The notes under the pieces: generated by a model
Seen by the model: only the letters and a program-made list of their open reading frames with translations
Told to the model about the DNA's origin: nothing
The model's database searches: none
Assembly (NCBI RefSeq): GCF_005144475.1
Contig: NZ_SWJZ01000027.1
Coordinates: 1-50,201 of the forward strand
Length of the DNA stretch: 50,201 bases
Direction: 5' to 3'
Origin: Rhodobacter capsulatus
GTDB lineage: Bacteria; Pseudomonadota; Alphaproteobacteria; Rhodobacterales; Rhodobacteraceae
Position numbers and translations under genes: made by a program
Part shown: one piece after another, positions 1 through 50,201 of the stretch
How positions within the stretch are numbered: position 1 is the stretch's first letter
Layout: each line of letters begins with the position of its first letter

Positions 1-21
1 CCCCCCGCCCGGATCAAGGCC

Positions 22-132
22 TCACAGCTCGCCGTCGCGGCGCCGGTCCTCCTGCATCTCGAACCACATCGCGTTCAGAACCCCGAACATCACCGCCACC
101 GGCAGACCCAGAAGCCAGGCGAAATACCACAT
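22..132 (-). CDS. cydX: CydX small subunit of bd-type quinol oxidase
   Basis: This 36-residue single-span membrane peptide begins MWYFAWLLGLPVAVMFGVLN and continues AMWFE, the hallmark of CydX/YbgT peptides that stabilise the haem cluster of cytochrome bd. A hydrophobic helix (about residues 3-23) is followed by a charged tail (QEDRRRDGEL). It lies 12 bases downstream of cydB on the same strand with a GAGGGGGA ribosome binding site just before the ATG, so it is the third gene of cydABX. The identity is clear from the motif. Its requirement for oxidase assembly is known for E. coli and inferred here. Confidence 0.93.
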   Translation of the reverse strand: MWYFAWLLGLPVAVMFGVLNAMWFEMQEDRRRDGEL

Positions 133-144
133 GTTGTGTCCCCC

Positions 145-1302
145 TCAGTAGGCGTTCGGATTGCGGGCGATGTCGTCGGGGCGCACCTTGCCCCAGAGCA
201 CCTTGTAGACCCAGGACGTGTAGGCCAGGATGATCGGCAAAAAGATCACCGTCGAGACCAGCATGATGAACAGCGTCATCTGCGAGGACGAGCTGTCCCA
301 GACCGTCAGCGAGGCCGAGGGATTGAGCGACGAGGGCAGGATGAAGGGGAACATGCTCAGCCCCACCGTCGAGATCACGCCGAAGATGCCGACCATCGAG
401 GCCGTCACCGCCCAGCCGCTCCAGAGCCGCATCAGCACCACCGCCCCGCCAAGGCCCAGCACCGCCAGCGCGGGCGCAATCGCGATCCAGGGCCGGGTCT
501 GATAGGCGTCGATCCACGAGCCGCCGCGCACCACCTCGGACAGAAGCGGGTTCGACGGGCCGAAATGATCGGGCTCGGTCACGAACTGATAGGCCGGGAT
601 GCCGAAAGCCAGCCAGACCCCCGCCAGGGCGAAGGTGACGATGGTCAAGACCCCCGCCCAGCTGCCGATCCGCCGCGCCCGCGCCTGCACCGCCCCCTCG
701 GTCTTCAGCACCAGCCAGGCCGCGCCATGGGCGATGTGCATCGCCAGCGACACCACGCCGACAAAAAGCGCAAAGGGGTTCAACAGGCCCAGAAGTTTCG
801 AGAGAGGATTGCCCGGGTAGATCGGCAGCAGCGTGTCATCGAGCGTGAAAGGCACGCCCTGCAGCACATTGCCCACCGCGACGCCGAAGATCAGCGCGGG
901 CACCGCGCCGCCGACCACCAGCGCCCAGTCCCAGCGCGTGCGCCAGACATGGCTTTCGCGCTTGTTGCGATACTTGAACCCCACGGGTCGCAGGATCAGC
1001 GCCGCCAGAACCAGGAACATCGCCAGATAGAAGCCCGAGAAACTGACCGCATAAAGCGGCGGCCAGGCGGCAAAGATCGCCCCGCCGCCAAGGATCAGCC
1101 AGACCTGGTTGCCCTCCCAGACCGGGCCGATGGTGTTGATGACGACCCGCCGCTCGGCGTCGGACTTCGCGACGAAGGGGTTCAGCGCCGCCACCCCCAT
1201 GTCGAAGCCATCCGTCGCGGCAAGCCCGATCAGAAGCACGCCCAGAAGCACCCACCAGATCACGCGCAGGATTTCATAGCTCAAAAGTTCATGCAGGATC
1301 AT
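145..1302 (-). CDS. cydB: Cytochrome bd-type ubiquinol oxidase subunit II
   Basis: CydB (385 residues) pairs with CydA in the inner membrane to form the quinol oxidase that reduces O2 to water. The protein is almost wholly hydrophobic with about eight to nine helices. It carries the family's N-terminal ATDGFDMG segment and the INTIGPVWEGNQVWLI block. An in-frame upstream extension exists, but the ATG at 1302 lies four bases after the cydA stop and gives the usual CydB N-terminus (MILHELLSYE). It is co-transcribed between cydA and cydX. The haem-bearing residues are mainly in CydA. Confidence 0.95.
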   Translation of the reverse strand: MILHELLSYEILRVIWWVLLGVLLIGLAATDGFDMGVAALNPFVAKSDAERRVVINTIGPVWEGNQVWLILGGGAIFAAWPPLYAVSFSGFYLAMFLVLAALILRPVGFKYRNKRESHVWRTRWDWALVVGGAVPALIFGVAVGNVLQGVPFTLDDTLLPIYPGNPLSKLLGLLNPFALFVGVVSLAMHIAHGAAWLVLKTEGAVQARARRIGSWAGVLTIVTFALAGVWLAFGIPAYQFVTEPDHFGPSNPLLSEVVRGGSWIDAYQTRPWIAIAPALAVLGLGGAVVLMRLWSGWAVTASMVGIFGVISTVGLSMFPFILPSSLNPSASLTVWDSSSSQMTLFIMLVSTVIFLPIILAYTSWVYKVLWGKVRPDDIARNPNAY

Positions 1303-1306
1303 GGTC

Positions 1307-2887
1307 TTACTCCGCAGGATTGGCAACGGGACGACGCTTGGCGGCCCAGGCTTCGACCACCTCGATGTCATGCGTCGGCCCCTTGCGGATCGCCGCCAGC
1401 ATCAGCTTGATCTCGATCACCAGAAGCACGGTGTAAAGCGTCACGAAGCCCGCCAGCGTCAGCACCACATCCCAGATCGACAGGTTCGACACCGAGAGCG
1501 CGGTGGGCAGCAAGCCATCCACCGTCCAGGGCTGACGGCCGAATTCGGCGACGAACCAGCCGGTTTCGGCGGCAATCCACGGCACCGGGATCGCGAAAAC
1601 CGCGGTGCGCAAGACCCAGGTCGGGAAACGCCCGCCGCGGAAGTTCGAGGTGAAGAACATGTAGCCGATCAAGGCCAGCATGAAGAACCCGGACGCCACC
1701 ATGATCCGGAAGCTCCAGAACAGCGGCGCCACCTGCGGCACCGTCTTCCACGCCGCTTCGCTGATCTGCGCATCGGTGGCCAGTTTCGGATCCTCGACCA
1801 CCGTCGTCAGCAGCATCGCATAGCCGAGATCGGCCGAATGCGCCTCGAAGGTCGCCTTGACCTCGGGGGACACATTGCCCTTCGCGGCGCGGATCTGCAG
1901 CAGCGCGTCATAGGCGATCACACCCGAACGGATCCGCCCCTCGGCCTGCGCCACCAGCTCCTTGATGCCGGGCATTTCGGTGGTCAAGGACCGCGTGCCG
2001 ATCAGCCCCATCACATAGGGGATCTGGATCGCATATTTCGTCTCGCGCGCCTCCTGATCGGGGATGCCGAACAGGTTGAACGAGGCCGGGGCCTCTTCCG
2101 TCTCCCACATCCCCTCGATCGCGGCCAGTTTCATGCGCTGGTTGTGCGTGGCTTCATAGCCCGACTCGTCGCCCAGCACGATCACCGACAAGCTCGCCGC
2201 CAGACCGAAGGCCGAGGCGACGGCGATCGAACGCCGCGCCAGCTCGATGTGACGGCCGCGCAGCAGATACCAGGCCGAGACGCCGATCACGAAGATCGAG
2301 GCGGTCACATAGCCCGCCGAGACGGTATGGACGAATTTCGCCTGCGCCACCGGGTTGAACAGCACGGCGAAGAAATCGACCAGCTCCATCCGCATCGTCA
2401 TCGGGTTGAAGACGGCGCCCACCGGGTTCTGCATCCAGCCGTTCGCGATCAGGATCCACAGCGCCGAAAAGTTCGAGCCGATGGCGACGCCCCAGGCCAC
2501 GAACATATGCGCCCGCGCCGTCAGCTTTTCCCAGCCGAAGAACCAGATCCCGACCAGCGTGGCTTCCAGAAAGAACGCCATCAGCCCTTCGATGGCGAGC
2601 GGCGCGCCGAAGATGTCGCCGACGTAATGGCTGTAATAGGCCCAGTTCATCCCGAACTGGAATTCCATCGTGATCCCGGTCGAGACGCCCAGCACGAAGT
2701 TGATCCCGAACAGGGTACCCCAGAATTTCGTCATCTGCCGCCAGATCGGGCGGCCGGTCATCACATAGACCGTCTCCATCGTGGCGACGAGGATCGACAG
2801 ACCCAGTGTCAGCGGCACGAACAGGAAGTGATACATCGCTGTCGAGGCAAATTGCAGCCGTGACAGCTCGACTAATCCGAACTCCAT
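1307..2887 (-). CDS. cydA: Cytochrome bd-type ubiquinol oxidase subunit I
   Basis: CydA (526 residues) carries the haems and oxidises ubiquinol on the periplasmic side. Axial ligands corresponding to E. coli H19, H186 and M393 are H20, H187 and M396. The proton-path glutamates are E100 and E108, and the quinol-site residues are K253 and E258. The GRQPW signature sits at 450-454. The length and the segment about 290-390 match the long Q-loop class. The ATG at 2887 is preferred to an upstream TTG because GGAGAG precedes it at good spacing. It is first of cydABX. In R. capsulatus this operon is known to respond to oxygen and redox regulators. A palindrome lies 105 bases upstream. Confidence 0.97.
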   Translation of the reverse strand: MEFGLVELSRLQFASTAMYHFLFVPLTLGLSILVATMETVYVMTGRPIWRQMTKFWGTLFGINFVLGVSTGITMEFQFGMNWAYYSHYVGDIFGAPLAIEGLMAFFLEATLVGIWFFGWEKLTARAHMFVAWGVAIGSNFSALWILIANGWMQNPVGAVFNPMTMRMELVDFFAVLFNPVAQAKFVHTVSAGYVTASIFVIGVSAWYLLRGRHIELARRSIAVASAFGLAASLSVIVLGDESGYEATHNQRMKLAAIEGMWETEEAPASFNLFGIPDQEARETKYAIQIPYVMGLIGTRSLTTEMPGIKELVAQAEGRIRSGVIAYDALLQIRAAKGNVSPEVKATFEAHSADLGYAMLLTTVVEDPKLATDAQISEAAWKTVPQVAPLFWSFRIMVASGFFMLALIGYMFFTSNFRGGRFPTWVLRTAVFAIPVPWIAAETGWFVAEFGRQPWTVDGLLPTALSVSNLSIWDVVLTLAGFVTLYTVLLVIEIKLMLAAIRKGPTHDIEVVEAWAAKRRPVANPAE

Positions 2888-2991
2888 CGTTCTCTCCAAG
2901 GTGGTTCGCCCCGCAGCGTCCCTTGCGGGGATGTTGGTTCAGCTATGGCCAAACCCGGCGCCGACCACCCCTGCGCGGCCTGTCGCAGAGG

Positions 2992-3002
2992 GACAAATTG
3001 TC
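2992..3002. promoter_or_regulatory. Palindrome upstream of cydA (candidate operator)
   Basis: GACAA-A-TTGTC is a perfect inverted repeat with a single central base, in the 225-base region between cydA and the EcsC gene (both on the minus strand). The region also contains TGTCGCA immediately to the left. The spacing places the palindrome where a regulator of cydA could bind. It does not match the FnrL box (TTGAT-N4-ATCAA), nor a TGT-N12-ACA CrtJ box, so the regulator is unassigned. Confidence 0.35.
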
Positions 3003-3112
3003 ACAGCAACATCCCGACACGGCGGCAGACCGGGGTCTCGGTCGGCGCCACCTTGGCAGCCGAACACTTGCAGTTCAATGAATATGTTTACTTCGGATGC
3101 GGAATTTCCGGC

Positions 3113-3871
3113 TCAGCGCCGGGTGATCCGCATCACCAGCTCCTCGCGCAAAAGGCCCTCGTCCTCGCCGCTGTCGCGGGCAAGGCGCTTGAGCCCGAAA
3201 TGCACCCGGGCGATGTCCTGATAATAGCTGGTGAAAGCATAGTTCACCGCCGCCCCCGCCACCGCGCCCAGAACCGGCACCGCCTGGGTGGCCAGCTTCT
3301 GCCCCAGAACCGCGGCCAGCCGCGGCGCCACCTTGGCGATCAGGCTGTTCAGCCCCGGCCCGGTGATCGTCAGCCGCGCCGCCAGAAAGCCCATGTCGGC
3401 GCCGTCATCGCGCGCCAAGGGCCCCGCGGCGGCGAAGACGCGCAGACATTCGAGCCGCACCTCCTCGCTGTCGGGGTCGAAACCATGTTCGGCGGCAATG
3501 CCCTGAATCGCGCGCAACAGCATCGTCACGGTAAAGGGCAGTTCGGCCAGCGCCCCGGGCAGACCGCCGACGCCGCCCGCCGCCCCCATCGCCGTCGTCA
3601 GCGCGGTGTTGATCCAGTCGGGCCGGTCCGCCACCACCTCGCGCGAGCGGGTGGCGACGTCGAAAGCGGTTTGCAGCGCCCGTTCGGTGGCGCCTTCCAG
3701 CCGGTCGCGGACCGGGGCGGCCAGCTTGCCCAGAAGCGTCTCGGCGCCGGTGCCAACCAGCGTGATCACCTGCATCATCGGCCCCGAGGCGGCGCGGTGC
3801 CGCCGCGCCAACAGGTCGAGTTCCGCCGTCAGGCGCTTGTCGGTGACCGGATACAGGATTTCAGGTTGCAT
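3113..3871 (-). CDS. EcsC family protein
   Basis: The 252-residue product resembles the EcsC family, named for a B. subtilis ABC-operon protein whose biochemical role is not settled. Features seen are an amphipathic N-terminus, a glycine/alanine-rich middle (TTAMGAAGGVGGLPGALAEL, about residues 91-110) and the late segment GQKLATQAVPVLGAVAGAAV, typical of the family's membrane-associated helices. There is no signal peptide. The start at 3871 has GGGGGAG six bases ahead. It stands alone between cydA and an acetyltransferase gene, so context does not reveal a function. The family assignment is confident and the function unknown. Confidence 0.8.
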   Translation of the reverse strand: MQPEILYPVTDKRLTAELDLLARRHRAASGPMMQVITLVGTGAETLLGKLAAPVRDRLEGATERALQTAFDVATRSREVVADRPDWINTALTTAMGAAGGVGGLPGALAELPFTVTMLLRAIQGIAAEHGFDPDSEEVRLECLRVFAAAGPLARDDGADMGFLAARLTITGPGLNSLIAKVAPRLAAVLGQKLATQAVPVLGAVAGAAVNYAFTSYYQDIARVHFGLKRLARDSGEDEGLLREELVMRITRR

Positions 3872-3923
3872 GGCTCCCCCTTGGCTTGCCCGAATATGGG
3901 AAGGCCGGGCGGGGCGCGAAAGA

Positions 3924-4409
3924 TCAGGGCAGGAACTTTTCCACCGGGCCGCGCACGCCCGCCCAGGCGCCGGGGATCAGCTCCAGCGCCAGAACCCGGT
4001 CGGGGTTGGTCGGCGGCGGCATCTCCACCCCCGCGATCTTTTCAAAACCGAAGCGATTGTAATAAGGCGCATCGCCCACCAGCAGCACCCGTTCCCAGCC
4101 CAGACGCCGCGCCTCGGCCAGGCTTTCATGCATCAAAAGACCGCCCAGCCCCTCGCCCTGCCGCGTCGGGTGCACGGCGACCGGCCCCAGAAGCAGCACG
4201 CGCTGCCCGCCGACCCTGACCGGCCAGTAGCGGATCACCGCCGCCAGAACGCCATCTTCGCGCAGCACAAGACACAGGGGGGCGACCTTTTCGACGCCAT
4301 CGCGCAGCCGGTAAGACGAGAGCGCAGTGCGGCCCGGGGCGAAGCACAGGTCATAAAGTGCCTCGACCTCCCACCAGTCGGCTTCGGTCTCTTCCTCGAG
4401 CTGATACAT
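3924..4409 (-). CDS. GNAT family N-acetyltransferase (YhbS-like)
   Basis: This 161-residue protein has the GNAT acetyl-CoA site: the strand LLLGPVAVHP followed by TRQGEGLGGLLM, matching the Q/RxxGxG/A pyrophosphate loop, and a C-terminal YYNRFGFEKI segment characteristic of the YhbS-like subgroup. The acceptor substrate cannot be read from the sequence. The chosen ATG gives MYQLEEETEADWW; a longer in-frame ORF starts 14 codons earlier but lacks a better binding site. The gene is divergent from the flavin reductase gene, with 77 bases between their starts. Confidence 0.85.
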   Translation of the reverse strand: MYQLEEETEADWWEVEALYDLCFAPGRTALSSYRLRDGVEKVAPLCLVLREDGVLAAVIRYWPVRVGGQRVLLLGPVAVHPTRQGEGLGGLLMHESLAEARRLGWERVLLVGDAPYYNRFGFEKIAGVEMPPPTNPDRVLALELIPGAWAGVRGPVEKFLP

Positions 4410-4486
4410 GCCCCGACCCTTTGCGATTCGCCCTCGAAACGCGCCTAACACGCGGTTATGTCAGGTTCAAATCAAAGGAGCCGCGC

Positions 4487-5077
4487 ATGTTCTACCGCCC
4501 CGACAAGGGTCACGACCTGCCCCATGATCCGTTCCACGCCATCGTCGCGCCGCGCCCCATCGGCTGGATCTCGACGCGCGGCCAGATGGGGGACAATCTG
4601 GCGCCCTATTCGTTCTTCACCGCCGTTTCGGCCAGCCCCGCGCAGGTGGTCTTCGCCTCGACCGCGACGAAGCCCGACCGTGGCGATACGAAAGATACGG
4701 TGACGCAGATCCGCGAAAGCGGGGTGTTTTGCGTGAACCTTGTCACCTCGGCACTGGCGGCGCAGATGAACGCGACCTCGGCGATGCTGGCGGCGGGCGA
4801 GGATGAATTTCTGGCGGCCGGGCTGGAAAAGGCCGGGTGCGAGATGATCGATTGTGCGCGCGTGGCGGCGGCGCCTGCGGCGCTCGAATGCCGTCTGGTG
4901 CAGATCGTGCCGCTGCTGGGGCAAAGCAACTTTCTGGTGCATGGCGCGGTGGTCGGCGTGCATATCCGCCCCGATTGCCTGCGGGATGGCCGTTACCTGC
5001 CGCCCGACCGGCTGAGCCGTCTGGGCTACATGGATTACGCGACGGTGACCGAGACCTTCGAGATGGCGCGGCCCTGA
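4487..5077 (+). CDS. Flavin reductase family protein (FMN-binding split barrel)
   Basis: The 196-residue protein belongs to the flavin reductase-like, FMN-binding split-barrel family. It opens with FYRPDKGHDLPHDPFHAIVA, then APRPIGWIST and LAPYSFFTAVSASPAQVVFA, the conserved flavin-phosphate contact regions. Members typically use NAD(P)H to reduce flavin or act as FMN-dependent oxidoreductases; the substrate is unknown. The start ATG has AAAGGAG at 4474-4480, six bases ahead. It is followed by an unusually structured intergenic segment. No operon partner is evident. Confidence 0.85.
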   Translation: MFYRPDKGHDLPHDPFHAIVAPRPIGWISTRGQMGDNLAPYSFFTAVSASPAQVVFASTATKPDRGDTKDTVTQIRESGVFCVNLVTSALAAQMNATSAMLAAGEDEFLAAGLEKAGCEMIDCARVAAAPAALECRLVQIVPLLGQSNFLVHGAVVGVHIRPDCLRDGRYLPPDRLSRLGYMDYATVTETFEMARP

Positions 5078-5112
5078 GGCGTCGGTCTGGCCGAGGCCAT
5101 CGCCGAGGCCCC

Positions 5113-5225
5113 GCGGAACAGCGGTCCCGTGACCGCCGGGGCGCCAAAGCGTCCCGGCCAGCGCCCGCCCCGCCCATGGCGGGCGCTTCTCGCCCGCCGG
5201 GGCTGGGCGCTGGCCTCTGTTCCGC
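5113..5225. repeat. Long imperfect inverted repeat downstream of flavin reductase gene
   Basis: Outer arms GCGGAACAG (5113-5121) and CTGTTCCGC (5217-5225) are perfectly complementary. Inside them GCCAGCGCCCG near 5158 pairs with CGGGCTGGGC/GCTGGC near 5198-5214, and a smaller GCCCGCC/GGCGGGC pairing lies at the tip. The structure occupies the space between convergent genes, so it could terminate transcription, but no T-run follows it. Confidence 0.5.
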
Positions 5226-5233
5226 TTGGGGCA

Positions 5234-5308
5234 GACGGTCTTGGCACGACCCGGGCGCAACGGGCGGGGAAAGGCGATGCCTTTCCTGTTCCGCCCGAAC
5301 CGACCGTC
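5234..5308. repeat. Nested inverted repeat between convergent genes
   Basis: GACGGTC (5234-5240) pairs with GACCGTC (5302-5308). Within it CGGGCGG (5261-5267) pairs with CCGCCCG (5291-5297). The innermost GGAAAGGC (5268-5275) pairs with GCCTTTCC (5279-5286) around a three-base GAT loop. It lies immediately before the 3' end of the glycosyltransferase gene on the opposite strand. A bidirectional terminator or a repeat element is plausible. Confidence 0.55.
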
Positions 5309-5315
5309 GGCCGGA

Positions 5316-6557
5316 TCAGCCCCCCGCCATCCGTCGCTTGCCCGTTTCGATCGCCTGCTCGAACAGCGCCATGTAGCGCGGCGCGACCTGATCGAGATGA
5401 TAGGCCCGGCCGCGCTCTGCCGCCGCCGCGCCCAGCCGCGCGCGCAGGGCCGGATCGGTCGCCAGCCGCTCGATCGCGGCAATCCATTGATCATCCTCGC
5501 CGTTCTCGCCCACCGGCAGAAGCACGCCGTTCACCCCGTCCTCGATCATCTCGGGGGCAAAGGTGGCGTTCGAGGCGATGACCGGCTTGCCGCGGGCCAG
5601 GATCTCCATCAGCCCCCAGTTCCCCACCCCGAAGCGCAGCGGGTAAAGGAACAGATCGACCTGCGCCAAAGCCTCGACGAAAGTGTCATAGGGCAGCTTG
5701 CCCGGGAACAGGATGCGCTCGCCCCCGGCCGGATAGGTCCGCACCAGATATTCGGCGAAACTCGCCCCCTTGCGGAAATTGCGGTCGATCCATTGCTGTT
5801 CGTAGCCGTAGGTGGTGGCCTTGGGATCGCCGATCGCGGCGAAGCGGATGCCCAGCCGATCCGCCGTGCCCTCGCGCACCAGCCGGTCGACCAGCCGCAC
5901 GAAGATGTCGAAGCCTTTGCAGTTCGACAGATCGCGGGCGGAAAAGCCGATGGTGAAGGGGCCCGGCGGCGCGGGCGGCAGCGGCTTGATCTCGAAGCCC
6001 TCGAACTGCACCGCGACGCGGGGCTGCAATTCGAGCGGCAGCAGGCTGCGCGCATGCGCCGAGGGCATGATCGTCAGATCGGATTTCAGGATCTGGTGAA
6101 AGCTCAGCATCTCCATGTTGCGGTCGGCCAGCCGCTGGCTTTGGTCGGGCGGATAGCGCCTGTCCCAGCCATGCGCGGCATAGCTTGGAAACTCGACATA
6201 GGAGGCGATGGCGGCGTCGATCTCGTCGAAAAGAAAGAGCGGCGCCCCCCACATGCCATGGGCGAAGACCAGATCGATGCGGGTCTTGCGGCGCAGCTCG
6301 GTCAGCGCCGCAAGCACGCCGCGCGAAATCCGCGCCGAGCGTTCCGTCTTGTCGGAATAGTAATAGCCCTGCGGGCCGGTGATCTGGCCTTCGGGGGCAA
6401 AGGGCAGAAGCCGTTTGTATTTTTCGCCATGGGTCCGCAGATGACCCCTGGAGGTCAGATACCAGGTTTCGGCCAGACCGGCCGTGTGCAGATATTCGGC
6501 AAGGCCGTTGAACTGGCCCGGGGTGACGGCGGAAACAAAGACGATCACGGGTTTCAT
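5316..6557 (-). CDS. GT-B fold glycosyltransferase (family 4/1 type)
   Basis: This 413-residue protein has the two-domain layout of GT-B glycosyltransferases. The N-terminal acceptor domain contains an FAHGMWGAPLFL loop. The C-terminal donor domain contains TIGFSARDLSNCKGFDIF and then FGVGNWGLMEILARGKPVIA followed by SNATFAPEMIEDGVNG, the usual nucleotide-sugar-binding E-x7-E type region. It is cytoplasmic or membrane-associated, with no signal peptide. Donor and acceptor are unknown. It is not adjacent to other polysaccharide genes, so a role in a capsule or exopolysaccharide is only a guess. Confidence 0.85.
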   Translation of the reverse strand: MKPVIVFVSAVTPGQFNGLAEYLHTAGLAETWYLTSRGHLRTHGEKYKRLLPFAPEGQITGPQGYYYSDKTERSARISRGVLAALTELRRKTRIDLVFAHGMWGAPLFLFDEIDAAIASYVEFPSYAAHGWDRRYPPDQSQRLADRNMEMLSFHQILKSDLTIMPSAHARSLLPLELQPRVAVQFEGFEIKPLPPAPPGPFTIGFSARDLSNCKGFDIFVRLVDRLVREGTADRLGIRFAAIGDPKATTYGYEQQWIDRNFRKGASFAEYLVRTYPAGGERILFPGKLPYDTFVEALAQVDLFLYPLRFGVGNWGLMEILARGKPVIASNATFAPEMIEDGVNGVLLPVGENGEDDQWIAAIERLATDPALRARLGAAAAERGRAYHLDQVAPRYMALFEQAIETGKRRMAGG

Positions 6558-6592
6558 GGCCGCAGGTTAGGCGCGCGGAAATGCCCGTGCAA

Positions 6593-6638
6593 GCGGGGCT
6601 CTGCCCCGCACCCCGGGATATTTCGGGCAAGATGAAAG
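6593..6638 (+). repeat. Intergenic repeat element, copy A
   Basis: A perfect hairpin GCGGGGC-TCT-GCCCCGC (6593-6609) is followed by CCCCGGGATATTT and then GGGCAAGATGAAAG. The ATATTT...GGCAAGAT(G/A)AAAG core recurs at about 10710-10760 and 50171-50201, and in degenerate form at 21608-21670. Here it lies between the tail of the EamA gene and the start of the glycosyltransferase gene. Confidence 0.7.
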
Positions 6639-6639
6639 C

Positions 6640-7527
6640 TCAGCGTTTGAGCCGCCTTGCCCCCGCCAGCAGCGTGTAGACCCCCGAGGCGACGACGAGC
6701 GCCGCGCCCGCCAGCGTCGCACCATCAAGGCTTTCGCCGAAGACAAGAATGCCGAGGCCCAGCGCGAAGATCAGCCTAGTGTAGCGGAAGGGGGTGACGA
6801 CGGCGACCTCGCCCGTCCGCATCGCCTTGGTCAACGCCCAATAGGCGGTGACGCCGAACAGGACCGCGCCAAGCACCGGCAACAGGTTTGCGGGGGCGGG
6901 CAGCACCGCGCCGCCGGTGACGGCAAGGATGATCGCGCCCGCCGGAATGAGCGCGGCAAAACCGTAAAGCCCAAGCTGGAAATTCGTCAGCACCTTCGGC
7001 GCGGCGCGGGTGGCCAGATCGCGTCCGGCAAAGCCCAGCAGGCCAAGCACGGTCCAGAGCGCCGCCGGGACGAAACCGTCCAGCCCCGGCCGCAAGATCA
7101 CCAGCACACCGAGAAAGCCGATCCCCACCGCCGCCCAGCGCGCCGCCCCCACCCGTTCGCGAAAAATCAGCGCCGCCCCCGCGACGACGACAAGCGGCGT
7201 CGCCTGCAAGATCGCCGAGGCGTTCGACAGGGGCGTCAGCGCGATGCCGAGCGTGTAGCCCAGCCGCCCGGTGATCTCGAACCCGGCCTTGATGCCCATC
7301 AGCCGACTGGCCACCGCCGGATGCCAGAGGCTTTGCCCCGAAGCCAGCGCCAGCGCCGCAAAGCAGATCATGCCGCCCAGCCCGAACAGCATCAGCACCT
7401 CGCCCACCGGAAGTCCCCGTGCCGCCTGTTTGACGAACATGTCTTCCAGCGCGAAGAGCGCCATGGCCAGCGTCATCAGCCCCGCGCCGCGGAGGTTCTC
7501 GGCGCCCAGTTCGCTGCGGTGATCCAT
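6640..7527 (-). CDS. DMT superfamily transporter (EamA domain)
   Basis: The 295-residue protein has about ten hydrophobic helices arranged as two EamA repeats. The first is roughly residues 14-145 (with FALEDMFVKQAARGLPVGEV) and the second 155-290 (with AYWALTKAMRTGEVAVVTPF and RYTRLIFALGLGILVFGE). The PFRYTRL-to-FGE signature is typical of small-metabolite exporters of the drug/metabolite superfamily. The ATG at 7527 has a GGGAGAG site. An open frame runs much further upstream but is antisense to mtnP/apt and not real. It is divergent from mtnP, and the substrate is unknown. Confidence 0.88.
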   Translation of the reverse strand: MDHRSELGAENLRGAGLMTLAMALFALEDMFVKQAARGLPVGEVLMLFGLGGMICFAALALASGQSLWHPAVASRLMGIKAGFEITGRLGYTLGIALTPLSNASAILQATPLVVVAGAALIFRERVGAARWAAVGIGFLGVLVILRPGLDGFVPAALWTVLGLLGFAGRDLATRAAPKVLTNFQLGLYGFAALIPAGAIILAVTGGAVLPAPANLLPVLGAVLFGVTAYWALTKAMRTGEVAVVTPFRYTRLIFALGLGILVFGESLDGATLAGAALVVASGVYTLLAGARRLKR

Positions 7528-7650
7528 GCTCTCTCCCTGCCCCTGAAGTGTAAATATGACGCGGAGCGCCGGAGTTCTATGGTCTTTTCCGATCCGCCCC
7601 GCCCGCCTAAGCTGCGCGCGGCCGCGAAGGGCCAGGGCGAGGACTTTGGA

Positions 7651-8529
7651 ATGACTGCAGACCGGATGATCGGGGTGATGGGGGGCTCGGGTGTCTATGA
7701 CATCGACGGGCTCGAAGATGCGACATGGCAGCCGGTGGAGACCCCCTTTGGCGCGCCCTCGGACGAGATCCTGACCGGGCGACTGAATGGCGTGCGGATG
7801 GCGTTTCTGCCGCGGCACGGGCGGGGGCACCGCTTCACCCCCTCGACGGTGAATTACCGCGCCAATATCGCGGCGATGAAGATGATGGGCGTGACCGATC
7901 TGGTCGCCGTTTCGGCCGTCGGCTCGCTGAAGGAAGCCTATGCGCCCGGCGATTTCGTCATCGTCGATCAATATATCGACCGCACCTTTGCCCGGGTGAA
8001 GAGCTTTTTCGAGACCGGGCTGGTGGGCCATGTCTCGGTCGCGCATCCGGTCTGCGCGCGCCTCTCGGCCCATTGCGCCGAGGCCGCGCGGGCGACCGGC
8101 GTGACGGTGCACAAGGGCGGCACCTATGTCGCGATGGAGGGGCCGCAGTTCTCGACGCTGGCCGAAAGCCGCCTGTACCGCAGCTGGGGCGCCGATGTGA
8201 TCGGCATGACCGGCATGCCCGAGGCGAAATTGGCGCGCGAGGCCGAGCTGTGCTATGCCTGCGTCGCGATGGTGACCGATTACGATTGCTGGCATCCGGA
8301 CCATGACGCCGTCGATGTGGCGCAGGTGGTGGCGACGGCGATCGCCAATGCCGGCAAGGCGCGGTCGCTGGTCGCCGCCCTGCCCGCGCTGCTCAAGGGC
8401 CCGGCTGCGCCTTGCGAAAAAGGCTGCACCCATGTGCTCGATGGCGCGATCATGACCGCCCCTGCCAAACGCGACCCCGAAGTGATTGCCCGACTGATGC
8501 CCGTGATGGGCCGCGTCCTGAAAGGCTGA
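7651..8529 (+). CDS. mtnP: S-methyl-5'-thioadenosine phosphorylase
   Basis: MtnP cleaves methylthioadenosine with phosphate to adenine and methylthioribose-1-phosphate, the first step of methionine salvage. The 292-residue sequence opens with IGVMGGSGVYDIDGLED and contains LPRHGRGHRFTPSTVNYRAN (phosphate region), GPQFSTLAESRLYRSWGADV with IGMTGMPE, and TDYDCWHPDHDAVDV. The last matches the MTAP-specific Asp-containing base pocket rather than purine nucleoside phosphorylase. An in-frame extension to 7321 is spurious. The apt gene follows three bases later, and that enzyme uses the adenine released here. Confidence 0.94.
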   Translation: MTADRMIGVMGGSGVYDIDGLEDATWQPVETPFGAPSDEILTGRLNGVRMAFLPRHGRGHRFTPSTVNYRANIAAMKMMGVTDLVAVSAVGSLKEAYAPGDFVIVDQYIDRTFARVKSFFETGLVGHVSVAHPVCARLSAHCAEAARATGVTVHKGGTYVAMEGPQFSTLAESRLYRSWGADVIGMTGMPEAKLAREAELCYACVAMVTDYDCWHPDHDAVDVAQVVATAIANAGKARSLVAALPALLKGPAAPCEKGCTHVLDGAIMTAPAKRDPEVIARLMPVMGRVLKG

Positions 8530-8532
8530 CCG

Positions 8533-9063
8533 ATGAAGACCGTCAAGGATTACATCCGCTCCATCGCCGATTTCCCGCATGAAGGGATCATGTTCCGCGA
8601 TGTCACCACGCTCTTCGCCGATCCGCGCGGCTTCCGCATGGCGATCGACCAGCTTCTGCACCCCTGGGCGGGCGAGCAGATCGACAAGGTCGTGGGGCTC
8701 GAGGCGCGCGGCTTCATTCTGGGCGGCGCCATCGCGCACCAGCTTTCGAAGGGCTTCGTGCCGATCCGGAAAAAGGGCAAGCTGCCCGGGCAGACGATTT
8801 CGCAATCCTACAAGCTCGAATATGGCGAAGCGATCATGGAGCTGCATGACGACGCGATCCAGCCGGGCGAGAAGGTGCTGATCGTCGATGACCTGCTGGC
8901 CACCGGCGGCACCTGCGAGGCGGCGATCAAGCTGGTCGAGCGTCTGGGCGGCGAGATCGTCGGCTGTTCCTTCATCGTCGATCTGCCGGAACTGGGGGGG
9001 CGCAACCTGCTGCGCGATCTGGGCATGCAGGTGCATGTGCTGTGCGAATTCGACGGCGCGTAA
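8533..9063 (+). CDS. apt: Adenine phosphoribosyltransferase
   Basis: Apt (176 residues) converts adenine and PRPP to AMP. The PRPP-binding signature [17 protein letters not shown] is intact, and the N-terminal [18 protein letters not shown] and [14 protein letters not shown] blocks are typical of APRT. The length equals the bacterial family norm. The start has AAAGG seven bases upstream inside the end of mtnP, with three bases between stop and start, which indicates translation coupling. Together the pair recovers adenine from polyamine or homoserine-lactone by-product methylthioadenosine. A strong terminator follows. Confidence 0.96.
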
Positions 9064-9084
9064 CGCGTCGCGACATCCCCCCGG

Positions 9085-9111
9085 GGCGCCCTTCGGGGCG
9101 CCTTTTCTTTT
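9085..9111 (+). terminator. Rho-independent terminator after mtnP-apt
   Basis: GGCGCCC and GGGCGCC form a 7-bp stem closed by a TTCG tetraloop, followed by TTTTCTTTT. It lies 22 bases after the apt stop codon. This is a textbook intrinsic terminator for the plus strand. Confidence 0.9.
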
Positions 9112-9150
9112 GGCCGGATCCCCCCCCAGGGGCAGAAGACCACTCCACGC

Positions 9151-9288
9151 GGTCAACGCGGTTAACCTTTTGACAACCCGAATCGCGCTACTCAGAGCGG
9201 GCCTGATGGTTCGGCTGCTTGCAAACACGTGAACCAAAAGTGCAGCGCCCTGCCACCCCCGGCGGGGCGCACCCCTTTCGGGGCCCGC
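9151..9288 (+). other. Intergenic region with promoter-like sequence, possible small RNA
   Basis: Between apt and the opposed FAD-enzyme gene lies an inverted repeat, GGTCAAC-GCG-GTTAACC (9151-9167, one mismatch). It is followed at once by TTGACA (9170-9175), a perfect -35 hexamer. No convincing -10 follows at the standard spacing (CAGAGC). Downstream, GCGGGGC-type arms around 9259-9287 could fold. No protein gene starts here, so an unannotated small RNA or antisense transcript is possible but weakly supported. Confidence 0.2.
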
Positions 9289-10698
9289 TCAGTTGGCCAC
9301 GGGCAGGATCACCCCGGGGTTGAGGATGCCGCGCGGATCCAGCGCCGTCTTGATCGCCCGCATCATCGCCATCTTCGCCGGGGCCGCGCTGCGCGCCAAT
9401 TCGCCCACCTTCAGCCGCCCGATCCCGTGTTCGGCCGAGATCGAGCCGTCAAACCGCTCGACCACCAGCCGATGCACCGTGGCCATCACCTCGGAGCGGA
9501 TCGGCTCGTAGTCCTCGCGCCGCCGCCCCTCGACGGGGAAGACGTTGAAATGCAGGTTGCCGTCGCCGACATGCCCGAAACAGTTGAGACGGAAATCGCC
9601 CATCCCGCGCAGACGCTCGGTCGCGGCGGTGATGAAGGCGGGAATGTCGGCCACCGGCACGGCGATGTCATGGCTGGAAATCGCGCCGATGCGGCGATTG
9701 GCCAGCGGGATCGATTCGCGCATCTGCCATAGTGCCGCCGCCTGCGCCCCCGATTGCGCCACGACCGCTTCCGTCACCAGATCGCCCGCGGCTTCGTAAA
9801 GATCGGCGAAAGCCGCTTCGACGTCCATCCCGGCGGGCAGACCGAGTTCGATCAGCACCGACCAGTCGGGATCGGCGGCAAAGGGCAGCGCGACCTCGGG
9901 GCCGACCGCGCGCAAAAACGCCAACCCCTGCCCGGAAATCAGTTCAAATGCGGAAACACAGCCCGCAAACCGCGCCTGCGCCAAGCCCAAAAGCGCCACC
10001 GCCGCCGCGGGCGAGGGCACCGCCAGCAGCGCCACCCCCTCGACCGCGGGGGGTTCGTGCAGCCGCAGGCTGGCCGCGGTGATGATCCCCAAAGACCCTT
10101 CCGAGCCGATCAGCAGATCACGCAGGTCATAACCGGTGTTGTCCTTGGCGAGCCGCTTCAGCCCGTGCCAGATCGTGCCATCGGCCAGCACGACCTCCAG
10201 CCCCAGACACAAAGCCCGCGCCGAGCCATAGCGCAACACGTTCACGCCGCCCGCATTCGTCGCCAGACAGCCGCCGATCTGCGCCGAGCCTTGCGAGGCC
10301 AGCGTCAGCGGAAAGCGCTTGCCCGCCGCCGCGGCCGCGTCCTGCACCGCCTGCAGCGTCGCCCCCGCCTCGATCACCAGCGCCTGGCCATCGACCTGTC
10401 GCACCGCCCGCATCCGCTCCAGGCTCAGAGCCACCGGCACCGGCCCCTCAGACGCCACCTGCCCGCCGACCAGCCCGGTGCCGCCGCCAAAGGGCACGAC
10501 CCCTACCCGCTCGGCATGACAAAAGGCCAGAAGCGCCGAGACCTGCGCCACCGTTTCCGGCCGCGCCAGAACGCCCGCCTGCCCCCGCCAGCGCCCGCGC
10601 GGCTCTTCCAGATAGCGCGGCTCGGCCGCCCCCAGCCACAGCCCCGGCACCGCCACGGCCAGTCGTTTCACAAAAGCAGCATCCGCCGGGTTCAGCAC
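9289..10698 (-). CDS. FAD-linked D-2-hydroxyacid dehydrogenase (GlcD / D-2-hydroxyglutarate dehydrogenase type)
   Basis: The 469-residue protein has an N-terminal FAD-binding PCMH domain with VVPFGGGTGLVGGQV, GGCLATNAGGVNVLRYG and LLIGSEGSLGIIT. The C-terminal FAD-oxidase domain carries the metal/substrate motif CFGHVGDGNLHFNV, SISAEHGIG and LDPRGILNPG. This is the D-lactate/D-2-hydroxyglutarate/glycolate dehydrogenase family, which passes electrons to quinones or electron-transfer flavoprotein. The exact substrate is not readable. The start is GTG, with AAAGGGGAAA ahead, supplied by the end of repeat copy B. The gene is 66 bases downstream of the RimJ-like gene. Confidence 0.9.
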   Translation of the reverse strand: MLNPADAAFVKRLAVAVPGLWLGAAEPRYLEEPRGRWRGQAGVLARPETVAQVSALLAFCHAERVGVVPFGGGTGLVGGQVASEGPVPVALSLERMRAVRQVDGQALVIEAGATLQAVQDAAAAAGKRFPLTLASQGSAQIGGCLATNAGGVNVLRYGSARALCLGLEVVLADGTIWHGLKRLAKDNTGYDLRDLLIGSEGSLGIITAASLRLHEPPAVEGVALLAVPSPAAAVALLGLAQARFAGCVSAFELISGQGLAFLRAVGPEVALPFAADPDWSVLIELGLPAGMDVEAAFADLYEAAGDLVTEAVVAQSGAQAAALWQMRESIPLANRRIGAISSHDIAVPVADIPAFITAATERLRGMGDFRLNCFGHVGDGNLHFNVFPVEGRRREDYEPIRSEVMATVHRLVVERFDGSISAEHGIGRLKVGELARSAAPAKMAMMRAIKTALDPRGILNPGVILPVAN

Positions 10699-10709
10699 GG
10701 CTTTCCCCT

Positions 10710-10760
10710 TTATCTTGCCTAAAATATCCTCCGGGGGTCCGGGGGTGGAAAACCCCCGGC
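10710..10760 (-). repeat. Intergenic repeat element, copy B
   Basis: Read on the minus strand this is a hairpin (CCGGGGGT and ACCCCCGG arms), GGACCCCCGGAGGATATTTT, then AGGCAAGATAAAGGGG. The last bases form the ribosome binding site of the GTG start at 10698. The hairpin may also act between the RimJ-like and dehydrogenase genes. Confidence 0.7.
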
Positions 10761-10764
10761 TTCC

Positions 10765-11349
10765 TCAGCCGATATCGGTGCGCCCGCGCCGATCCGGGCG
10801 CAGGTTGGCGTAAAGCACATGGTTGCGCCAGCGCCCGTTGATCTGCAGATAGGCCTGCGCCACGCCCTCGTATTTGAAGCCGGATTTCTCCAGCACCCCG
10901 CGCGAGGCGGCGTTTTCCGGCAGGCAGGCGGCCTCGATCCGGCTCAGATCCATCGGCCCGAAGGCGTGATCGACCACCGCCGCGATCGCCTCGCGCATGA
11001 AGCCCTCCCGGGCATGGCGCGCGCCCACCCAATAGCCCAAAGTCCCCGCCTGCGCCGGGCCGCGGCGGATGTTGTCCAGCGTGATCGCGCCCAGCACCCG
11101 GCCCGACATCCGCTCGATCAGGAAGAACGGCAGCGCCGTGCCCGCCGCCTCGGCCCGGGCCGCCCAATAGACCCGGTTGGCAAAGGCCTTGCGGCCCAGA
11201 TGCTCGGGCGACCACGAGGGTTCCCAGGGCGTCAGGAAATCGCGGCTTTCGGCACGCAGCGTGGCCCAGTCGCGGTAGTCGGAATGCAGGGGCAGACGGA
11301 GCGTCAGCCGCTCGGTCTCGACCTGGGGTTTCCGACGCCGCAGGAACAT
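10765..11349 (-). CDS. RimJ/RimL-like GNAT N-acetyltransferase
   Basis: The 194-residue GNAT protein has VETERLTLRLPLHSDYRDW at the N-terminus, LGYWVGARHAREGFMREAI in the acetyl-CoA loop and IEAACLPENAASRGVLEKSG in the C-terminal half, followed by FKYEGVAQAYLQINGRWRNH. These features are characteristic of RimJ-type enzymes that acetylate N-terminal alanine of ribosomal proteins, though many relatives act on other amines. Its ATG overlaps the stop of the M16 peptidase gene (ATGA), so the two are translationally coupled. Confidence 0.88.
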   Translation of the reverse strand: MFLRRRKPQVETERLTLRLPLHSDYRDWATLRAESRDFLTPWEPSWSPEHLGRKAFANRVYWAARAEAAGTALPFFLIERMSGRVLGAITLDNIRRGPAQAGTLGYWVGARHAREGFMREAIAAVVDHAFGPMDLSRIEAACLPENAASRGVLEKSGFKYEGVAQAYLQINGRWRNHVLYANLRPDRRGRTDIG

Positions 11350-12608
11350 CAGGCCGCCAGCCTCCGCCGCATCCCGTCCAGATCGGGCGCCGTCTCGGCG
11401 GGCCCGTAAAGCGCCAGCGCCGTGCGGTCCTGCGCGATCATCCGCCCCGCATAGGAGCGCACCGCCTCGACCGTCACGCCGTCGATCAGCGTGGAGACTT
11501 CATCCAGACCCGGCACCCGGCCCCAGATCGCCAGATTGCGCGCCATCCGCTCGGCCCGGCTTGAGGGGCTTTCCAGCCCCATCAGCATCCCCGCCTTCAT
11601 CTGCGCCCGGGCCCGGGCCACCTCGGCCTCGGTCATGTCCTCGGCGGCACGTTTCAGCTCGTCGATGGTCAGACCGCACAGATCCGCCACTTCCTCGCCC
11701 GAGGTGCCGGCATAGATCGTGATCATCCCGGTGTCGTCATAGGCCCCCGCCTGCGCGAAGATCGAATAGCACAAGCCGCGTTCTTCGCGGATCTTCTGGA
11801 ACAGGCGCGAGGACATGCCCCCGCCCAGCGCCGTCGCATAGACCTGCGCGGTGTAAAGATCGGCATCGCGGTAGCAGGGCCCCTCGAAGGCGAGCGCGAA
11901 ATGCACCTGCTCGAGGTCTTTCAGCTCCCGCCGTTCGTTGCCCGACCAGCGCGCCAGCTGCACCGCGGGCGCCCCCACCGGGCGCAGATGACCGAAAAGC
12001 GTCTCGGCCTGTTTCACGATCGCGGCGTGATCGACGGCACCCGCGGCCGAGAGGATCATCTGATCCGGCCCGTAATGCTCGCCCACGAAACGTTCGAAAT
12101 CGGCGCGGCCGAAGCGCTCGATGTTGGCCGAGGGGCCAAGGATCGTGCGCCCCATCGCCTGATCGGGATAGGCGGCCTCCTGCAGCCAGTCGAAGATGAT
12201 GTCGTCGGGCGTGTCGAGCGCCTGACCGATTTCCTGCAAGATCACATGGCGCTCGACCTCGATCTCGCGCGGATCGAAGACGGAATTCAGCACGATGTCG
12301 GAAATCACATCCAGCGCCAGACCGACATCGGCCTTGAGCACGCGGGCGTAATAGGCCGTCGCCTCGCGCGAGGTATAGGCGTTGATATAGCCGCCCACAT
12401 CCTCGATCGCCTCGGCGATCTGCAACGCGCTGCGGGTCTTGGTGCCCTTGAAGGCCATGTGTTCCAGAAAATGCGCGATGCCGTTCTGTTCCAGCCGTTC
12501 ATGGCGGCCGCCCGCCAGAACCCAGACGCCGACCGAGGCCGAGGCAAGGCCCGGCATGCGCTCGGTGACGATGCGCAGACCGTTCGGCAGCGTGGTCAGT
12601 TCGATCAT
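11349..12608 (-). CDS. M16 family zinc peptidase (processing-peptidase-like)
   Basis: This 419-residue M16 peptidase contains the inverted zinc motif HFLEH (H46, E49, H50) in NGIAHFLEHMAFKGT, as in the mitochondrial processing peptidase beta subunit. The usual downstream block PDDIIFDWLQEAAYPDQAMG is present. A glycine-rich loop ALGGGMSSRLFQKIREERGL lies in the C-terminal half. There is no signal peptide, so it is probably cytoplasmic. Both the start (with thrC) and the stop (with the acetyltransferase) are ATGA overlaps. Conserved neighbourhood thrC-M16-acetyltransferase is an operon. The substrate is unknown. Confidence 0.92.
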   Translation of the reverse strand: MIELTTLPNGLRIVTERMPGLASASVGVWVLAGGRHERLEQNGIAHFLEHMAFKGTKTRSALQIAEAIEDVGGYINAYTSREATAYYARVLKADVGLALDVISDIVLNSVFDPREIEVERHVILQEIGQALDTPDDIIFDWLQEAAYPDQAMGRTILGPSANIERFGRADFERFVGEHYGPDQMILSAAGAVDHAAIVKQAETLFGHLRPVGAPAVQLARWSGNERRELKDLEQVHFALAFEGPCYRDADLYTAQVYATALGGGMSSRLFQKIREERGLCYSIFAQAGAYDDTGMITIYAGTSGEEVADLCGLTIDELKRAAEDMTEAEVARARAQMKAGMLMGLESPSSRAERMARNLAIWGRVPGLDEVSTLIDGVTVEAVRSYAGRMIAQDRTALALYGPAETAPDLDGMRRRLAA

Positions 12609-14011
12609 GCGCGGGGCTCCTCGAGGGTCTTGGCCTTGCGGATCAGCGCTTCCAGCGCGGCCAGATCATTGGGCACCCGCGTCACCCGCTCGGTCCGTTC
12701 GAACAGATCCGCCATGCGCGGCGGCAGCGGCGGGCGGATGCCGGTGGCGGCCTCGACCGCATCGGGGAATTTCGCCGGATGCGCGGTGGCCAGCGTCACC
12801 ATCGGCACCTCGGGGCGGGCATGGGCATGACCGACGCGGACACCGACCGCCGAATGCGGACACAGAAGCTCGCCCGAACGCGTCCGTTCCTCGGTGATCG
12901 TCTGCGCGGTCTCGGCCTCGGACACGCGGCCCGAGGCATAGGTCTCGCGCAGCGCTTCCAGCGCCCCTTGGCTGACGGTGAAACCGCCCTTGGTCTTCAG
13001 TTCCTCCATCAGCTGCGCGACGGCGGCGCCGTCCTTGCCATAGGCCCAGAACAAGGCGCGCTCGAAGTTCGAGGAAATCTGAATGTCCATCGACGGGCTG
13101 ATCGAGGGTTTCACCCCGTCCATCCGGTATTCGCCCGTGCTCAGGCAGCGGTGCAGGATGTCGTTTTGATTCGTCGCGATCACCAGCTGCTCGATCGGCA
13201 GGCCCATGTCCCGCGCGATGAAGCCCGCGAAAATGTCGCCGAAATTGCCGGTCGGCACGGTGAAGCTGATCTTGCGGTCGGGCGCCCCAAGGCTGACCGC
13301 GGCGGTGAAATAATAGACCACCTGCGCCAGCACCCGCGCCCAGTTGATCGAGTTCACGCCCGCCAGGCCCACCTCGTCGCGGAAGGCGAAGTCGTTGAAC
13401 ATGTCCTTGAGCCGGTTCTGGCAATCGTCGAAGGTGCCCGAAAGGGCGAGGGCATGCACGTTGCTTTCGGGCGGCGTCGTCATCTGACGGCGCTGCACCT
13501 CCGACACCCGGCCATGCGGGAACAGGATGAAGACATCGACGTTTTCCAGCCCCTTGAAGGCCTCGATCGCCGCCGAGCCGGTGTCGCCGCTGGTCGCACC
13601 GACGATGGTGATGCGCTTGCCCGCTTTCGCCAAAGCGATCTGGAACAGCTGGCCGATGATCTGCATGGCGAAATCCTTGAACGCCAGCGTCGGGCCGTGG
13701 AACAGCTCCAGCAGGAAATGCCCCGGGGCGAGCTGCACCAGCGGCGCGCGGGCGACATGGCCGAAGCCCGCATAGGCTTTCGCGATGGCGCCTTTCAGTT
13801 CCTCCGGGGTGAAGGTGTCGCCCACGAAGGGCGCCATCACGCGGTAGGCCACCTCCTCGTAGCTTTGCCCCGCCAGTGCGGCGATCTCGGCCTTGCTCAG
13901 GCTCGGCACCGTTTCGGGGACGTAAAGTCCGCCGTCACGGGCAAGCCCGGTCAGCATGGCTTCGGCAAAGCTCAGGACCGGGGCCTGCCCCCGGGTGGAG
14001 ATATAACGCAT
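12605..14011 (-). CDS. thrC: Threonine synthase
   Basis: ThrC converts O-phosphohomoserine to threonine with pyridoxal phosphate. The 468-residue sequence begins MRYISTRGQAP and contains LAFKDFAMQ (Lys Schiff base), ATSGDTGSAAIEAFKG and PTGNFGDIFAGFIARDMGLP, matching the fungal/proteobacterial long form. Two tandem ATGs exist at 14014 and 14011. The second is better spaced behind AAGGG. The gene is first of a three-gene overlap operon. It is divergent from tldD, with 158 bases between the starts. Confidence 0.95.
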   Translation of the reverse strand: MRYISTRGQAPVLSFAEAMLTGLARDGGLYVPETVPSLSKAEIAALAGQSYEEVAYRVMAPFVGDTFTPEELKGAIAKAYAGFGHVARAPLVQLAPGHFLLELFHGPTLAFKDFAMQIIGQLFQIALAKAGKRITIVGATSGDTGSAAIEAFKGLENVDVFILFPHGRVSEVQRRQMTTPPESNVHALALSGTFDDCQNRLKDMFNDFAFRDEVGLAGVNSINWARVLAQVVYYFTAAVSLGAPDRKISFTVPTGNFGDIFAGFIARDMGLPIEQLVIATNQNDILHRCLSTGEYRMDGVKPSISPSMDIQISSNFERALFWAYGKDGAAVAQLMEELKTKGGFTVSQGALEALRETYASGRVSEAETAQTITEERTRSGELLCPHSAVGVRVGHAHARPEVPMVTLATAHPAKFPDAVEAATGIRPPLPPRMADLFERTERVTRVPNDLAALEALIRKAKTLEEPRA

Positions 14012-14169
14012 CATTCGCCCTTCGATTTCGATGCTGCGTGATACGCGAGAACGAAAACCTTGTCAGCCCCAAGCATGCAAGGCTTTGGCGCCACCCTCGC
14101 TTTTGCGCGATCACCTTTCCTTTCCCCCGGTGCGCCTATATCTGCAAGGGATCACCAAAGGAGCCGCAG

Positions 14170-15591
14170 ATGAACCAGGACCGCTTCGCCCCGTTTGAGA
14201 CGCAGATCGACGAGGGGCAGGCGCTGGCGATCCTGCGCGCGGCGACGGCGGGGGCCGATGACGGCGAGCTGTTCCTGGAACGGATGCGTTCGGAAAGTCT
14301 GGTCTTCGACGATGGCCGGGTGAAGACCGCGTCTTATGATGCGTCCGAAGGCTTCGGGCTGCGCGCCGTGCGCGGCGAGGTGACGGGCTATGCCCATGCG
14401 ACCGAGATTTCGGAAGCGGCGCTGAAACGGGCGGCAGAAACCGCGCGGCTCGCCGTGGGCGATGGCGGCGGGGTGATGGCGCCGCCGCCCGCGCGCACCA
14501 ACCGGCATCTTTACGCCGCCGCCGATCCGATGGCCGATGCGGCTTTCGGCGCGAAGATCGAGATCCTGCGCGAGATCGACGCCTTCACCCGCGATCTCGA
14601 CCCGCGCGTGGTGCAGGTGACGGCGACGGTGGCGGCCAGCCTGCAGGAGGTGTTCATCCTGCGCCCCGAAGGCGGGATCCTGTCCGACATCCGGCCGATG
14701 GCGCGGGTGAATGTGTCGGTGATCGTCGAGGAAAACGGCCGTCGCGAAAGCGGCACGAATGGCGGCGGCGGCCGGATCGGTCTGGCGGGGCTGATCGCGC
14801 CCGGCCATTGGCAGCCCATCGCGCGCGAGGCCCTGCGGATCGCGCTGGTCAACCTTGCCGCCGAACCGGCGCCTGCGGGGGCGTTCGATGTCGTGCTCGG
14901 CCCGGGCTGGCCCGGGGTGATGCTGCATGAAGCCGTGGGCCATGGCCTTGAGGGCGATTTCAACCGCAAGAAATCCTCGGCCTTTTCGGGACGCATCGGC
15001 CAGCAGGTCGCGGCGAAGGGGGTGACGGTGCTCGATGACGGCACGCTCCCCGACCGGCGCGGCTCGATCAGCATCGATGACGAGGGCACGCCTTCGAACC
15101 GCACCGTGCTGATCGAGGACGGGATTCTGGTCGGCTACATGCAGGACCGGCAGAACGCCCGGCTGATGGGCGTCGCGCCCACCGGCAATGGCCGCCGCGA
15201 GGGGCACGCGCATCCGCCGATGCCGCGGATGACGAACACTTACATGCTGGCGGGCGAAACGGACCCCGCCGCGATCGTCGCCGATCTGAAGGACGGCATC
15301 TATGCGGTCGGCTTCGGCGGCGGGCAGGTCGACATCACCAACGGCAAGTTCGTCTTCAACTGCACCGAGGCGTACCGGGTGAAGAACGGCGTTATCGGCG
15401 CGGCGTTGCGCGGAGCGACGCTGATCGGTGACGGTCCGGCCGCGATGAAGCAGATCCGCGCCATCGGCTCGGACATGGCGCTTGATCCCGGCATCGGCAA
15501 TTGCGGCAAGGCCGGGCAATGGGTGCCGGTGGGCGTGGGGCAACCGACGCTCTTGATTGGCGGGCTGACCGTAGGCGGCTCGGCCGCCTGA
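14170..15591 (+). CDS. tldD: TldD family metalloprotease
   Basis: TldD (473 residues) forms a heterodimer with TldE/PmbA and degrades unfolded peptides and antitoxins. The zinc motif HExxxH is present as LHEAVGHGLEGDFN, with later GGGQVDITNGKFVFNCTEAY. A partner tldE is not in this window. The ATG at 14170 has AAAGGAG six bases before it; the in-frame upstream extension overlaps thrC's 5' region and is rejected. A CTATAT sequence at about 14138 with TTGCGC upstream could be the promoter. Confidence 0.95.
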   Translation: MNQDRFAPFETQIDEGQALAILRAATAGADDGELFLERMRSESLVFDDGRVKTASYDASEGFGLRAVRGEVTGYAHATEISEAALKRAAETARLAVGDGGGVMAPPPARTNRHLYAAADPMADAAFGAKIEILREIDAFTRDLDPRVVQVTATVAASLQEVFILRPEGGILSDIRPMARVNVSVIVEENGRRESGTNGGGGRIGLAGLIAPGHWQPIAREALRIALVNLAAEPAPAGAFDVVLGPGWPGVMLHEAVGHGLEGDFNRKKSSAFSGRIGQQVAAKGVTVLDDGTLPDRRGSISIDDEGTPSNRTVLIEDGILVGYMQDRQNARLMGVAPTGNGRREGHAHPPMPRMTNTYMLAGETDPAAIVADLKDGIYAVGFGGGQVDITNGKFVFNCTEAYRVKNGVIGAALRGATLIGDGPAAMKQIRAIGSDMALDPGIGNCGKAGQWVPVGVGQPTLLIGGLTVGGSAA

Positions 15592-15689
15592 TTCGCCGCC
15601 GCCCGGCCCTTCCTGCGCGCTGATGCACCGAAATCAGGGGCGAACCCGGAGCCATTGCGCAATTTAGACATGTTATTTGAAAATTTTCA

Positions 15690-15704
15690 TCAACTTTGAG
15701 TTGA
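15690..15704. promoter_or_regulatory. Palindrome TCAACT-TTG-AGTTGA upstream of dprA
   Basis: A perfect 6+3+6 inverted repeat lies in a conspicuously A+T-rich stretch (about 15660-15745) between tldD and dprA, in a region otherwise around two-thirds G+C. It resembles a dimeric regulator site. No known consensus is matched with confidence. Confidence 0.35.
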
Positions 15705-15716
15705 ATTGCTGCCTTG

Positions 15717-15731
15717 GTAACTGTTTGTTAA
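15717..15731 (+). promoter_or_regulatory. CtrA-like box upstream of dprA
   Basis: GTAA-CTGTTTG-TTAA differs by one base from the alphaproteobacterial CtrA consensus TTAA-N7-TTAA, and ends 43 bases before the dprA start. In R. capsulatus, dprA is needed by cells receiving DNA from the gene transfer agent, and recipient competence genes depend on CtrA. A site here therefore fits known biology. Binding is inferred, not shown. Confidence 0.45.
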
Positions 15732-15774
15732 GATTAATGGGGCAATTTGATCTTGCGACGAGGCGGAGGGACGG

Positions 15775-16902
15775 ATGAAAACAAGTTTGTTTTCTTACCC
15801 CACCCCCTTCACCCCACCCACCACGGAAGAAGACGAGCTCTCGTTTCTCCGTCTCGCTCGCTCCCGTCGTGTCGGGGCCACGACCTTCCACCGATTGCTG
15901 AAAGACCATGGCAGCGCCGCCGCCGCGCTGGACGCGCTTCCGGGCATCGCCCGGGCCGCCGGATCGTCCGATTACACCCCCTGCCCGCCCGGCGTGGCCG
16001 AGGCCGAACGCGCCGCGGGCCGCCGTGCCGGGGCGCGGCTGCTGCTGCCCGGTCATGCGGGCTATCCCGCCGATCTGCTGGATTTTTCCGATGCGCCGCC
16101 AGTGCTTTGGGCGCTGGGCCGGGTCGATCTGCTGGATCGCCCGCGGGTGGCGGTCATCGGCGCCCGCAATGCCTCGTCGCTGGGGCAACGCATGGCGCGC
16201 AAACTGGCCGAAGAGATGGGCCGGGCGGGATTCGCCGTTGTCTCGGGTCTGGCGCGTGGCATCGATGCCGCGGCGCATGAAGCCGCCCTGCCCAGCGGCA
16301 CGATCGCGGTGATGGCGGGGGGCATCGACGTGATCTATCCGCCCGAGAATCGCGATCTGGCCGGGCGCATCGCCACCGCGGGGCTGCTTCTGGCCGAGCT
16401 GCCCCCCGGCACCGAACCGCAGGCGCGGCATTTTCCGCAGCGCAACCGGATCATCGCGGCGCTGGCCCGCGCGACGCTGGTGGTCGAGGCCGCCGCGCGC
16501 TCGGGCAGCCTTTTGACGGCGCGGATGGCGCTCGATTACGGGCGCGAGGTGATGGCGGTGCCCGGTCATCCGATGGATGCCCGCGCCGCGGGCTGCAACA
16601 TGCTGATCCGCGACGGCGCGGTGCTGATCCGTGGCGCCGAGGACGTGCTGGAGGCGCTGGGCCTTGCCGCCGCGCCGCCCCCGAAGCCCGCGGAACCGGC
16701 CCCCGCCCCGCCCGTCCCGAAAGCCGCCGCGACGGGGCTGCGCGCAAGGCTTTTGGCGCTGCTCGGCCCGACGCCCACGCCCGAAGATGCGGTGATCCGC
16801 GATCTGGGCATCGACGCCGCCAGCCTGTCACGCGAACTGCTCGGCCTTGAAATCGAGGGCGAAATCACCCGTCATCCGGGCGGGCTGCTCAGCCGCGGCT
16901 GA
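15775..16902 (+). CDS. dprA: DNA-processing protein DprA
   Basis: DprA binds incoming single-stranded DNA and loads RecA during natural transformation. In R. capsulatus it is also needed to recombine gene transfer agent DNA. The 375-residue protein has an N-terminal helical region, a Rossmann-like core (VAVIGARNASSLGQRMARKL, SGLARGIDAAAHEAAL, GGIDVIYPPENRDL, FPQRNRIIAALA) and, after a Pro/Ala linker (about 300-320), a C-terminal winged-helix-like DprA domain (ALLGPTPTPEDAVIRDLGID). GGCGGAGGGACGG precedes the ATG. The A+T-rich upstream region holds a CtrA-like box. Confidence 0.95.
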   Translation: MKTSLFSYPTPFTPPTTEEDELSFLRLARSRRVGATTFHRLLKDHGSAAAALDALPGIARAAGSSDYTPCPPGVAEAERAAGRRAGARLLLPGHAGYPADLLDFSDAPPVLWALGRVDLLDRPRVAVIGARNASSLGQRMARKLAEEMGRAGFAVVSGLARGIDAAAHEAALPSGTIAVMAGGIDVIYPPENRDLAGRIATAGLLLAELPPGTEPQARHFPQRNRIIAALARATLVVEAAARSGSLLTARMALDYGREVMAVPGHPMDARAAGCNMLIRDGAVLIRGAEDVLEALGLAAAPPPKPAEPAPAPPVPKAAATGLRARLLALLGPTPTPEDAVIRDLGIDAASLSRELLGLEIEGEITRHPGGLLSRG

Positions 16903-16916
16903 TCCCGGGCGCGGGC

Positions 16917-17360
16917 TTACTGGCCGCCACAAGCCTCGGGGATCACATCGCGAAATTCCGCGCAGATCGGTTCCCAGGAATACCAGACATCGGTGGCGCC
17001 GACCGCATGATGCACCGCCACCCATTGCCGCCCGGATTTCACCCAAAGCGCCTCGACGTGATCGCCCCCCTCGGCCAGCTCCGGGTCAAGCTCCTCGCGC
17101 AGCACCATCGGCGTCCGCGCCATGTCGATCCGCCCGCCGCCCGGGCGCTGCGGCACCAGCGTGGCGAAGGCGTGATCGCCCTTCACCCGCATCTCGGTCA
17201 CCACGAATTCGATGGGCGCGCCCAGCTGCCACTCCACCATCGGGCGCAGCGCATCGAGCAGATCCCCCCGCAGTTGCGAGCCCCGCTGCGGCGTCTGCCA
17301 GTCGCCCGCCACCGCGGCCCCCGCCCAAAAAACCAACCCCAGAACGGCAATTCCCCGCAT
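16917..17360 (-). CDS. Small secreted protein of unknown function
   Basis: This 147-residue protein has a signal peptide (MRGIAVLGLVFWAGAAVAGD, probable cleavage after AVAG or at AVA). The mature part carries RGDLLDALRPMVEWQLGAPI, similar in style to small periplasmic proteins of Rhodobacterales. Two cysteines near the C-terminus (ICAEF, EACGGQ) could form a disulfide. The ATG at 17360 has AGGGGGAAAG immediately before it. A longer in-frame ORF from 17429 lacks a site. I do not recognise the family. It is convergent with dprA. Confidence 0.7.
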   Translation of the reverse strand: MRGIAVLGLVFWAGAAVAGDWQTPQRGSQLRGDLLDALRPMVEWQLGAPIEFVVTEMRVKGDHAFATLVPQRPGGGRIDMARTPMVLREELDPELAEGGDHVEALWVKSGRQWVAVHHAVGATDVWYSWEPICAEFRDVIPEACGGQ

Positions 17361-17473
17361 CTTTCCCCCTTTCGGCCCGCGCAGGCTGCGACGGAAGCCG
17401 GATTGACATTTGCCCCAAACCCCCCGCATGGTCCGCCGCTGAACCGGTTTGCGAGAGTGATCGAGAGGAAGTC

Positions 17474-20125
17474 ATGGCCGTCGTCGTTGTCGAATCCCCC
17501 GCCAAGGCCAAGACGATCAACAAGTATCTCGGCTCCGACTATACCGTGCTGGCCTCGTTCGGTCACGTCCGCGACCTGCCCGCGAAAGATGGATCCGTCG
17601 ATCCCGACGCCGATTTCGAGATGAAATGGGAAGTCGCGGCGGACAGCAAGAAACATATCCGCGCCATCACCGAAGCCTTGGCGAATGACGACGAACTGAT
17701 CCTGGCCACCGACCCCGATCGCGAGGGCGAGGCGATTTCGTGGCACCTGCAGCAGGCGCTCGCCTCGAAGCTGAAAAAGAAAAAGGTCAGCCGCGTCACT
17801 TTCAACGCGATCACCAAATCGGCGATCACCGAGGCGATGAAAGCCCCGCGCGAGGTCGATCAGGCGCTCGTCGATGCTTATCTCGCCCGTCGGGCGCTGG
17901 ATTATCTGGTGGGGTTCAACCTGTCCCCCGTTCTGTGGCGCAAGCTGCCGGGCGCGAAATCCGCCGGTCGGGTGCAGTCGGTCTGCCTGCGGCTGATCGT
18001 CGAGCGCGAGATGGAGATCGAGGCGTTCCGCGCCCGCGAATACTGGACGGTGACGGCAGAGCTGACCACGCCGCGCGGCCAGACCTTCACCGCGCGGCTG
18101 ACCGTTCTGGGGGCCAAGAAGCTCGACAAGTTCGACCTGACGACCGCGACCGATGCGGAACTGGCGGTGCAGGCCGTCACCTCGCGCGATCTGGTGGTGA
18201 AATCGGTCGAGGCGAAACCGGCTTCGCGCAACCCCTATCCGCCCTTCATGACCTCGACCCTGCAGCAGGAGGCCTCGCGCAAGTTCGGCATGGGCGCCAA
18301 GGCCTGCATGTCGGCGGCGCAACGGCTTTATGAGGCCGGTCACATCACCTACATGCGGACCGACGGGATCGACATGGCCCCCGAGGCGGTGATGGCCGCG
18401 CGCGACGAGATCAAGCGCCGCTTTGGCGACAAATACGTGCCCTCCTCGCCGCGGATGTATAAAAACAAGGCGAAGAACGCGCAGGAAGCGCATGAATGCA
18501 TTCGCCCCACCGACATGGGCCAGAGCCCCGACAAGCTGAAGCTCGCCGATGATCAGGGCAAGCTTTACGACCTGATCTGGAAGCGCACCTTGGCCAGCCA
18601 GATGTCGGCCGCGGTGATGGAACGGACCACGGTCGATGTCGGGTCGCAGGACGATCAGGTCGAGCTGCGCGCCACCGGGCAAGTGGTGACCTTTGACGGC
18701 TTCCTGAAGATCTACGATCAGGGCCGCGACGATGACGAGGGCGACGATGGCGCCCGGCTGCCGCAGATCATGGCGGGCGAGCCCGCGCAGAAAGGGGCGA
18801 TCACCCCCGAGCAGCATTTCACCCAGCCGCCGCCGCGCTACACCGAGGCGACGCTGGTGAAGCGGATGGAGGAGCTCGGCATCGGGCGGCCCTCCACCTA
18901 TGCCTCGATCCTGACGACGATCGTCGATCGCGGCTATGTGCGCAAGGACAAGAACCGGCTGATCCCCGAAGACACCGGGCGGCTGGTGACGGCCTTCCTG
19001 TCGAACTACTTCCGCCGCTATGTCGAATATGATTTCACCGCCGATCTGGAAACGGAACTGGATGACATTTCCGCGGGCGACCGTCCCTACAAGGACGTTC
19101 TGGCCCGGTTCTGGCGCGATTTCTCGGCCGCCCTGGGCGAGACCGCGGATCTGCGCATCGGCGAAGTGCTCGACAAGATCGACGAGGTTCTGGGCCCGCA
19201 TCTTTACCCGGTGCGTGCCGATGGCTCCGACCCGCGGTCGTGCCCGGTGTGTTCGGCCGGTCGGCTGCATCTGAAGACCGCGCGGTCTGGCGGGGCCTTC
19301 ATCGGCTGCGGCAATTACCCGGACTGCCGCTACACGCGACCGCTTTCCGCCCCTGCGGACGGCGAGGCGGGCGTTCTGGATGGCAAGGTGCTGGGCGAGG
19401 ATGAAGGCGCGCAGATCACGCTGCGCGTCGGCCGCTTCGGCCCCTATGTGCAAAAGGGCGAGGCCACGGAGGACGCGCCGAAACCGCCGCGCGCCAGCCT
19501 GCCGAAGGGCTGGTCGCCCGAAAGCATCGATCTGGACCGCGCGTTGCAGCTTTTGAACCTGCCGCGGCCGATCGGCACCCATCCCGAAGATGGCGCGCTG
19601 GTCGAGGCCGGCATCGGCCGCTTCGGCCCCTATGTGAAGCACAATTCGACTTACGCGAACCTGCCCGATGTCGAGGAGGTCTTCACCATCGGCATGAACC
19701 GCGCGGTCGAGGTTCTGGCGCAAAAGGCGGCGCGCGGCGCGGGCCGGGGCGCGGCGGCGGCGCAACCGCTGAAGGATCTGGGCGAGCATCCCGCGGGGGG
19801 CGTGGTGCAGGTGATGCCCGGCCGCTACGGGCCCTATGTGAAATGGGGCAAGGTCAATGCGACGCTGCCCAAAGACCTTGCGCCCGAGGCGATGACGCTG
19901 GAAGAGGCCTTGCCGCTGCTCGAAGCCAAGGCGGGCAAGGGCGGCAAGAAGGCCGCGCCGAAAAAGGCCGCCAAACCCGCGGCCGAGAAGAAACCGGCGG
20001 CGAAGAAGGCCACGACCAAGGCCCCCGCCGCCAAGACGACGGCCGCCAAGACCCCAGCCGCGAAGAAGGCCGCGCCGAAAAAGGCCGCCAAGGCGGCCCC
20101 CGAAGGCGACGTCGTCGAGGACTGA
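17474..20125 (+). CDS. topA: DNA topoisomerase I
   Basis: TopA relaxes negative supercoils by single-strand passage. The 883-residue protein begins MAVVVVESPAKAKTINKYLG (TOPRIM), has the acidic TDPDREGEAISWHL motif, and the active-site tyrosine is Y293 in HITYMRTDG. The family often has TYMRTDS in gammaproteobacteria. One C4 zinc ribbon (SCPVCSAG...GCGNYPDC) and repeated FGPYVK modules follow. The C-terminal about 65 residues are an Ala/Lys/Pro tail, a DNA-binding extension common in alphaproteobacteria. The in-frame N-terminal extension antisense to the secreted-protein gene is rejected; AGAGGAAG precedes the ATG. Confidence 0.96.
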   Translation: MAVVVVESPAKAKTINKYLGSDYTVLASFGHVRDLPAKDGSVDPDADFEMKWEVAADSKKHIRAITEALANDDELILATDPDREGEAISWHLQQALASKLKKKKVSRVTFNAITKSAITEAMKAPREVDQALVDAYLARRALDYLVGFNLSPVLWRKLPGAKSAGRVQSVCLRLIVEREMEIEAFRAREYWTVTAELTTPRGQTFTARLTVLGAKKLDKFDLTTATDAELAVQAVTSRDLVVKSVEAKPASRNPYPPFMTSTLQQEASRKFGMGAKACMSAAQRLYEAGHITYMRTDGIDMAPEAVMAARDEIKRRFGDKYVPSSPRMYKNKAKNAQEAHECIRPTDMGQSPDKLKLADDQGKLYDLIWKRTLASQMSAAVMERTTVDVGSQDDQVELRATGQVVTFDGFLKIYDQGRDDDEGDDGARLPQIMAGEPAQKGAITPEQHFTQPPPRYTEATLVKRMEELGIGRPSTYASILTTIVDRGYVRKDKNRLIPEDTGRLVTAFLSNYFRRYVEYDFTADLETELDDISAGDRPYKDVLARFWRDFSAALGETADLRIGEVLDKIDEVLGPHLYPVRADGSDPRSCPVCSAGRLHLKTARSGGAFIGCGNYPDCRYTRPLSAPADGEAGVLDGKVLGEDEGAQITLRVGRFGPYVQKGEATEDAPKPPRASLPKGWSPESIDLDRALQLLNLPRPIGTHPEDGALVEAGIGRFGPYVKHNSTYANLPDVEEVFTIGMNRAVEVLAQKAARGAGRGAAAAQPLKDLGEHPAGGVVQVMPGRYGPYVKWGKVNATLPKDLAPEAMTLEEALPLLEAKAGKGGKKAAPKKAAKPAAEKKPAAKKATTKAPAAKTTAAKTPAAKKAAPKKAAKAAPEGDVVED

Positions 20126-20146
20126 GCCCTCGCCGCGACGCGGCAA

Positions 20147-20184
20147 TTGACACCGTGCCGCGGCCTTGCGAAGCTTTCGCAAGG
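20147..20184 (+). promoter_or_regulatory. Promoter with overlapping palindrome ahead of the CoA-transferase operon
   Basis: TTGACA (20147-20152) is a perfect -35 hexamer. Where the -10 should fall lies a perfect inverted repeat, CCTTGCGAA (20164-20172) and TTCGCAAGG (20176-20184) around GCT. It ends 15 bases before the start codon. A regulator bound there would block the promoter, or the hairpin could act in the leader RNA. The regulator is not identified. Confidence 0.45.
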
Positions 20185-20199
20185 TAACGGGAGGGTTTC

Positions 20200-20964
20200 A
20201 TGAACAAGATCTACGGCTCGGCGCGGGAGGCCCTTGACGGGCTTCTCTCCGACGGGATGATGCTGGCGGCGGGAGGCTTTGGCCTGTGCGGCATCCCCGA
20301 GATGCTGATCGATGCGCTGGTCGAAAGCGGCATCAAGGACATCACCATCGCCTCGAACAACTGCGGCGTGGACGGCTTCGGTCTGGGCAAGCTGCTCGAC
20401 ACGCGGCAGATCCGGAAGATGATCTCCTCCTATGTCGGCGAGAATGCGGAATTCATGCGCCAATATCTCTCGGGCGAGCTGGAGCTGGAATTCAACCCGC
20501 AGGGCACGCTGGCGGAACGGATGCGGGCGGGCGGCTGCGGCATTCCCGGCTTCTACACGAAAACCGGCGTCGGCACCGTCGTTGCCGAGGGCAAGGAACA
20601 CAAGGAGTTCGACGGCGAGACTTACATCCTGGAACGCGCCATCATCGCCGATGTGTCGCTGGTCAAGGCGTGGAAGGCCGATCCCTCGGGCAATGCGGTG
20701 TTCCGGAAAACCGCGCGCAACTTCAACCCGCCCGCCGCGATGTGCGGCAAGATCTGCGTGATGGAGGTCGAGGAAATCGTGCCCTTGGGCGCGCTGGACC
20801 CCGACCATATCCACCTGCCCGGGATCTATGTGCATCGGCTGATCCAAGGCCAACACGAGAAGCGGATCGAACAGCGCACCACGCGCAAACGCGACGTTGC
20901 GCAGGCGGAAGTGGGAACCGGTTCCGCCGCCCGCGCGACCGCGCATGAAAAACGGGAGGCCTGA
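20200..20964 (+). CDS. scoA: 3-oxoacid CoA-transferase subunit A
   Basis: Subunit A (254 residues) of a succinyl-CoA:3-ketoacid CoA-transferase, which activates acetoacetate or related 3-oxoacids. It contains [20 protein letters not shown], the CoA-transferase family glycine loop, and [20 protein letters not shown] followed by [20 protein letters not shown]. The last 25 or so residues ([12 protein letters not shown] onward) extend beyond the usual subunit length and are rich in charged and Ala residues. GGGAGGG precedes the ATG. Subunit B begins three bases after its stop. Confidence 0.92.
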
Positions 20965-20967
20965 GCC

Positions 20968-21594
20968 ATGTGGGATCGCAACCAGATGGCGGCGCGGGCC
21001 GCCAAGGAACTGAAAGACGGGACCTATGTGAACCTTGGCATCGGGATTCCGACCTTGGTGCCGAACTTCATCCCGCCGGGCGTCAGTGTCACGCTGCAAT
21101 CGGAAAACGGCATGCTCGGCATGGGGCCGTTTCCCTATGAGGGCGAGGAAGACCCCGATCTGATCAACGCGGGCAAGCAGACGATCACCGAATTGCCGCA
21201 GACCGCCTATTTCGACTCTGCGACAAGCTTCGGGATGATCCGCGGCGGCAAGATCGCCATGGCGATCCTCGGCGCGATGGAAGTGTCGGAAACCGGCGAT
21301 CTGGCGAACTGGATGATCCCCGGCAAGCTCGTCAAGGGCATGGGCGGCGCCATGGACCTTGTGGCCGGGGTGAAGCGCGTCGTCGTGGTGATGGATCACA
21401 CCAACAAGGCCGGGGAATCGAAGGTGCTGCACGCCTGCACCCTGCCCTTGACGGGCAAGGCGGTGGTGAACCGGATCATCTCGAACCTCGGCGTGCTCGA
21501 TGTCGTGCCGGGGGGGCTGAAGATCGTCGAACTGGCCGACGGCGTGACCGAGGCGGAGCTGCGCGCCGCCACCGAAGCGACGATCGTCGATTGA
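20968..21594 (+). CDS. scoB: 3-oxoacid CoA-transferase subunit B
   Basis: Subunit B (208 residues) provides the catalytic glutamate, E46 in [12 protein letters not shown], which forms the enzyme-CoA thioester. The N-terminal [20 protein letters not shown] and the [20 protein letters not shown] block are typical. With subunit A it forms the heterodimeric or heterotetrameric enzyme for ketone-body or acetoacetate use in the cytoplasm. GGAGG precedes the ATG. Stacked hairpins follow within 130 bases. Confidence 0.94.
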
Positions 21595-21607
21595 GTGTCA
21601 AGGCAGG

Positions 21608-21629
21608 GCCCCGCCTGCGGCGGGGCTTT
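21608..21629 (+). terminator. Hairpin terminator after scoAB
   Basis: GCCCCGCC-TGC-GGCGGGGC followed by TTT, 14 bases after the stop codon. A second TGC-loop hairpin (GCGCC-TGC-GGCGC, 21630-21642) adjoins it. The U-tract is short, so termination may be partial. Confidence 0.6.
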
Positions 21630-21645
21630 GCGCCTGCGGCGCGAA

Positions 21646-21686
21646 GGGCGTATTTGGGCCAAGAAGAAACATGGGCTTCTTCTTGG
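21646..21686 (+). repeat. Degenerate intergenic repeat, copy D, with 10-bp hairpin
   Basis: GGGCGTATTTGGGCCAAGAA is a degenerate copy of the repeat core found at 6593, 10710 and 50171. Its 3' end forms a perfect 10-bp stem: CCAAGAAGAA (21659-21668) with TTCTTCTTGG (21677-21686) around an 8-base loop. Confidence 0.55.
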
Positions 21687-21719
21687 TGAAACTACGCCGG
21701 GGTGAGCGGCAAAGCCGCG

Positions 21720-21741
21720 AGGGGCAGCGCCCCTTTCTTTT
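21720..21741 (+). terminator. Second rho-independent terminator after scoAB
   Basis: AGGGGC and GCCCCT form the stem around a short AGC loop, followed by TTCTTTT. It separates the CoA-transferase operon from the flippase-like gene. Confidence 0.7.
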
Positions 21742-21832
21742 GGGGAAAGATGGTTCGCGAATGCGTAACAGCGTCATCTTGCCGCCCAAGTTGACCCGTA
21801 GATCACCGGGCATGATGAACCAGGGTCCCGAC

Positions 21833-22801
21833 ATGCTTGCCCCCAGTCCTGCGCGCCCCGGGCGCGAACAGGCCCTGATGTTCGGCCTGATCGCCCTTGT
21901 CGGGCTCGGGCTCTGGAGCCTTGGCACCGCCACCGGCTGGGCCGAGATCGGCGCGCAGCTCGTCCGGCTGCAGCCCTGGCAGGTGGCGATCCTGTTGGCG
22001 CTCTCGGCGGGGAATTACCTGCTGCGCGGCCTGCGCTGGCACGGGCTGGCGCGACGGCTGGGCCTGCCGACCGGGTTTGCGCAGAACCTGCGCCATTATC
22101 TGGGCGGCTTCGCGATGTCCGTCACGCCCGGACGTCTGGGGGAACTCGTGCGGATGCGCTGGCTGAAGCGCGAGACCGGCTGGGCGATCGAGCGCACGGC
22201 GCCGCTGGCGGTGATGGACCGGACCGGCGATCTGGCGGCGATGGCGCTTTTGCTGGCGCTCGGACTGGGGCTGGCCCGGGGCGACATTGCCGGGGCGGCG
22301 CCGCTGGTCCTGCTCGCCCTGACCGCCCCCCTCATCGCCACCCGGCCGCGGCTGCTGGCCGCCTGTGTCACCCGGCTCTACCGCGCGCTTGGCCGCTTCC
22401 CGCGCCTTTTCGCCCGCGCCCGCGGGGCCGCGCGGCTGCTGGCGCGTTTCTGCCACGGGCCGACGCTGGCGCTGCTGCTCGGGCTCGGCTTTCTGGGCTG
22501 GCTGGCCGAGGGCTATGCCTTTCATCTGCTTTTGGGCTTCATGGGCGCCGAGATCGGGCTTTGGAAGGCCGTTTCGATCTTCGTCTTTGCGACGCTGGCG
22601 GGCGGGCTGACCGGCGCCCCCGGGGGCCTTGGCGGCGCCGAGGCGGCAATGGTCGCGCTGCTCTCGCTGGAGGGCGTGCCGCTGGAAATTTCGGTTCCGG
22701 CGACGGCGGTGATCCGGCTCACCACGCTCTGGTTCGCCATCGCCATCGGGCTGGCCGTCTTCCCCGTCGCCGAACGCGCCGCGGTCCGGGCGGCGGCATA
22801 G
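21833..22801 (+). CDS. Lysylphosphatidylglycerol synthase TM-domain (UPF0104/AglD-like) membrane protein
   Basis: This polytopic protein (about 322 residues, eight helices) matches the LPG-synthase transmembrane family, with the conserved GGFAMSVTPGRLGELVRMRW loop and AGGLTGAPGGLGGAEAAMVA segment. The family contains lipid flippases and proteins of polyprenyl-phosphate-sugar pathways; there is no aminoacyl-transferase domain. Start choice is uncertain: 21833 has AGGG seven bases ahead, 21812 and 21761 are in-frame alternatives. The next gene, a DprE1-like oxidase, starts 9 bases after its stop, so it is probably part of the same operon. A role as flippase for a polyprenyl-linked pentose is inference from context. 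Confidence 0.82.
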   Translation: MLAPSPARPGREQALMFGLIALVGLGLWSLGTATGWAEIGAQLVRLQPWQVAILLALSAGNYLLRGLRWHGLARRLGLPTGFAQNLRHYLGGFAMSVTPGRLGELVRMRWLKRETGWAIERTAPLAVMDRTGDLAAMALLLALGLGLARGDIAGAAPLVLLALTAPLIATRPRLLAACVTRLYRALGRFPRLFARARGAARLLARFCHGPTLALLLGLGFLGWLAEGYAFHLLLGFMGAEIGLWKAVSIFVFATLAGGLTGAPGGLGGAEAAMVALLSLEGVPLEISVPATAVIRLTTLWFAIAIGLAVFPVAERAAVRAAA

Positions 22802-22810
22802 GGGGCGGCG

Positions 22811-24106
22811 ATGTCCTTCAAACACAAAGATTATGCCGGGTGGGGGCGGGCGCTGCGGGCCTCGGGCGCGGTGGCAAGACCCGACCGCGCCAGCGCCCTT
22901 GCCGCGCTGCCCGCCGCCCCCGCCTTCGGCATGCGCCGCTCTTACGGCGATGCCGCGCTGAACCATGGCGGGCGCGCCATCGACATGAGCGGGCTGGACC
23001 GCTTCCTGTCCTTCGAGACCGAAACCGGGATCCTCGAGCTGGAAGCCGGGGTCCGCATCGGCGATGTGGCCGAGGCCTTCGCGCCGCGCGGGTTTCTGCC
23101 CGCGGTGCTGCCGGGCACCGGCTTTGCCACGATCGGCGGCTGCATCGCGCAGGATGTGCATGGCAAGAACCACCACCACGCGGGCAGCTTCGGCACCCAT
23201 GTCGCGGACATCACGCTCTGGCAGGACGGCCGTCTTGTCACGGTGCGGCCGGGCACGCCGCTGTTTCGCGCCACCGTCGGCGGGCTGGGGCAAACCGGCA
23301 CGATCCTGCGCGCCAAGCTGCGGCTGGCGCCCTGCACCGGCACGGTGATGCTGGTGACCGAGCGGCGCGCGCGCGATTGGGACCATCACCTGAGCCTGCT
23401 TGACGGCGCGGCCGCGACCTATTCGGTGGGCTGGATCGACGCGACGGCCACCGGCGCGCGGCTCGGGCGCGGGATCGTCGAGGAAGGCGAGATCGCCCGC
23501 GGTCTGGCGAAACAGCGCGCCAGACCGGCGCGGGTGCCGCTCGATGCGCCGCAGCGCGCGCTGTCGGCGCCCATCGTGCGCGCCTTCAACGCGGCTTACT
23601 ACGCCCGGGTGCCCGCCGCCGGGCGCACGGTGCTGCGGCCGCTGGCGGATTTCTTCTTTCCGCTCGACAAGATCCTCGACTGGAACCGGCTTTACGGCAA
23701 ACACGGCTTCCATCAGTTCCAATGCGTCGTGCCGCTTGGCGCGACGGAGGCCCTGCGCAAGATGCTTGAACGCATCGCGACGTCGGGGCTGGCCTCGCCC
23801 CTTGCCGTGCTGAAGCGGATGGGGCCGGGCCGGGCCGGGTATCTGTCCTTCCCGATGGAGGGCTATACCCTGGCTGTCGATTTCCCGAACCGGGCGGCGG
23901 CGCGCGATCTGATCCGCGCCCTCGAGGAAGACACCGCCGCAGCCGGCGGGCGGCTTTATTTCGCCAAGGATGCCCTGGCCGAGGGCGCCCGCATCCGCGC
24001 CATGTATCCCGAATTGCCCGCCTGGCAGGAGGAGGTGGCGAAAGCCGATCCCGCCCGGGCCTATGAGACCGACCTGGTGCGTCGGCTGAAGCTGAGGAAC
24101 GCCTGA
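22811..24106 (+). CDS. DprE1-like FAD-dependent oxidase (polyprenyl-phosphoribose 2-epimerase, oxidase half)
   Basis: The 431-residue protein has the vanillyl-alcohol-oxidase FAD fold. It shares the DprE1 signature: RRSYGDAALN, GTGFATIGGCIAQDVHGKNH then HAGSFGTHVADITL, and the late LSFPMEGYTLAVDFP and YFAKDAL segments (K386 corresponds to the essential M. tuberculosis K418). DprE1 oxidises the 2-OH of decaprenyl-phospho-ribose. Position 355 (codon at 23873) is Ala, where M. tuberculosis has Cys387, the benzothiazinone target. It precedes a DprE2-like reductase by one base. The polyprenyl-ribose substrate is inferred; a general aldonolactone oxidase is the alternative. Confidence 0.85.
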   Translation: MSFKHKDYAGWGRALRASGAVARPDRASALAALPAAPAFGMRRSYGDAALNHGGRAIDMSGLDRFLSFETETGILELEAGVRIGDVAEAFAPRGFLPAVLPGTGFATIGGCIAQDVHGKNHHHAGSFGTHVADITLWQDGRLVTVRPGTPLFRATVGGLGQTGTILRAKLRLAPCTGTVMLVTERRARDWDHHLSLLDGAAATYSVGWIDATATGARLGRGIVEEGEIARGLAKQRARPARVPLDAPQRALSAPIVRAFNAAYYARVPAAGRTVLRPLADFFFPLDKILDWNRLYGKHGFHQFQCVVPLGATEALRKMLERIATSGLASPLAVLKRMGPGRAGYLSFPMEGYTLAVDFPNRAAARDLIRALEEDTAAAGGRLYFAKDALAEGARIRAMYPELPAWQEEVAKADPARAYETDLVRRLKLRNA

Positions 24107-24107
24107 G

Positions 24108-24854
24108 ATGCAACACCGGATCATGCAAAACTGGATCATTCTGGGGGCCGGATCGGAAATGGCGCGCCCCTTCCTGCGCCGCCTTGCAGGCGAGGGCGCG
24201 ACGCTGCATCTGGCCGGTCGCAACCTGGCCGAGCTGGAAACGCTGGCGCAGGATCTGCGGCTTCGGGGCGCGGCGGCGGCCGAGGTTCTGGCCTTCGATG
24301 CCCGCGATGCGTCGGGCTATCCGGCACTGGTGGCGCGGCTGGCGGGATGCGAGGGCGTGCTGAACGCGGCCTCTTTCGTCGGATCGATGCCGGATCAAAC
24401 CGCCATCGACGCCGATCCGGGGCTGATCGCCGGGGTCATCGCCGACAATTTCACCGGGCCCGCCACTTTCCTGAGCCTGCTGGCCCCGGTTCTGGAAGCG
24501 CGCGGCACCGGGGTCGTCGTCGGCGTCGGCTCGGTCGCGGGCGACCGGGGGCGGCTTGGCAACTATGTTTACGGCGCGGCGAAGGCGGGGTTTGCGACCT
24601 ATCTGTCGGGGCTGCGCAACCGGCTGGGCCGCCGCGGCGTGCATGTGATGACGGTGAAGCCCGGCCCCGTCGAGACCCGGATGACCGCGGGGATGAAGCT
24701 GCCCTTCATGACGACGCCCGAGGCCGTCGCCGAGGACATCCTGCAGGGCATCGCCAAACGGCGCAACGTGATCTACACGGCGAAGATCTGGGCCGGGGTG
24801 ATGCGGGTGATCCGCGCCATCCCCGAGCCGATCTTCAAGAAACTCTCGCTCTGA
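24108..24854 (+). CDS. DprE2-like short-chain dehydrogenase/reductase
   Basis: The 248-residue SDR has the nucleotide loop ILGAGSEMARPF, LNAASFVGSMPDQ in the NNAG position, S142, and catalytic Y155xxxK159 in YVYGAAKAGFATYLSGLRNR. In mycobacteria DprE2 reduces the 2-keto intermediate produced by DprE1 to yield polyprenyl-phospho-arabinose. The gene starts one base after the oxidase stop codon, so translation is coupled and the two enzymes probably work in sequence. A second in-frame ATG at 24123 is possible. It is convergent with the crotonase gene, sharing no terminator that I can see. Confidence 0.85.
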   Translation: MQHRIMQNWIILGAGSEMARPFLRRLAGEGATLHLAGRNLAELETLAQDLRLRGAAAAEVLAFDARDASGYPALVARLAGCEGVLNAASFVGSMPDQTAIDADPGLIAGVIADNFTGPATFLSLLAPVLEARGTGVVVGVGSVAGDRGRLGNYVYGAAKAGFATYLSGLRNRLGRRGVHVMTVKPGPVETRMTAGMKLPFMTTPEAVAEDILQGIAKRRNVIYTAKIWAGVMRVIRAIPEPIFKKLSL

Positions 24855-25640
24855 TCAGCCGAATTTCGGCATGCGCCCCGCCATGTTCGCCGCGATCACC
24901 TCCATCTGGTCGGGCTTGCCGATCAGCGCGATCTGTTCGCGGCTTTCCAGCGCCAGCACCTCGGCCGCGGGCGCGGCACAGGCGGCGCTGACCAGCCGCT
25001 TCGCCGCCCGAATGGCACTGGGCGAGCGCCCGGCGATCGCCCGGGCCAGATCCAGCGCCCGGACCAGCGGATCCTCGGCGATTTCGGTGACAAGCCCCAG
25101 CCGCAGGGCTTCATCCGCCGAGATTTCCTCGGCCGTGTAGGTCATCCGCCGCAGCACGTCGGCGCGCAGAAGTTCCGGCAGGGTCACCATGCCGCCCATG
25201 TCGGGGATCAGGCCCCATTTCATCTCCATCACCGCAAGCCTTGTGCCGGGCGCGGCAATGCGGATGTCGGCCCCGGCGGCCAGCTGCAGCCCGGCGCCGA
25301 AGGCGACGCCCTGCAGCGCGGCGATCACCGGCACCGGCAGCGCCCGCCAGCACAGCGAAAACTGCTGGAACCGGTTCGCGTCGCCATGGCTGCGCGGCGC
25401 GATCAGCGCCTCGGGGTCGCCGATCGCCAGCGCCGCGAAATTCGCCACGTCCAGCCCGGCGCAAAAGGCCCGGCCCTCGCCGCGCAGCACCACCGCGCGC
25501 AGGCCCGGCTCGGCGGCCAATTGTTCGGCCACGGCAATCACCGCGTCGATCATCGGAAAATCGACGGCATTCATCTTCTCGGGGCGGTTCAGCGTCACCA
25601 CCGCCACGCCCTCGACCCGTTGCAACGTCACCCGGTCCAT
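24855..25640 (-). CDS. Crotonase family protein (enoyl-CoA hydratase/isomerase)
   Basis: The 261-residue crotonase has ALNRPEKMNAVD-type N-terminus (VVTLNRPEKMNAVDFPMID), RGEGRAFCAGLDVANF with the oxyanion-hole region, and GVAFGAGLQLAAGADIRIAA then MEMKWGLIPDMGG. In classical hydratase one catalytic Glu sits in GGGCEL. Here the corresponding residue is Gln (GAGLQL), while the second Glu region (MEMKWG) is kept, so an isomerase or other activity is as likely as hydration. GGGAGGGATGCG precedes the ATG at 25640; a long upstream extension is a shadow of the aminotransferase gene on the other strand. Confidence 0.85.
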   Translation of the reverse strand: MDRVTLQRVEGVAVVTLNRPEKMNAVDFPMIDAVIAVAEQLAAEPGLRAVVLRGEGRAFCAGLDVANFAALAIGDPEALIAPRSHGDANRFQQFSLCWRALPVPVIAALQGVAFGAGLQLAAGADIRIAAPGTRLAVMEMKWGLIPDMGGMVTLPELLRADVLRRMTYTAEEISADEALRLGLVTEIAEDPLVRALDLARAIAGRSPSAIRAAKRLVSAACAAPAAEVLALESREQIALIGKPDQMEVIAANMAGRMPKFG

Positions 25641-25760
25641 CGCATCCCTCCCGCTTCGGCCTGCCGTTTGCGCCATCAAACCATATCCCGCGCCGCCGCG
25701 CCCGCATGACGCTGCGAAACGGGCCTTTACGCAGGGCGCCAAAGCCCCTAGCCATGGCGC

Positions 25761-26888
25761 ATGACCCAAACGCGCTTCACCCCGCTTGTCGCCGGCCTGC
25801 CCGCCACCGTCCCCTTCGTCGGGCCCGAAACGCAGGAGCGCCTGCGCGGCCGCCCGTTCAAGGCACGGCTTGGCGCGAATGAGAACGGCTTCGGGCCTAG
25901 CCCCCGCGCGATTGCCGCGATGGCGGCGGCGGCGGGCGAGGCCTGGATGTATGGCGATCCGGAAAACCACGATCTGAAGGCGGCTCTGGCCCGCGCGCAC
26001 GGCTGCGGGCCGGAAAACGTCGTCGTCGGCGAGGGGATCGACGGGCTTCTGGGCTCTCTGTGCCGGATGGTTCTGGCGCCGGGCGATGCCGTCGTGACTT
26101 CGGACGGGGCCTATCCGACGTTCAATTTCCATGTTGCGGGCTTTGGCGGCGTTTTGCACAAGGCGCCCTACCGCGACGACGCCGAAGACCCCGCGGCGCT
26201 TTTGGCGCTGGCGCAGCAGGTCCGGCCGAAACTGCTTTACATCGCCAATCCGGACAATCCGATGGCCAGCCATCACCCGGGCACGGTGATCGCCGCGATG
26301 CTCGACCATCTGCCCGAGGGCACGCTGATGGTGCTCGATGAGGCCTATGTCGAACTGGCCCCCGAGGGCACGGCGGCGCCGATTGCCGCAGAGGATCCGC
26401 GGGTGATCCGGTTGCGCACCTTTTCCAAGGCGCATGGGCTGGCGGGGGCGCGGGTGGGCTATGCGCTGGGCGCCGCGCCGCTGATCGCCGCCTTCGACAA
26501 GATCCGCAACCATTTCGGCATGAGCCGGATTTCACAGGCGGGCGCCTTGGCGGCGCTCTCGGACACCACCTGGCAGGCCTACATGCGCCGTCTGGTGGCC
26601 GCCTCGCGCGATCGGATTGCCGCCATCGCGGCGGAAAACGGTCTGACCGCCCTGCCCTCGGCGACGAATTTCGTCGCCATCGACTGCGGCAGCGACGGGG
26701 CCTTTGCCCGCGCCGTGCTGGAGGAACTGACCGCCGCCGACATCTTCGTGCGCAAGCCCGCCGTGCCGCCGCAGGACCGCTGCATCCGCATCTCCTGCGG
26801 GCCCGAGCCCGAGATGGCGGCGCTGGCCGAAGCCCTGCCCGGCGCCCTGGACCGGGCCAGAGAACGGGCCGAAACACAGGGCCGTTAA
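25761..26888 (+). CDS. PLP-dependent aminotransferase, HisC-like
   Basis: The 375-residue fold type I aminotransferase contains KARLGANENGFGPSP at the N-terminus, TSDGAYPTFNFHVAGFGG, ANPDNPMASHHP, VLDEAYVELA and the Schiff-base lysine in RTFSKAHGLAGARVGYALG. This is the histidinol-phosphate/aromatic aminotransferase subgroup. With no his genes nearby, the in vivo substrate could be an aromatic amino acid rather than histidinol phosphate. It is divergent from the crotonase gene with 120 bases between the starts. Confidence 0.88.
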   Translation: MTQTRFTPLVAGLPATVPFVGPETQERLRGRPFKARLGANENGFGPSPRAIAAMAAAAGEAWMYGDPENHDLKAALARAHGCGPENVVVGEGIDGLLGSLCRMVLAPGDAVVTSDGAYPTFNFHVAGFGGVLHKAPYRDDAEDPAALLALAQQVRPKLLYIANPDNPMASHHPGTVIAAMLDHLPEGTLMVLDEAYVELAPEGTAAPIAAEDPRVIRLRTFSKAHGLAGARVGYALGAAPLIAAFDKIRNHFGMSRISQAGALAALSDTTWQAYMRRLVAASRDRIAAIAAENGLTALPSATNFVAIDCGSDGAFARAVLEELTAADIFVRKPAVPPQDRCIRISCGPEPEMAALAEALPGALDRARERAETQGR

Positions 26889-26975
26889 CGCTCACGCAAA
26901 TGCGCGCAGCCTTGAATTGCGCGCGGCCGACTTGTGGGGCAGGCTGGGCCATATCCCCTCAGGAGGCCCATGACC

Positions 26976-27368
26976 ATGCACCGAACCCCCCGTTTTCTGA
27001 TCGTCACCGCGCTTGGCCTTGCGCTGGCGCTGCCGCCGGCCGTCTCTGCCCATGCCGAGGGCGCGATGGAGGGCCATTCCGGCCATGCGATGAGCGCCAC
27101 CGCCGATGCCGCCCCCTCGACCACCGCTTACATCGACGCCAATGCGAAGATGCATGAGGCGATGGCGATCGATTTCACCGGCGATGCCGATGTCGATTTC
27201 GTGCGCGGCATGATCGGCCACCATCAGGGCGCCATCGACATGGCGAAGATCGTGCTGGAAAACGGCGCCGATCCCGAGGTGCGCAAGCTGGCGCAAAACG
27301 TGATCGCGGCGCAGACCGCCGAGATCGACTGGATGCGGAAATGGCTGGACGCCCACGCGCCGAAGTAA
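26976..27368 (+). CDS. DUF305 domain secreted protein
   Basis: This small protein (130 residues) has a signal peptide (MHRTPRFLIVTALGLALALP, cleavage likely near SAHA) and a DUF305 four-helix domain with the conserved FVRGMIGHHQGAIDMAKIVL segment, whose His pair and Met are often proposed to bind metal. The short stretch after the signal peptide is rich in His and Met (GAMEGHSGHAMS), which also suggests copper binding. AGGAGG is at 26961-26966. ATG 26976 is nine bases away and preferred to 26970 (three bases). It is located in the periplasm. Function in metal handling is inference. Confidence 0.85.
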   Translation: MHRTPRFLIVTALGLALALPPAVSAHAEGAMEGHSGHAMSATADAAPSTTAYIDANAKMHEAMAIDFTGDADVDFVRGMIGHHQGAIDMAKIVLENGADPEVRKLAQNVIAAQTAEIDWMRKWLDAHAPK

Positions 27369-27371
27369 GGC

Positions 27372-28571
27372 TCAGCCCGCGGCGATGACGGCGGCGGCGG
27401 CCTGAATCCCGCCGCTGCCATGCGGGATGGCAAGCGCCTGCAGCCCGGCCTCCATCACCGCCAGAGCGCCGAGCGTCATATGGGCGTTCACATGGCCCAT
27501 ATGGGCGACGCGCAGGAAATCCCCGGCTTCCGGCGTGCCGGGCGCCGCCATGCCAAGACCGATGCCCAGCGTGACGCCCGCCTGCGTCTCGCACCAGGCG
27601 CGCAGCCGTTCCGCGCCGCCCTGCCCGATCCGCGCCGCCGTCACCGCGCCCGAGCGATGCGCCGCCACCGGCACGTTCAACGCGATGTCACCGCCCTGCC
27701 CCCAGGCCTCGAAAGCCGCGGCGACGCTGCGGGACAGCGTGCGATGCCGCGCCCAGACCTGCGGCAGGCCTTCCTCGTCCAGGATCATCTGCAGCGATTC
27801 CGCCAGGCCAAAGAGGTGATGCGTCGGCGCCGTGCCGCCGAAGTGCTGCCAGTATTCCTGCGCGAAGATCCGCGCCGTCCAGTCCCAATAGGGCGTGACC
27901 AGATCGGCGCCCTTGCAGGCCGCCACCGCCTTGTCGGAGACCCAGACGAGGCCAAGGCCCGGCGGCACCATCAGCCCCTTCTGGCTGGCCGCGACCATCA
28001 CATCGACGCCCCAGTCGTCAAAGCGGAATGCGTCACAGCCAAGCGAGGCGATGCAATCCACCGCCAGCAGCGCCGGATGGCCCGCGGCGTCGATCGCCGC
28101 CCGCACCGCCGCCACGTCGTTCAGCACCGAGGACGCGGTATCGACATGGGTCAGCAGCACGACCTTGATCTTGCGCGCGGTATCGGCGCGCAGCGCTGCC
28201 TCGACCCGGGCCGGATCGACCGGCGCCTTGATGCCGAAATCGAGCGTCTCGACCGTGACGCCCAGCGCGCGGGCATGCTGCGCCCAGCCCAGACCGAACC
28301 GCCCGGTGATCAGCGACAGCGCGGTGTCGCCGCGCGAAAACAGGTTCGAGATCGCCGCTTCCCAGGCGCCATGGCCATTCGCCAGATAGACCGCCACATG
28401 GCCCGAACTTTGCGCCACACGGCGCAGATCGGTCATCACCCGCGCGGTCAGCTCGATCAGATCGCCCTCGTAGATGTTCGGCGCGGCGCGGTGCATGGCG
28501 TTCAGCACCCGGTCGGGCATCACCGAGGGGCCGGGAATGGCAAGGTAGGAACGTCCCTGGGCAAGGCGCAT
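27372..28571 (-). CDS. Class V aminotransferase (alanine/serine-glyoxylate aminotransferase-like)
   Basis: The 399-residue PLP enzyme begins RLAQGRSYLAIPGPSVMPDR. It contains LANGHGAWEAAISNLFSRGD, LLTHVDTASSVLNDV, LAVDCIASLGCDAF and the lysine in VAASQKGLMVPPGLGLVWVS, all typical of the alanine-glyoxylate/serine-glyoxylate family. Donor and acceptor cannot be separated by sequence. GGAGAGACCGC precedes the ATG at 28571. The annotated longer frame upstream is antisense to the ABC transporter gene and rejected. It is convergent with the DUF305 gene, separated by three bases. Confidence 0.9.
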   Translation of the reverse strand: MRLAQGRSYLAIPGPSVMPDRVLNAMHRAAPNIYEGDLIELTARVMTDLRRVAQSSGHVAVYLANGHGAWEAAISNLFSRGDTALSLITGRFGLGWAQHARALGVTVETLDFGIKAPVDPARVEAALRADTARKIKVVLLTHVDTASSVLNDVAAVRAAIDAAGHPALLAVDCIASLGCDAFRFDDWGVDVMVAASQKGLMVPPGLGLVWVSDKAVAACKGADLVTPYWDWTARIFAQEYWQHFGGTAPTHHLFGLAESLQMILDEEGLPQVWARHRTLSRSVAAAFEAWGQGGDIALNVPVAAHRSGAVTAARIGQGGAERLRAWCETQAGVTLGIGLGMAAPGTPEAGDFLRVAHMGHVNAHMTLGALAVMEAGLQALAIPHGSGGIQAAAAVIAAG

Positions 28572-28696
28572 GCGGTCTCTCCGGTTGATCCGACAGCGGT
28601 AACGAAGCGCCCCGGGCCGGTCAACGGCCGGGCTTGTACCCGTCACAAGACCGGCCGCAGCTTGTGACGCCCCGGCTTTCACGGTATCGAACCGCC

Positions 28697-30475
28697 ATGC
28701 CACAGGCAAAGATCGAGGACCGCGTGACCAGTTCTTCCCCCTCCGCCCCCTCCTCGCCGCGCATCTTCGCGCGGATCTGGCGCGACTATCTGCGGCAGCA
28801 ATGGCCGCTGATGGCGGTCGCAATGCTGCTTTTAATGCTGGAAGGATCGACGCTGGGCCTGCTCAGCTGGATGATCGAGCCGCTCTTCGACCGGGTTTTC
28901 GCGCAGGGCCAGACCGGCGCGGTGGTCTGGGTGGGGTCTGCGATCTTCGGGCTGTTCCTGATCCGGGCGATCACCTCGGTCGCGTCGAAAACGCTTTTGA
29001 CGACGGTGGCGCAGGCCTCCTCGACGGCGATGCAGATCGACATCGTGCGCCATATCCTGCGGCTGGACCAAAGCTTCTTCCAGGCCAATCCGCCCGGCGC
29101 GCTGATCGACCGGGTGCAGGGCGACACCCAGGCGGTGCAGGGCGTCTGGAGCGTCTTCGTCTCGGGGGCGGGACGGGATGCGGTCTCGCTGGTGTCGCTT
29201 TTCGTCGTGGCGCTGTCGATCGACTGGCGCTGGACGCTGGCCGCGCTGATCGGGGCGCCGCTGCTGATCGCGCCGACCGCGATGGCGCAGCGCTACATCC
29301 GCCGCAAGACCCGGCAGATGCGCGACGAATCCGGCCAGCGCGCGACGCGGCTGGACGAGGTGTTCCACGGCATCGCCGCGGTGAAGCTTTACCAGATGGA
29401 GGAATACCAGCTGGGCCGGTTCACCGGGCTGGTGCACCGGATCCGCCGCGCCCTGGTGAAGATGAGCTTCTCGCAATCGATCGTGCCCGCGCTGATCGAC
29501 GTGATGACCGGGCTTGGCTTCTTCGCCGTGCTGCTGATGGCCGCGCCCGAGATCACCACGGGCGAACGCACGGTGGGCGAGTTCATGTCCTTCTTCACCG
29601 CGATGACCCTGACCTTTCAGCCGCTGCGCCGGCTGGGCGGGCTGGCGGGCACCTGGCAATCGGCCCGCGCCAGCCTCGAGCGGCTTTACGAGGTGCTCGA
29701 CATCGCGCCGGGCGTGCTGGCCCCCGCCAGCCCCGCCGCACGGCCCGCGACGACGCTGATCCGCTTCGATCAGGTCTGCCTCTCCTATGGGCAAAAGCCG
29801 GTCCTGCGCGGGCTGACCTTCACCGCGGAAGCGGGCAAGACCACCGCGCTCGTCGGCCCCTCGGGCGCGGGCAAATCGAGCGTCTTCAACCTGCTGACCC
29901 GTCTGGTCGAGGCGCAATCGGGGGCGATCACTTTGGGCGGCGTGCCGATCACCGCGCTGGATCCGGCGGTGCTGCGCGGGCTTTTCGCGATGGTGACGCA
30001 GGATGCGGCGCTGTTCGACGAGACGATCCGGGAAAACATCCTGCTGGGCCGGACCGATGTCGCGCCCGAGGTGCTGGCCCGCGCGATCGAGGTGGCGCAT
30101 GTGCGCGAATTCGTCGAGGCGATGCCCGAGGGGCTGGAGACCCCCGCCGGGCCGCGCGGATCGGCGCTTTCGGGCGGGCAGCGCCAGCGCGTCGCCATCG
30201 CCCGCGCGGTGCTGCGCGATGCGCCGATCCTGCTTCTGGACGAGGCGACCTCGGCGCTCGACACCGCCTCCGAGGCGAAGGTGGCCGAGGCGCTGACGAC
30301 GCTGTCGCAGGGCCGCACGACGCTGGTGATCGCGCACAGGCTGTCCACCGTGCGCCATGCCGACAAGATCGTGGTGATCGTCGAGGGGCAGGTGGTCGAG
30401 GAGGGCACGCACGAGGATCTGCTGGCCCGCGGCGGCGCCTATGCCACCCTGTGCCGGATGCAGCTTGTGGAATGA
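28697..30475 (+). CDS. ABC exporter, fused permease-ATPase (MsbA-like)
   Basis: The 592-residue half-transporter has six transmembrane helices (about residues 35-335) and one nucleotide-binding domain. The latter has Walker A GPSGAGKSS, signature LSGGQRQRVAIARA, Walker B PILLLDEATSALD and the H-loop VIAHRLST. Close relatives export lipids such as lipid A core or peptides, and function as homodimers. The ATG at 28697 is the first in-frame start after the divergent aminotransferase promoter region. An internal GTG at 28724 is an alternative. The folate-binding protein gene follows 36 bases later. Confidence 0.9.
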   Translation: MPQAKIEDRVTSSSPSAPSSPRIFARIWRDYLRQQWPLMAVAMLLLMLEGSTLGLLSWMIEPLFDRVFAQGQTGAVVWVGSAIFGLFLIRAITSVASKTLLTTVAQASSTAMQIDIVRHILRLDQSFFQANPPGALIDRVQGDTQAVQGVWSVFVSGAGRDAVSLVSLFVVALSIDWRWTLAALIGAPLLIAPTAMAQRYIRRKTRQMRDESGQRATRLDEVFHGIAAVKLYQMEEYQLGRFTGLVHRIRRALVKMSFSQSIVPALIDVMTGLGFFAVLLMAAPEITTGERTVGEFMSFFTAMTLTFQPLRRLGGLAGTWQSARASLERLYEVLDIAPGVLAPASPAARPATTLIRFDQVCLSYGQKPVLRGLTFTAEAGKTTALVGPSGAGKSSVFNLLTRLVEAQSGAITLGGVPITALDPAVLRGLFAMVTQDAALFDETIRENILLGRTDVAPEVLARAIEVAHVREFVEAMPEGLETPAGPRGSALSGGQRQRVAIARAVLRDAPILLLDEATSALDTASEAKVAEALTTLSQGRTTLVIAHRLSTVRHADKIVVIVEGQVVEEGTHEDLLARGGAYATLCRMQLVE

Positions 30476-30511
30476 GCCCGCCGCCCCATAATGGGGAAAA
30501 AGGGGGGCGCC

Positions 30512-31255
30512 ATGCGCAAGATCTTCGACATCACCGGCCAGGACCGCGAGCATTTCCTGCAAGGCCTTGTCTCCAATGACGTGCGACGGCTGGCCGAGGG
30601 GCCGCTTTACGCCGCGCTGCTGACGCCGCAGGGCAAATATCTGGCGGATTTCTTCCTGATCGCACGGGGCGACACGATCCTGCTCGACATCGAGGAGACG
30701 ATCGCCGCGGCGACAGTGGCGCGGTTGAACATGTATCGGCTGCGCGCCGATGTGGCGATCGCGCCCTCGGCGCTCTCGGTCTTTTGCGGCACCGGCCCCG
30801 CGCCCGAGGGGGCGATGGCCGATCCGCGTCATCCGGCGCTGGGCTGGCGGCTTTACGGCGCGCAGGCGGGCGAGGACGGCAGCGACTGGGACGCGCTGCG
30901 CGTCGCGCATCTGATCCCCGCCACCGGCATCGAGCTGACGCCCGAGACCTATATCCTGGAAGCCGGGTTCGAGCGGCTCAACGGCGTCGATTTCCGCAAG
31001 GGCTGCTATGTCGGGCAGGAGGTCACGGCGCGGATGAAGCACAAGACCGAGCTGCGCAAGGGTCTGGTGCAGCTGGCGATTTCGGGCACGGCGCCGGTGG
31101 GCACGGCGATCGAGGCGGGCGGCAAGGCCGTGGGCACGCTTTTCACGCAATCGGGCGGCAAGGCGCTGGCGCAGCTGCGGCTGGACGCGCTGGAGGGGCC
31201 GATGACGGCCGGTGAAGCCAGGCTTCGGGCCGCGGAGGCGATCACAAAGGCGTGA
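30512..31255 (+). CDS. ygfZ: Folate-binding protein YgfZ (iron-sulfur cluster maintenance)
   Basis: The 247-residue protein has the GcvT-like fold and the family signature KGCYVGQEVTARMKHK near residues 164-179, with the conserved Cys. YgfZ uses folate and supports repair or synthesis of certain iron-sulfur enzymes in the cytoplasm. AAAAAGGGGGG precedes ATG 30512. An in-frame ATG at 30491 would leave no room for a binding site. It appears co-transcribed with the ABC exporter. Confidence 0.92.
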   Translation: MRKIFDITGQDREHFLQGLVSNDVRRLAEGPLYAALLTPQGKYLADFFLIARGDTILLDIEETIAAATVARLNMYRLRADVAIAPSALSVFCGTGPAPEGAMADPRHPALGWRLYGAQAGEDGSDWDALRVAHLIPATGIELTPETYILEAGFERLNGVDFRKGCYVGQEVTARMKHKTELRKGLVQLAISGTAPVGTAIEAGGKAVGTLFTQSGGKALAQLRLDALEGPMTAGEARLRAAEAITKA

Positions 31256-31360
31256 GCGTCGCGCCCCATTTGCGGCACGCCCAAAGGACAGGCGACGACG
31301 CGCGTCCGAAGCGCAAAAACGCGGCGCCGCGATATCGCCCTTGTTTTGCACGCTGCAGAC

Positions 31361-31413
31361 TTGAACGCAACGGTTTGGTAACCATATATGCGCCGGTGTT
31401 GCCGTTAACGGCA
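31361..31413 (+). promoter_or_regulatory. Promoter with downstream palindrome before the 31555 gene
   Basis: TTGAAC (31361-31366), 17 bases, then ATATAT (31384-31389) forms a good sigma-70-type promoter. Just past the expected start site lies a perfect 14-base palindrome, TGCCGTTAACGGCA (31400-31413), well placed for a repressor. If the promoter is correct, the leader to the ATG at 31555 is about 155 bases. Confidence 0.5.
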
Positions 31414-31554
31414 CCTAAATACGGGGGCTGTTGCGGCAAGCCATGCACCCGACGCATGTCAGGCATGCCTTACAGGGCATATCGAATCGGTGGGCAGGGG
31501 GCCTAGATGGCCGCCACGCCAGCAAACGCAAGAGCAATAACAAAGGACGGAATA

Positions 31555-31875
31555 ATGCGCGATTTCGTTGACGGCTCCGCATTCAACTATGAGCAAGGTC
31601 AGAGGGCGCGCAAGCTGTTTGCCGCAGTGGTTCTGGCGGCTCTGGACGATGCGATTGCCGATGACAAGAAATACGGCAACGGCCCCGAGCAGATCGCCCG
31701 CTGGGCGCGCTCGCGCGATGGACGCGAGGTCTTGTCCTGCGCCGGGATCGACCCGAACGAGCGTGTGGTCAAAGGGCTGATGGAATTCGTCTCGAAAGGG
31801 GTGCGGACCTCTGTGGCGCTCTCGCGCGAGGAAAGCGAACGGCGGATCGCGGCAGAGGAGGCGGAGGCGGCCTGA
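31555..31875 (+). CDS. Small conserved protein (DUF6280-like), function unknown
   Basis: The 106-residue soluble protein MRDFVDGSAFNYEQGQRARK has a largely helical, charged composition with the stretch DDKKYGNGPEQIARWARSRD. I associate this with a small Rhodobacterales-restricted family (DUF6280), by recall only. AAAGGA lies seven bases before ATG 31555. An in-frame ATG at 31507 also has AGGGGG upstream and would add 16 residues. It has its own promoter and terminator, so it is a monocistronic unit. No function can be assigned. Confidence 0.75.
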   Translation: MRDFVDGSAFNYEQGQRARKLFAAVVLAALDDAIADDKKYGNGPEQIARWARSRDGREVLSCAGIDPNERVVKGLMEFVSKGVRTSVALSREESERRIAAEEAEAA

Positions 31876-31903
31876 CGGCCCCCGCCCTGCCCGGCACATC
31901 AAA

Positions 31904-31938
31904 AAACGGCGCGCCCGAGGCGCGCCGTTTCATTTTCG
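31904..31938 (+). terminator. Rho-independent terminator
   Basis: A perfect 12-bp stem (AAACGGCGCGCC and GGCGCGCCGTTT) around CGA, followed by CATTTT. It is flanked by A-runs on the left and T-runs on the right, so it may also act for the opposite strand. Confidence 0.88.
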
Positions 31939-32033
31939 CTCTGCCGTTCCGGCCATGTCGTTTCCGGCGCCGTCAGGCGGCACGGAAGAAAGCGGGGCCC
32001 GCAGCCCCGCCCCCGACGCCCGGAAGGTTCGGA

Positions 32034-33560
32034 TCAGTCGTAATCCTGCCCCAAGAGCGCGCGCTGGATCTCGCGGCGCACCAGCTTGCGGACATTCTGG
32101 GTGATCCGCTCGCCCAGGCTGCCGCGCAGCTCTTCGCGCACGAGCTGGGCCACCATGTCGCGCAGAACCGCCTCGTCGATCAGCCCGTCCTCATACGAAG
32201 GCACCAGGTCTTCGGCGTAAAGCCCCGAGGCCTCGTCGAGATCCTGCGCCAGCTCTTCGCGCAGGTCTTCGTAGCTCGATCGCATCGTGGCGGCGGTCTG
32301 CACGGTTTCCTCGGCCTCCGAGACGGCCAGACGCCGCGGCGGGGTCCGACGCGCCAGATTGAGCGTCGCCTCGGCCCAGTCCATGCCGACCCCCGGCTCT
32401 TCGGCGCCGGTCTCGGCCTGCCGCTCGGGATCGGTCATCTCGGCCTGCAGTTCCGCCGCATGATCCTGTTGCGCAAGGATTTCCGCCTCGGCGGCCGCTT
32501 CGACCGCCTCTTCGGCGGCATCGGCAGTCCAGGCCTCGGCGCTGTCCGCAACCGGATCGGTCGCGGGCTCTGCCGGGGTGGCGATCTCCTCGGCCAGCGC
32601 GGCGGCGTCCTCGGCCAGCGGGTCCGAAAGCGCTTCGGGCGCGGGCGTCTCGATCGCCTGACGCACCTCGGCTTCGAACGCGTCGGGAAGCTCGGCCGGG
32701 GGCGCCTCGGCCTCCAGCGCAAAGGGATGGCCGGTGTCCGGTTCGAAGTCGAACCCGCTTTCGGCCACCGCCGCCTCAAGCTCGGCAATCGTGCTTTCCA
32801 GCCGCGACAGCTCGTCGCCCAGATCGATCGTCGTCTCGGTCCCCGGATCGGCGGCTTCATCAGCCAGCGCCGCATCCCCCTCGCCCGCGGCATCGATCGC
32901 GCTCGAGGCATCGTCCAGCACGACCCCGGTTTCGGCCAGAGCCGCCTCGGCCTCGGCCAGCAGCACTTCGGCTTCGGTCATCGGACGCACGGCAGGCACG
33001 ACGGCAAAGGGCCGGATCTCGGAGGGCGACACCGCCGCGGAAGGTTGCAGCAGGAACGGCGCCGTCGCATCGAACGCCGGGCCGGGATCGGCCTCGGCGG
33101 GCGCAAGCCAGGCCGCGGTTTCCTCGGCAAGCGCGGGCTCCTCGACGGCGGGAGGGGCGACAAATTCAAGGATCTCGGCCGCGACCGGCTCCGGTTCGGG
33201 GGCGGGCTCCGCCATCCGCTCGGCAAGCGCCATCGCCGCGGCGACGGCGTCGTCTTCGGCCGCAACCTCGGCTGCGACGCCGTCTTCGACCTCGTCTTCG
33301 GCTGCGGCCCCGTCTTCGGTTTCAGCTCCGTCCTCGACCTCGCCGATTCTCAGCGCCGGGGTCAGCACCAGACATTCCGCCTCGGCCGGTTCCGGCGCGG
33401 GCGTCATTTCCGGCGCGGGCGTCACCGCCTGAGCGGGCGCCGCGGCGGGCACGGGCTGCGGCGCCGGCATCGGACGCAGGGCCCCGGCATCGCGCGAGAC
33501 CAGACGACGGATCGACGACAGGACGTCTTCAATTTCGATTTTCGTTTCGGGTTCGGACAT
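32034..33560 (-). CDS. Acidic, low-complexity protein with PopZ-like terminal motifs
   Basis: The 508-residue protein is strongly acidic and Ala/Glu/Pro-rich between about residues 30 and 400, hence probably disordered. The N-terminus (MSEPETKIEIEDVLSSIRRL) and the C-terminal helices (IDEAVLRDMVAQLVREELRG then SLGERITQNVRKLVRREIQR) resemble the terminal segments of the PopZ/DUF2497 polar-organising scaffold. The characteristic WLD and LP residues in the C-terminal region are not evident, so homology is suggestive only. GGGAG lies near ATG 33560; 33563 is equally possible. It is upstream of, but not obviously coupled to, tolC. Confidence 0.6.
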   Translation of the reverse strand: MSEPETKIEIEDVLSSIRRLVSRDAGALRPMPAPQPVPAAAPAQAVTPAPEMTPAPEPAEAECLVLTPALRIGEVEDGAETEDGAAAEDEVEDGVAAEVAAEDDAVAAAMALAERMAEPAPEPEPVAAEILEFVAPPAVEEPALAEETAAWLAPAEADPGPAFDATAPFLLQPSAAVSPSEIRPFAVVPAVRPMTEAEVLLAEAEAALAETGVVLDDASSAIDAAGEGDAALADEAADPGTETTIDLGDELSRLESTIAELEAAVAESGFDFEPDTGHPFALEAEAPPAELPDAFEAEVRQAIETPAPEALSDPLAEDAAALAEEIATPAEPATDPVADSAEAWTADAAEEAVEAAAEAEILAQQDHAAELQAEMTDPERQAETGAEEPGVGMDWAEATLNLARRTPPRRLAVSEAEETVQTAATMRSSYEDLREELAQDLDEASGLYAEDLVPSYEDGLIDEAVLRDMVAQLVREELRGSLGERITQNVRKLVRREIQRALLGQDYD

Positions 33561-33691
33561 CATGCTCCCAATCCTGCTCTCTGGCCGACACAAGGTCCGG
33601 CTGTTTGAATTAAGCAGAATTCCTCCTCCCGTGGACGTCGTCCGAGGGAAGCCGGGTCACACCCAGTCACAGCCACACGGTGCACAAGAAC

Positions 33692-35092
33692 TCAGTTCTT
33701 GCCGATGGCGCGCAAGACACGATCAAGAGCCTTGCCCTGATCGCTGAGAGGCGCGTTCTGCACCGCATTATAGTAGGCTGCGGGGTCGTAGGTGGGGATC
33801 CCGAGCTTGAGGTTTTCTACCGTCAAGAGTCCCATAGCGGACAAAAGTTGATAATATGCTACCTGCAACGAGGCTTCCGCCGTAATCCGCGAAGCTTTTG
33901 CATCCAGCAGGTCCTGTTCGGAGTTCAGCACGTCAAGCGTCGTGCGCGCGCCCAGCGTCGCCTCTTCCTTCACGCCCTGATAGGCCAGATCGGCGGCCTG
34001 AATCTGCTGGTCATAGGCGTTGATCTGCGCCCGGTAGACATCGATGGCGGCAAAGGCATTGGCGACGGCCTGCGCCACCTCCACCCCCGACTGGCTCAGC
34101 CCGGCCCGGGCCTTGTCGCGGTTGGCGACGGCCTTGCGATGCGCCGAGGCGATCGACCCGCCGGAATAGATCGGCTGCCCGATCGAGAGCGTCAGGGTGG
34201 ATTTGCGGCCCGTGTCCTGCGGATCCGCCAACTGGGCCTCTCCGGTCACCGTCGGCAGATGCTGCGCCCGCGCCAGTTCCACGCCCAGATCGGCCGCCGA
34301 CACCAGATGCTGGGCCTGCTTGATGACCGGGTGCAACCGCAGCGCCGTCGCATTCGCCTCGGCTGTCGTCTTCGGCAGCTTCGGCGCTTTCGGCAGGGTC
34401 GACAAGCGTTCGGGATAATGCCCGATCACCGCCTTGTAGGCCTCCCGCGCGGCCTTGTATTCGCCCTGCGCCGCCGCCAGTGCGGCCCGGGCCCCGGCCA
34501 GAGAGGCCTCGGCCTGCGACACGTCGGTCCGGGTCACCTCGCCCACGTCGAAGCGATCCTGCGCCGCCTTGAGCTGTTCGGAAATCACCCGCACCGAATT
34601 TTCGGTGATCGACACCTGCTCGGCCGAGGCCTTGGCATCGGCATAGGCCTTGACCGCCGAGAGCAGCACGTCCTGTTCGGTCGACAGCAGCGCGGCACGC
34701 GTGGCCAGAACGGTTTCCTTCTGGATATCCACGGTCAGGCGGTTGCGGCCGAAGTCGAACAGCGTCCAGTCCAGGGTCAGCGCCATCGTCGCCGACAGAT
34801 CGGTCCAATGGCCGTCGCAAATCGTGCTGGGCCAGCTTGTCGGCATGTTGCAGCGGCTGCGGGAAAACTCGGCTCCCCATTTCGCCACCGGACGCAGCGC
34901 CGCCACGGCCGTCGCCACATCCTCGTCGGCCGCCCGCAGCGTGGCGCGGTTCTGGTCCAGCAGATGCGAGACCTTGTAGGCCGAGACCAGCGCGTCAGCC
35001 AGCGTCTCGGCCGAGGCGGAAAGCGACCCGGCCAGAAGGCCAAGCCCGGCGACGGTGGCCAGAAGAAGGGGTTTGAACTGTCTGCGCGTCAT
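33692..35092 (-). CDS. tolC: TolC family outer membrane efflux protein
   Basis: The 466-residue protein has a signal peptide (MTRRQFKPLLLATVAGLGLL, cleavage near SASA) and the two repeated helical/strand halves of the TolC/OEP family. The first half has LTLDWTLFDFGRNRLTVDIQ and the second LSIGQPIYSGGSIASAHRKA with TTLDVLNSEQDLLDAKASRI. TolC trimers form the outer-membrane channel for efflux and type I secretion. ATG 35092 sits nine bases after AGAGG; 35101 is an alternative. The stop codon falls within a small palindrome (AAGAACT-C-AGTTCTT). It follows the PIMT-family gene by 104 bases. Confidence 0.92.
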   Translation of the reverse strand: MTRRQFKPLLLATVAGLGLLAGSLSASAETLADALVSAYKVSHLLDQNRATLRAADEDVATAVAALRPVAKWGAEFSRSRCNMPTSWPSTICDGHWTDLSATMALTLDWTLFDFGRNRLTVDIQKETVLATRAALLSTEQDVLLSAVKAYADAKASAEQVSITENSVRVISEQLKAAQDRFDVGEVTRTDVSQAEASLAGARAALAAAQGEYKAAREAYKAVIGHYPERLSTLPKAPKLPKTTAEANATALRLHPVIKQAQHLVSAADLGVELARAQHLPTVTGEAQLADPQDTGRKSTLTLSIGQPIYSGGSIASAHRKAVANRDKARAGLSQSGVEVAQAVANAFAAIDVYRAQINAYDQQIQAADLAYQGVKEEATLGARTTLDVLNSEQDLLDAKASRITAEASLQVAYYQLLSAMGLLTVENLKLGIPTYDPAAYYNAVQNAPLSDQGKALDRVLRAIGKN

Positions 35093-35196
35093 GCCTCGCA
35101 TCCTCTTGCTGCACCGCTGCCCGGCGGCTGTCCCGCCGTTTCACGGCGATAACATTCATTTCCGGCGATAGGAGCCCAATTCGGGGACAAAGGCAA

Positions 35197-35847
35197 TCAG
35201 AGGACGAATTCTTTTGCGCAGGTGAAACCCGGAAGCACCGGTGCCGCAGCATTGAACGCGTCGCGCCAGGCCACCACACCATCGATCTTGCGGCCGATCC
35301 GCACCGTGCCCAGCTGCCCCTGCATGAAGATCGCGGCGATCCGGCCGCCGTCGCGCAGCTGCGCCTCGATCGCGGCGGGCACCTGCTCGACACCGCCCTC
35401 GATCACGATCACGTCATAGGGGCCCTCGTCGGCAACACCCGCGCTCAGCGGCGCTTCCACCACGAGGACATTGTCGATGTCATGCACCGACAGATGCGCC
35501 TCGGCCGAGGCGGCCAGCGCACCATCCTCCAGCGCGACGACGGCCAGTGCCATCCGCGCGAGGACGGCGGAGGAATAGCCCATGCCCGCCCCGATATCGA
35601 GCACCCGGTCGCCCGGCTGAACATCGAGCGCATCGAGGATCTTGGCGAAATTGCGCGGCTCGAGCAGCCAGCGGCCCTGACCGAGGTCGAGGTTTTCGCC
35701 GACATAGGCGGCCTCGCGGCGGGCCTCGGGCACATAGGCCTCGCGGGGCACGGCCAGCATCGCTTCGATGATCGGGAATTTCGTCACGTCATTGGGGCGA
35801 ACCTGGGTGTCGACCATCATGGTGCGGCGGGCGGCGAAATCCTGCAT
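35197..35847 (-). CDS. Protein-L-isoaspartate O-methyltransferase family protein
   Basis: The 216-residue methyltransferase has SAM motif [19 protein letters not shown], the PIMT-type N-terminal stretch [20 protein letters not shown] and the [17 protein letters not shown] segment. The classical enzyme repairs isoaspartyl residues in damaged proteins. The alphaproteobacterial copy next to tolC is a divergent, widespread form whose substrate is not established. The ATG at 35847 has GGGGGAA-type purines upstream. It sits directly before tolC on the same strand and may share its promoter. Confidence 0.85.
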
Positions 35848-35986
35848 GGGGGAACTCTTCCGTCTGAGCGTTGCGTTGCGCGGTTTTGCCACAGAAGTCG
35901 CAAGGGAGCAACGGTCGGCGGCGGGCTGCGGATGGTTTTGCATACCATGGTGCACGGAACAAGCGGCAAAGTCGGCGCAAGACCCC

Positions 35987-36015
35987 TTGCACGGCGGGCG
36001 CTGATTGGGTAGGTG
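35987..36015 (+). promoter_or_regulatory. Probable promoter of tRNA-Cys
   Basis: TTGCAC, 17 bases, TAGGTG, ending 17 bases before the tRNA. A small AGGTGA-ATG-TCACCT stem-loop (36011-36025) overlaps the -10 end. The hexamers are imperfect but correctly spaced. Confidence 0.45.
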
Positions 36016-36031
36016 AATGTCACCTCACGGC

Positions 36032-36105
36032 GGCGGGTTGGCGGAGAGGTTACGCAGCGGATTGCAAATCCGTGAAGACCGGTTCGATTCCGGTACCCGC
36101 CTCCA
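36032..36105 (+). tRNA. tRNA-Cys (anticodon GCA)
   Basis: The 74-nucleotide cloverleaf has acceptor arms GGCGGGT and ACCCGCC, a discriminator T, and an encoded CCA end. The anticodon stem GGATT/AATCC is centred on TTGCAAA with GCA at 36064-36066. The T-arm CCGG-TTCGATT-CCGG is intact. It is the only RNA gene I can establish here. Confidence 0.96.
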
Positions 36106-36221
36106 GGCACCTGGCCGATTCGGCGGAAGCGCTCTCAACACAGATCTCAACATTCCTGTTTTCGCCCAGTTCCGTTCTGCGGGGCGGGATCGCGGCAAAT
36201 CGCGTCGCTGAGCGAGGGCAG

Positions 36222-36551
36222 ATGTTCTCGAAATTCCCCCCGGAAGAAATCAAGCGCCGCCGCCGCGCGTCCATCGAGGCAATGCGAGATCGCGAGCGAG
36301 AGGAGTTCGAGGCCCGCTACCAGGAGCACTGCGACCGCACCTACTGGACCCGCGGGCAGTGCTGCGCCGGGTGCGATCCCTGGCACAGCCGCGGCGGCGA
36401 CACCGGCCGGTGCGCAGGCGCTGGGATCGTGTCACGCAAGGATATGATGCGATCGATGGGGTTGCAGTGGTCGAGCCACATCGCCGAACCGGGCTTCCCG
36501 TTCACCGGCAAGCGCGAGGCTTTTCCGTTTCATTTCAGCACCCGACCATAG
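36222..36551 (+). CDS. Cys-rich small ORF, phage-like in appearance
   Basis: The 109-residue reading frame begins with a basic helix (MFSKFPPEEIKRRRRASIEA) and then has a Cys cluster: C37, C47, C48, C51 and C64 within HCDRTYWTRGQCCAGCDPWH and SRGGDTGRCAG. Such spacing suggests a zinc-binding knuckle. The general look (basic start, CxxC-W, short length) resembles small prophage cargo genes. GAGGGCAG precedes the ATG. It lies 116 bases after tRNA-Cys, a common integration spot, but no integrase or duplicated tRNA end is visible. Whether it is expressed is uncertain. Confidence 0.5.
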   Translation: MFSKFPPEEIKRRRRASIEAMRDREREEFEARYQEHCDRTYWTRGQCCAGCDPWHSRGGDTGRCAGAGIVSRKDMMRSMGLQWSSHIAEPGFPFTGKREAFPFHFSTRP

Positions 36552-36604
36552 CGCACCCCGTCTCCGGGTTCTGCCGCGGGTCGATCTCCGATCGCCCTGC
36601 CCGG

Positions 36605-37366
36605 TCACACCAGCCCCTCATCCTCGATGTTCAGCACCACGCCGCAATGCTTGCAGTGCACCGCATCGGCGTCATGCAGCAAAAGTCCGCAGCTGGGGCA
36701 TTTGTGACGCACCTTCAGCGGCCGGAACAGCACCTGCGCCAGCCGCAGGAACAGCGTCACGCCGACGATCATCACCACCACCGAGATCATCCGCCCCGAA
36801 GTGCCCTGCAGCGTCACATCGCCGAACCCCGTCGTCGTCAGCGTCGTCACGGTGAAATACAGCGCATCGGCATAATTGCCGATCTGCGGATTGCGCCCGG
36901 CCTGCGTCGCATGGATCAGCCCGGTCATCACGAACAGGAAGACCGCCAGGTTGACCGCCGCCAGAATCACCTCTTCATGCTTGCGAAACAGCCGGAAATC
37001 CTGCCGCAACCGCCCCAGCATCTGATAGGCATGCAGCAGCCGCACCGTCCGCAGCACCCGCAGGAACCCAAGTTCCGCCCCCAGCAGCGGCGCCAGGAAA
37101 GACAGCATCGCCACCACATCGGCCCAGGTCGCCAGCCGCCGCCAAAACGCGGCCTTGCGCTCCTCGACCGCGAAGCGCGCGACGAAATCCAGCACGATCA
37201 CCGCCCCGATCGCCACATCCGCCACCAGAATCCACGGCGCCATCGGCAGGAACGAGCTCACGATCACAAACAGGATCGTCGCCAGATCGAAGGCCAGCAG
37301 CGCATAGCGGAACCGATGCGCCCGTTTCGAGCGCCCGTGATACAGGTTGCGCAACTCTTTCAGCAT
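36605..37366 (-). CDS. Voltage-gated-type K+ channel with C-terminal zinc ribbon
   Basis: The 253-residue protein has six hydrophobic segments, an S4-like helix with regularly spaced arginines (RVLRTVRLLHAYQMLGRLRQ), a pore helix and the K+ filter in TVTTLTTTGFGDVT. After S6 comes a CPSCG...CKHCG zinc ribbon near the C-terminus. It is an inner membrane channel; the filter GFGD rather than GYGD is a known variant. The ATG at 37366 follows GGGAGGGACGG. It is divergent from ettA with 110 bases between the starts. The role of the cytosolic zinc ribbon is unknown. Confidence 0.88.
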   Translation of the reverse strand: MLKELRNLYHGRSKRAHRFRYALLAFDLATILFVIVSSFLPMAPWILVADVAIGAVIVLDFVARFAVEERKAAFWRRLATWADVVAMLSFLAPLLGAELGFLRVLRTVRLLHAYQMLGRLRQDFRLFRKHEEVILAAVNLAVFLFVMTGLIHATQAGRNPQIGNYADALYFTVTTLTTTGFGDVTLQGTSGRMISVVVMIVGVTLFLRLAQVLFRPLKVRHKCPSCGLLLHDADAVHCKHCGVVLNIEDEGLV

Positions 37367-37476
37367 CCGTCCCTCCCGCAGGGGTCTGTGGCGGCGGCCT
37401 GTGGCGGCTCACCCCTTCCCCAAAGGCCCCGTTTCCCCTATCTAGCCACAAACTTCCCTTTCCCAAGGTGCGCGCA

Positions 37477-39132
37477 ATGGCTTCCTATCAATATGTCTAC
37501 CACATGGATGGCGTCTCGAAGACCTATCCCGGTGGCAAGAAATGCTTCGAGAACATCCGCCTGAACTTCCTTCCGGGCGTCAAGATCGGGGTCGTCGGCG
37601 TCAACGGCGCCGGGAAATCGACGCTTTTGCGCATCATGGCGGGCATCGACAAGGATTTTCAGGGCGAGGCCTGGGCCGCCAAGGGCGCCAAGGTCGGCTA
37701 TCTCTCGCAGGAACCGCAGCTCGACGAGCAGCTCTCGGTGCGCGAAAACGTCATGCTGGGCGTCGCGGAAAAGACCGCCAAGATCGCGCGCTACAATGAT
37801 CTGGCGATGAACTACTCCGACGAGACCGCCGACGAGATGGCCCGCCTGCAAGACGAGATCGACGCCGAGAACCTCTGGGATCTCGACAGCCAGGTCGATA
37901 TCGCGCTGGAAGCCCTGCGCTGCCCGCCCGACGACGCGAATGTGGCGACGCTTTCGGGGGGCGAGCGCCGCCGCGTGGCGTTGTGCAAGCTGCTGCTGGA
38001 AGCGCCCGACATGCTGCTTCTGGACGAACCGACCAACCACCTTGACGCCGAAACCATCGCCTGGCTGCAAAAGCACCTGATCGACTACAAGGGCACGATC
38101 CTCTGCGTCACCCACGACCGCTATTTCCTCGACGACATCACCTCCTGGATCCTGGAACTCGAACGCGGCCGCGGCATCCCCTACGAGGGCAACTATTCCG
38201 CCTGGCTGGAACAGAAGGCCAAGCGGCTGGAACAGGAAGCCCGCGAGGACAAGGCCAAGCAGAAGGTCATGGAGAAGGAGCTTGAATGGATCCGCGCCGG
38301 CGCCAAGGCCCGGCAGGCGAAATCCAAGGCCCGGATCGCGGCTTACGACAAGATGGCCGAGGAAGGCGTCAAGGAACGCGTCGGCAAGGCGCAGATCATC
38401 ATTCCGAACGGGCCCCGTCTGGGCGGCAAGGTGATCGAGGTCGAGGGCCTGAAGAAGCACATGGGCGACAAGCTCCTGATCGAGAACCTCAGCTTCTCGC
38501 TGCCGCCGGGCGGCATCTTGGGGGTGATCGGTCCGAACGGCGCCGGGAAATCGACGCTGATCAAGATGATCATCGGTCAGGAAGCGCCCGACGAGGGCAC
38601 GATCATCGTCGGCGACACGGTGAAGCTGGCCTATGTCGATCAGTCGCGCGACGCGCTTGATGCCGAGAAGAACGTCTGGGAGGAAATCTCGGGCGGGGCG
38701 GAGCTGATCCAGCTGGGCGATGCGACGGTGGCCAGCCGCAGCTATGTCGGCGCCTTCAACTTCAAGGGCGCGGACCAGCAGAAGAAAGTGGGCCAGCTCT
38801 CGGGCGGGGAACGCAACCGCGTGCACATGGCGAAGCTGCTGAAATCGGGCGGCAACGTGCTGCTGCTTGACGAACCGACGAACGATCTGGACGTGGAAAC
38901 CCTGCAGGCGCTGGAAGCGGCGATCGAGGATTTCGCGGGCTGCGCGGTGATCATCTCGCACGACCGCTTCTTCCTGGACCGGCTCTGCACGCATATCCTG
39001 TCGTTCGAGGGCGACGCCCATGTGGAATTCTTCGAGGGCAACTTCGAGGATTACGAAAACGACAAGATCCGCCGTCTGGGCCCGGACGCGGTCGAGCCGA
39101 AGCGGGTGAAATACAAGAAGTTCACAAGGTAA
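37477..39132 (+). CDS. ettA: Energy-dependent translational throttle protein EttA (ABC-F)
   Basis: The 551-residue ABC-F protein has two ATP-binding domains: Walker A GVNGAGKST and GPNGAGKST, signatures LSGGERRRVALCKLL and LSGGERNRVHMAKLL, and Walker B DMLLLDEPTNHLD and NVLLLDEPTNDLD. They are joined by a basic linker rich in KAKQKV and ARQAKSKARIAAYD. The absence of membrane helices and the start MASYQYVYHMDGVSKTYPGG identify EttA, which binds the ribosome E site and gates early elongation by ATP/ADP ratio. AAGG lies eight bases before the ATG. A DUF3800 gene follows. Confidence 0.95.
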   Translation: MASYQYVYHMDGVSKTYPGGKKCFENIRLNFLPGVKIGVVGVNGAGKSTLLRIMAGIDKDFQGEAWAAKGAKVGYLSQEPQLDEQLSVRENVMLGVAEKTAKIARYNDLAMNYSDETADEMARLQDEIDAENLWDLDSQVDIALEALRCPPDDANVATLSGGERRRVALCKLLLEAPDMLLLDEPTNHLDAETIAWLQKHLIDYKGTILCVTHDRYFLDDITSWILELERGRGIPYEGNYSAWLEQKAKRLEQEAREDKAKQKVMEKELEWIRAGAKARQAKSKARIAAYDKMAEEGVKERVGKAQIIIPNGPRLGGKVIEVEGLKKHMGDKLLIENLSFSLPPGGILGVIGPNGAGKSTLIKMIIGQEAPDEGTIIVGDTVKLAYVDQSRDALDAEKNVWEEISGGAELIQLGDATVASRSYVGAFNFKGADQQKKVGQLSGGERNRVHMAKLLKSGGNVLLLDEPTNDLDVETLQALEAAIEDFAGCAVIISHDRFFLDRLCTHILSFEGDAHVEFFEGNFEDYENDKIRRLGPDAVEPKRVKYKKFTR

Positions 39133-39136
39133 GGGC

Positions 39137-39940
39137 TTGGACGAGTATTTCGTCTACATAGACGAGGCGGGCGACGAGGGCTTCGGCAAGCTCCGCTCAT
39201 CAAACTCCGGGGGGCAATCGAAATGGTTGCTCCTCGGGGCCGCGATCGTTTCGAAGGAAAATGATCGGCGCCTGCCAAAGTGGCGCGATGAGATCATGGC
39301 GATGTTCCCGCAAAAAGGCCGCCGCGATCTGCACTTCAAGAACCTGAAGCACGAGCAGAAGGTGGCGGCATGTCGACACTTGTCTGATAAGCCGGTCGGT
39401 GCATGCGTGGTCTGCTCCGACAAGACGACGATCCCGGACCTGAGCCCGGAGGCATTGGCGGTCTACAAATCGAAGGGCCACCTCTACAATTATCTGGTTC
39501 GGCTCCTGCTTGAACGCGTTTCCTTGGCCTGCGCCGTCCGCAGCGAAAGAGCCGGGAAGAACTGCAAGATTCATGTGACGTTCTCGAAACGGGGTGGCAC
39601 GGACTACGGGGTGATGCGGGACTACCTGTTCCTAATGCGCGACGGCCGCGAAAGGCTGCCGCCAACGAGGTCCATTCGTTGGGATGCCTTGAACCCGGAA
39701 GACATCAAGGTCGAGGACCACGCAAACCGTGCGGGCCTTCAGATCGCGGACCTGATCACCAGCGCGACCTATGCCGGGCTCGAACGCAACCCATATGGCG
39801 ATACAGAGCCACGCTATGCGGCATTGCTGTCCAGACGATACCTCAGGATGCCCGGCATCAAGGGAACCGGCATCACGATCATTCCAAAGGCCTCATTGGC
39901 AAAAGCCGAGGCGGGATCTTTATTCGATGTGTTAGGGTGA
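39137..39940 (+). CDS. DUF3800 domain protein (RNase H-like fold), likely acquired
   Basis: The 267-residue protein has the DUF3800 motifs: VYIDEAGDEG near the N-terminus with acidic residues D9 and D13, HFKNLKHEQK in the middle, and GLQIADLITSATYAGLER near the C-terminus. These predict an RNase H-like nuclease-type active site. The start is TTG, with AAGG seven bases ahead formed by the end of ettA, so it depends on ettA transcription. Base composition is visibly lower in G+C than in the neighbours. This suggests horizontal gain. DUF3800 genes often occur in defence or mobile contexts, but nothing else here supports that. Confidence 0.82.
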   Translation: MDEYFVYIDEAGDEGFGKLRSSNSGGQSKWLLLGAAIVSKENDRRLPKWRDEIMAMFPQKGRRDLHFKNLKHEQKVAACRHLSDKPVGACVVCSDKTTIPDLSPEALAVYKSKGHLYNYLVRLLLERVSLACAVRSERAGKNCKIHVTFSKRGGTDYGVMRDYLFLMRDGRERLPPTRSIRWDALNPEDIKVEDHANRAGLQIADLITSATYAGLERNPYGDTEPRYAALLSRRYLRMPGIKGTGITIIPKASLAKAEAGSLFDVLG

Positions 39941-40035
39941 AGTGCGGGCCCCCGGATCCTGTGTCACGCCGCTTGGGACGCTGCCGCCAGATGGCAACTC
40001 GGATACGTTCCGGCGCTTGCCCGCAAGACCAATAT

Positions 40036-40054
40036 AGTTCGCCAAAAGCGAACT
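40036..40054 (+). terminator. Possible weak terminator after the DUF3800 gene
   Basis: AGTTCGC and GCGAACT form a 7-bp stem around CAAAA and are followed only by TTC. It lies just before cutA. Without a T-run, termination is uncertain. Confidence 0.3.
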
Positions 40055-40074
40055 TTCAATGAATCGTTGGCCCG

Positions 40075-40386
40075 ATGACCCTCACCCGCATCCACACCAC
40101 CCTCCCCGACGCCGCCACCGCGAAAACCCTCGCGGCAGCGCTCCTGCAGGCCCGCCTTGTCGCCTGCGCCCATATCGCGCCGCCGGGTCTTTCGCTTTAC
40201 ACGTGGAACGGCGCGGCCGAGGAAAGCCCCGAGGTCATGCTCTGGCTCAAGACCACGCCCGAGCGCGCGGCCGAGGCCGTTGCGGAGCTTGCGCGGCGGC
40301 ATCCCTATGACTGCCCGATGATCCTGACCGATACGGTCGAAGCCAATCCCGCCTATGTCGCCTGGGTGGCGGAACAGGTGGCATAA
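40075..40386 (+). CDS. cutA: Divalent-cation tolerance protein CutA
   Basis: The 103-residue CutA1 protein has TTLPDAATAKTLAAALLQAR, the ACAHIAPPGLSLYTWNG stretch and LWLKTTPERAAEAV, followed by HPYDCPMILTDTVEANPAYV, all hallmarks of the trimeric CutA family. Members bind Cu2+ and are linked to metal tolerance, although the exact function is unclear. The ATG has only a weak binding site. It is downstream of the acquired DUF3800 gene and convergent with lepA. Confidence 0.92.
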   Translation: MTLTRIHTTLPDAATAKTLAAALLQARLVACAHIAPPGLSLYTWNGAAEESPEVMLWLKTTPERAAEAVAELARRHPYDCPMILTDTVEANPAYVAWVAEQVA

Positions 40387-40388
40387 GG

Positions 40389-40553
40389 GCCGCTGGCCCT
40401 TCGCCTGCACTTCGGGCGTTCGATGCTCAGATCGATTCCCCGGAACGATTTGACCCCGCCGAAGGGCGGGGTCGCTGGCCCTCGCAGGCGTGCTCGGGCG
40501 TTCGAACCTGAAATCGCTCCACCGGAGCGATTTCGCGGCGGTTTCACCGCCGC
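40389..40553. repeat. Array of tandem hairpins and two imperfect 65-base repeats
   Basis: Two units share GGCCGCTGGCCCT-like starts and end with a CGATTT hairpin (about 40389-40451 and 40470-40533). Perfect stem-loops are GACCCCGCC/GGCGGGGTC (40452-40473), AAATCGCTCC/GGAGCGATTT (40511-40533) and GCGGCGG/CCGCCGC (40535-40553). The array fills the space between convergent cutA and lepA and resembles a REP-type element. Confidence 0.65.
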
Positions 40554-40559
40554 CGGTTC

Positions 40560-42359
40560 TCACTCATCCATCTTCAGCGCCGCGATGAACGCCGATTGCG
40601 GGATCTCCACCTTCCCGAACTGGCGCATCTTCTTCTTCCCGGCTTTCTGCTTCTCCAGCAGCTTCTTCTTCCGCGTCGCGTCGCCGCCGTAGCATTTCGC
40701 CGTCACGTCCTTGCGCATCGCCGACAGCGTCTCGCGCGCGATCACCCGGCCGCCGATCGCCGCCTGAATCGGGATCTTGAACATGTGCCGCGGGATCAGA
40801 TCCTTCAGCTTCTCCACCATCGCCCGGCCCCGCCCCTCGGCGCGGTCGCGGTGCACCATGATCGACAGCGCATCCACCGGCTCGTCATTCACCAGGATCG
40901 ACATCTTGACCAGGAAATCCTCGCGGTATTCGGCCAGCTGATAGTCGAAGCTCGCATAGCCCTTGGTCACCGATTTCAGCCGGTCGTAGAAGTCGAAGAC
41001 CACTTCCGACAGCGGCAGGTCATAGACCACCATCGCCCGCGAGCCCGCATAGGTCAGATCCATCTGGATGCCGCGGCGGTCCTGACACAGCTTCAGCACG
41101 TCGCCCAGATACTCGTCCGGAACCATGATCGTCGCCTTGATCCGCGGCTCCTCGATATGATCGACATAGGTCAGGTCGGGCAGGTCGGCGGGGTTGTGCA
41201 GATCGCGGACCTCGCCGTCCTTCATGTAAAGCTTGAACACGACCGAGGGCGCGGTGGTGATCAGATCCAGGTCATATTCGCGTTCCAGCCGGTCGCGCAC
41301 CACTTCCAGATGCAACAGCCCGAGGAAGCCGCAGCGGAACCCGAACCCCAGCGCGGCCGAGGTTTCCATCTCATAGGTGAAGCTCGCGTCGTTCAGCGCC
41401 AGTTTCTCGATCGCGTCGCGCAGCGGCTCGAAGTCGTTCGCATCGACCGGGAAAAGGCCGCAGAACACCACCGGCTGCGCCGGTTTGAAGCCCGGCAGGG
41501 CGGCGTCGCAGGGTTTGCGTTCATGGGTGATCGTGTCGCCGACGCGGGTGTCGCGGACCTGCTTGATCGAGGCGGTCAGCACGCCGATCTCGCCCGGCCC
41601 AAGCTCGGCGATATCGACCATCTGCGGCTTCAGCACGGCGAGCTTGTCGATCCGGTAGCTGGCGCCGGTCTGCATCATCTTGATCTGGTCGCCCTTGCGC
41701 ACGACGCCATCCATGACGCGGATCATCACGACGACGCCCAGATAGGGGTCATACCAGCTGTCCACCAGCATGGCTTTCAAGGGCGCATCGACGTCGCCCA
41801 CCGGCGCGGGAAGGCGGTGCACGATCGCTTCCAGCACGTCGGGAATGCCAAGGCCGGTCTTGGCCGAAATCGGAATCGCCTCGGACGCGTCGATGCCGAT
41901 CACATCCTCGATGTTCTTCTTCACCGCATCCGGGTCGGCGGCGGGCAGGTCGATCTTGTTCAGCACCGGCACGATGTCATGCCCCGCGTCGATCGCCTGA
42001 TAGACGTTCGCCAGCGTCTGCGCCTCGACGCCCTGCGAGGCGTCGACGACCAGCAAAGACCCTTCCACGGCGCGCATCGAGCGGCTGACCTCATAGGCGA
42101 AGTCGACGTGGCCGGGGGTGTCGATCAGGTTCAGGATGTAGGTCCGCCCATCCTTCGCCGGATAGTCGATCCGCACGGTGTTCGCCTTGATGGTGATGCC
42201 GCGCTCGCGCTCGATATCCATGCTGTCGAGCATCTGCTCTTTCATGTCGCGCGCGGCCACCGTGCCCGTCAACTGGATCAGACGGTCAGCCAGCGTGGAT
42301 TTGCCGTGGTCGATATGCGCCACGATGGAGAAGTTCCGGATGTGATCGAGCTTTTTCAT
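40560..42359 (-). CDS. lepA: Elongation factor 4 (LepA)
   Basis: LepA/EF4 (599 residues) is a ribosomal GTPase that back-translocates or remodels stalled elongation complexes and aids ribosome biogenesis. G motifs are AHIDHGKST (G1), GITI in the G2 region, DTPGHVDF (G3) and LNKIDLP (G4), followed by EF-G-like domains and the EF4-specific C-terminal domain rich in Lys ([20 protein letters not shown]). [20 protein letters not shown] is the standard N-terminus. The start lies 222 bases from the 17-codon ORF on the opposite strand. Confidence 0.97.
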
Positions 42360-42467
42360 GGGCGCGCAGATAGCAGCAAATCAAGGGTGCGGGAAGGGGG
42401 ATTGCGGCGGGCAGGCAGGCCCGGGCGCCGCGGCGATGACGGTGACAAGACCGCGATGGCGATTCCG

Positions 42468-42497
42468 TTGACGCAACCATGGGGCGAGTGGTAGCGT
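42468..42497 (+). promoter_or_regulatory. Possible promoter ahead of the 17-codon ORF
   Basis: TTGACG (42468-42473), 18 bases, TAGCGT (42492-42497). The -10 is weak. It lies between lepA and the small ORF that starts at 42582. Confidence 0.3.
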
Positions 42498-42581
42498 TAT
42501 CGGGCCGGAAAACCGGCGCCTTTGCGGACAATCACCTTGCAGACGATCACACGGACAATCTCATCAAGGGAGGAGTAGAGA

Positions 42582-42635
42582 ATGCCGAGACCCGATTGCC
42601 CTGCCGTGACGCAACCTGTCGAGACCGGAGGCTGA
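42582..42635 (+). CDS. 17-codon ORF with strong ribosome binding site (leader or small peptide)
   Basis: MPRPDCPAVTQPVETGG is encoded immediately after a near-perfect AAGGGAGGAG site with six bases to the ATG, far stronger than that of the gene behind it. The stop is eight bases before the ATG of the next gene. The peptide has one Cys and three Pro. Possible roles are a translated leader that couples or regulates the downstream gene, a small protein, or a peptide precursor. No modification enzyme is nearby. Expression is unproven. Confidence 0.4.
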   Translation: MPRPDCPAVTQPVETGG

Positions 42636-42643
42636 GGCGGATC

Positions 42644-42955
42644 ATGAACACGCAGACCACTTTGAAAGGGCCGCTCACGATCACCTCGCTGACCACCCGC
42701 AGCGTCGGGCTGGTCTCCTTCATCCGGCTCAAGGGCCATCTGCCCGATGCGGGCTGGACCGTGACCGGCGAGGCGGCGCTGACCACCTCGGGGGTGCTGA
42801 TGTCGCTGCGCACCCGCCAGCGCCCCGGGGTATTCCCCGAAGCCGCGCAGCCGCTGGTGCTGGAATATGCGCTTGGCCAGCTGCGCCCGGGCGAGCGCGC
42901 CTATCGCGTCACCTGTGACGGCGCCCTGCTGGCCGAGGGCCGGCTGATGTTCTGA
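42644..42955 (+). CDS. Hypothetical protein, unknown family
   Basis: The 103-residue product begins MNTQTTLKGPLTITSLTTRS and is rich in beta-branched and Gly residues (GLVSFIRLKGHLPDAGWTVT, LTTSGVLMSLRTRQRPGVF), so a small beta-sandwich is likely. It has no signal peptide or recognisable motif. The ATG has only a moderate GAGGCGG site, close to the stop of the 17-codon ORF, so translation may be coupled to it. A 9-bp stem (GCGGGCGGC with GCCGCCCGC, 42964-43000) lies between it and the copper chaperone gene. I do not recognise it. Confidence 0.6.
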   Translation: MNTQTTLKGPLTITSLTTRSVGLVSFIRLKGHLPDAGWTVTGEAALTTSGVLMSLRTRQRPGVFPEAAQPLVLEYALGQLRPGERAYRVTCDGALLAEGRLMF

Positions 42956-43042
42956 ACCGGGCTGCGGGCGGCACATGCAATCGCGGTTGACGCCGCCCGC
43001 GGATCGCGCCAGATCATGCAGGATGAAGCGCGGAGGCCCCCG

Positions 43043-43231
43043 ATGATCCTGTCCGTTCCCAACATGACCTGCGGCCATTGCAAGGCCAGCGTCGAAGCCG
43101 CCATCACCGAAGTGGGCGGCAAGGCGCTTGTCAGCCTCGAAGACCGCGAGGTCGAGGTGAACGGTCTGCCCGAGGAAACCGTCCTCGCCGCGCTCAAGGC
43201 CGCGGGCTTCGACGCCGAAGTCATCGCCTGA
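43043..43231 (+). CDS. copZ: Copper chaperone (heavy-metal-associated domain, CopZ type)
   Basis: The 62-residue HMA domain has the metal site VPNMTCGHCKASVE (C10 and C13), flanked by the typical beta-alpha-beta pattern, and the family's usual short length. It would pass Cu(I) to a P-type ATPase in the cytoplasm; no such ATPase is in this window. GGAGGCCCCCG lies upstream of ATG 43043, while an in-frame ATG at 43016 is less likely. A mercury or other metal function is a minor alternative. Confidence 0.9.
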   Translation: MILSVPNMTCGHCKASVEAAITEVGGKALVSLEDREVEVNGLPEETVLAALKAAGFDAEVIA

Positions 43232-43272
43232 CCCGATCGCCTGACCCAGATTTCGGCGGAACTCCGCCCCTT

Positions 43273-43320
43273 GCCGCCAGATCTGGCGGCATTTGCGCAT
43301 GATCGGCGGAAAGCCGCCGA
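43273..43320. repeat. Perfect palindrome and adjacent hairpin downstream of the copper chaperone
   Basis: GCCGCCAGATCTGGCGGC (43273-43290) is a perfect 18-base palindrome. It is followed by TCGGCGG-AAAG-CCGCCGA (43303-43320), a perfect 7-bp hairpin. Both are in the 180-base space before the next gene. No T-run follows either, so a terminator role is possible but unproven. Confidence 0.5.
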
Positions 43321-43411
43321 AACTATTGTGCCGACTTGTCGAATCCCCTAAAAGGCACGTCAAATCGACGGGATCTGGGCGTGAACCCGACCCGCAACCG
43401 AAGAGCAGAGC

Positions 43412-43708
43412 ATGATGAAATATCTTCTTTCCGCCGCCTTGGTTCTTGCGGGAACCACGGCTTTTGCCGGCCCCATCGACACCGCCTGTCAGCGCGCCGG
43501 ACGCACCGCCGATCCGGCGCTGTGCGGCTGCATCCAGCAGGTCGCCGACCAGACCCTGTCGCGGTCGGACCAGCGCCGGGCGGCGAAATTCTTCGAAGAC
43601 CCGGATCAGGCCCAGGAAACCCGCGTCTCCGACCGCGCCGCGGATGAGGATTTCTGGCTGCGCTACAAGGACTTCGCCCAGACCGCCGAAGCTTACTGCG
43701 CGCGCTGA
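43412..43708 (+). CDS. Small periplasmic protein, unknown function
   Basis: The 98-residue product has a signal peptide (MMKYLLSAALVLAGTTAFAG, cleavage near AFAG). The mature part contains four Cys (TACQRAG, LCGCIQQ, AYCAR), which is consistent with disulfides in the periplasm. The second ATG at 43415 is equally likely as the start. The 3' end overlaps the opposed LMW phosphatase gene by 16 bases. No known family is recognised. Confidence 0.7.
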   Translation: MMKYLLSAALVLAGTTAFAGPIDTACQRAGRTADPALCGCIQQVADQTLSRSDQRRAAKFFEDPDQAQETRVSDRAADEDFWLRYKDFAQTAEAYCAR

Positions 43709-44142
43709 AGCCGCGCCAGCAACGCCCTTGCGCCTGCCTCGATGATGTCGAGGCAGCCGTCGAAGTCGCGGGTATAATAGGGGTCGGGCACTTCCGACAC
43801 GCCGCGCTCGCCTTGCAGGAACATCTCCAGCCGCGCCGTCGCATCGACGGGCCGCAGCGCCTGCGCATCGCGGTAATTCTGCCGGTCCATCGCCAGAATC
43901 AGATCGAAGTCGCGGAAATCCGCAGGCTTCAGCTGCCGTGCCCGCAGCGCGCTCAGGTCATGGCCGCGGGGATGGGCCGCCGCCTGCATCGGGCCATAGG
44001 GCGGCTCTCCGACATGCCAGGCACCGGTTCCGGCGCTGTCGAGCGTGACCGGCACCCCGGCCTGTGCGGCCAGCGTGCGAAAGACCCCCTCGGCGGCGGG
44101 GGAGCGACAGATATTGCCAAGGCAGAGAAACAGGATACGCAT
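43693..44142 (-). CDS. Low-molecular-weight protein tyrosine phosphatase
   Basis: The 149-residue phosphatase has the P-loop CLGNICRSP, C7-x5-R13, immediately after the first strand, and the general-acid motif VPDPYYTRDFDG near the C-terminus. These are sufficient for the catalytic mechanism. Substrates in bacteria include exopolysaccharide kinases and arsenate (in related reductases), but the absence of extra catalytic Cys argues for phosphatase. Its start is 28 bases from the sirtuin gene, which is divergent. Confidence 0.93.
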   Translation of the reverse strand: MRILFLCLGNICRSPAAEGVFRTLAAQAGVPVTLDSAGTGAWHVGEPPYGPMQAAAHPRGHDLSALRARQLKPADFRDFDLILAMDRQNYRDAQALRPVDATARLEMFLQGERGVSEVPDPYYTRDFDGCLDIIEAGARALLARLQRAQ

Positions 44143-44170
44143 GGGGGCGCTTTACCAAGGGGAAACGCCG

Positions 44171-44863
44171 ATGGCCAGAATCGTGATTCTCACAGGTGCG
44201 GGAATTTCCGCCGAAAGCGGCCTGCGCACCTTCCGCGCCAGCGACGGTCTGTGGGAAGACCACCGCATCGAGGATGTGGCAACGCCCGAAGGGTTTGCCC
44301 GCGATCCGGCCTTGGTGCACAGGTTCTACAACCAGCGCCGCGCGGCGGCGGCGGCAGCCCTGCCGAATGCGGCGCATCACGCCTTGGCGCGACTTGAAGC
44401 CGCAGGGGCGCATCAGGTGCTGGTGGTGACGCAGAATGTCGACGACCTGCACGAGCGGGCGGGGACGCGACAGCTGATTCACATGCACGGCACGCTGACC
44501 GGCGCGCTCTGCGCCGCCTGCGATCACCGCTGGCCCGCCCCCGCCGAGATGCAGCAGACCCACGCCTGCCCCGCCTGCGGCAGGCCCGCGACCCGGCCCG
44601 ACATCGTCTGGTTCGGCGAGATGCCCTACCGGATGGAGGAGATCTGGGCGGCGCTGCGGGCGGCCGATCTTTTCGTCTCGATCGGCACCTCGGGGAATGT
44701 CTATCCGGCGGCCGGATTCGTCGCCGATGCCCGGCATGCCGGGGTGGCGACGCTGGAACTGAACCTCGAGCCCTCGCAGGGGACGCGGATGTTCGACGAG
44801 GCCCGGCACGGCCCGGCGACACAGGTGGTTCCGGCCTGGGTGGATCAGATGCTTTCCGCATGA
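44171..44863 (+). CDS. cobB: NAD-dependent protein deacylase (class III sirtuin, CobB/SIRT5-like)
   Basis: The 230-residue sirtuin has LTGAGISAESGLRTFRASDG, TQNVDDLHERAG, the catalytic H106 in HMHG, and a zinc site CAACDHRW plus CPACGRPA. Residues Y53 and R56 in FYNQRR match the YxxR signature of class III sirtuins, which prefer acidic acyl groups (succinyl, malonyl) on lysine. Deacetylase activity may remain. GGGGAAACGCCG precedes ATG 44171, and an in-frame extension upstream is spurious. It acts in the cytoplasm. Confidence 0.94.
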   Translation: MARIVILTGAGISAESGLRTFRASDGLWEDHRIEDVATPEGFARDPALVHRFYNQRRAAAAAALPNAAHHALARLEAAGAHQVLVVTQNVDDLHERAGTRQLIHMHGTLTGALCAACDHRWPAPAEMQQTHACPACGRPATRPDIVWFGEMPYRMEEIWAALRAADLFVSIGTSGNVYPAAGFVADARHAGVATLELNLEPSQGTRMFDEARHGPATQVVPAWVDQMLSA

Positions 44864-44868
44864 ATCGC

Positions 44869-44897
44869 TTGACGCGGGGTGGCTTTGCCCTTATGCC
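44869..44897 (+). promoter_or_regulatory. Promoter of rpmB
   Basis: TTGACG (44869-44874), 17 bases, TATGCC (44892-44897). It is followed by a leader of about 85 bases to the rpmB ATG. The start overlaps the end of the sirtuin gene. Confidence 0.55.
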
Positions 44898-44986
44898 CCG
44901 CGAACAGATTTCCGGGCACCGCGCGCAGCGGGTCCCGCAGTATTGAAAGTGGGCCGCGTCGCCCGAGGAAACGAAGGAACAACGCC

Positions 44987-45274
44987 ATGTCGCGCGTCTG
45001 CGAACTGACCGGCAAAGGCCCGATGTCGGGCAACAACATCAGCCACGCGAACAACAAGACGCGTCGCCGCTTTCTGCCGAACCTGAACGAAGTCACCCTG
45101 ATCTCGGACGTGCTGGGTCAATCGTTCCAGCTGCGCGTCTCGGCCGCCGGCCTGCGCACCGTCGATCACCGCGGTGGTCTGGATGCTTTCCTTGCGAAAG
45201 CCTCGGATGACGAACTTTCGGCCAATGCGCTGAAAATCAAGAAAGCCATCGCCAAGGCGCAAGCCGCCGCGTAA
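44987..45274 (+). CDS. rpmB: Ribosomal protein bL28
   Basis: The 95-residue protein begins [20 protein letters not shown] followed by [13 protein letters not shown], the standard L28 N-terminus, and ends in an Ala/Lys-rich tail. It belongs to the large ribosomal subunit. The GAAGGAACAACGCC site supports ATG 44987, and an in-frame extension upstream is not real. It has its own promoter and an excellent terminator, so it is monocistronic. A short direct duplication (GCGTAATCGGC) covers its stop codon. Confidence 0.97.
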
Positions 45275-45312
45275 TCGGCCGCTGCGTAATCGGCTGATCC
45301 ATCGGATCCGAA

Positions 45313-45337
45313 AACCCCGCCTCTGGCGGGGTTTTTT
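45313..45337 (+). terminator. Rho-independent terminator of rpmB
   Basis: AACCCCGCC-TCT-GGCGGGGTT with TTTT following. The A-run on the left may let it act for meaB on the opposite strand too. It lies 38 bases after the rpmB stop. Confidence 0.93.
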
Positions 45338-45341
45338 CATC

Positions 45342-46331
45342 TCAACCGCGCAGCTCTGCCAGCATCTCGGCCGCCGCCACCGCGGGCGCCGTCTCTCCGC
45401 CCGCCACGGCGCTGCCCAAAGCCTGCATCCGCGCCCGAATCACCGGGTCGGCCACCAGCCGCGCCAGAAGCCCCTCGCGCACTTCGGTCTCGAACCAGTG
45501 CCGCGCCTGCTCGGCCCGGCGGCGCTCGAAATGCCCGTGTTCCCGACGCCATTCGGCAAGCCGCTGCATGTCTTCCCAGGCGGATTTCAGCCCTTCCTCG
45601 GCCAGGGCCGAGACCGCCACCGCCTTCGGAAAGCCCTCGGGATCCTGCGGACGACGCCGCAGCAGCCGCAAGGCGCCCGCGTAATCCGCCATCGTGCGCA
45701 AGGCCGCCGGTTTCAGATCGCCATCGGCCTTGTTGACCAGAATGATGTCGGCCATTTCCATGATGCCGCGCTTGACGCCCTGCAGCTCATCGCCGCCCGC
45801 AGGCGCCATCAGCAGGATGAACAGATCGGTCATCTCGGCCACCAGCGTTTCCGACTGCCCGACACCCACCGTCTCGATCAGCACCACGTCGAACCCCGCC
45901 GCCTCGCACAGGCTGACCGCCTCGCGGGTGCGCCGGGCGACGCCGCCCAGCTGCGCTTGCGACGGCGAGGGCCGGATGAAGGCCGCCGGTTCCCGCGACA
46001 GCCGCTCCATCCGGGTCTTGTCGCCCAGGATCGAGCCGCCCGAGCGCGCCGAGGACGGATCGACCGCCAGCACCGCGACGCGCAGGCCAAGCCCGACCAG
46101 CATCATCCCGAAGCTTTCGATGAAGGTCGATTTGCCCACCCCGGGCGTGCCCGAAAGCCCGATCCGCAGCGCCTGCCGCCCGGTGCCCAGCAGGTCCAGC
46201 AGCGCCGTCGCCTGCGCCCGGTGATCGGCGCGGCCCGATTCCACCAGCGTGATCGCCCGGGCCAGCGCCCGGCGTTCCCCGGCCAGGATGCGGGGGGCAA
46301 GATCGGCGGCAGTATCAGGGGAAAAGGTCAT
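45342..46331 (-). CDS. meaB: Methylmalonyl-CoA mutase-associated GTPase MeaB
   Basis: MeaB (329 residues) is a G3E-type GTPase that protects and helps load adenosylcobalamin into methylmalonyl- or ethylmalonyl-CoA mutase. Seen are Walker A LSGTPGVGKSTFIES, VLAVDPSSARSGGSILGDKT, IETVGVGQSE and the base-recognition ILVNKADGD. Rhodobacters use acyl-CoA mutases in the ethylmalonyl-CoA pathway; the mutase gene is not here. The stop sits four bases beyond the rpmB terminator. The ATG at 46331 gives a normal length. Confidence 0.94.
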   Translation of the reverse strand: MTFSPDTAADLAPRILAGERRALARAITLVESGRADHRAQATALLDLLGTGRQALRIGLSGTPGVGKSTFIESFGMMLVGLGLRVAVLAVDPSSARSGGSILGDKTRMERLSREPAAFIRPSPSQAQLGGVARRTREAVSLCEAAGFDVVLIETVGVGQSETLVAEMTDLFILLMAPAGGDELQGVKRGIMEMADIILVNKADGDLKPAALRTMADYAGALRLLRRRPQDPEGFPKAVAVSALAEEGLKSAWEDMQRLAEWRREHGHFERRRAEQARHWFETEVREGLLARLVADPVIRARMQALGSAVAGGETAPAVAAAEMLAELRG

Positions 46332-46452
46332 GGCGGGCCTGTGCGAAACGGTGCCGATCGAACGAAATCGTCAACCGGCGTGAAACGGTTTCGGTTTCAT
46401 GCCCTCAACGGGCGGTGTATGTCCAGTCCGAAGGCATCCGCAGAGCAGGCCC

Positions 46453-47184
46453 ATGACAGCAGTCCCGACCCTTTCCGTTTTCGTCACCGGCCTTGCGCTG
46501 GCCCTGGCCCAGCCCGTGCTGGCCGATCAAAGCGACCGCATCGTCTTCGACATCGTGCTCAAGGGGCTGAAGGCCGGAGAGCTGGCGATCGACGGCAAGA
46601 TCTCGGGCGGGGCCTATGCCGCCAATGGCGTCGTCAAGACGACCGGCCTTGCGGGCATGATCAAGAAGATCCGCTACGACGCCACCGCGAGCGGAAGCTT
46701 TTCGAAATCCCGCTTCACCCCGCGCGCGGTCGAGGTCGCATCGCAGCGCGGCGATGACCGGGCGAAGAACACGATGATCTACAAGAACGGCACCCCCGCC
46801 TCGGTCAGCCACGAGCCGCCGCGGGTGCCGCGCCCGACCGATGTCGATCCGGCGCAGCAAAGCGGCACGATCGATCCGCTGACCGCGCTTTACGCCGTGC
46901 TGCGCGATGTCGACCGCGACGAGGCCTGCCAGCTGAACGTGACGATGTTCGACGGCGTGCGGCGGTCACAGGTGGCGCTGTCGGCACCGCAGGCCAAGGG
47001 CGAGGGCGTCGTCTGCAGTGGCGAATACCGTCGCATCGCCGGGTTCAAGGAAAAGGAAATGGCGGAAAAGACCCGCTTTCCCTTCACCCTCACCTATGCG
47101 CCGACCGGCGACGGCTCGCGGCTGCGGGTGGTCGACATCGCCACCGACACGATCATCGGCCAAGGCCGCCTGACCCGGCAGTGA
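46453..47184 (+). CDS. DUF3108 domain periplasmic protein
   Basis: The 243-residue protein has a signal peptide (TAVPTLSVFVTGLALALAQP, cleavage near VLADQ) and a DUF3108-type mature domain (SDRIVFDIVLKGLKAGELAI, YDATASGSFSKSRFTPRAVE, IDPLTALYAVLRDV). Two Cys may form a disulfide. The function of this family is unknown. ATG 46453 is preferred to an in-frame ATG at 46399. Its stop overlaps the GTG start of hrpB as GTGA, so the two are co-translated. Confidence 0.85.
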   Translation: MTAVPTLSVFVTGLALALAQPVLADQSDRIVFDIVLKGLKAGELAIDGKISGGAYAANGVVKTTGLAGMIKKIRYDATASGSFSKSRFTPRAVEVASQRGDDRAKNTMIYKNGTPASVSHEPPRVPRPTDVDPAQQSGTIDPLTALYAVLRDVDRDEACQLNVTMFDGVRRSQVALSAPQAKGEGVVCSGEYRRIAGFKEKEMAEKTRFPFTLTYAPTGDGSRLRVVDIATDTIIGQGRLTRQ

Positions 47185-49619
47185 CGGCCGCGCTTCCCAT
47201 TGACGACGTGCTGCCCGACCTGTGCGACGCCCTGCGCCGCGCCGGGCGGGCGGTGCTGATGGCGCCGCCGGGCGCGGGCAAGACCACCCGCGTTCCGCTG
47301 GCGCTGCTCGACCTTGTGCCCGGGCGCATCCTGATGCTGGAGCCGCGCCGTCTGGCCGCCCGCGCCGCCGCGGAACGGATGGCGGAAACCCTGGGCGAGA
47401 CGGTGGGGCAGCGCGTCGGCTACCGCATCCGCGGCGAGGCGAAGCTCTCGAAAGCGACCCGGATCGAGGTGGTGACCGAGGGGATCCTGACCCGGATGAT
47501 CCAGTCCGACCCGGAATTGACCGGCATCGGCTGCGTGATCTTCGACGAATTCCACGAACGCTCGTTGAATGCCGATCTGGGCCTCGCGCTGGTCTGGGAA
47601 GCGCGCACGGCATTGCGCCCGGATCTGAGCCTCGTCGTGATGTCGGCGACGCTGGATGCCGAGCCGGTCGCCGCGCTGCTCGACGACGCGCCGATCCTGC
47701 GGTCCGAGGGCCGCGCCTTTCCGGTCGAAACCCGCTGGCTCGGCCGCCCGCTCGCAGCGGGGATGCGGCTGGAACCCGCCGTGGCCGGGCTGGTCGAGCA
47801 GGCCGTGGCGGAAACCGCGGGCGGCGTCCTTGTCTTCCTGCCCGGCGAGGCCGAGATCCGTCGCACCGAATCGCTGCTGCGCGACCGGCTGCCCGCGGGG
47901 GTGCAGCTGCGCCCGCTTTTTGGCGCGATGGATTTTGCCGCGCAACGCGCCGCGATTGCGCCCTGCGAGAACGGTCGCAAGGTGGTGCTGGCCACGTCGA
48001 TCGCGGAAACCTCGCTGACGATTCAGGACATCCGCGTTGTCGTCGATGCCGGCCGCGCCCGGCGGCTGCGCTTCGATCCCGCCTCGGGGATGGCGCGGCT
48101 GGTGACCGAGCGCGTCTCGCGCGCCGAGGCCGAGCAACGCCGCGGCCGGGCGGGCCGCGTGGCCGAGGGCATCTGTTACCGGCTCTGGACCAGGGGCGAG
48201 GAAGGCGCGCTGCCCGGCTTCGCGCCGCCCGAAATGGCGGTGGCCGATCTGGCGGGCCTGGCGCTGGACCTTGCGCAATGGGGCAGCGACGGCGCGGACC
48301 TTGCCTTTCTGACCCCGCCGCCGGGCCCGGCTCTGGCCGAGGCGCGGGCGCTGCTCGAAAGCCTCGGCGCGCTTAAGGGCGGCCGGATCACCCCGCATGG
48401 CAAGGCGCTGGCCGCCCTGCCGCTGCACCCCCGCCTTGCCCATATGCTGGTGACGGCCGGGCCCGAGGCCGCGCCCCTTGCCGCGCTTTTGGAAGAACGC
48501 GACCCGATCCGCGGCGCCTCGGCCGATCTGACCCTGCGCCTTTCGGCCATCGCCAACCCGGGCCGGTTTGAGACCGACCACCCCGGCCAGCTGCACCGCG
48601 GCACGATCGAGCGCATCCGTCTGGAAGCCAAGCGCCTTGCCCGGATGGTCACGCCGGTCGCGGAGGTCTATTCCCCGGCCGAGCGGCTGGCGCTGGCCTA
48701 CCCCGACCGGATCGGGCTGCGCCGCAAGGGCGATGCCGCGCGCTATGTGCTCTCGGGCGGCAAGGGCGCGGTGGTGGACGAGACCGACGGTCTGGGCAAG
48801 CACCGGCTCGTCGTCGCCTCGGATCTGGACGGCGACCCGCGCGAAGCCCGGGTGCGGCAGGGGCTTACGCTCGCCGATGCCGAGCTGCGCCGCCTTTACG
48901 GCGACCGCATTGCCTGGGTCGATCGTTGCGAATGGAGCAAGCGCGAGGGCCGCGTGGTGGCCCGTCGGCAGGAACGTTTCGGCGCGCTCGTGCTCGAAGA
49001 CCGGCACTGGCCCGAGGCCCCGCCCGAGGCGATGGCGCGCGGCGCGCTGGACGGGCTGCGCCAGATCGGTCTGGTGCTGACGCCCGGCGCCGCCCGCTTC
49101 CGCGCCCGGGTGAACATCCTGCGCGCCGATGGCGTCGATCTGCCCGACCTGTCGGATGCCGCGCTTCTGGAGGGCGACATGCTGCTGCCCTGGCTCAGGA
49201 AAGCCCGCACCGAATCCGATCTGCGCCCTCTCGATCTGACCGAGGCTTTGCGGGCACAGCTTGACTGGGGCCAGATGGCGGAGCTGGACAGGCTCGTGCC
49301 CGGGCATTTCGAAACGCCGCTCGGGCGGCGCGTGCCGATCGACTATGGCGCCGAGGTGCCGACGATCGAGGTGAAGCTGCCCGAGATGTATGGGGTGACC
49401 ACCCATCCAAGCGTCGGGCCGAAGCGGCACCCGTTGCGGATCGAGCTTCTGTCGCCCGGCGGCACGCCGATTCAGGTGACGATGGACCTGCCCGGCTTCT
49501 GGGACGGCTCTTACGCCGAGGTCCGCAAGGAGATGCGCGGCCGCTATCCGCGCCACCCCTGGCCGGAAAACCCGCGCGAGGCCGACCCGACAACGCGGGC
49601 GAAACCGCGCGGCACCTAA
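47181..49619 (+). CDS. hrpB: ATP-dependent helicase HrpB
   Basis: The 812-residue DEAH-box helicase contains MAPPGAGKTTRVPLALL (motif I), IFDEFHERSLNADLGLALV (DEFH as motif II), VVMSATLDAEPV (III), TSIAETSLTIQDIRVVVDAG (V) and QRRGRAGRVAEGICYRLW (VI), then helicase-associated domains. It is an RNA/DNA helicase of unclear cellular role. Length and order match the HrpB family. The start is GTG overlapping the previous stop. The gene ends four bases into the opposed isochorismatase gene. Confidence 0.95.
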   Translation: MTAALPIDDVLPDLCDALRRAGRAVLMAPPGAGKTTRVPLALLDLVPGRILMLEPRRLAARAAAERMAETLGETVGQRVGYRIRGEAKLSKATRIEVVTEGILTRMIQSDPELTGIGCVIFDEFHERSLNADLGLALVWEARTALRPDLSLVVMSATLDAEPVAALLDDAPILRSEGRAFPVETRWLGRPLAAGMRLEPAVAGLVEQAVAETAGGVLVFLPGEAEIRRTESLLRDRLPAGVQLRPLFGAMDFAAQRAAIAPCENGRKVVLATSIAETSLTIQDIRVVVDAGRARRLRFDPASGMARLVTERVSRAEAEQRRGRAGRVAEGICYRLWTRGEEGALPGFAPPEMAVADLAGLALDLAQWGSDGADLAFLTPPPGPALAEARALLESLGALKGGRITPHGKALAALPLHPRLAHMLVTAGPEAAPLAALLEERDPIRGASADLTLRLSAIANPGRFETDHPGQLHRGTIERIRLEAKRLARMVTPVAEVYSPAERLALAYPDRIGLRRKGDAARYVLSGGKGAVVDETDGLGKHRLVVASDLDGDPREARVRQGLTLADAELRRLYGDRIAWVDRCEWSKREGRVVARRQERFGALVLEDRHWPEAPPEAMARGALDGLRQIGLVLTPGAARFRARVNILRADGVDLPDLSDAALLEGDMLLPWLRKARTESDLRPLDLTEALRAQLDWGQMAELDRLVPGHFETPLGRRVPIDYGAEVPTIEVKLPEMYGVTTHPSVGPKRHPLRIELLSPGGTPIQVTMDLPGFWDGSYAEVRKEMRGRYPRHPWPENPREADPTTRAKPRGT

Positions 49620-50161
49620 AGGCTGGCGATCACCTCGGGGCTGCTCGACAGCGTGGCGAAATCGGCGCCCAGCAGGCCGAAAGTAACCCGGGCGATCTCC
49701 TCGGCCGAAAGCCCCATGCCCGGCAGATCGAAGCCGAGACAGGCATCGCGCGGCAAGATCACCGCAAAGCCCAGGTCCGCCGCCGCCCGCACGGCCGAGG
49801 TGACGCAAAAGCCCAGCACCGCGCCCACGATGATCAGCCGGTCGATCCCATGGTCGCGCAGATGCGCCGCCAGATCGGTCGAGGCAAAGGCCGAAGAGGT
49901 GGATTTGACAAAGACCGCCTCGCCGGGCCAGGCCGCGTCACAGGGCATCGGCTGCGCGCCGGGGGCATCCGGGTGCAAGGGCGAGGCCGGATCGGCGTCG
50001 TGATGGCGCACATGCACGACGGCCACGCCCTTCGCCCGGCAAGCCGCCACCAAAGCCGCAATTGCCGCCCCGGCATCACGGTTCACCGCGGCGCGGCCTG
50101 CATCAAGCCGCGCCTGCATCTCTCTTTGCATGTCGATGATCAGAAGCGCGGTCTTGCCCAT
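49616..50161 (-). CDS. Isochorismatase-family cysteine hydrolase
   Basis: The 181-residue protein has the catalytic triad of the isochorismatase-like fold: D10 in LLIIDMQREM, K86 in FVKSTSSAF and C119 in GAVLGFCVTSAVRAA. Relatives cleave nicotinamide, N-carbamoylsarcosine or pyrazinamide; the substrate cannot be told from the sequence. The start at 50161 uses AAAAGGAATTGCG, contributed by repeat copy C. It is convergent with hrpB, overlapping by four bases. Confidence 0.9.
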   Translation of the reverse strand: MGKTALLIIDMQREMQARLDAGRAAVNRDAGAAIAALVAACRAKGVAVVHVRHHDADPASPLHPDAPGAQPMPCDAAWPGEAVFVKSTSSAFASTDLAAHLRDHGIDRLIIVGAVLGFCVTSAVRAAADLGFAVILPRDACLGFDLPGMGLSAEEIARVTFGLLGADFATLSSSPEVIASL

Positions 50162-50170
50162 CGCAATTCC

Positions 50171-50201
50171 TTTTATCTTGCGACAAATATCCCGGGGGTC
50201 C
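50171..50201 (-). repeat. Intergenic repeat element, copy C (cut by window end)
   Basis: On the minus strand: GGACCCCCGGGATATTTGTC then GCAAGATAAAA. It matches copies A and B and lies just upstream of the isochorismatase-like gene, providing part of its ribosome binding site. The hairpin that precedes it in other copies would lie outside the window. Confidence 0.7.

Follow-up and report, generated by a model that had tools for sequence, protein, structure and literature searches.

Which lipid-linked sugar a DprE1/DprE2-type enzyme pair supplies in Rhodobacter capsulatus, and which molecule receives it, is the question raised by this locus, since arabinogalactan cannot be the acceptor in Rhodobacter, unlike mycobacteria. 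The window, the whole stretch of 50,201 nucleotides that was analysed, contains three genes in the order flippase-like, DprE1-like and DprE2-like, the last closing the cluster, separated by 9 bases and then 1 base, the spacing described in a sequence-only reading of this DNA (Table 1). Its proposal that a flippase-like gene adjoins an epimerase pair of DprE1/DprE2 type is supported; its proposal that the lipid-linked pentose would be new to such organisms is not. It was also correct that the gene list of the window holds neither a phosphoribosyl-polyprenyl synthase nor an arabinosyltransferase; candidates for both lie elsewhere in the genome, on different contigs. All pathway parts are present in this genome, spread over three contigs, and the three window genes form the putative middle of a dispersed but complete pathway. 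The best reading, to which a probability of about one half is given, is that polyprenyl-phospho-D-arabinofuranose would be made, flipped and placed on a component of the Tad pilus.

Table 1. Features of the cluster, in positions of the window (Mtb, Mycobacterium tuberculosis)
Feature	Position	Strand	Evidence
Flippase-like membrane protein, LPG_synthase_TM / TIGR00374	21812..22801	+	PF03706 8.2e-45; TIGR00374 8.5e-22
DprE1-like FAD oxidase, 431 aa	22811..24106	+	NF053785 2.2e-111; Mtb DprE1 4.1e-72, residues 34-428
HGKNHH loop of oxidase, residues 117-122	23159..23176	+	alignment with Mtb DprE1
AKD lysine of oxidase, K386	23966..23968	+	alignment with Mtb DprE1
DprE2-like short-chain dehydrogenase/reductase, 248 aa	24108..24854	+	NF053786 4.6e-46; best PDB match Mtb DprE2 8.6e-26
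YxxxK motif of reductase, Y155-K159	24570..24584	+	sequence, alignment

The oxidase carries the DprE1 active-site set, namely the HGKNHH loop, the Trp of the Mtb 'AWFDA' stretch, the paired Gln and the C-terminal Lys, and both the loop and the AKD lysine singled out earlier align with the Mtb enzyme. It matches PF01565 (2.4e-14) and, over residues 7-428, the NCBIfam DprE1 equivalog model at 373 bits, below the curated cut-off of 500, a value reached by the C. glutamicum control and by none of 149 genomes sampled from the order. That the oxidase is instead an aldonolactone oxidase or another VAO-family enzyme with no relation to DprE1 has a negligible probability, as profile searches give weak matches of about 25 bits to the lactone oxidase models TIGR01679 and TIGR01678, against 373 bits to DprE1 and the E-value to Mtb DprE1 in Table 1, and as the oxidase is partnered with DprE2-like and HAD-UbiA genes. 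Some residues differ from Mtb DprE1 in the aligned stretches: Ala355 stands in the place of the Cys that benzothiazinones target (C387), and a Phe where the Mtb enzyme has Tyr.

The reductase, which retains the YxxxK motif attributed to it, matches PF00106 (2.7e-24) and scores 157 bits against the NCBIfam DprE2 equivalog model, whose cut-off of 250 is not reached, and 267.5 bits against the generic SDR model NF005489 (cut-off 267). Its nearest solved relative is Mtb DprE2, the next PDB match having an E-value of 9.6e-14. On these homologies, the window DprE1 would oxidise C2 of the ribofuranose and DprE2 would reduce it with inversion, to give polyprenyl-phospho-D-arabinofuranose. Synthesis of the putative donor is well supported by homology, and the lipid-carried pentose is probably D-arabinofuranose. 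An altered DprE2 specificity could instead yield unchanged ribofuranose, another epimer or a 2-keto sugar, as both enzymes score below their curated cut-offs, DprE1 carries the two exchanges (Cys to Ala, Tyr to Phe) and SDR specificity is not readable from sequence. Such a product is nonetheless improbable: the E-value of Mtb DprE2, the reductase's top PDB match, is better than the next by 12 orders of magnitude, and DprE1/E2 homologues accompany Araf-containing glycans according to passages of a published survey (PMC11127046).

The start of the flippase-like gene is uncertain, with 21671 (ORF opening), 21812 (gene caller) and 21833 (a further in-frame ATG) as candidates. An AlphaFold model of its product, built from 29 sequences, has a mean pLDDT of 84, and its first six PDB matches are MprF structures with query TM values of 0.54-0.61. 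The protein is a putative flippase of the LPG_synthase_TM family with a predicted MprF-type fold, and it would flip polyprenyl-phospho-D-arabinofuranose to the periplasmic side, a step ascribed elsewhere to GtrA/SMR-like or MATE proteins. A literature search by the name of this flippase family found nothing specific.

A candidate polyprenyl-phosphoribose synthase, the enzyme whose absence from the genome would have refuted the sequence-only reading, as would a placement of the oxidase outside the DprE1 clade, is encoded elsewhere in the genome as a HAD-UbiA fusion with a phosphatase-like domain. It exceeds the cut-off of NF006088 with 525 bits and matches the Mtb DPPR synthase 8j8j at 2.1e-29; a model of its Sinirhodobacter hankyongi homologue also has 8j8j as best match (target TM 0.85), and its further matches include HAD phosphatases. 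The HAD DxD, UbiA NDxxDxxxD and R..E columns are invariant across 29 relatives. Together with the UbiA fold, taken from the S. hankyongi homologue, and the fused HAD domain, these are the features of Citrobacter ORF15, for which passages of PMC11127046 describe the NDxxDxxxD residues as required in vitro and the R and E mutants as still active. Among 149 genomes of the order, divided into 55 with and 94 without DprE1, 53 have DprE1 and HAD-UbiA, 2 DprE1 only, 9 HAD-UbiA only and 85 neither, where G035 and G126 are counted as HAD-UbiA-positive on a match to the UbiA part only. The DprE1-positive genomes with no synthase match are G052 and G055, the latter also having no secretin match, apparently through one deletion.

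The presence of a DprE1 homologue in 55 of the 149 genomes speaks against the proposed novelty for the lineage, and pathways of Gram-negative bacteria with homologous enzymes are already described in passages of PMC11127046, PMC12369383 and PMC2443382. The pathway is not new to Gram-negatives, given pilin arabinose in Pseudomonas, the three-component systems of Citrobacter and the Nod factors of Azorhizobium. With the mycobacterial DPA pathway (Rv3806c, Rv3807c, DprE1, DprE2, Rv3789) the present one shares a UbiA-type phosphoribosyltransferase, DprE1, DprE2, a flippase candidate and multi-pass transferases; here, however, the phosphatase takes the form of a HAD domain on the UbiA protein, the flippase-like protein is of MprF type rather than SMR, and DprE1 is without the Mtb Cys. 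Arabinosylation of type IV pilin in Pseudomonas paraeruginosa (PSPA7_6245-6251 plus TfpW) likewise draws on genes for a polyprenyl-phospho-Araf donor and on a transferase gene next to those for pilin, with pilin as the suggested acceptor, although the pilus there is type IVa and here Tad/Flp, and TfpW is likened by description only. The pentofuranose system of Citrobacter youngae O1/O2 also combines a HAD-UbiA synthase bearing a fused phosphatase, a flippase and a membrane transferase; it differs in its MATE-family flippase, its GT136 (likened by description only) acting on O-antigen and, in O2 (Xylf), an SDR epimerase in place of DprE1/E2. In another alphaproteobacterium, Azorhizobium caulinodans, the noeCHOP genes show a resemblance to the D-arabinose donor pathway of mycobacteria, with Nod factor as acceptor (PMC2443382, in part). 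Within the Rhodobacterales, other HAD-UbiA-DprE1-DprE2 blocks share the synthase and epimerase families, and in some a multi-pass neighbour, but are of GtrA type, with a GtrA-like protein between synthase and DprE1, and lie off the Tad locus in the loci read.

What looks to be new is the place of the pathway around Tad pilus genes. Across 80 named oxidase loci, some cut by contig ends, DprE2 is found in 79 and the flippase-like gene in 70, so the cluster is not a chance arrangement; in all 70 loci with both, the flippase-like gene lies within 400 bases of the DprE1 start. Of the 53 named loci whose downstream sequence extends for 8.5 kb or more, 35 show Tad genes, and HAD-UbiA stands between DprE1 and Tad in every one of the 35. 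After HAD-UbiA, the window's own genome continues with genes for a lytic transglycosylase and two Flp-like pilins and then with cpaBC-ompA-cpaE-cpaF-tadBC-tadD-cpaA. The Tad genes of many Rhodobacterales have the flippase-DprE1-DprE2-HAD-UbiA block at one end and a candidate transferase at the other, and block and candidate are absent from all 25 DprE1-negative Tad loci read. As pathway parts surround the Tad genes in many relatives, the sugar may decorate the pilus. Tad presence is useless as a predictor of the pathway because 143 of the 149 genomes, most of them without the candidate transferase, have a secretin match. A term search of the main text of PMC8383342, on Tad genes of Rhodobacterales, gave no hit for glycosylation, UbiA, flippase, decaprenyl, synteny or neighbourhood. 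The Tad linkage and a co-occurring membrane protein form the most informative context of the cluster and are not visible within the window.

This multi-pass membrane protein, encoded on contig C91 of the window's genome at L217:9801-11450 on the minus strand, came to light when the distal ends of Tad loci were compared between genomes with and without DprE1. Strong matches occur in 29 of the 149 genomes, all 29 DprE1-positive, and in none of the 94 DprE1-negative ones, and are missing from 26 of the 55 DprE1-positive genomes; G122, for example, has DprE1, UbiA and Tad with no candidate. In 24 of the 29 genomes the candidate is no more than 13 kb away from the secretin gene, and in 21 it was seen to lie between cpaA and the gene that follows; the distance to the secretin is 28 kb in G045 and G049. 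The family is absent within the 80 named DprE1 loci, where other multi-pass proteins pointed to no transferase, because it stands about 17 kb from DprE1 or elsewhere. Distant relatives occur away from the pathway in G106, G052, G213 and G332. On a 92-tip tree, built from Tad proteins rather than species and covering 54 of the 55 DprE1-positive and 38 of the 94 DprE1-negative genomes, the candidate changes at least 11 times, and one of 1294 simulated traits of like frequency is as tightly bound to DprE1. These tips include 40 added loci, of which 25 have DprE1 but no strong candidate match, and replace a biased 52-tip set chosen as candidate-positive or DprE1-negative plus G122.

Searches with the candidate gave no match in NCBIfam (own protein), no credible match by profile in PDB and no Pfam family over its cut-off, one of 32 aligned members meeting GT87 at E=0.0041; hhalign of its profile against three further proteins presumed to be GT-C gave a negative result, the second alignment being small and divergent. 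Its position, a crude hydropathy count and an acidic motif that follows the first helix lead us to infer a GT-C glycosyltransferase, which would complete a three-component set in a genome where the synthase and flippase-like genes are found. It would transfer arabinofuranose to a Tad pilus component, most likely the Flp pilin; GT-C function, the identity of the sugar and the acceptor are all inferred. As a precedent, type IV pilins of Pseudomonas receive alpha-1,5 D-Araf from TfpW, according to passages of PMC11841053 and PMC12369383. Flp pilins ending in Ser/Thr plus Tyr/Phe occur in 16 of 24 candidate-positive genomes and 1 of 25 without it, a post hoc count uncorrected for kinship. Ser/Thr content differs little (0.30 vs 0.23, p=0.012; last six residues, p=0.11) and is confounded by kinship, and the pilins of the sister pair G100 (with candidate) and G088 (without) are alike.

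The same donor and transferase might instead serve a polysaccharide of the cell surface, namely the O-chain of LPS, a capsule or an exopolysaccharide, in which case an inherited neighbourhood would account for the Tad position. This is less probable than the pilus reading, but several observations favour it: the three-component system that has been characterised acts on O-antigen (PMC11127046), the GtrA-type and SMR-type HAD-UbiA loci read lie outside Tad loci, and in the window's own clade (its own genome and five of five named Rhodobacter genomes) the candidate is not beside Tad genes. A polysaccharide acceptor fits poorly with donor block and candidate standing on opposite sides of the Tad genes, with G014 and G100, which keep the candidate at the Tad locus while a GtrA-type donor block lies elsewhere, and with G055, the only candidate-positive genome with no secretin match, which looks deleted through its Tad genes. 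For the pilus reading, the broader proposal is tentative and held at somewhat under even odds: that Tad (Flp) pili of many Rhodobacterales would be O-glycosylated with D-arabinofuranose by an undescribed GT-C family, an MprF-type flippase delivering the donor, and that block and transferase stand on either side of the pilus genes, with shared gains and losses. If true, it would offer a genetic handle on Tad pilus glycosylation, and a widespread adhesion organelle would carry a mycobacterium-like sugar; in addition, it would make an MprF-type protein one more flippase candidate for polyprenyl-phospho-sugars and single out a membrane protein family that lacks annotation as a testable glycosyltransferase.

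Where the genes adjoin, co-occurrence may partly reflect linkage, and a syntenic block of genes without common function could persist as a neutral relic. This is very improbable, as the parts are kept despite dispersal to three contigs in the window's genome and in five named Rhodobacter genomes, and the candidate stays bound to DprE1 through the changes on the Tad tree. Furthermore, the cluster genes, HAD-UbiA and candidate transferase of the window's genome are open frames with no inner stops. HAD-UbiA, candidate and secretin are retained in all ten named genomes tested in which DprE1 lies apart from HAD-UbiA, and a named Rhodobacter capsulatus genome (L065) carries the pathway parts.

The flippase-like, DprE1-like and DprE2-like genes, read from sequence alone as a polyprenyl-phospho-pentose epimerase cluster, were recovered as open reading frames separated by 9 and 1 bases. 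The profile search proposed in that sequence-only reading places the oxidase in the DprE1-like class: E values are 2.2e-111 against the DprE1 model and 4.1e-72 against solved Mycobacterium tuberculosis DprE1 structures, whereas lactone oxidase models reach only ca. 25 bits, and assignment as a lactone oxidase was rejected on these scores. M. tuberculosis DprE2 is the best solved relative of the reductase. Both proteins score under the NCBIfam curated cut-offs and are thus regarded as homologues with the expected motifs rather than certified equivalogs. For the flippase-like protein, a predicted model from 29 sequences (mean pLDDT 84) has MprF as all of its top six structure matches (E 4.7e-05 to 1.9e-03, query TM 0.54–0.61), while matches ranked below these have E values of at least 0.12. 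Upstream of the block lie genes which we take to be topA followed by the CoA-transferase pair atoD and atoA, with a presumed enoyl-CoA hydratase-like gene after it on the opposite strand. Elsewhere in the window, a DUF3800 gene (39137-39940) of low coding score lies near the lowest-GC bin (38001-40000) and was possibly acquired.

Features of the putative pathway in the R. capsulatus genome
Feature	Location	Contig	Strand	Length	Basis
Flippase-like gene (LPG_synthase_TM)	end 22801	window			ORF reading and Pfam
DprE1-like oxidase	22811-24106	window			ORF reading and model matches
DprE2-like reductase	24108-24854	window			ORF reading and PDB match
HAD-UbiA, putative synthase	L003:1108-2607	C154	minus	499 aa (479 aa from later start)	UbiA scan
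Candidate transferase	L217:9801-11450	C91		549 aa	profile match

A UbiA scan of the same genome returned three proteins, including a putative polyprenyl-phosphoribose synthase fused to a HAD phosphatase-like domain (HAD-UbiA), so that a candidate for the phosphoribosyltransferase sought by the sequence-only reading is present. It scores 525 bits with NF006088, above the cut-off, followed in the NCBIfam ranking by three decaprenyl-phosphate phosphoribosyltransferase models, each under its cut-off, and M. tuberculosis DPPR synthase matches it at 2.1e-29. Pfam recognises the UbiA part alone; two HAD aspartates, the N-D-x-x-D-x-x-x-D motif and an R..E pair are kept in all 29 aligned homologues. 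For the homologue from Sinirhodobacter hankyongi, the predicted structure (mean pLDDT 92) resembles 8j8j at a target TM of 0.85, with its HAD phosphatase matches reaching E 4.2e-04 at best. In vitro work and mutants have established a Citrobacter youngae protein of this build as a polyprenyl-phosphoribose synthase with a fused phosphatase (PMC11127046).

The order was sampled with 149 genomes, those listed all belonging to the window's family (72 genera). DprE1 was found in 55 and HAD-UbiA in 62, with both in 53 (E 1e-40); the HAD-UbiA match is confined to the UbiA part in G035 and G126, and is broken or shorter in G082 and G133. Neighbourhoods were read by tblastn with reference proteins in 80 of 86 loci found with the DprE1 protein, a set that overlaps the 149 genomes (e.g. 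G106/L083 Defluviimonas, G122/L119 Marimonas) and is therefore not an independent sample. DprE2 is present in 79 of the 80 loci, the flippase-like gene in 70, HAD-UbiA in 55, and cpaB and cpaC in 35 each, with many loci cut by contig ends. Where at least 8.5 kb downstream was available (n = 53), HAD-UbiA occurs in 39 and genes of the Tad (Flp pilus) cluster in 35, and in all 35 loci with Tad genes HAD-UbiA is placed between these and DprE1. The usual order is topA-atoD-atoA-flippase-DprE1-DprE2 on one strand, then HAD-UbiA and a lytic transglycosylase on the other strand, followed by Flp pilins, cpaB, cpaC, ompA, cpaE and cpaF.

As natural REARRANGEMENTS, HAD-UbiA is missing from 14 of the 53 long loci, and ten of these were followed up in their genomes, including R. 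capsulatus, R. viridis, R. aestuarii, R. maris and Rhodobacter sp. TJ_12. All ten possess HAD-UbiA, the secretin gene and the candidate transferase described below; HAD-UbiA and the secretin gene are at most ca. 6.5 kb apart in nine (on different contigs in G439), and the candidate is ca. 9 kb from the secretin gene in five and on another contig in the five Rhodobacter. In R. capsulatus the window block remained beside topA-atoDA, apart from HAD-UbiA, which still adjoins the lytic transglycosylase (PF01464) and a Tad cluster recognised by Pfam from RcpC/CpaB, secretin, T2SSE ATPase and type IV leader peptidase; Pfam returns nothing for its two Flp proteins, whose names come from similarity.

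Comparison of the far ends of Tad loci revealed an extra gene in DprE1-positive genomes, placed after cpaA and before a conserved gene that carries an ATP-binding motif. It has 529–551 codons, one copy among the nine being truncated by the limit of the stretch; the DprE1-negative genomes read in this comparison have no such gene there. It encodes a multi-pass membrane protein, a putative GT-C glycosyltransferase; gene calls outside the window came from a simple codon-usage caller with tblastn, and transmembrane counts from a crude hydropathy scan. A profile built from eight members, with at most nine first-look candidates scored per genome, matches in 31 of the 149 genomes (29 strongly, at >400 bits, and G034 and G058 weakly), all 31 being DprE1-positive, while none of the 94 DprE1-negative genomes matches at 1e-5 (strong candidate versus DprE1, Fisher 5.5e-16, kinship ignored). 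In 24 of the 29 strong genomes no more than 13 kb separates the candidate from the secretin gene. Of the remaining five, R. capsulatus and G011 have the two on different contigs, in G045 and G049 they are 28 kb apart, and G055 lacks a secretin match. Direct reading places the candidate immediately between cpaA and the gene that follows in 21 of the 29, and away from cpaA in R. capsulatus, G011, G045 and G049; in G019, G047, G072 and G114 the reading did not cover both flanks. The neighbouring conserved protein (436 aa, L217:11558-12868), which adjoins the candidate in R. capsulatus and cpaA in DprE1-negative loci, carries an ATP-binding motif and matches no Pfam family, and its NCBIfam anti-phage ATPase match is weak, far under cut-off.

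As controls, 25 DprE1-negative Tad loci were read (20 plus five earlier, L182-L186). At the tblastn threshold used, none carries the candidate, flippase, DprE1, DprE2 or HAD-UbiA, and all 25 have cpaA and its next gene; atoA shares a stretch with the transglycosylase in 13 of the 20 and three of the five, others ending earlier or being arranged otherwise, and in G005 an unrelated gene occupies the site of the candidate. In a 92-locus tree of CpaC and CpaE, the candidate requires at least 11 changes and DprE1 requires 16. For 1294 simulated traits comparable in frequency and number of changes, an average of 60% of positive tips were DprE1-positive, and in one simulation all of them were; the observed candidate gives 28 of 28. 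The tree covers 54 of 55 DprE1-positive and 38 of 94 DprE1-negative genomes; as omitted negatives ease chance agreement, the test is conservative on this point.

G014 and G100 carry the candidate at the Tad locus without the block, their donor block (HAD-UbiA, GtrA-like, DprE1, DprE2) being elsewhere. Among the exceptions, G122 has DprE1, UbiA and Tad and lacks the candidate, and G052 has no synthase match. The third exception is G055, where a DprE2-like gene begins and then continues into the terminal part of a TadD-like gene (L218:8023-9237); a single deletion taking out HAD-UbiA, the pilins and most Tad genes would give this picture, as could an assembly fault. In a class-wide sample (n = 289), with scoring limited to five candidates per genome, the strong match is in the window's own genome only, with weak ones in two genomes. 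Weak relatives adjoin HAD-UbiA or DprE1 in G034, G058 and G095; others (a second copy in G052, G106, G213, G332) have no such neighbours by the reference proteins used, which means that this pathway does not account for the wider family as a whole.

In the simplest reading, PRPP would be converted to polyprenyl-phospho-ribofuranose, the window's DprE1/DprE2-like enzymes would convert ribofuranose to arabinofuranose on polyprenyl-phosphate, the MprF-type protein would flip this lipid and the candidate would then transfer the arabinofuranose; we infer the GT-C nature of the candidate, the sugar identity and the acceptor. A precedent for D-arabinofuranose on pilin is Pseudomonas TfpW: this GT-C enzyme decorates type IV pilins with alpha-1,5 D-arabinofuranose, and the donor genes lie on a genomic island (PMC11841053, PMC12369383). 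Azorhizobium noeC, noeH and noeO are proposed makers of a D-arabinose precursor for Nod factors (PMC2443382), and Flp pilin glycosylation receives a passing mention (PMC12307814). Literature searches, with subscription papers mostly outside their scope, returned nothing on topic by title for the Tad pilus with arabinofuranose, and mycobacterial papers only for Rhodobacter with DprE1.

Beyond mature residue 24 the Ser/Thr fraction of the Flp pilins is slightly higher, at 0.30 in 24 candidate-positive versus 0.23 in 24 DprE1-negative genomes (p = 0.012), with no significant difference in the last six residues (p = 0.11, same numbers). A terminal Ser/Thr plus Tyr/Phe, with one more residue permitted, occurs on one or more Flp proteins in 16 of 24 candidate-positive genomes versus one of 25 lacking the candidate, a group that takes in G122. 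The motif was picked post hoc and the comparison, made with no correction for kinship, is confounded by it; in the sister pair G100 and G088 the pilins are similar.

Other block types were also observed. In L147-L149 and L151-L156, outside the Tad locus, HAD-UbiA is followed by a small GtrA-like protein and then by DprE1 and DprE2, with a multi-pass protein nearby in some loci; the one GtrA-like protein tested matches PF04138. In five loci from genomes without a DprE1 match (L157, L158, L159, L163, L166), HAD-UbiA has no adjoining DprE1 or DprE2 and lies beside a small and a large multi-pass protein; the one small protein tested is EamA/SMR-like and the one large protein tested has a weak PMT match. 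These are probably ribofuranose three-component systems.
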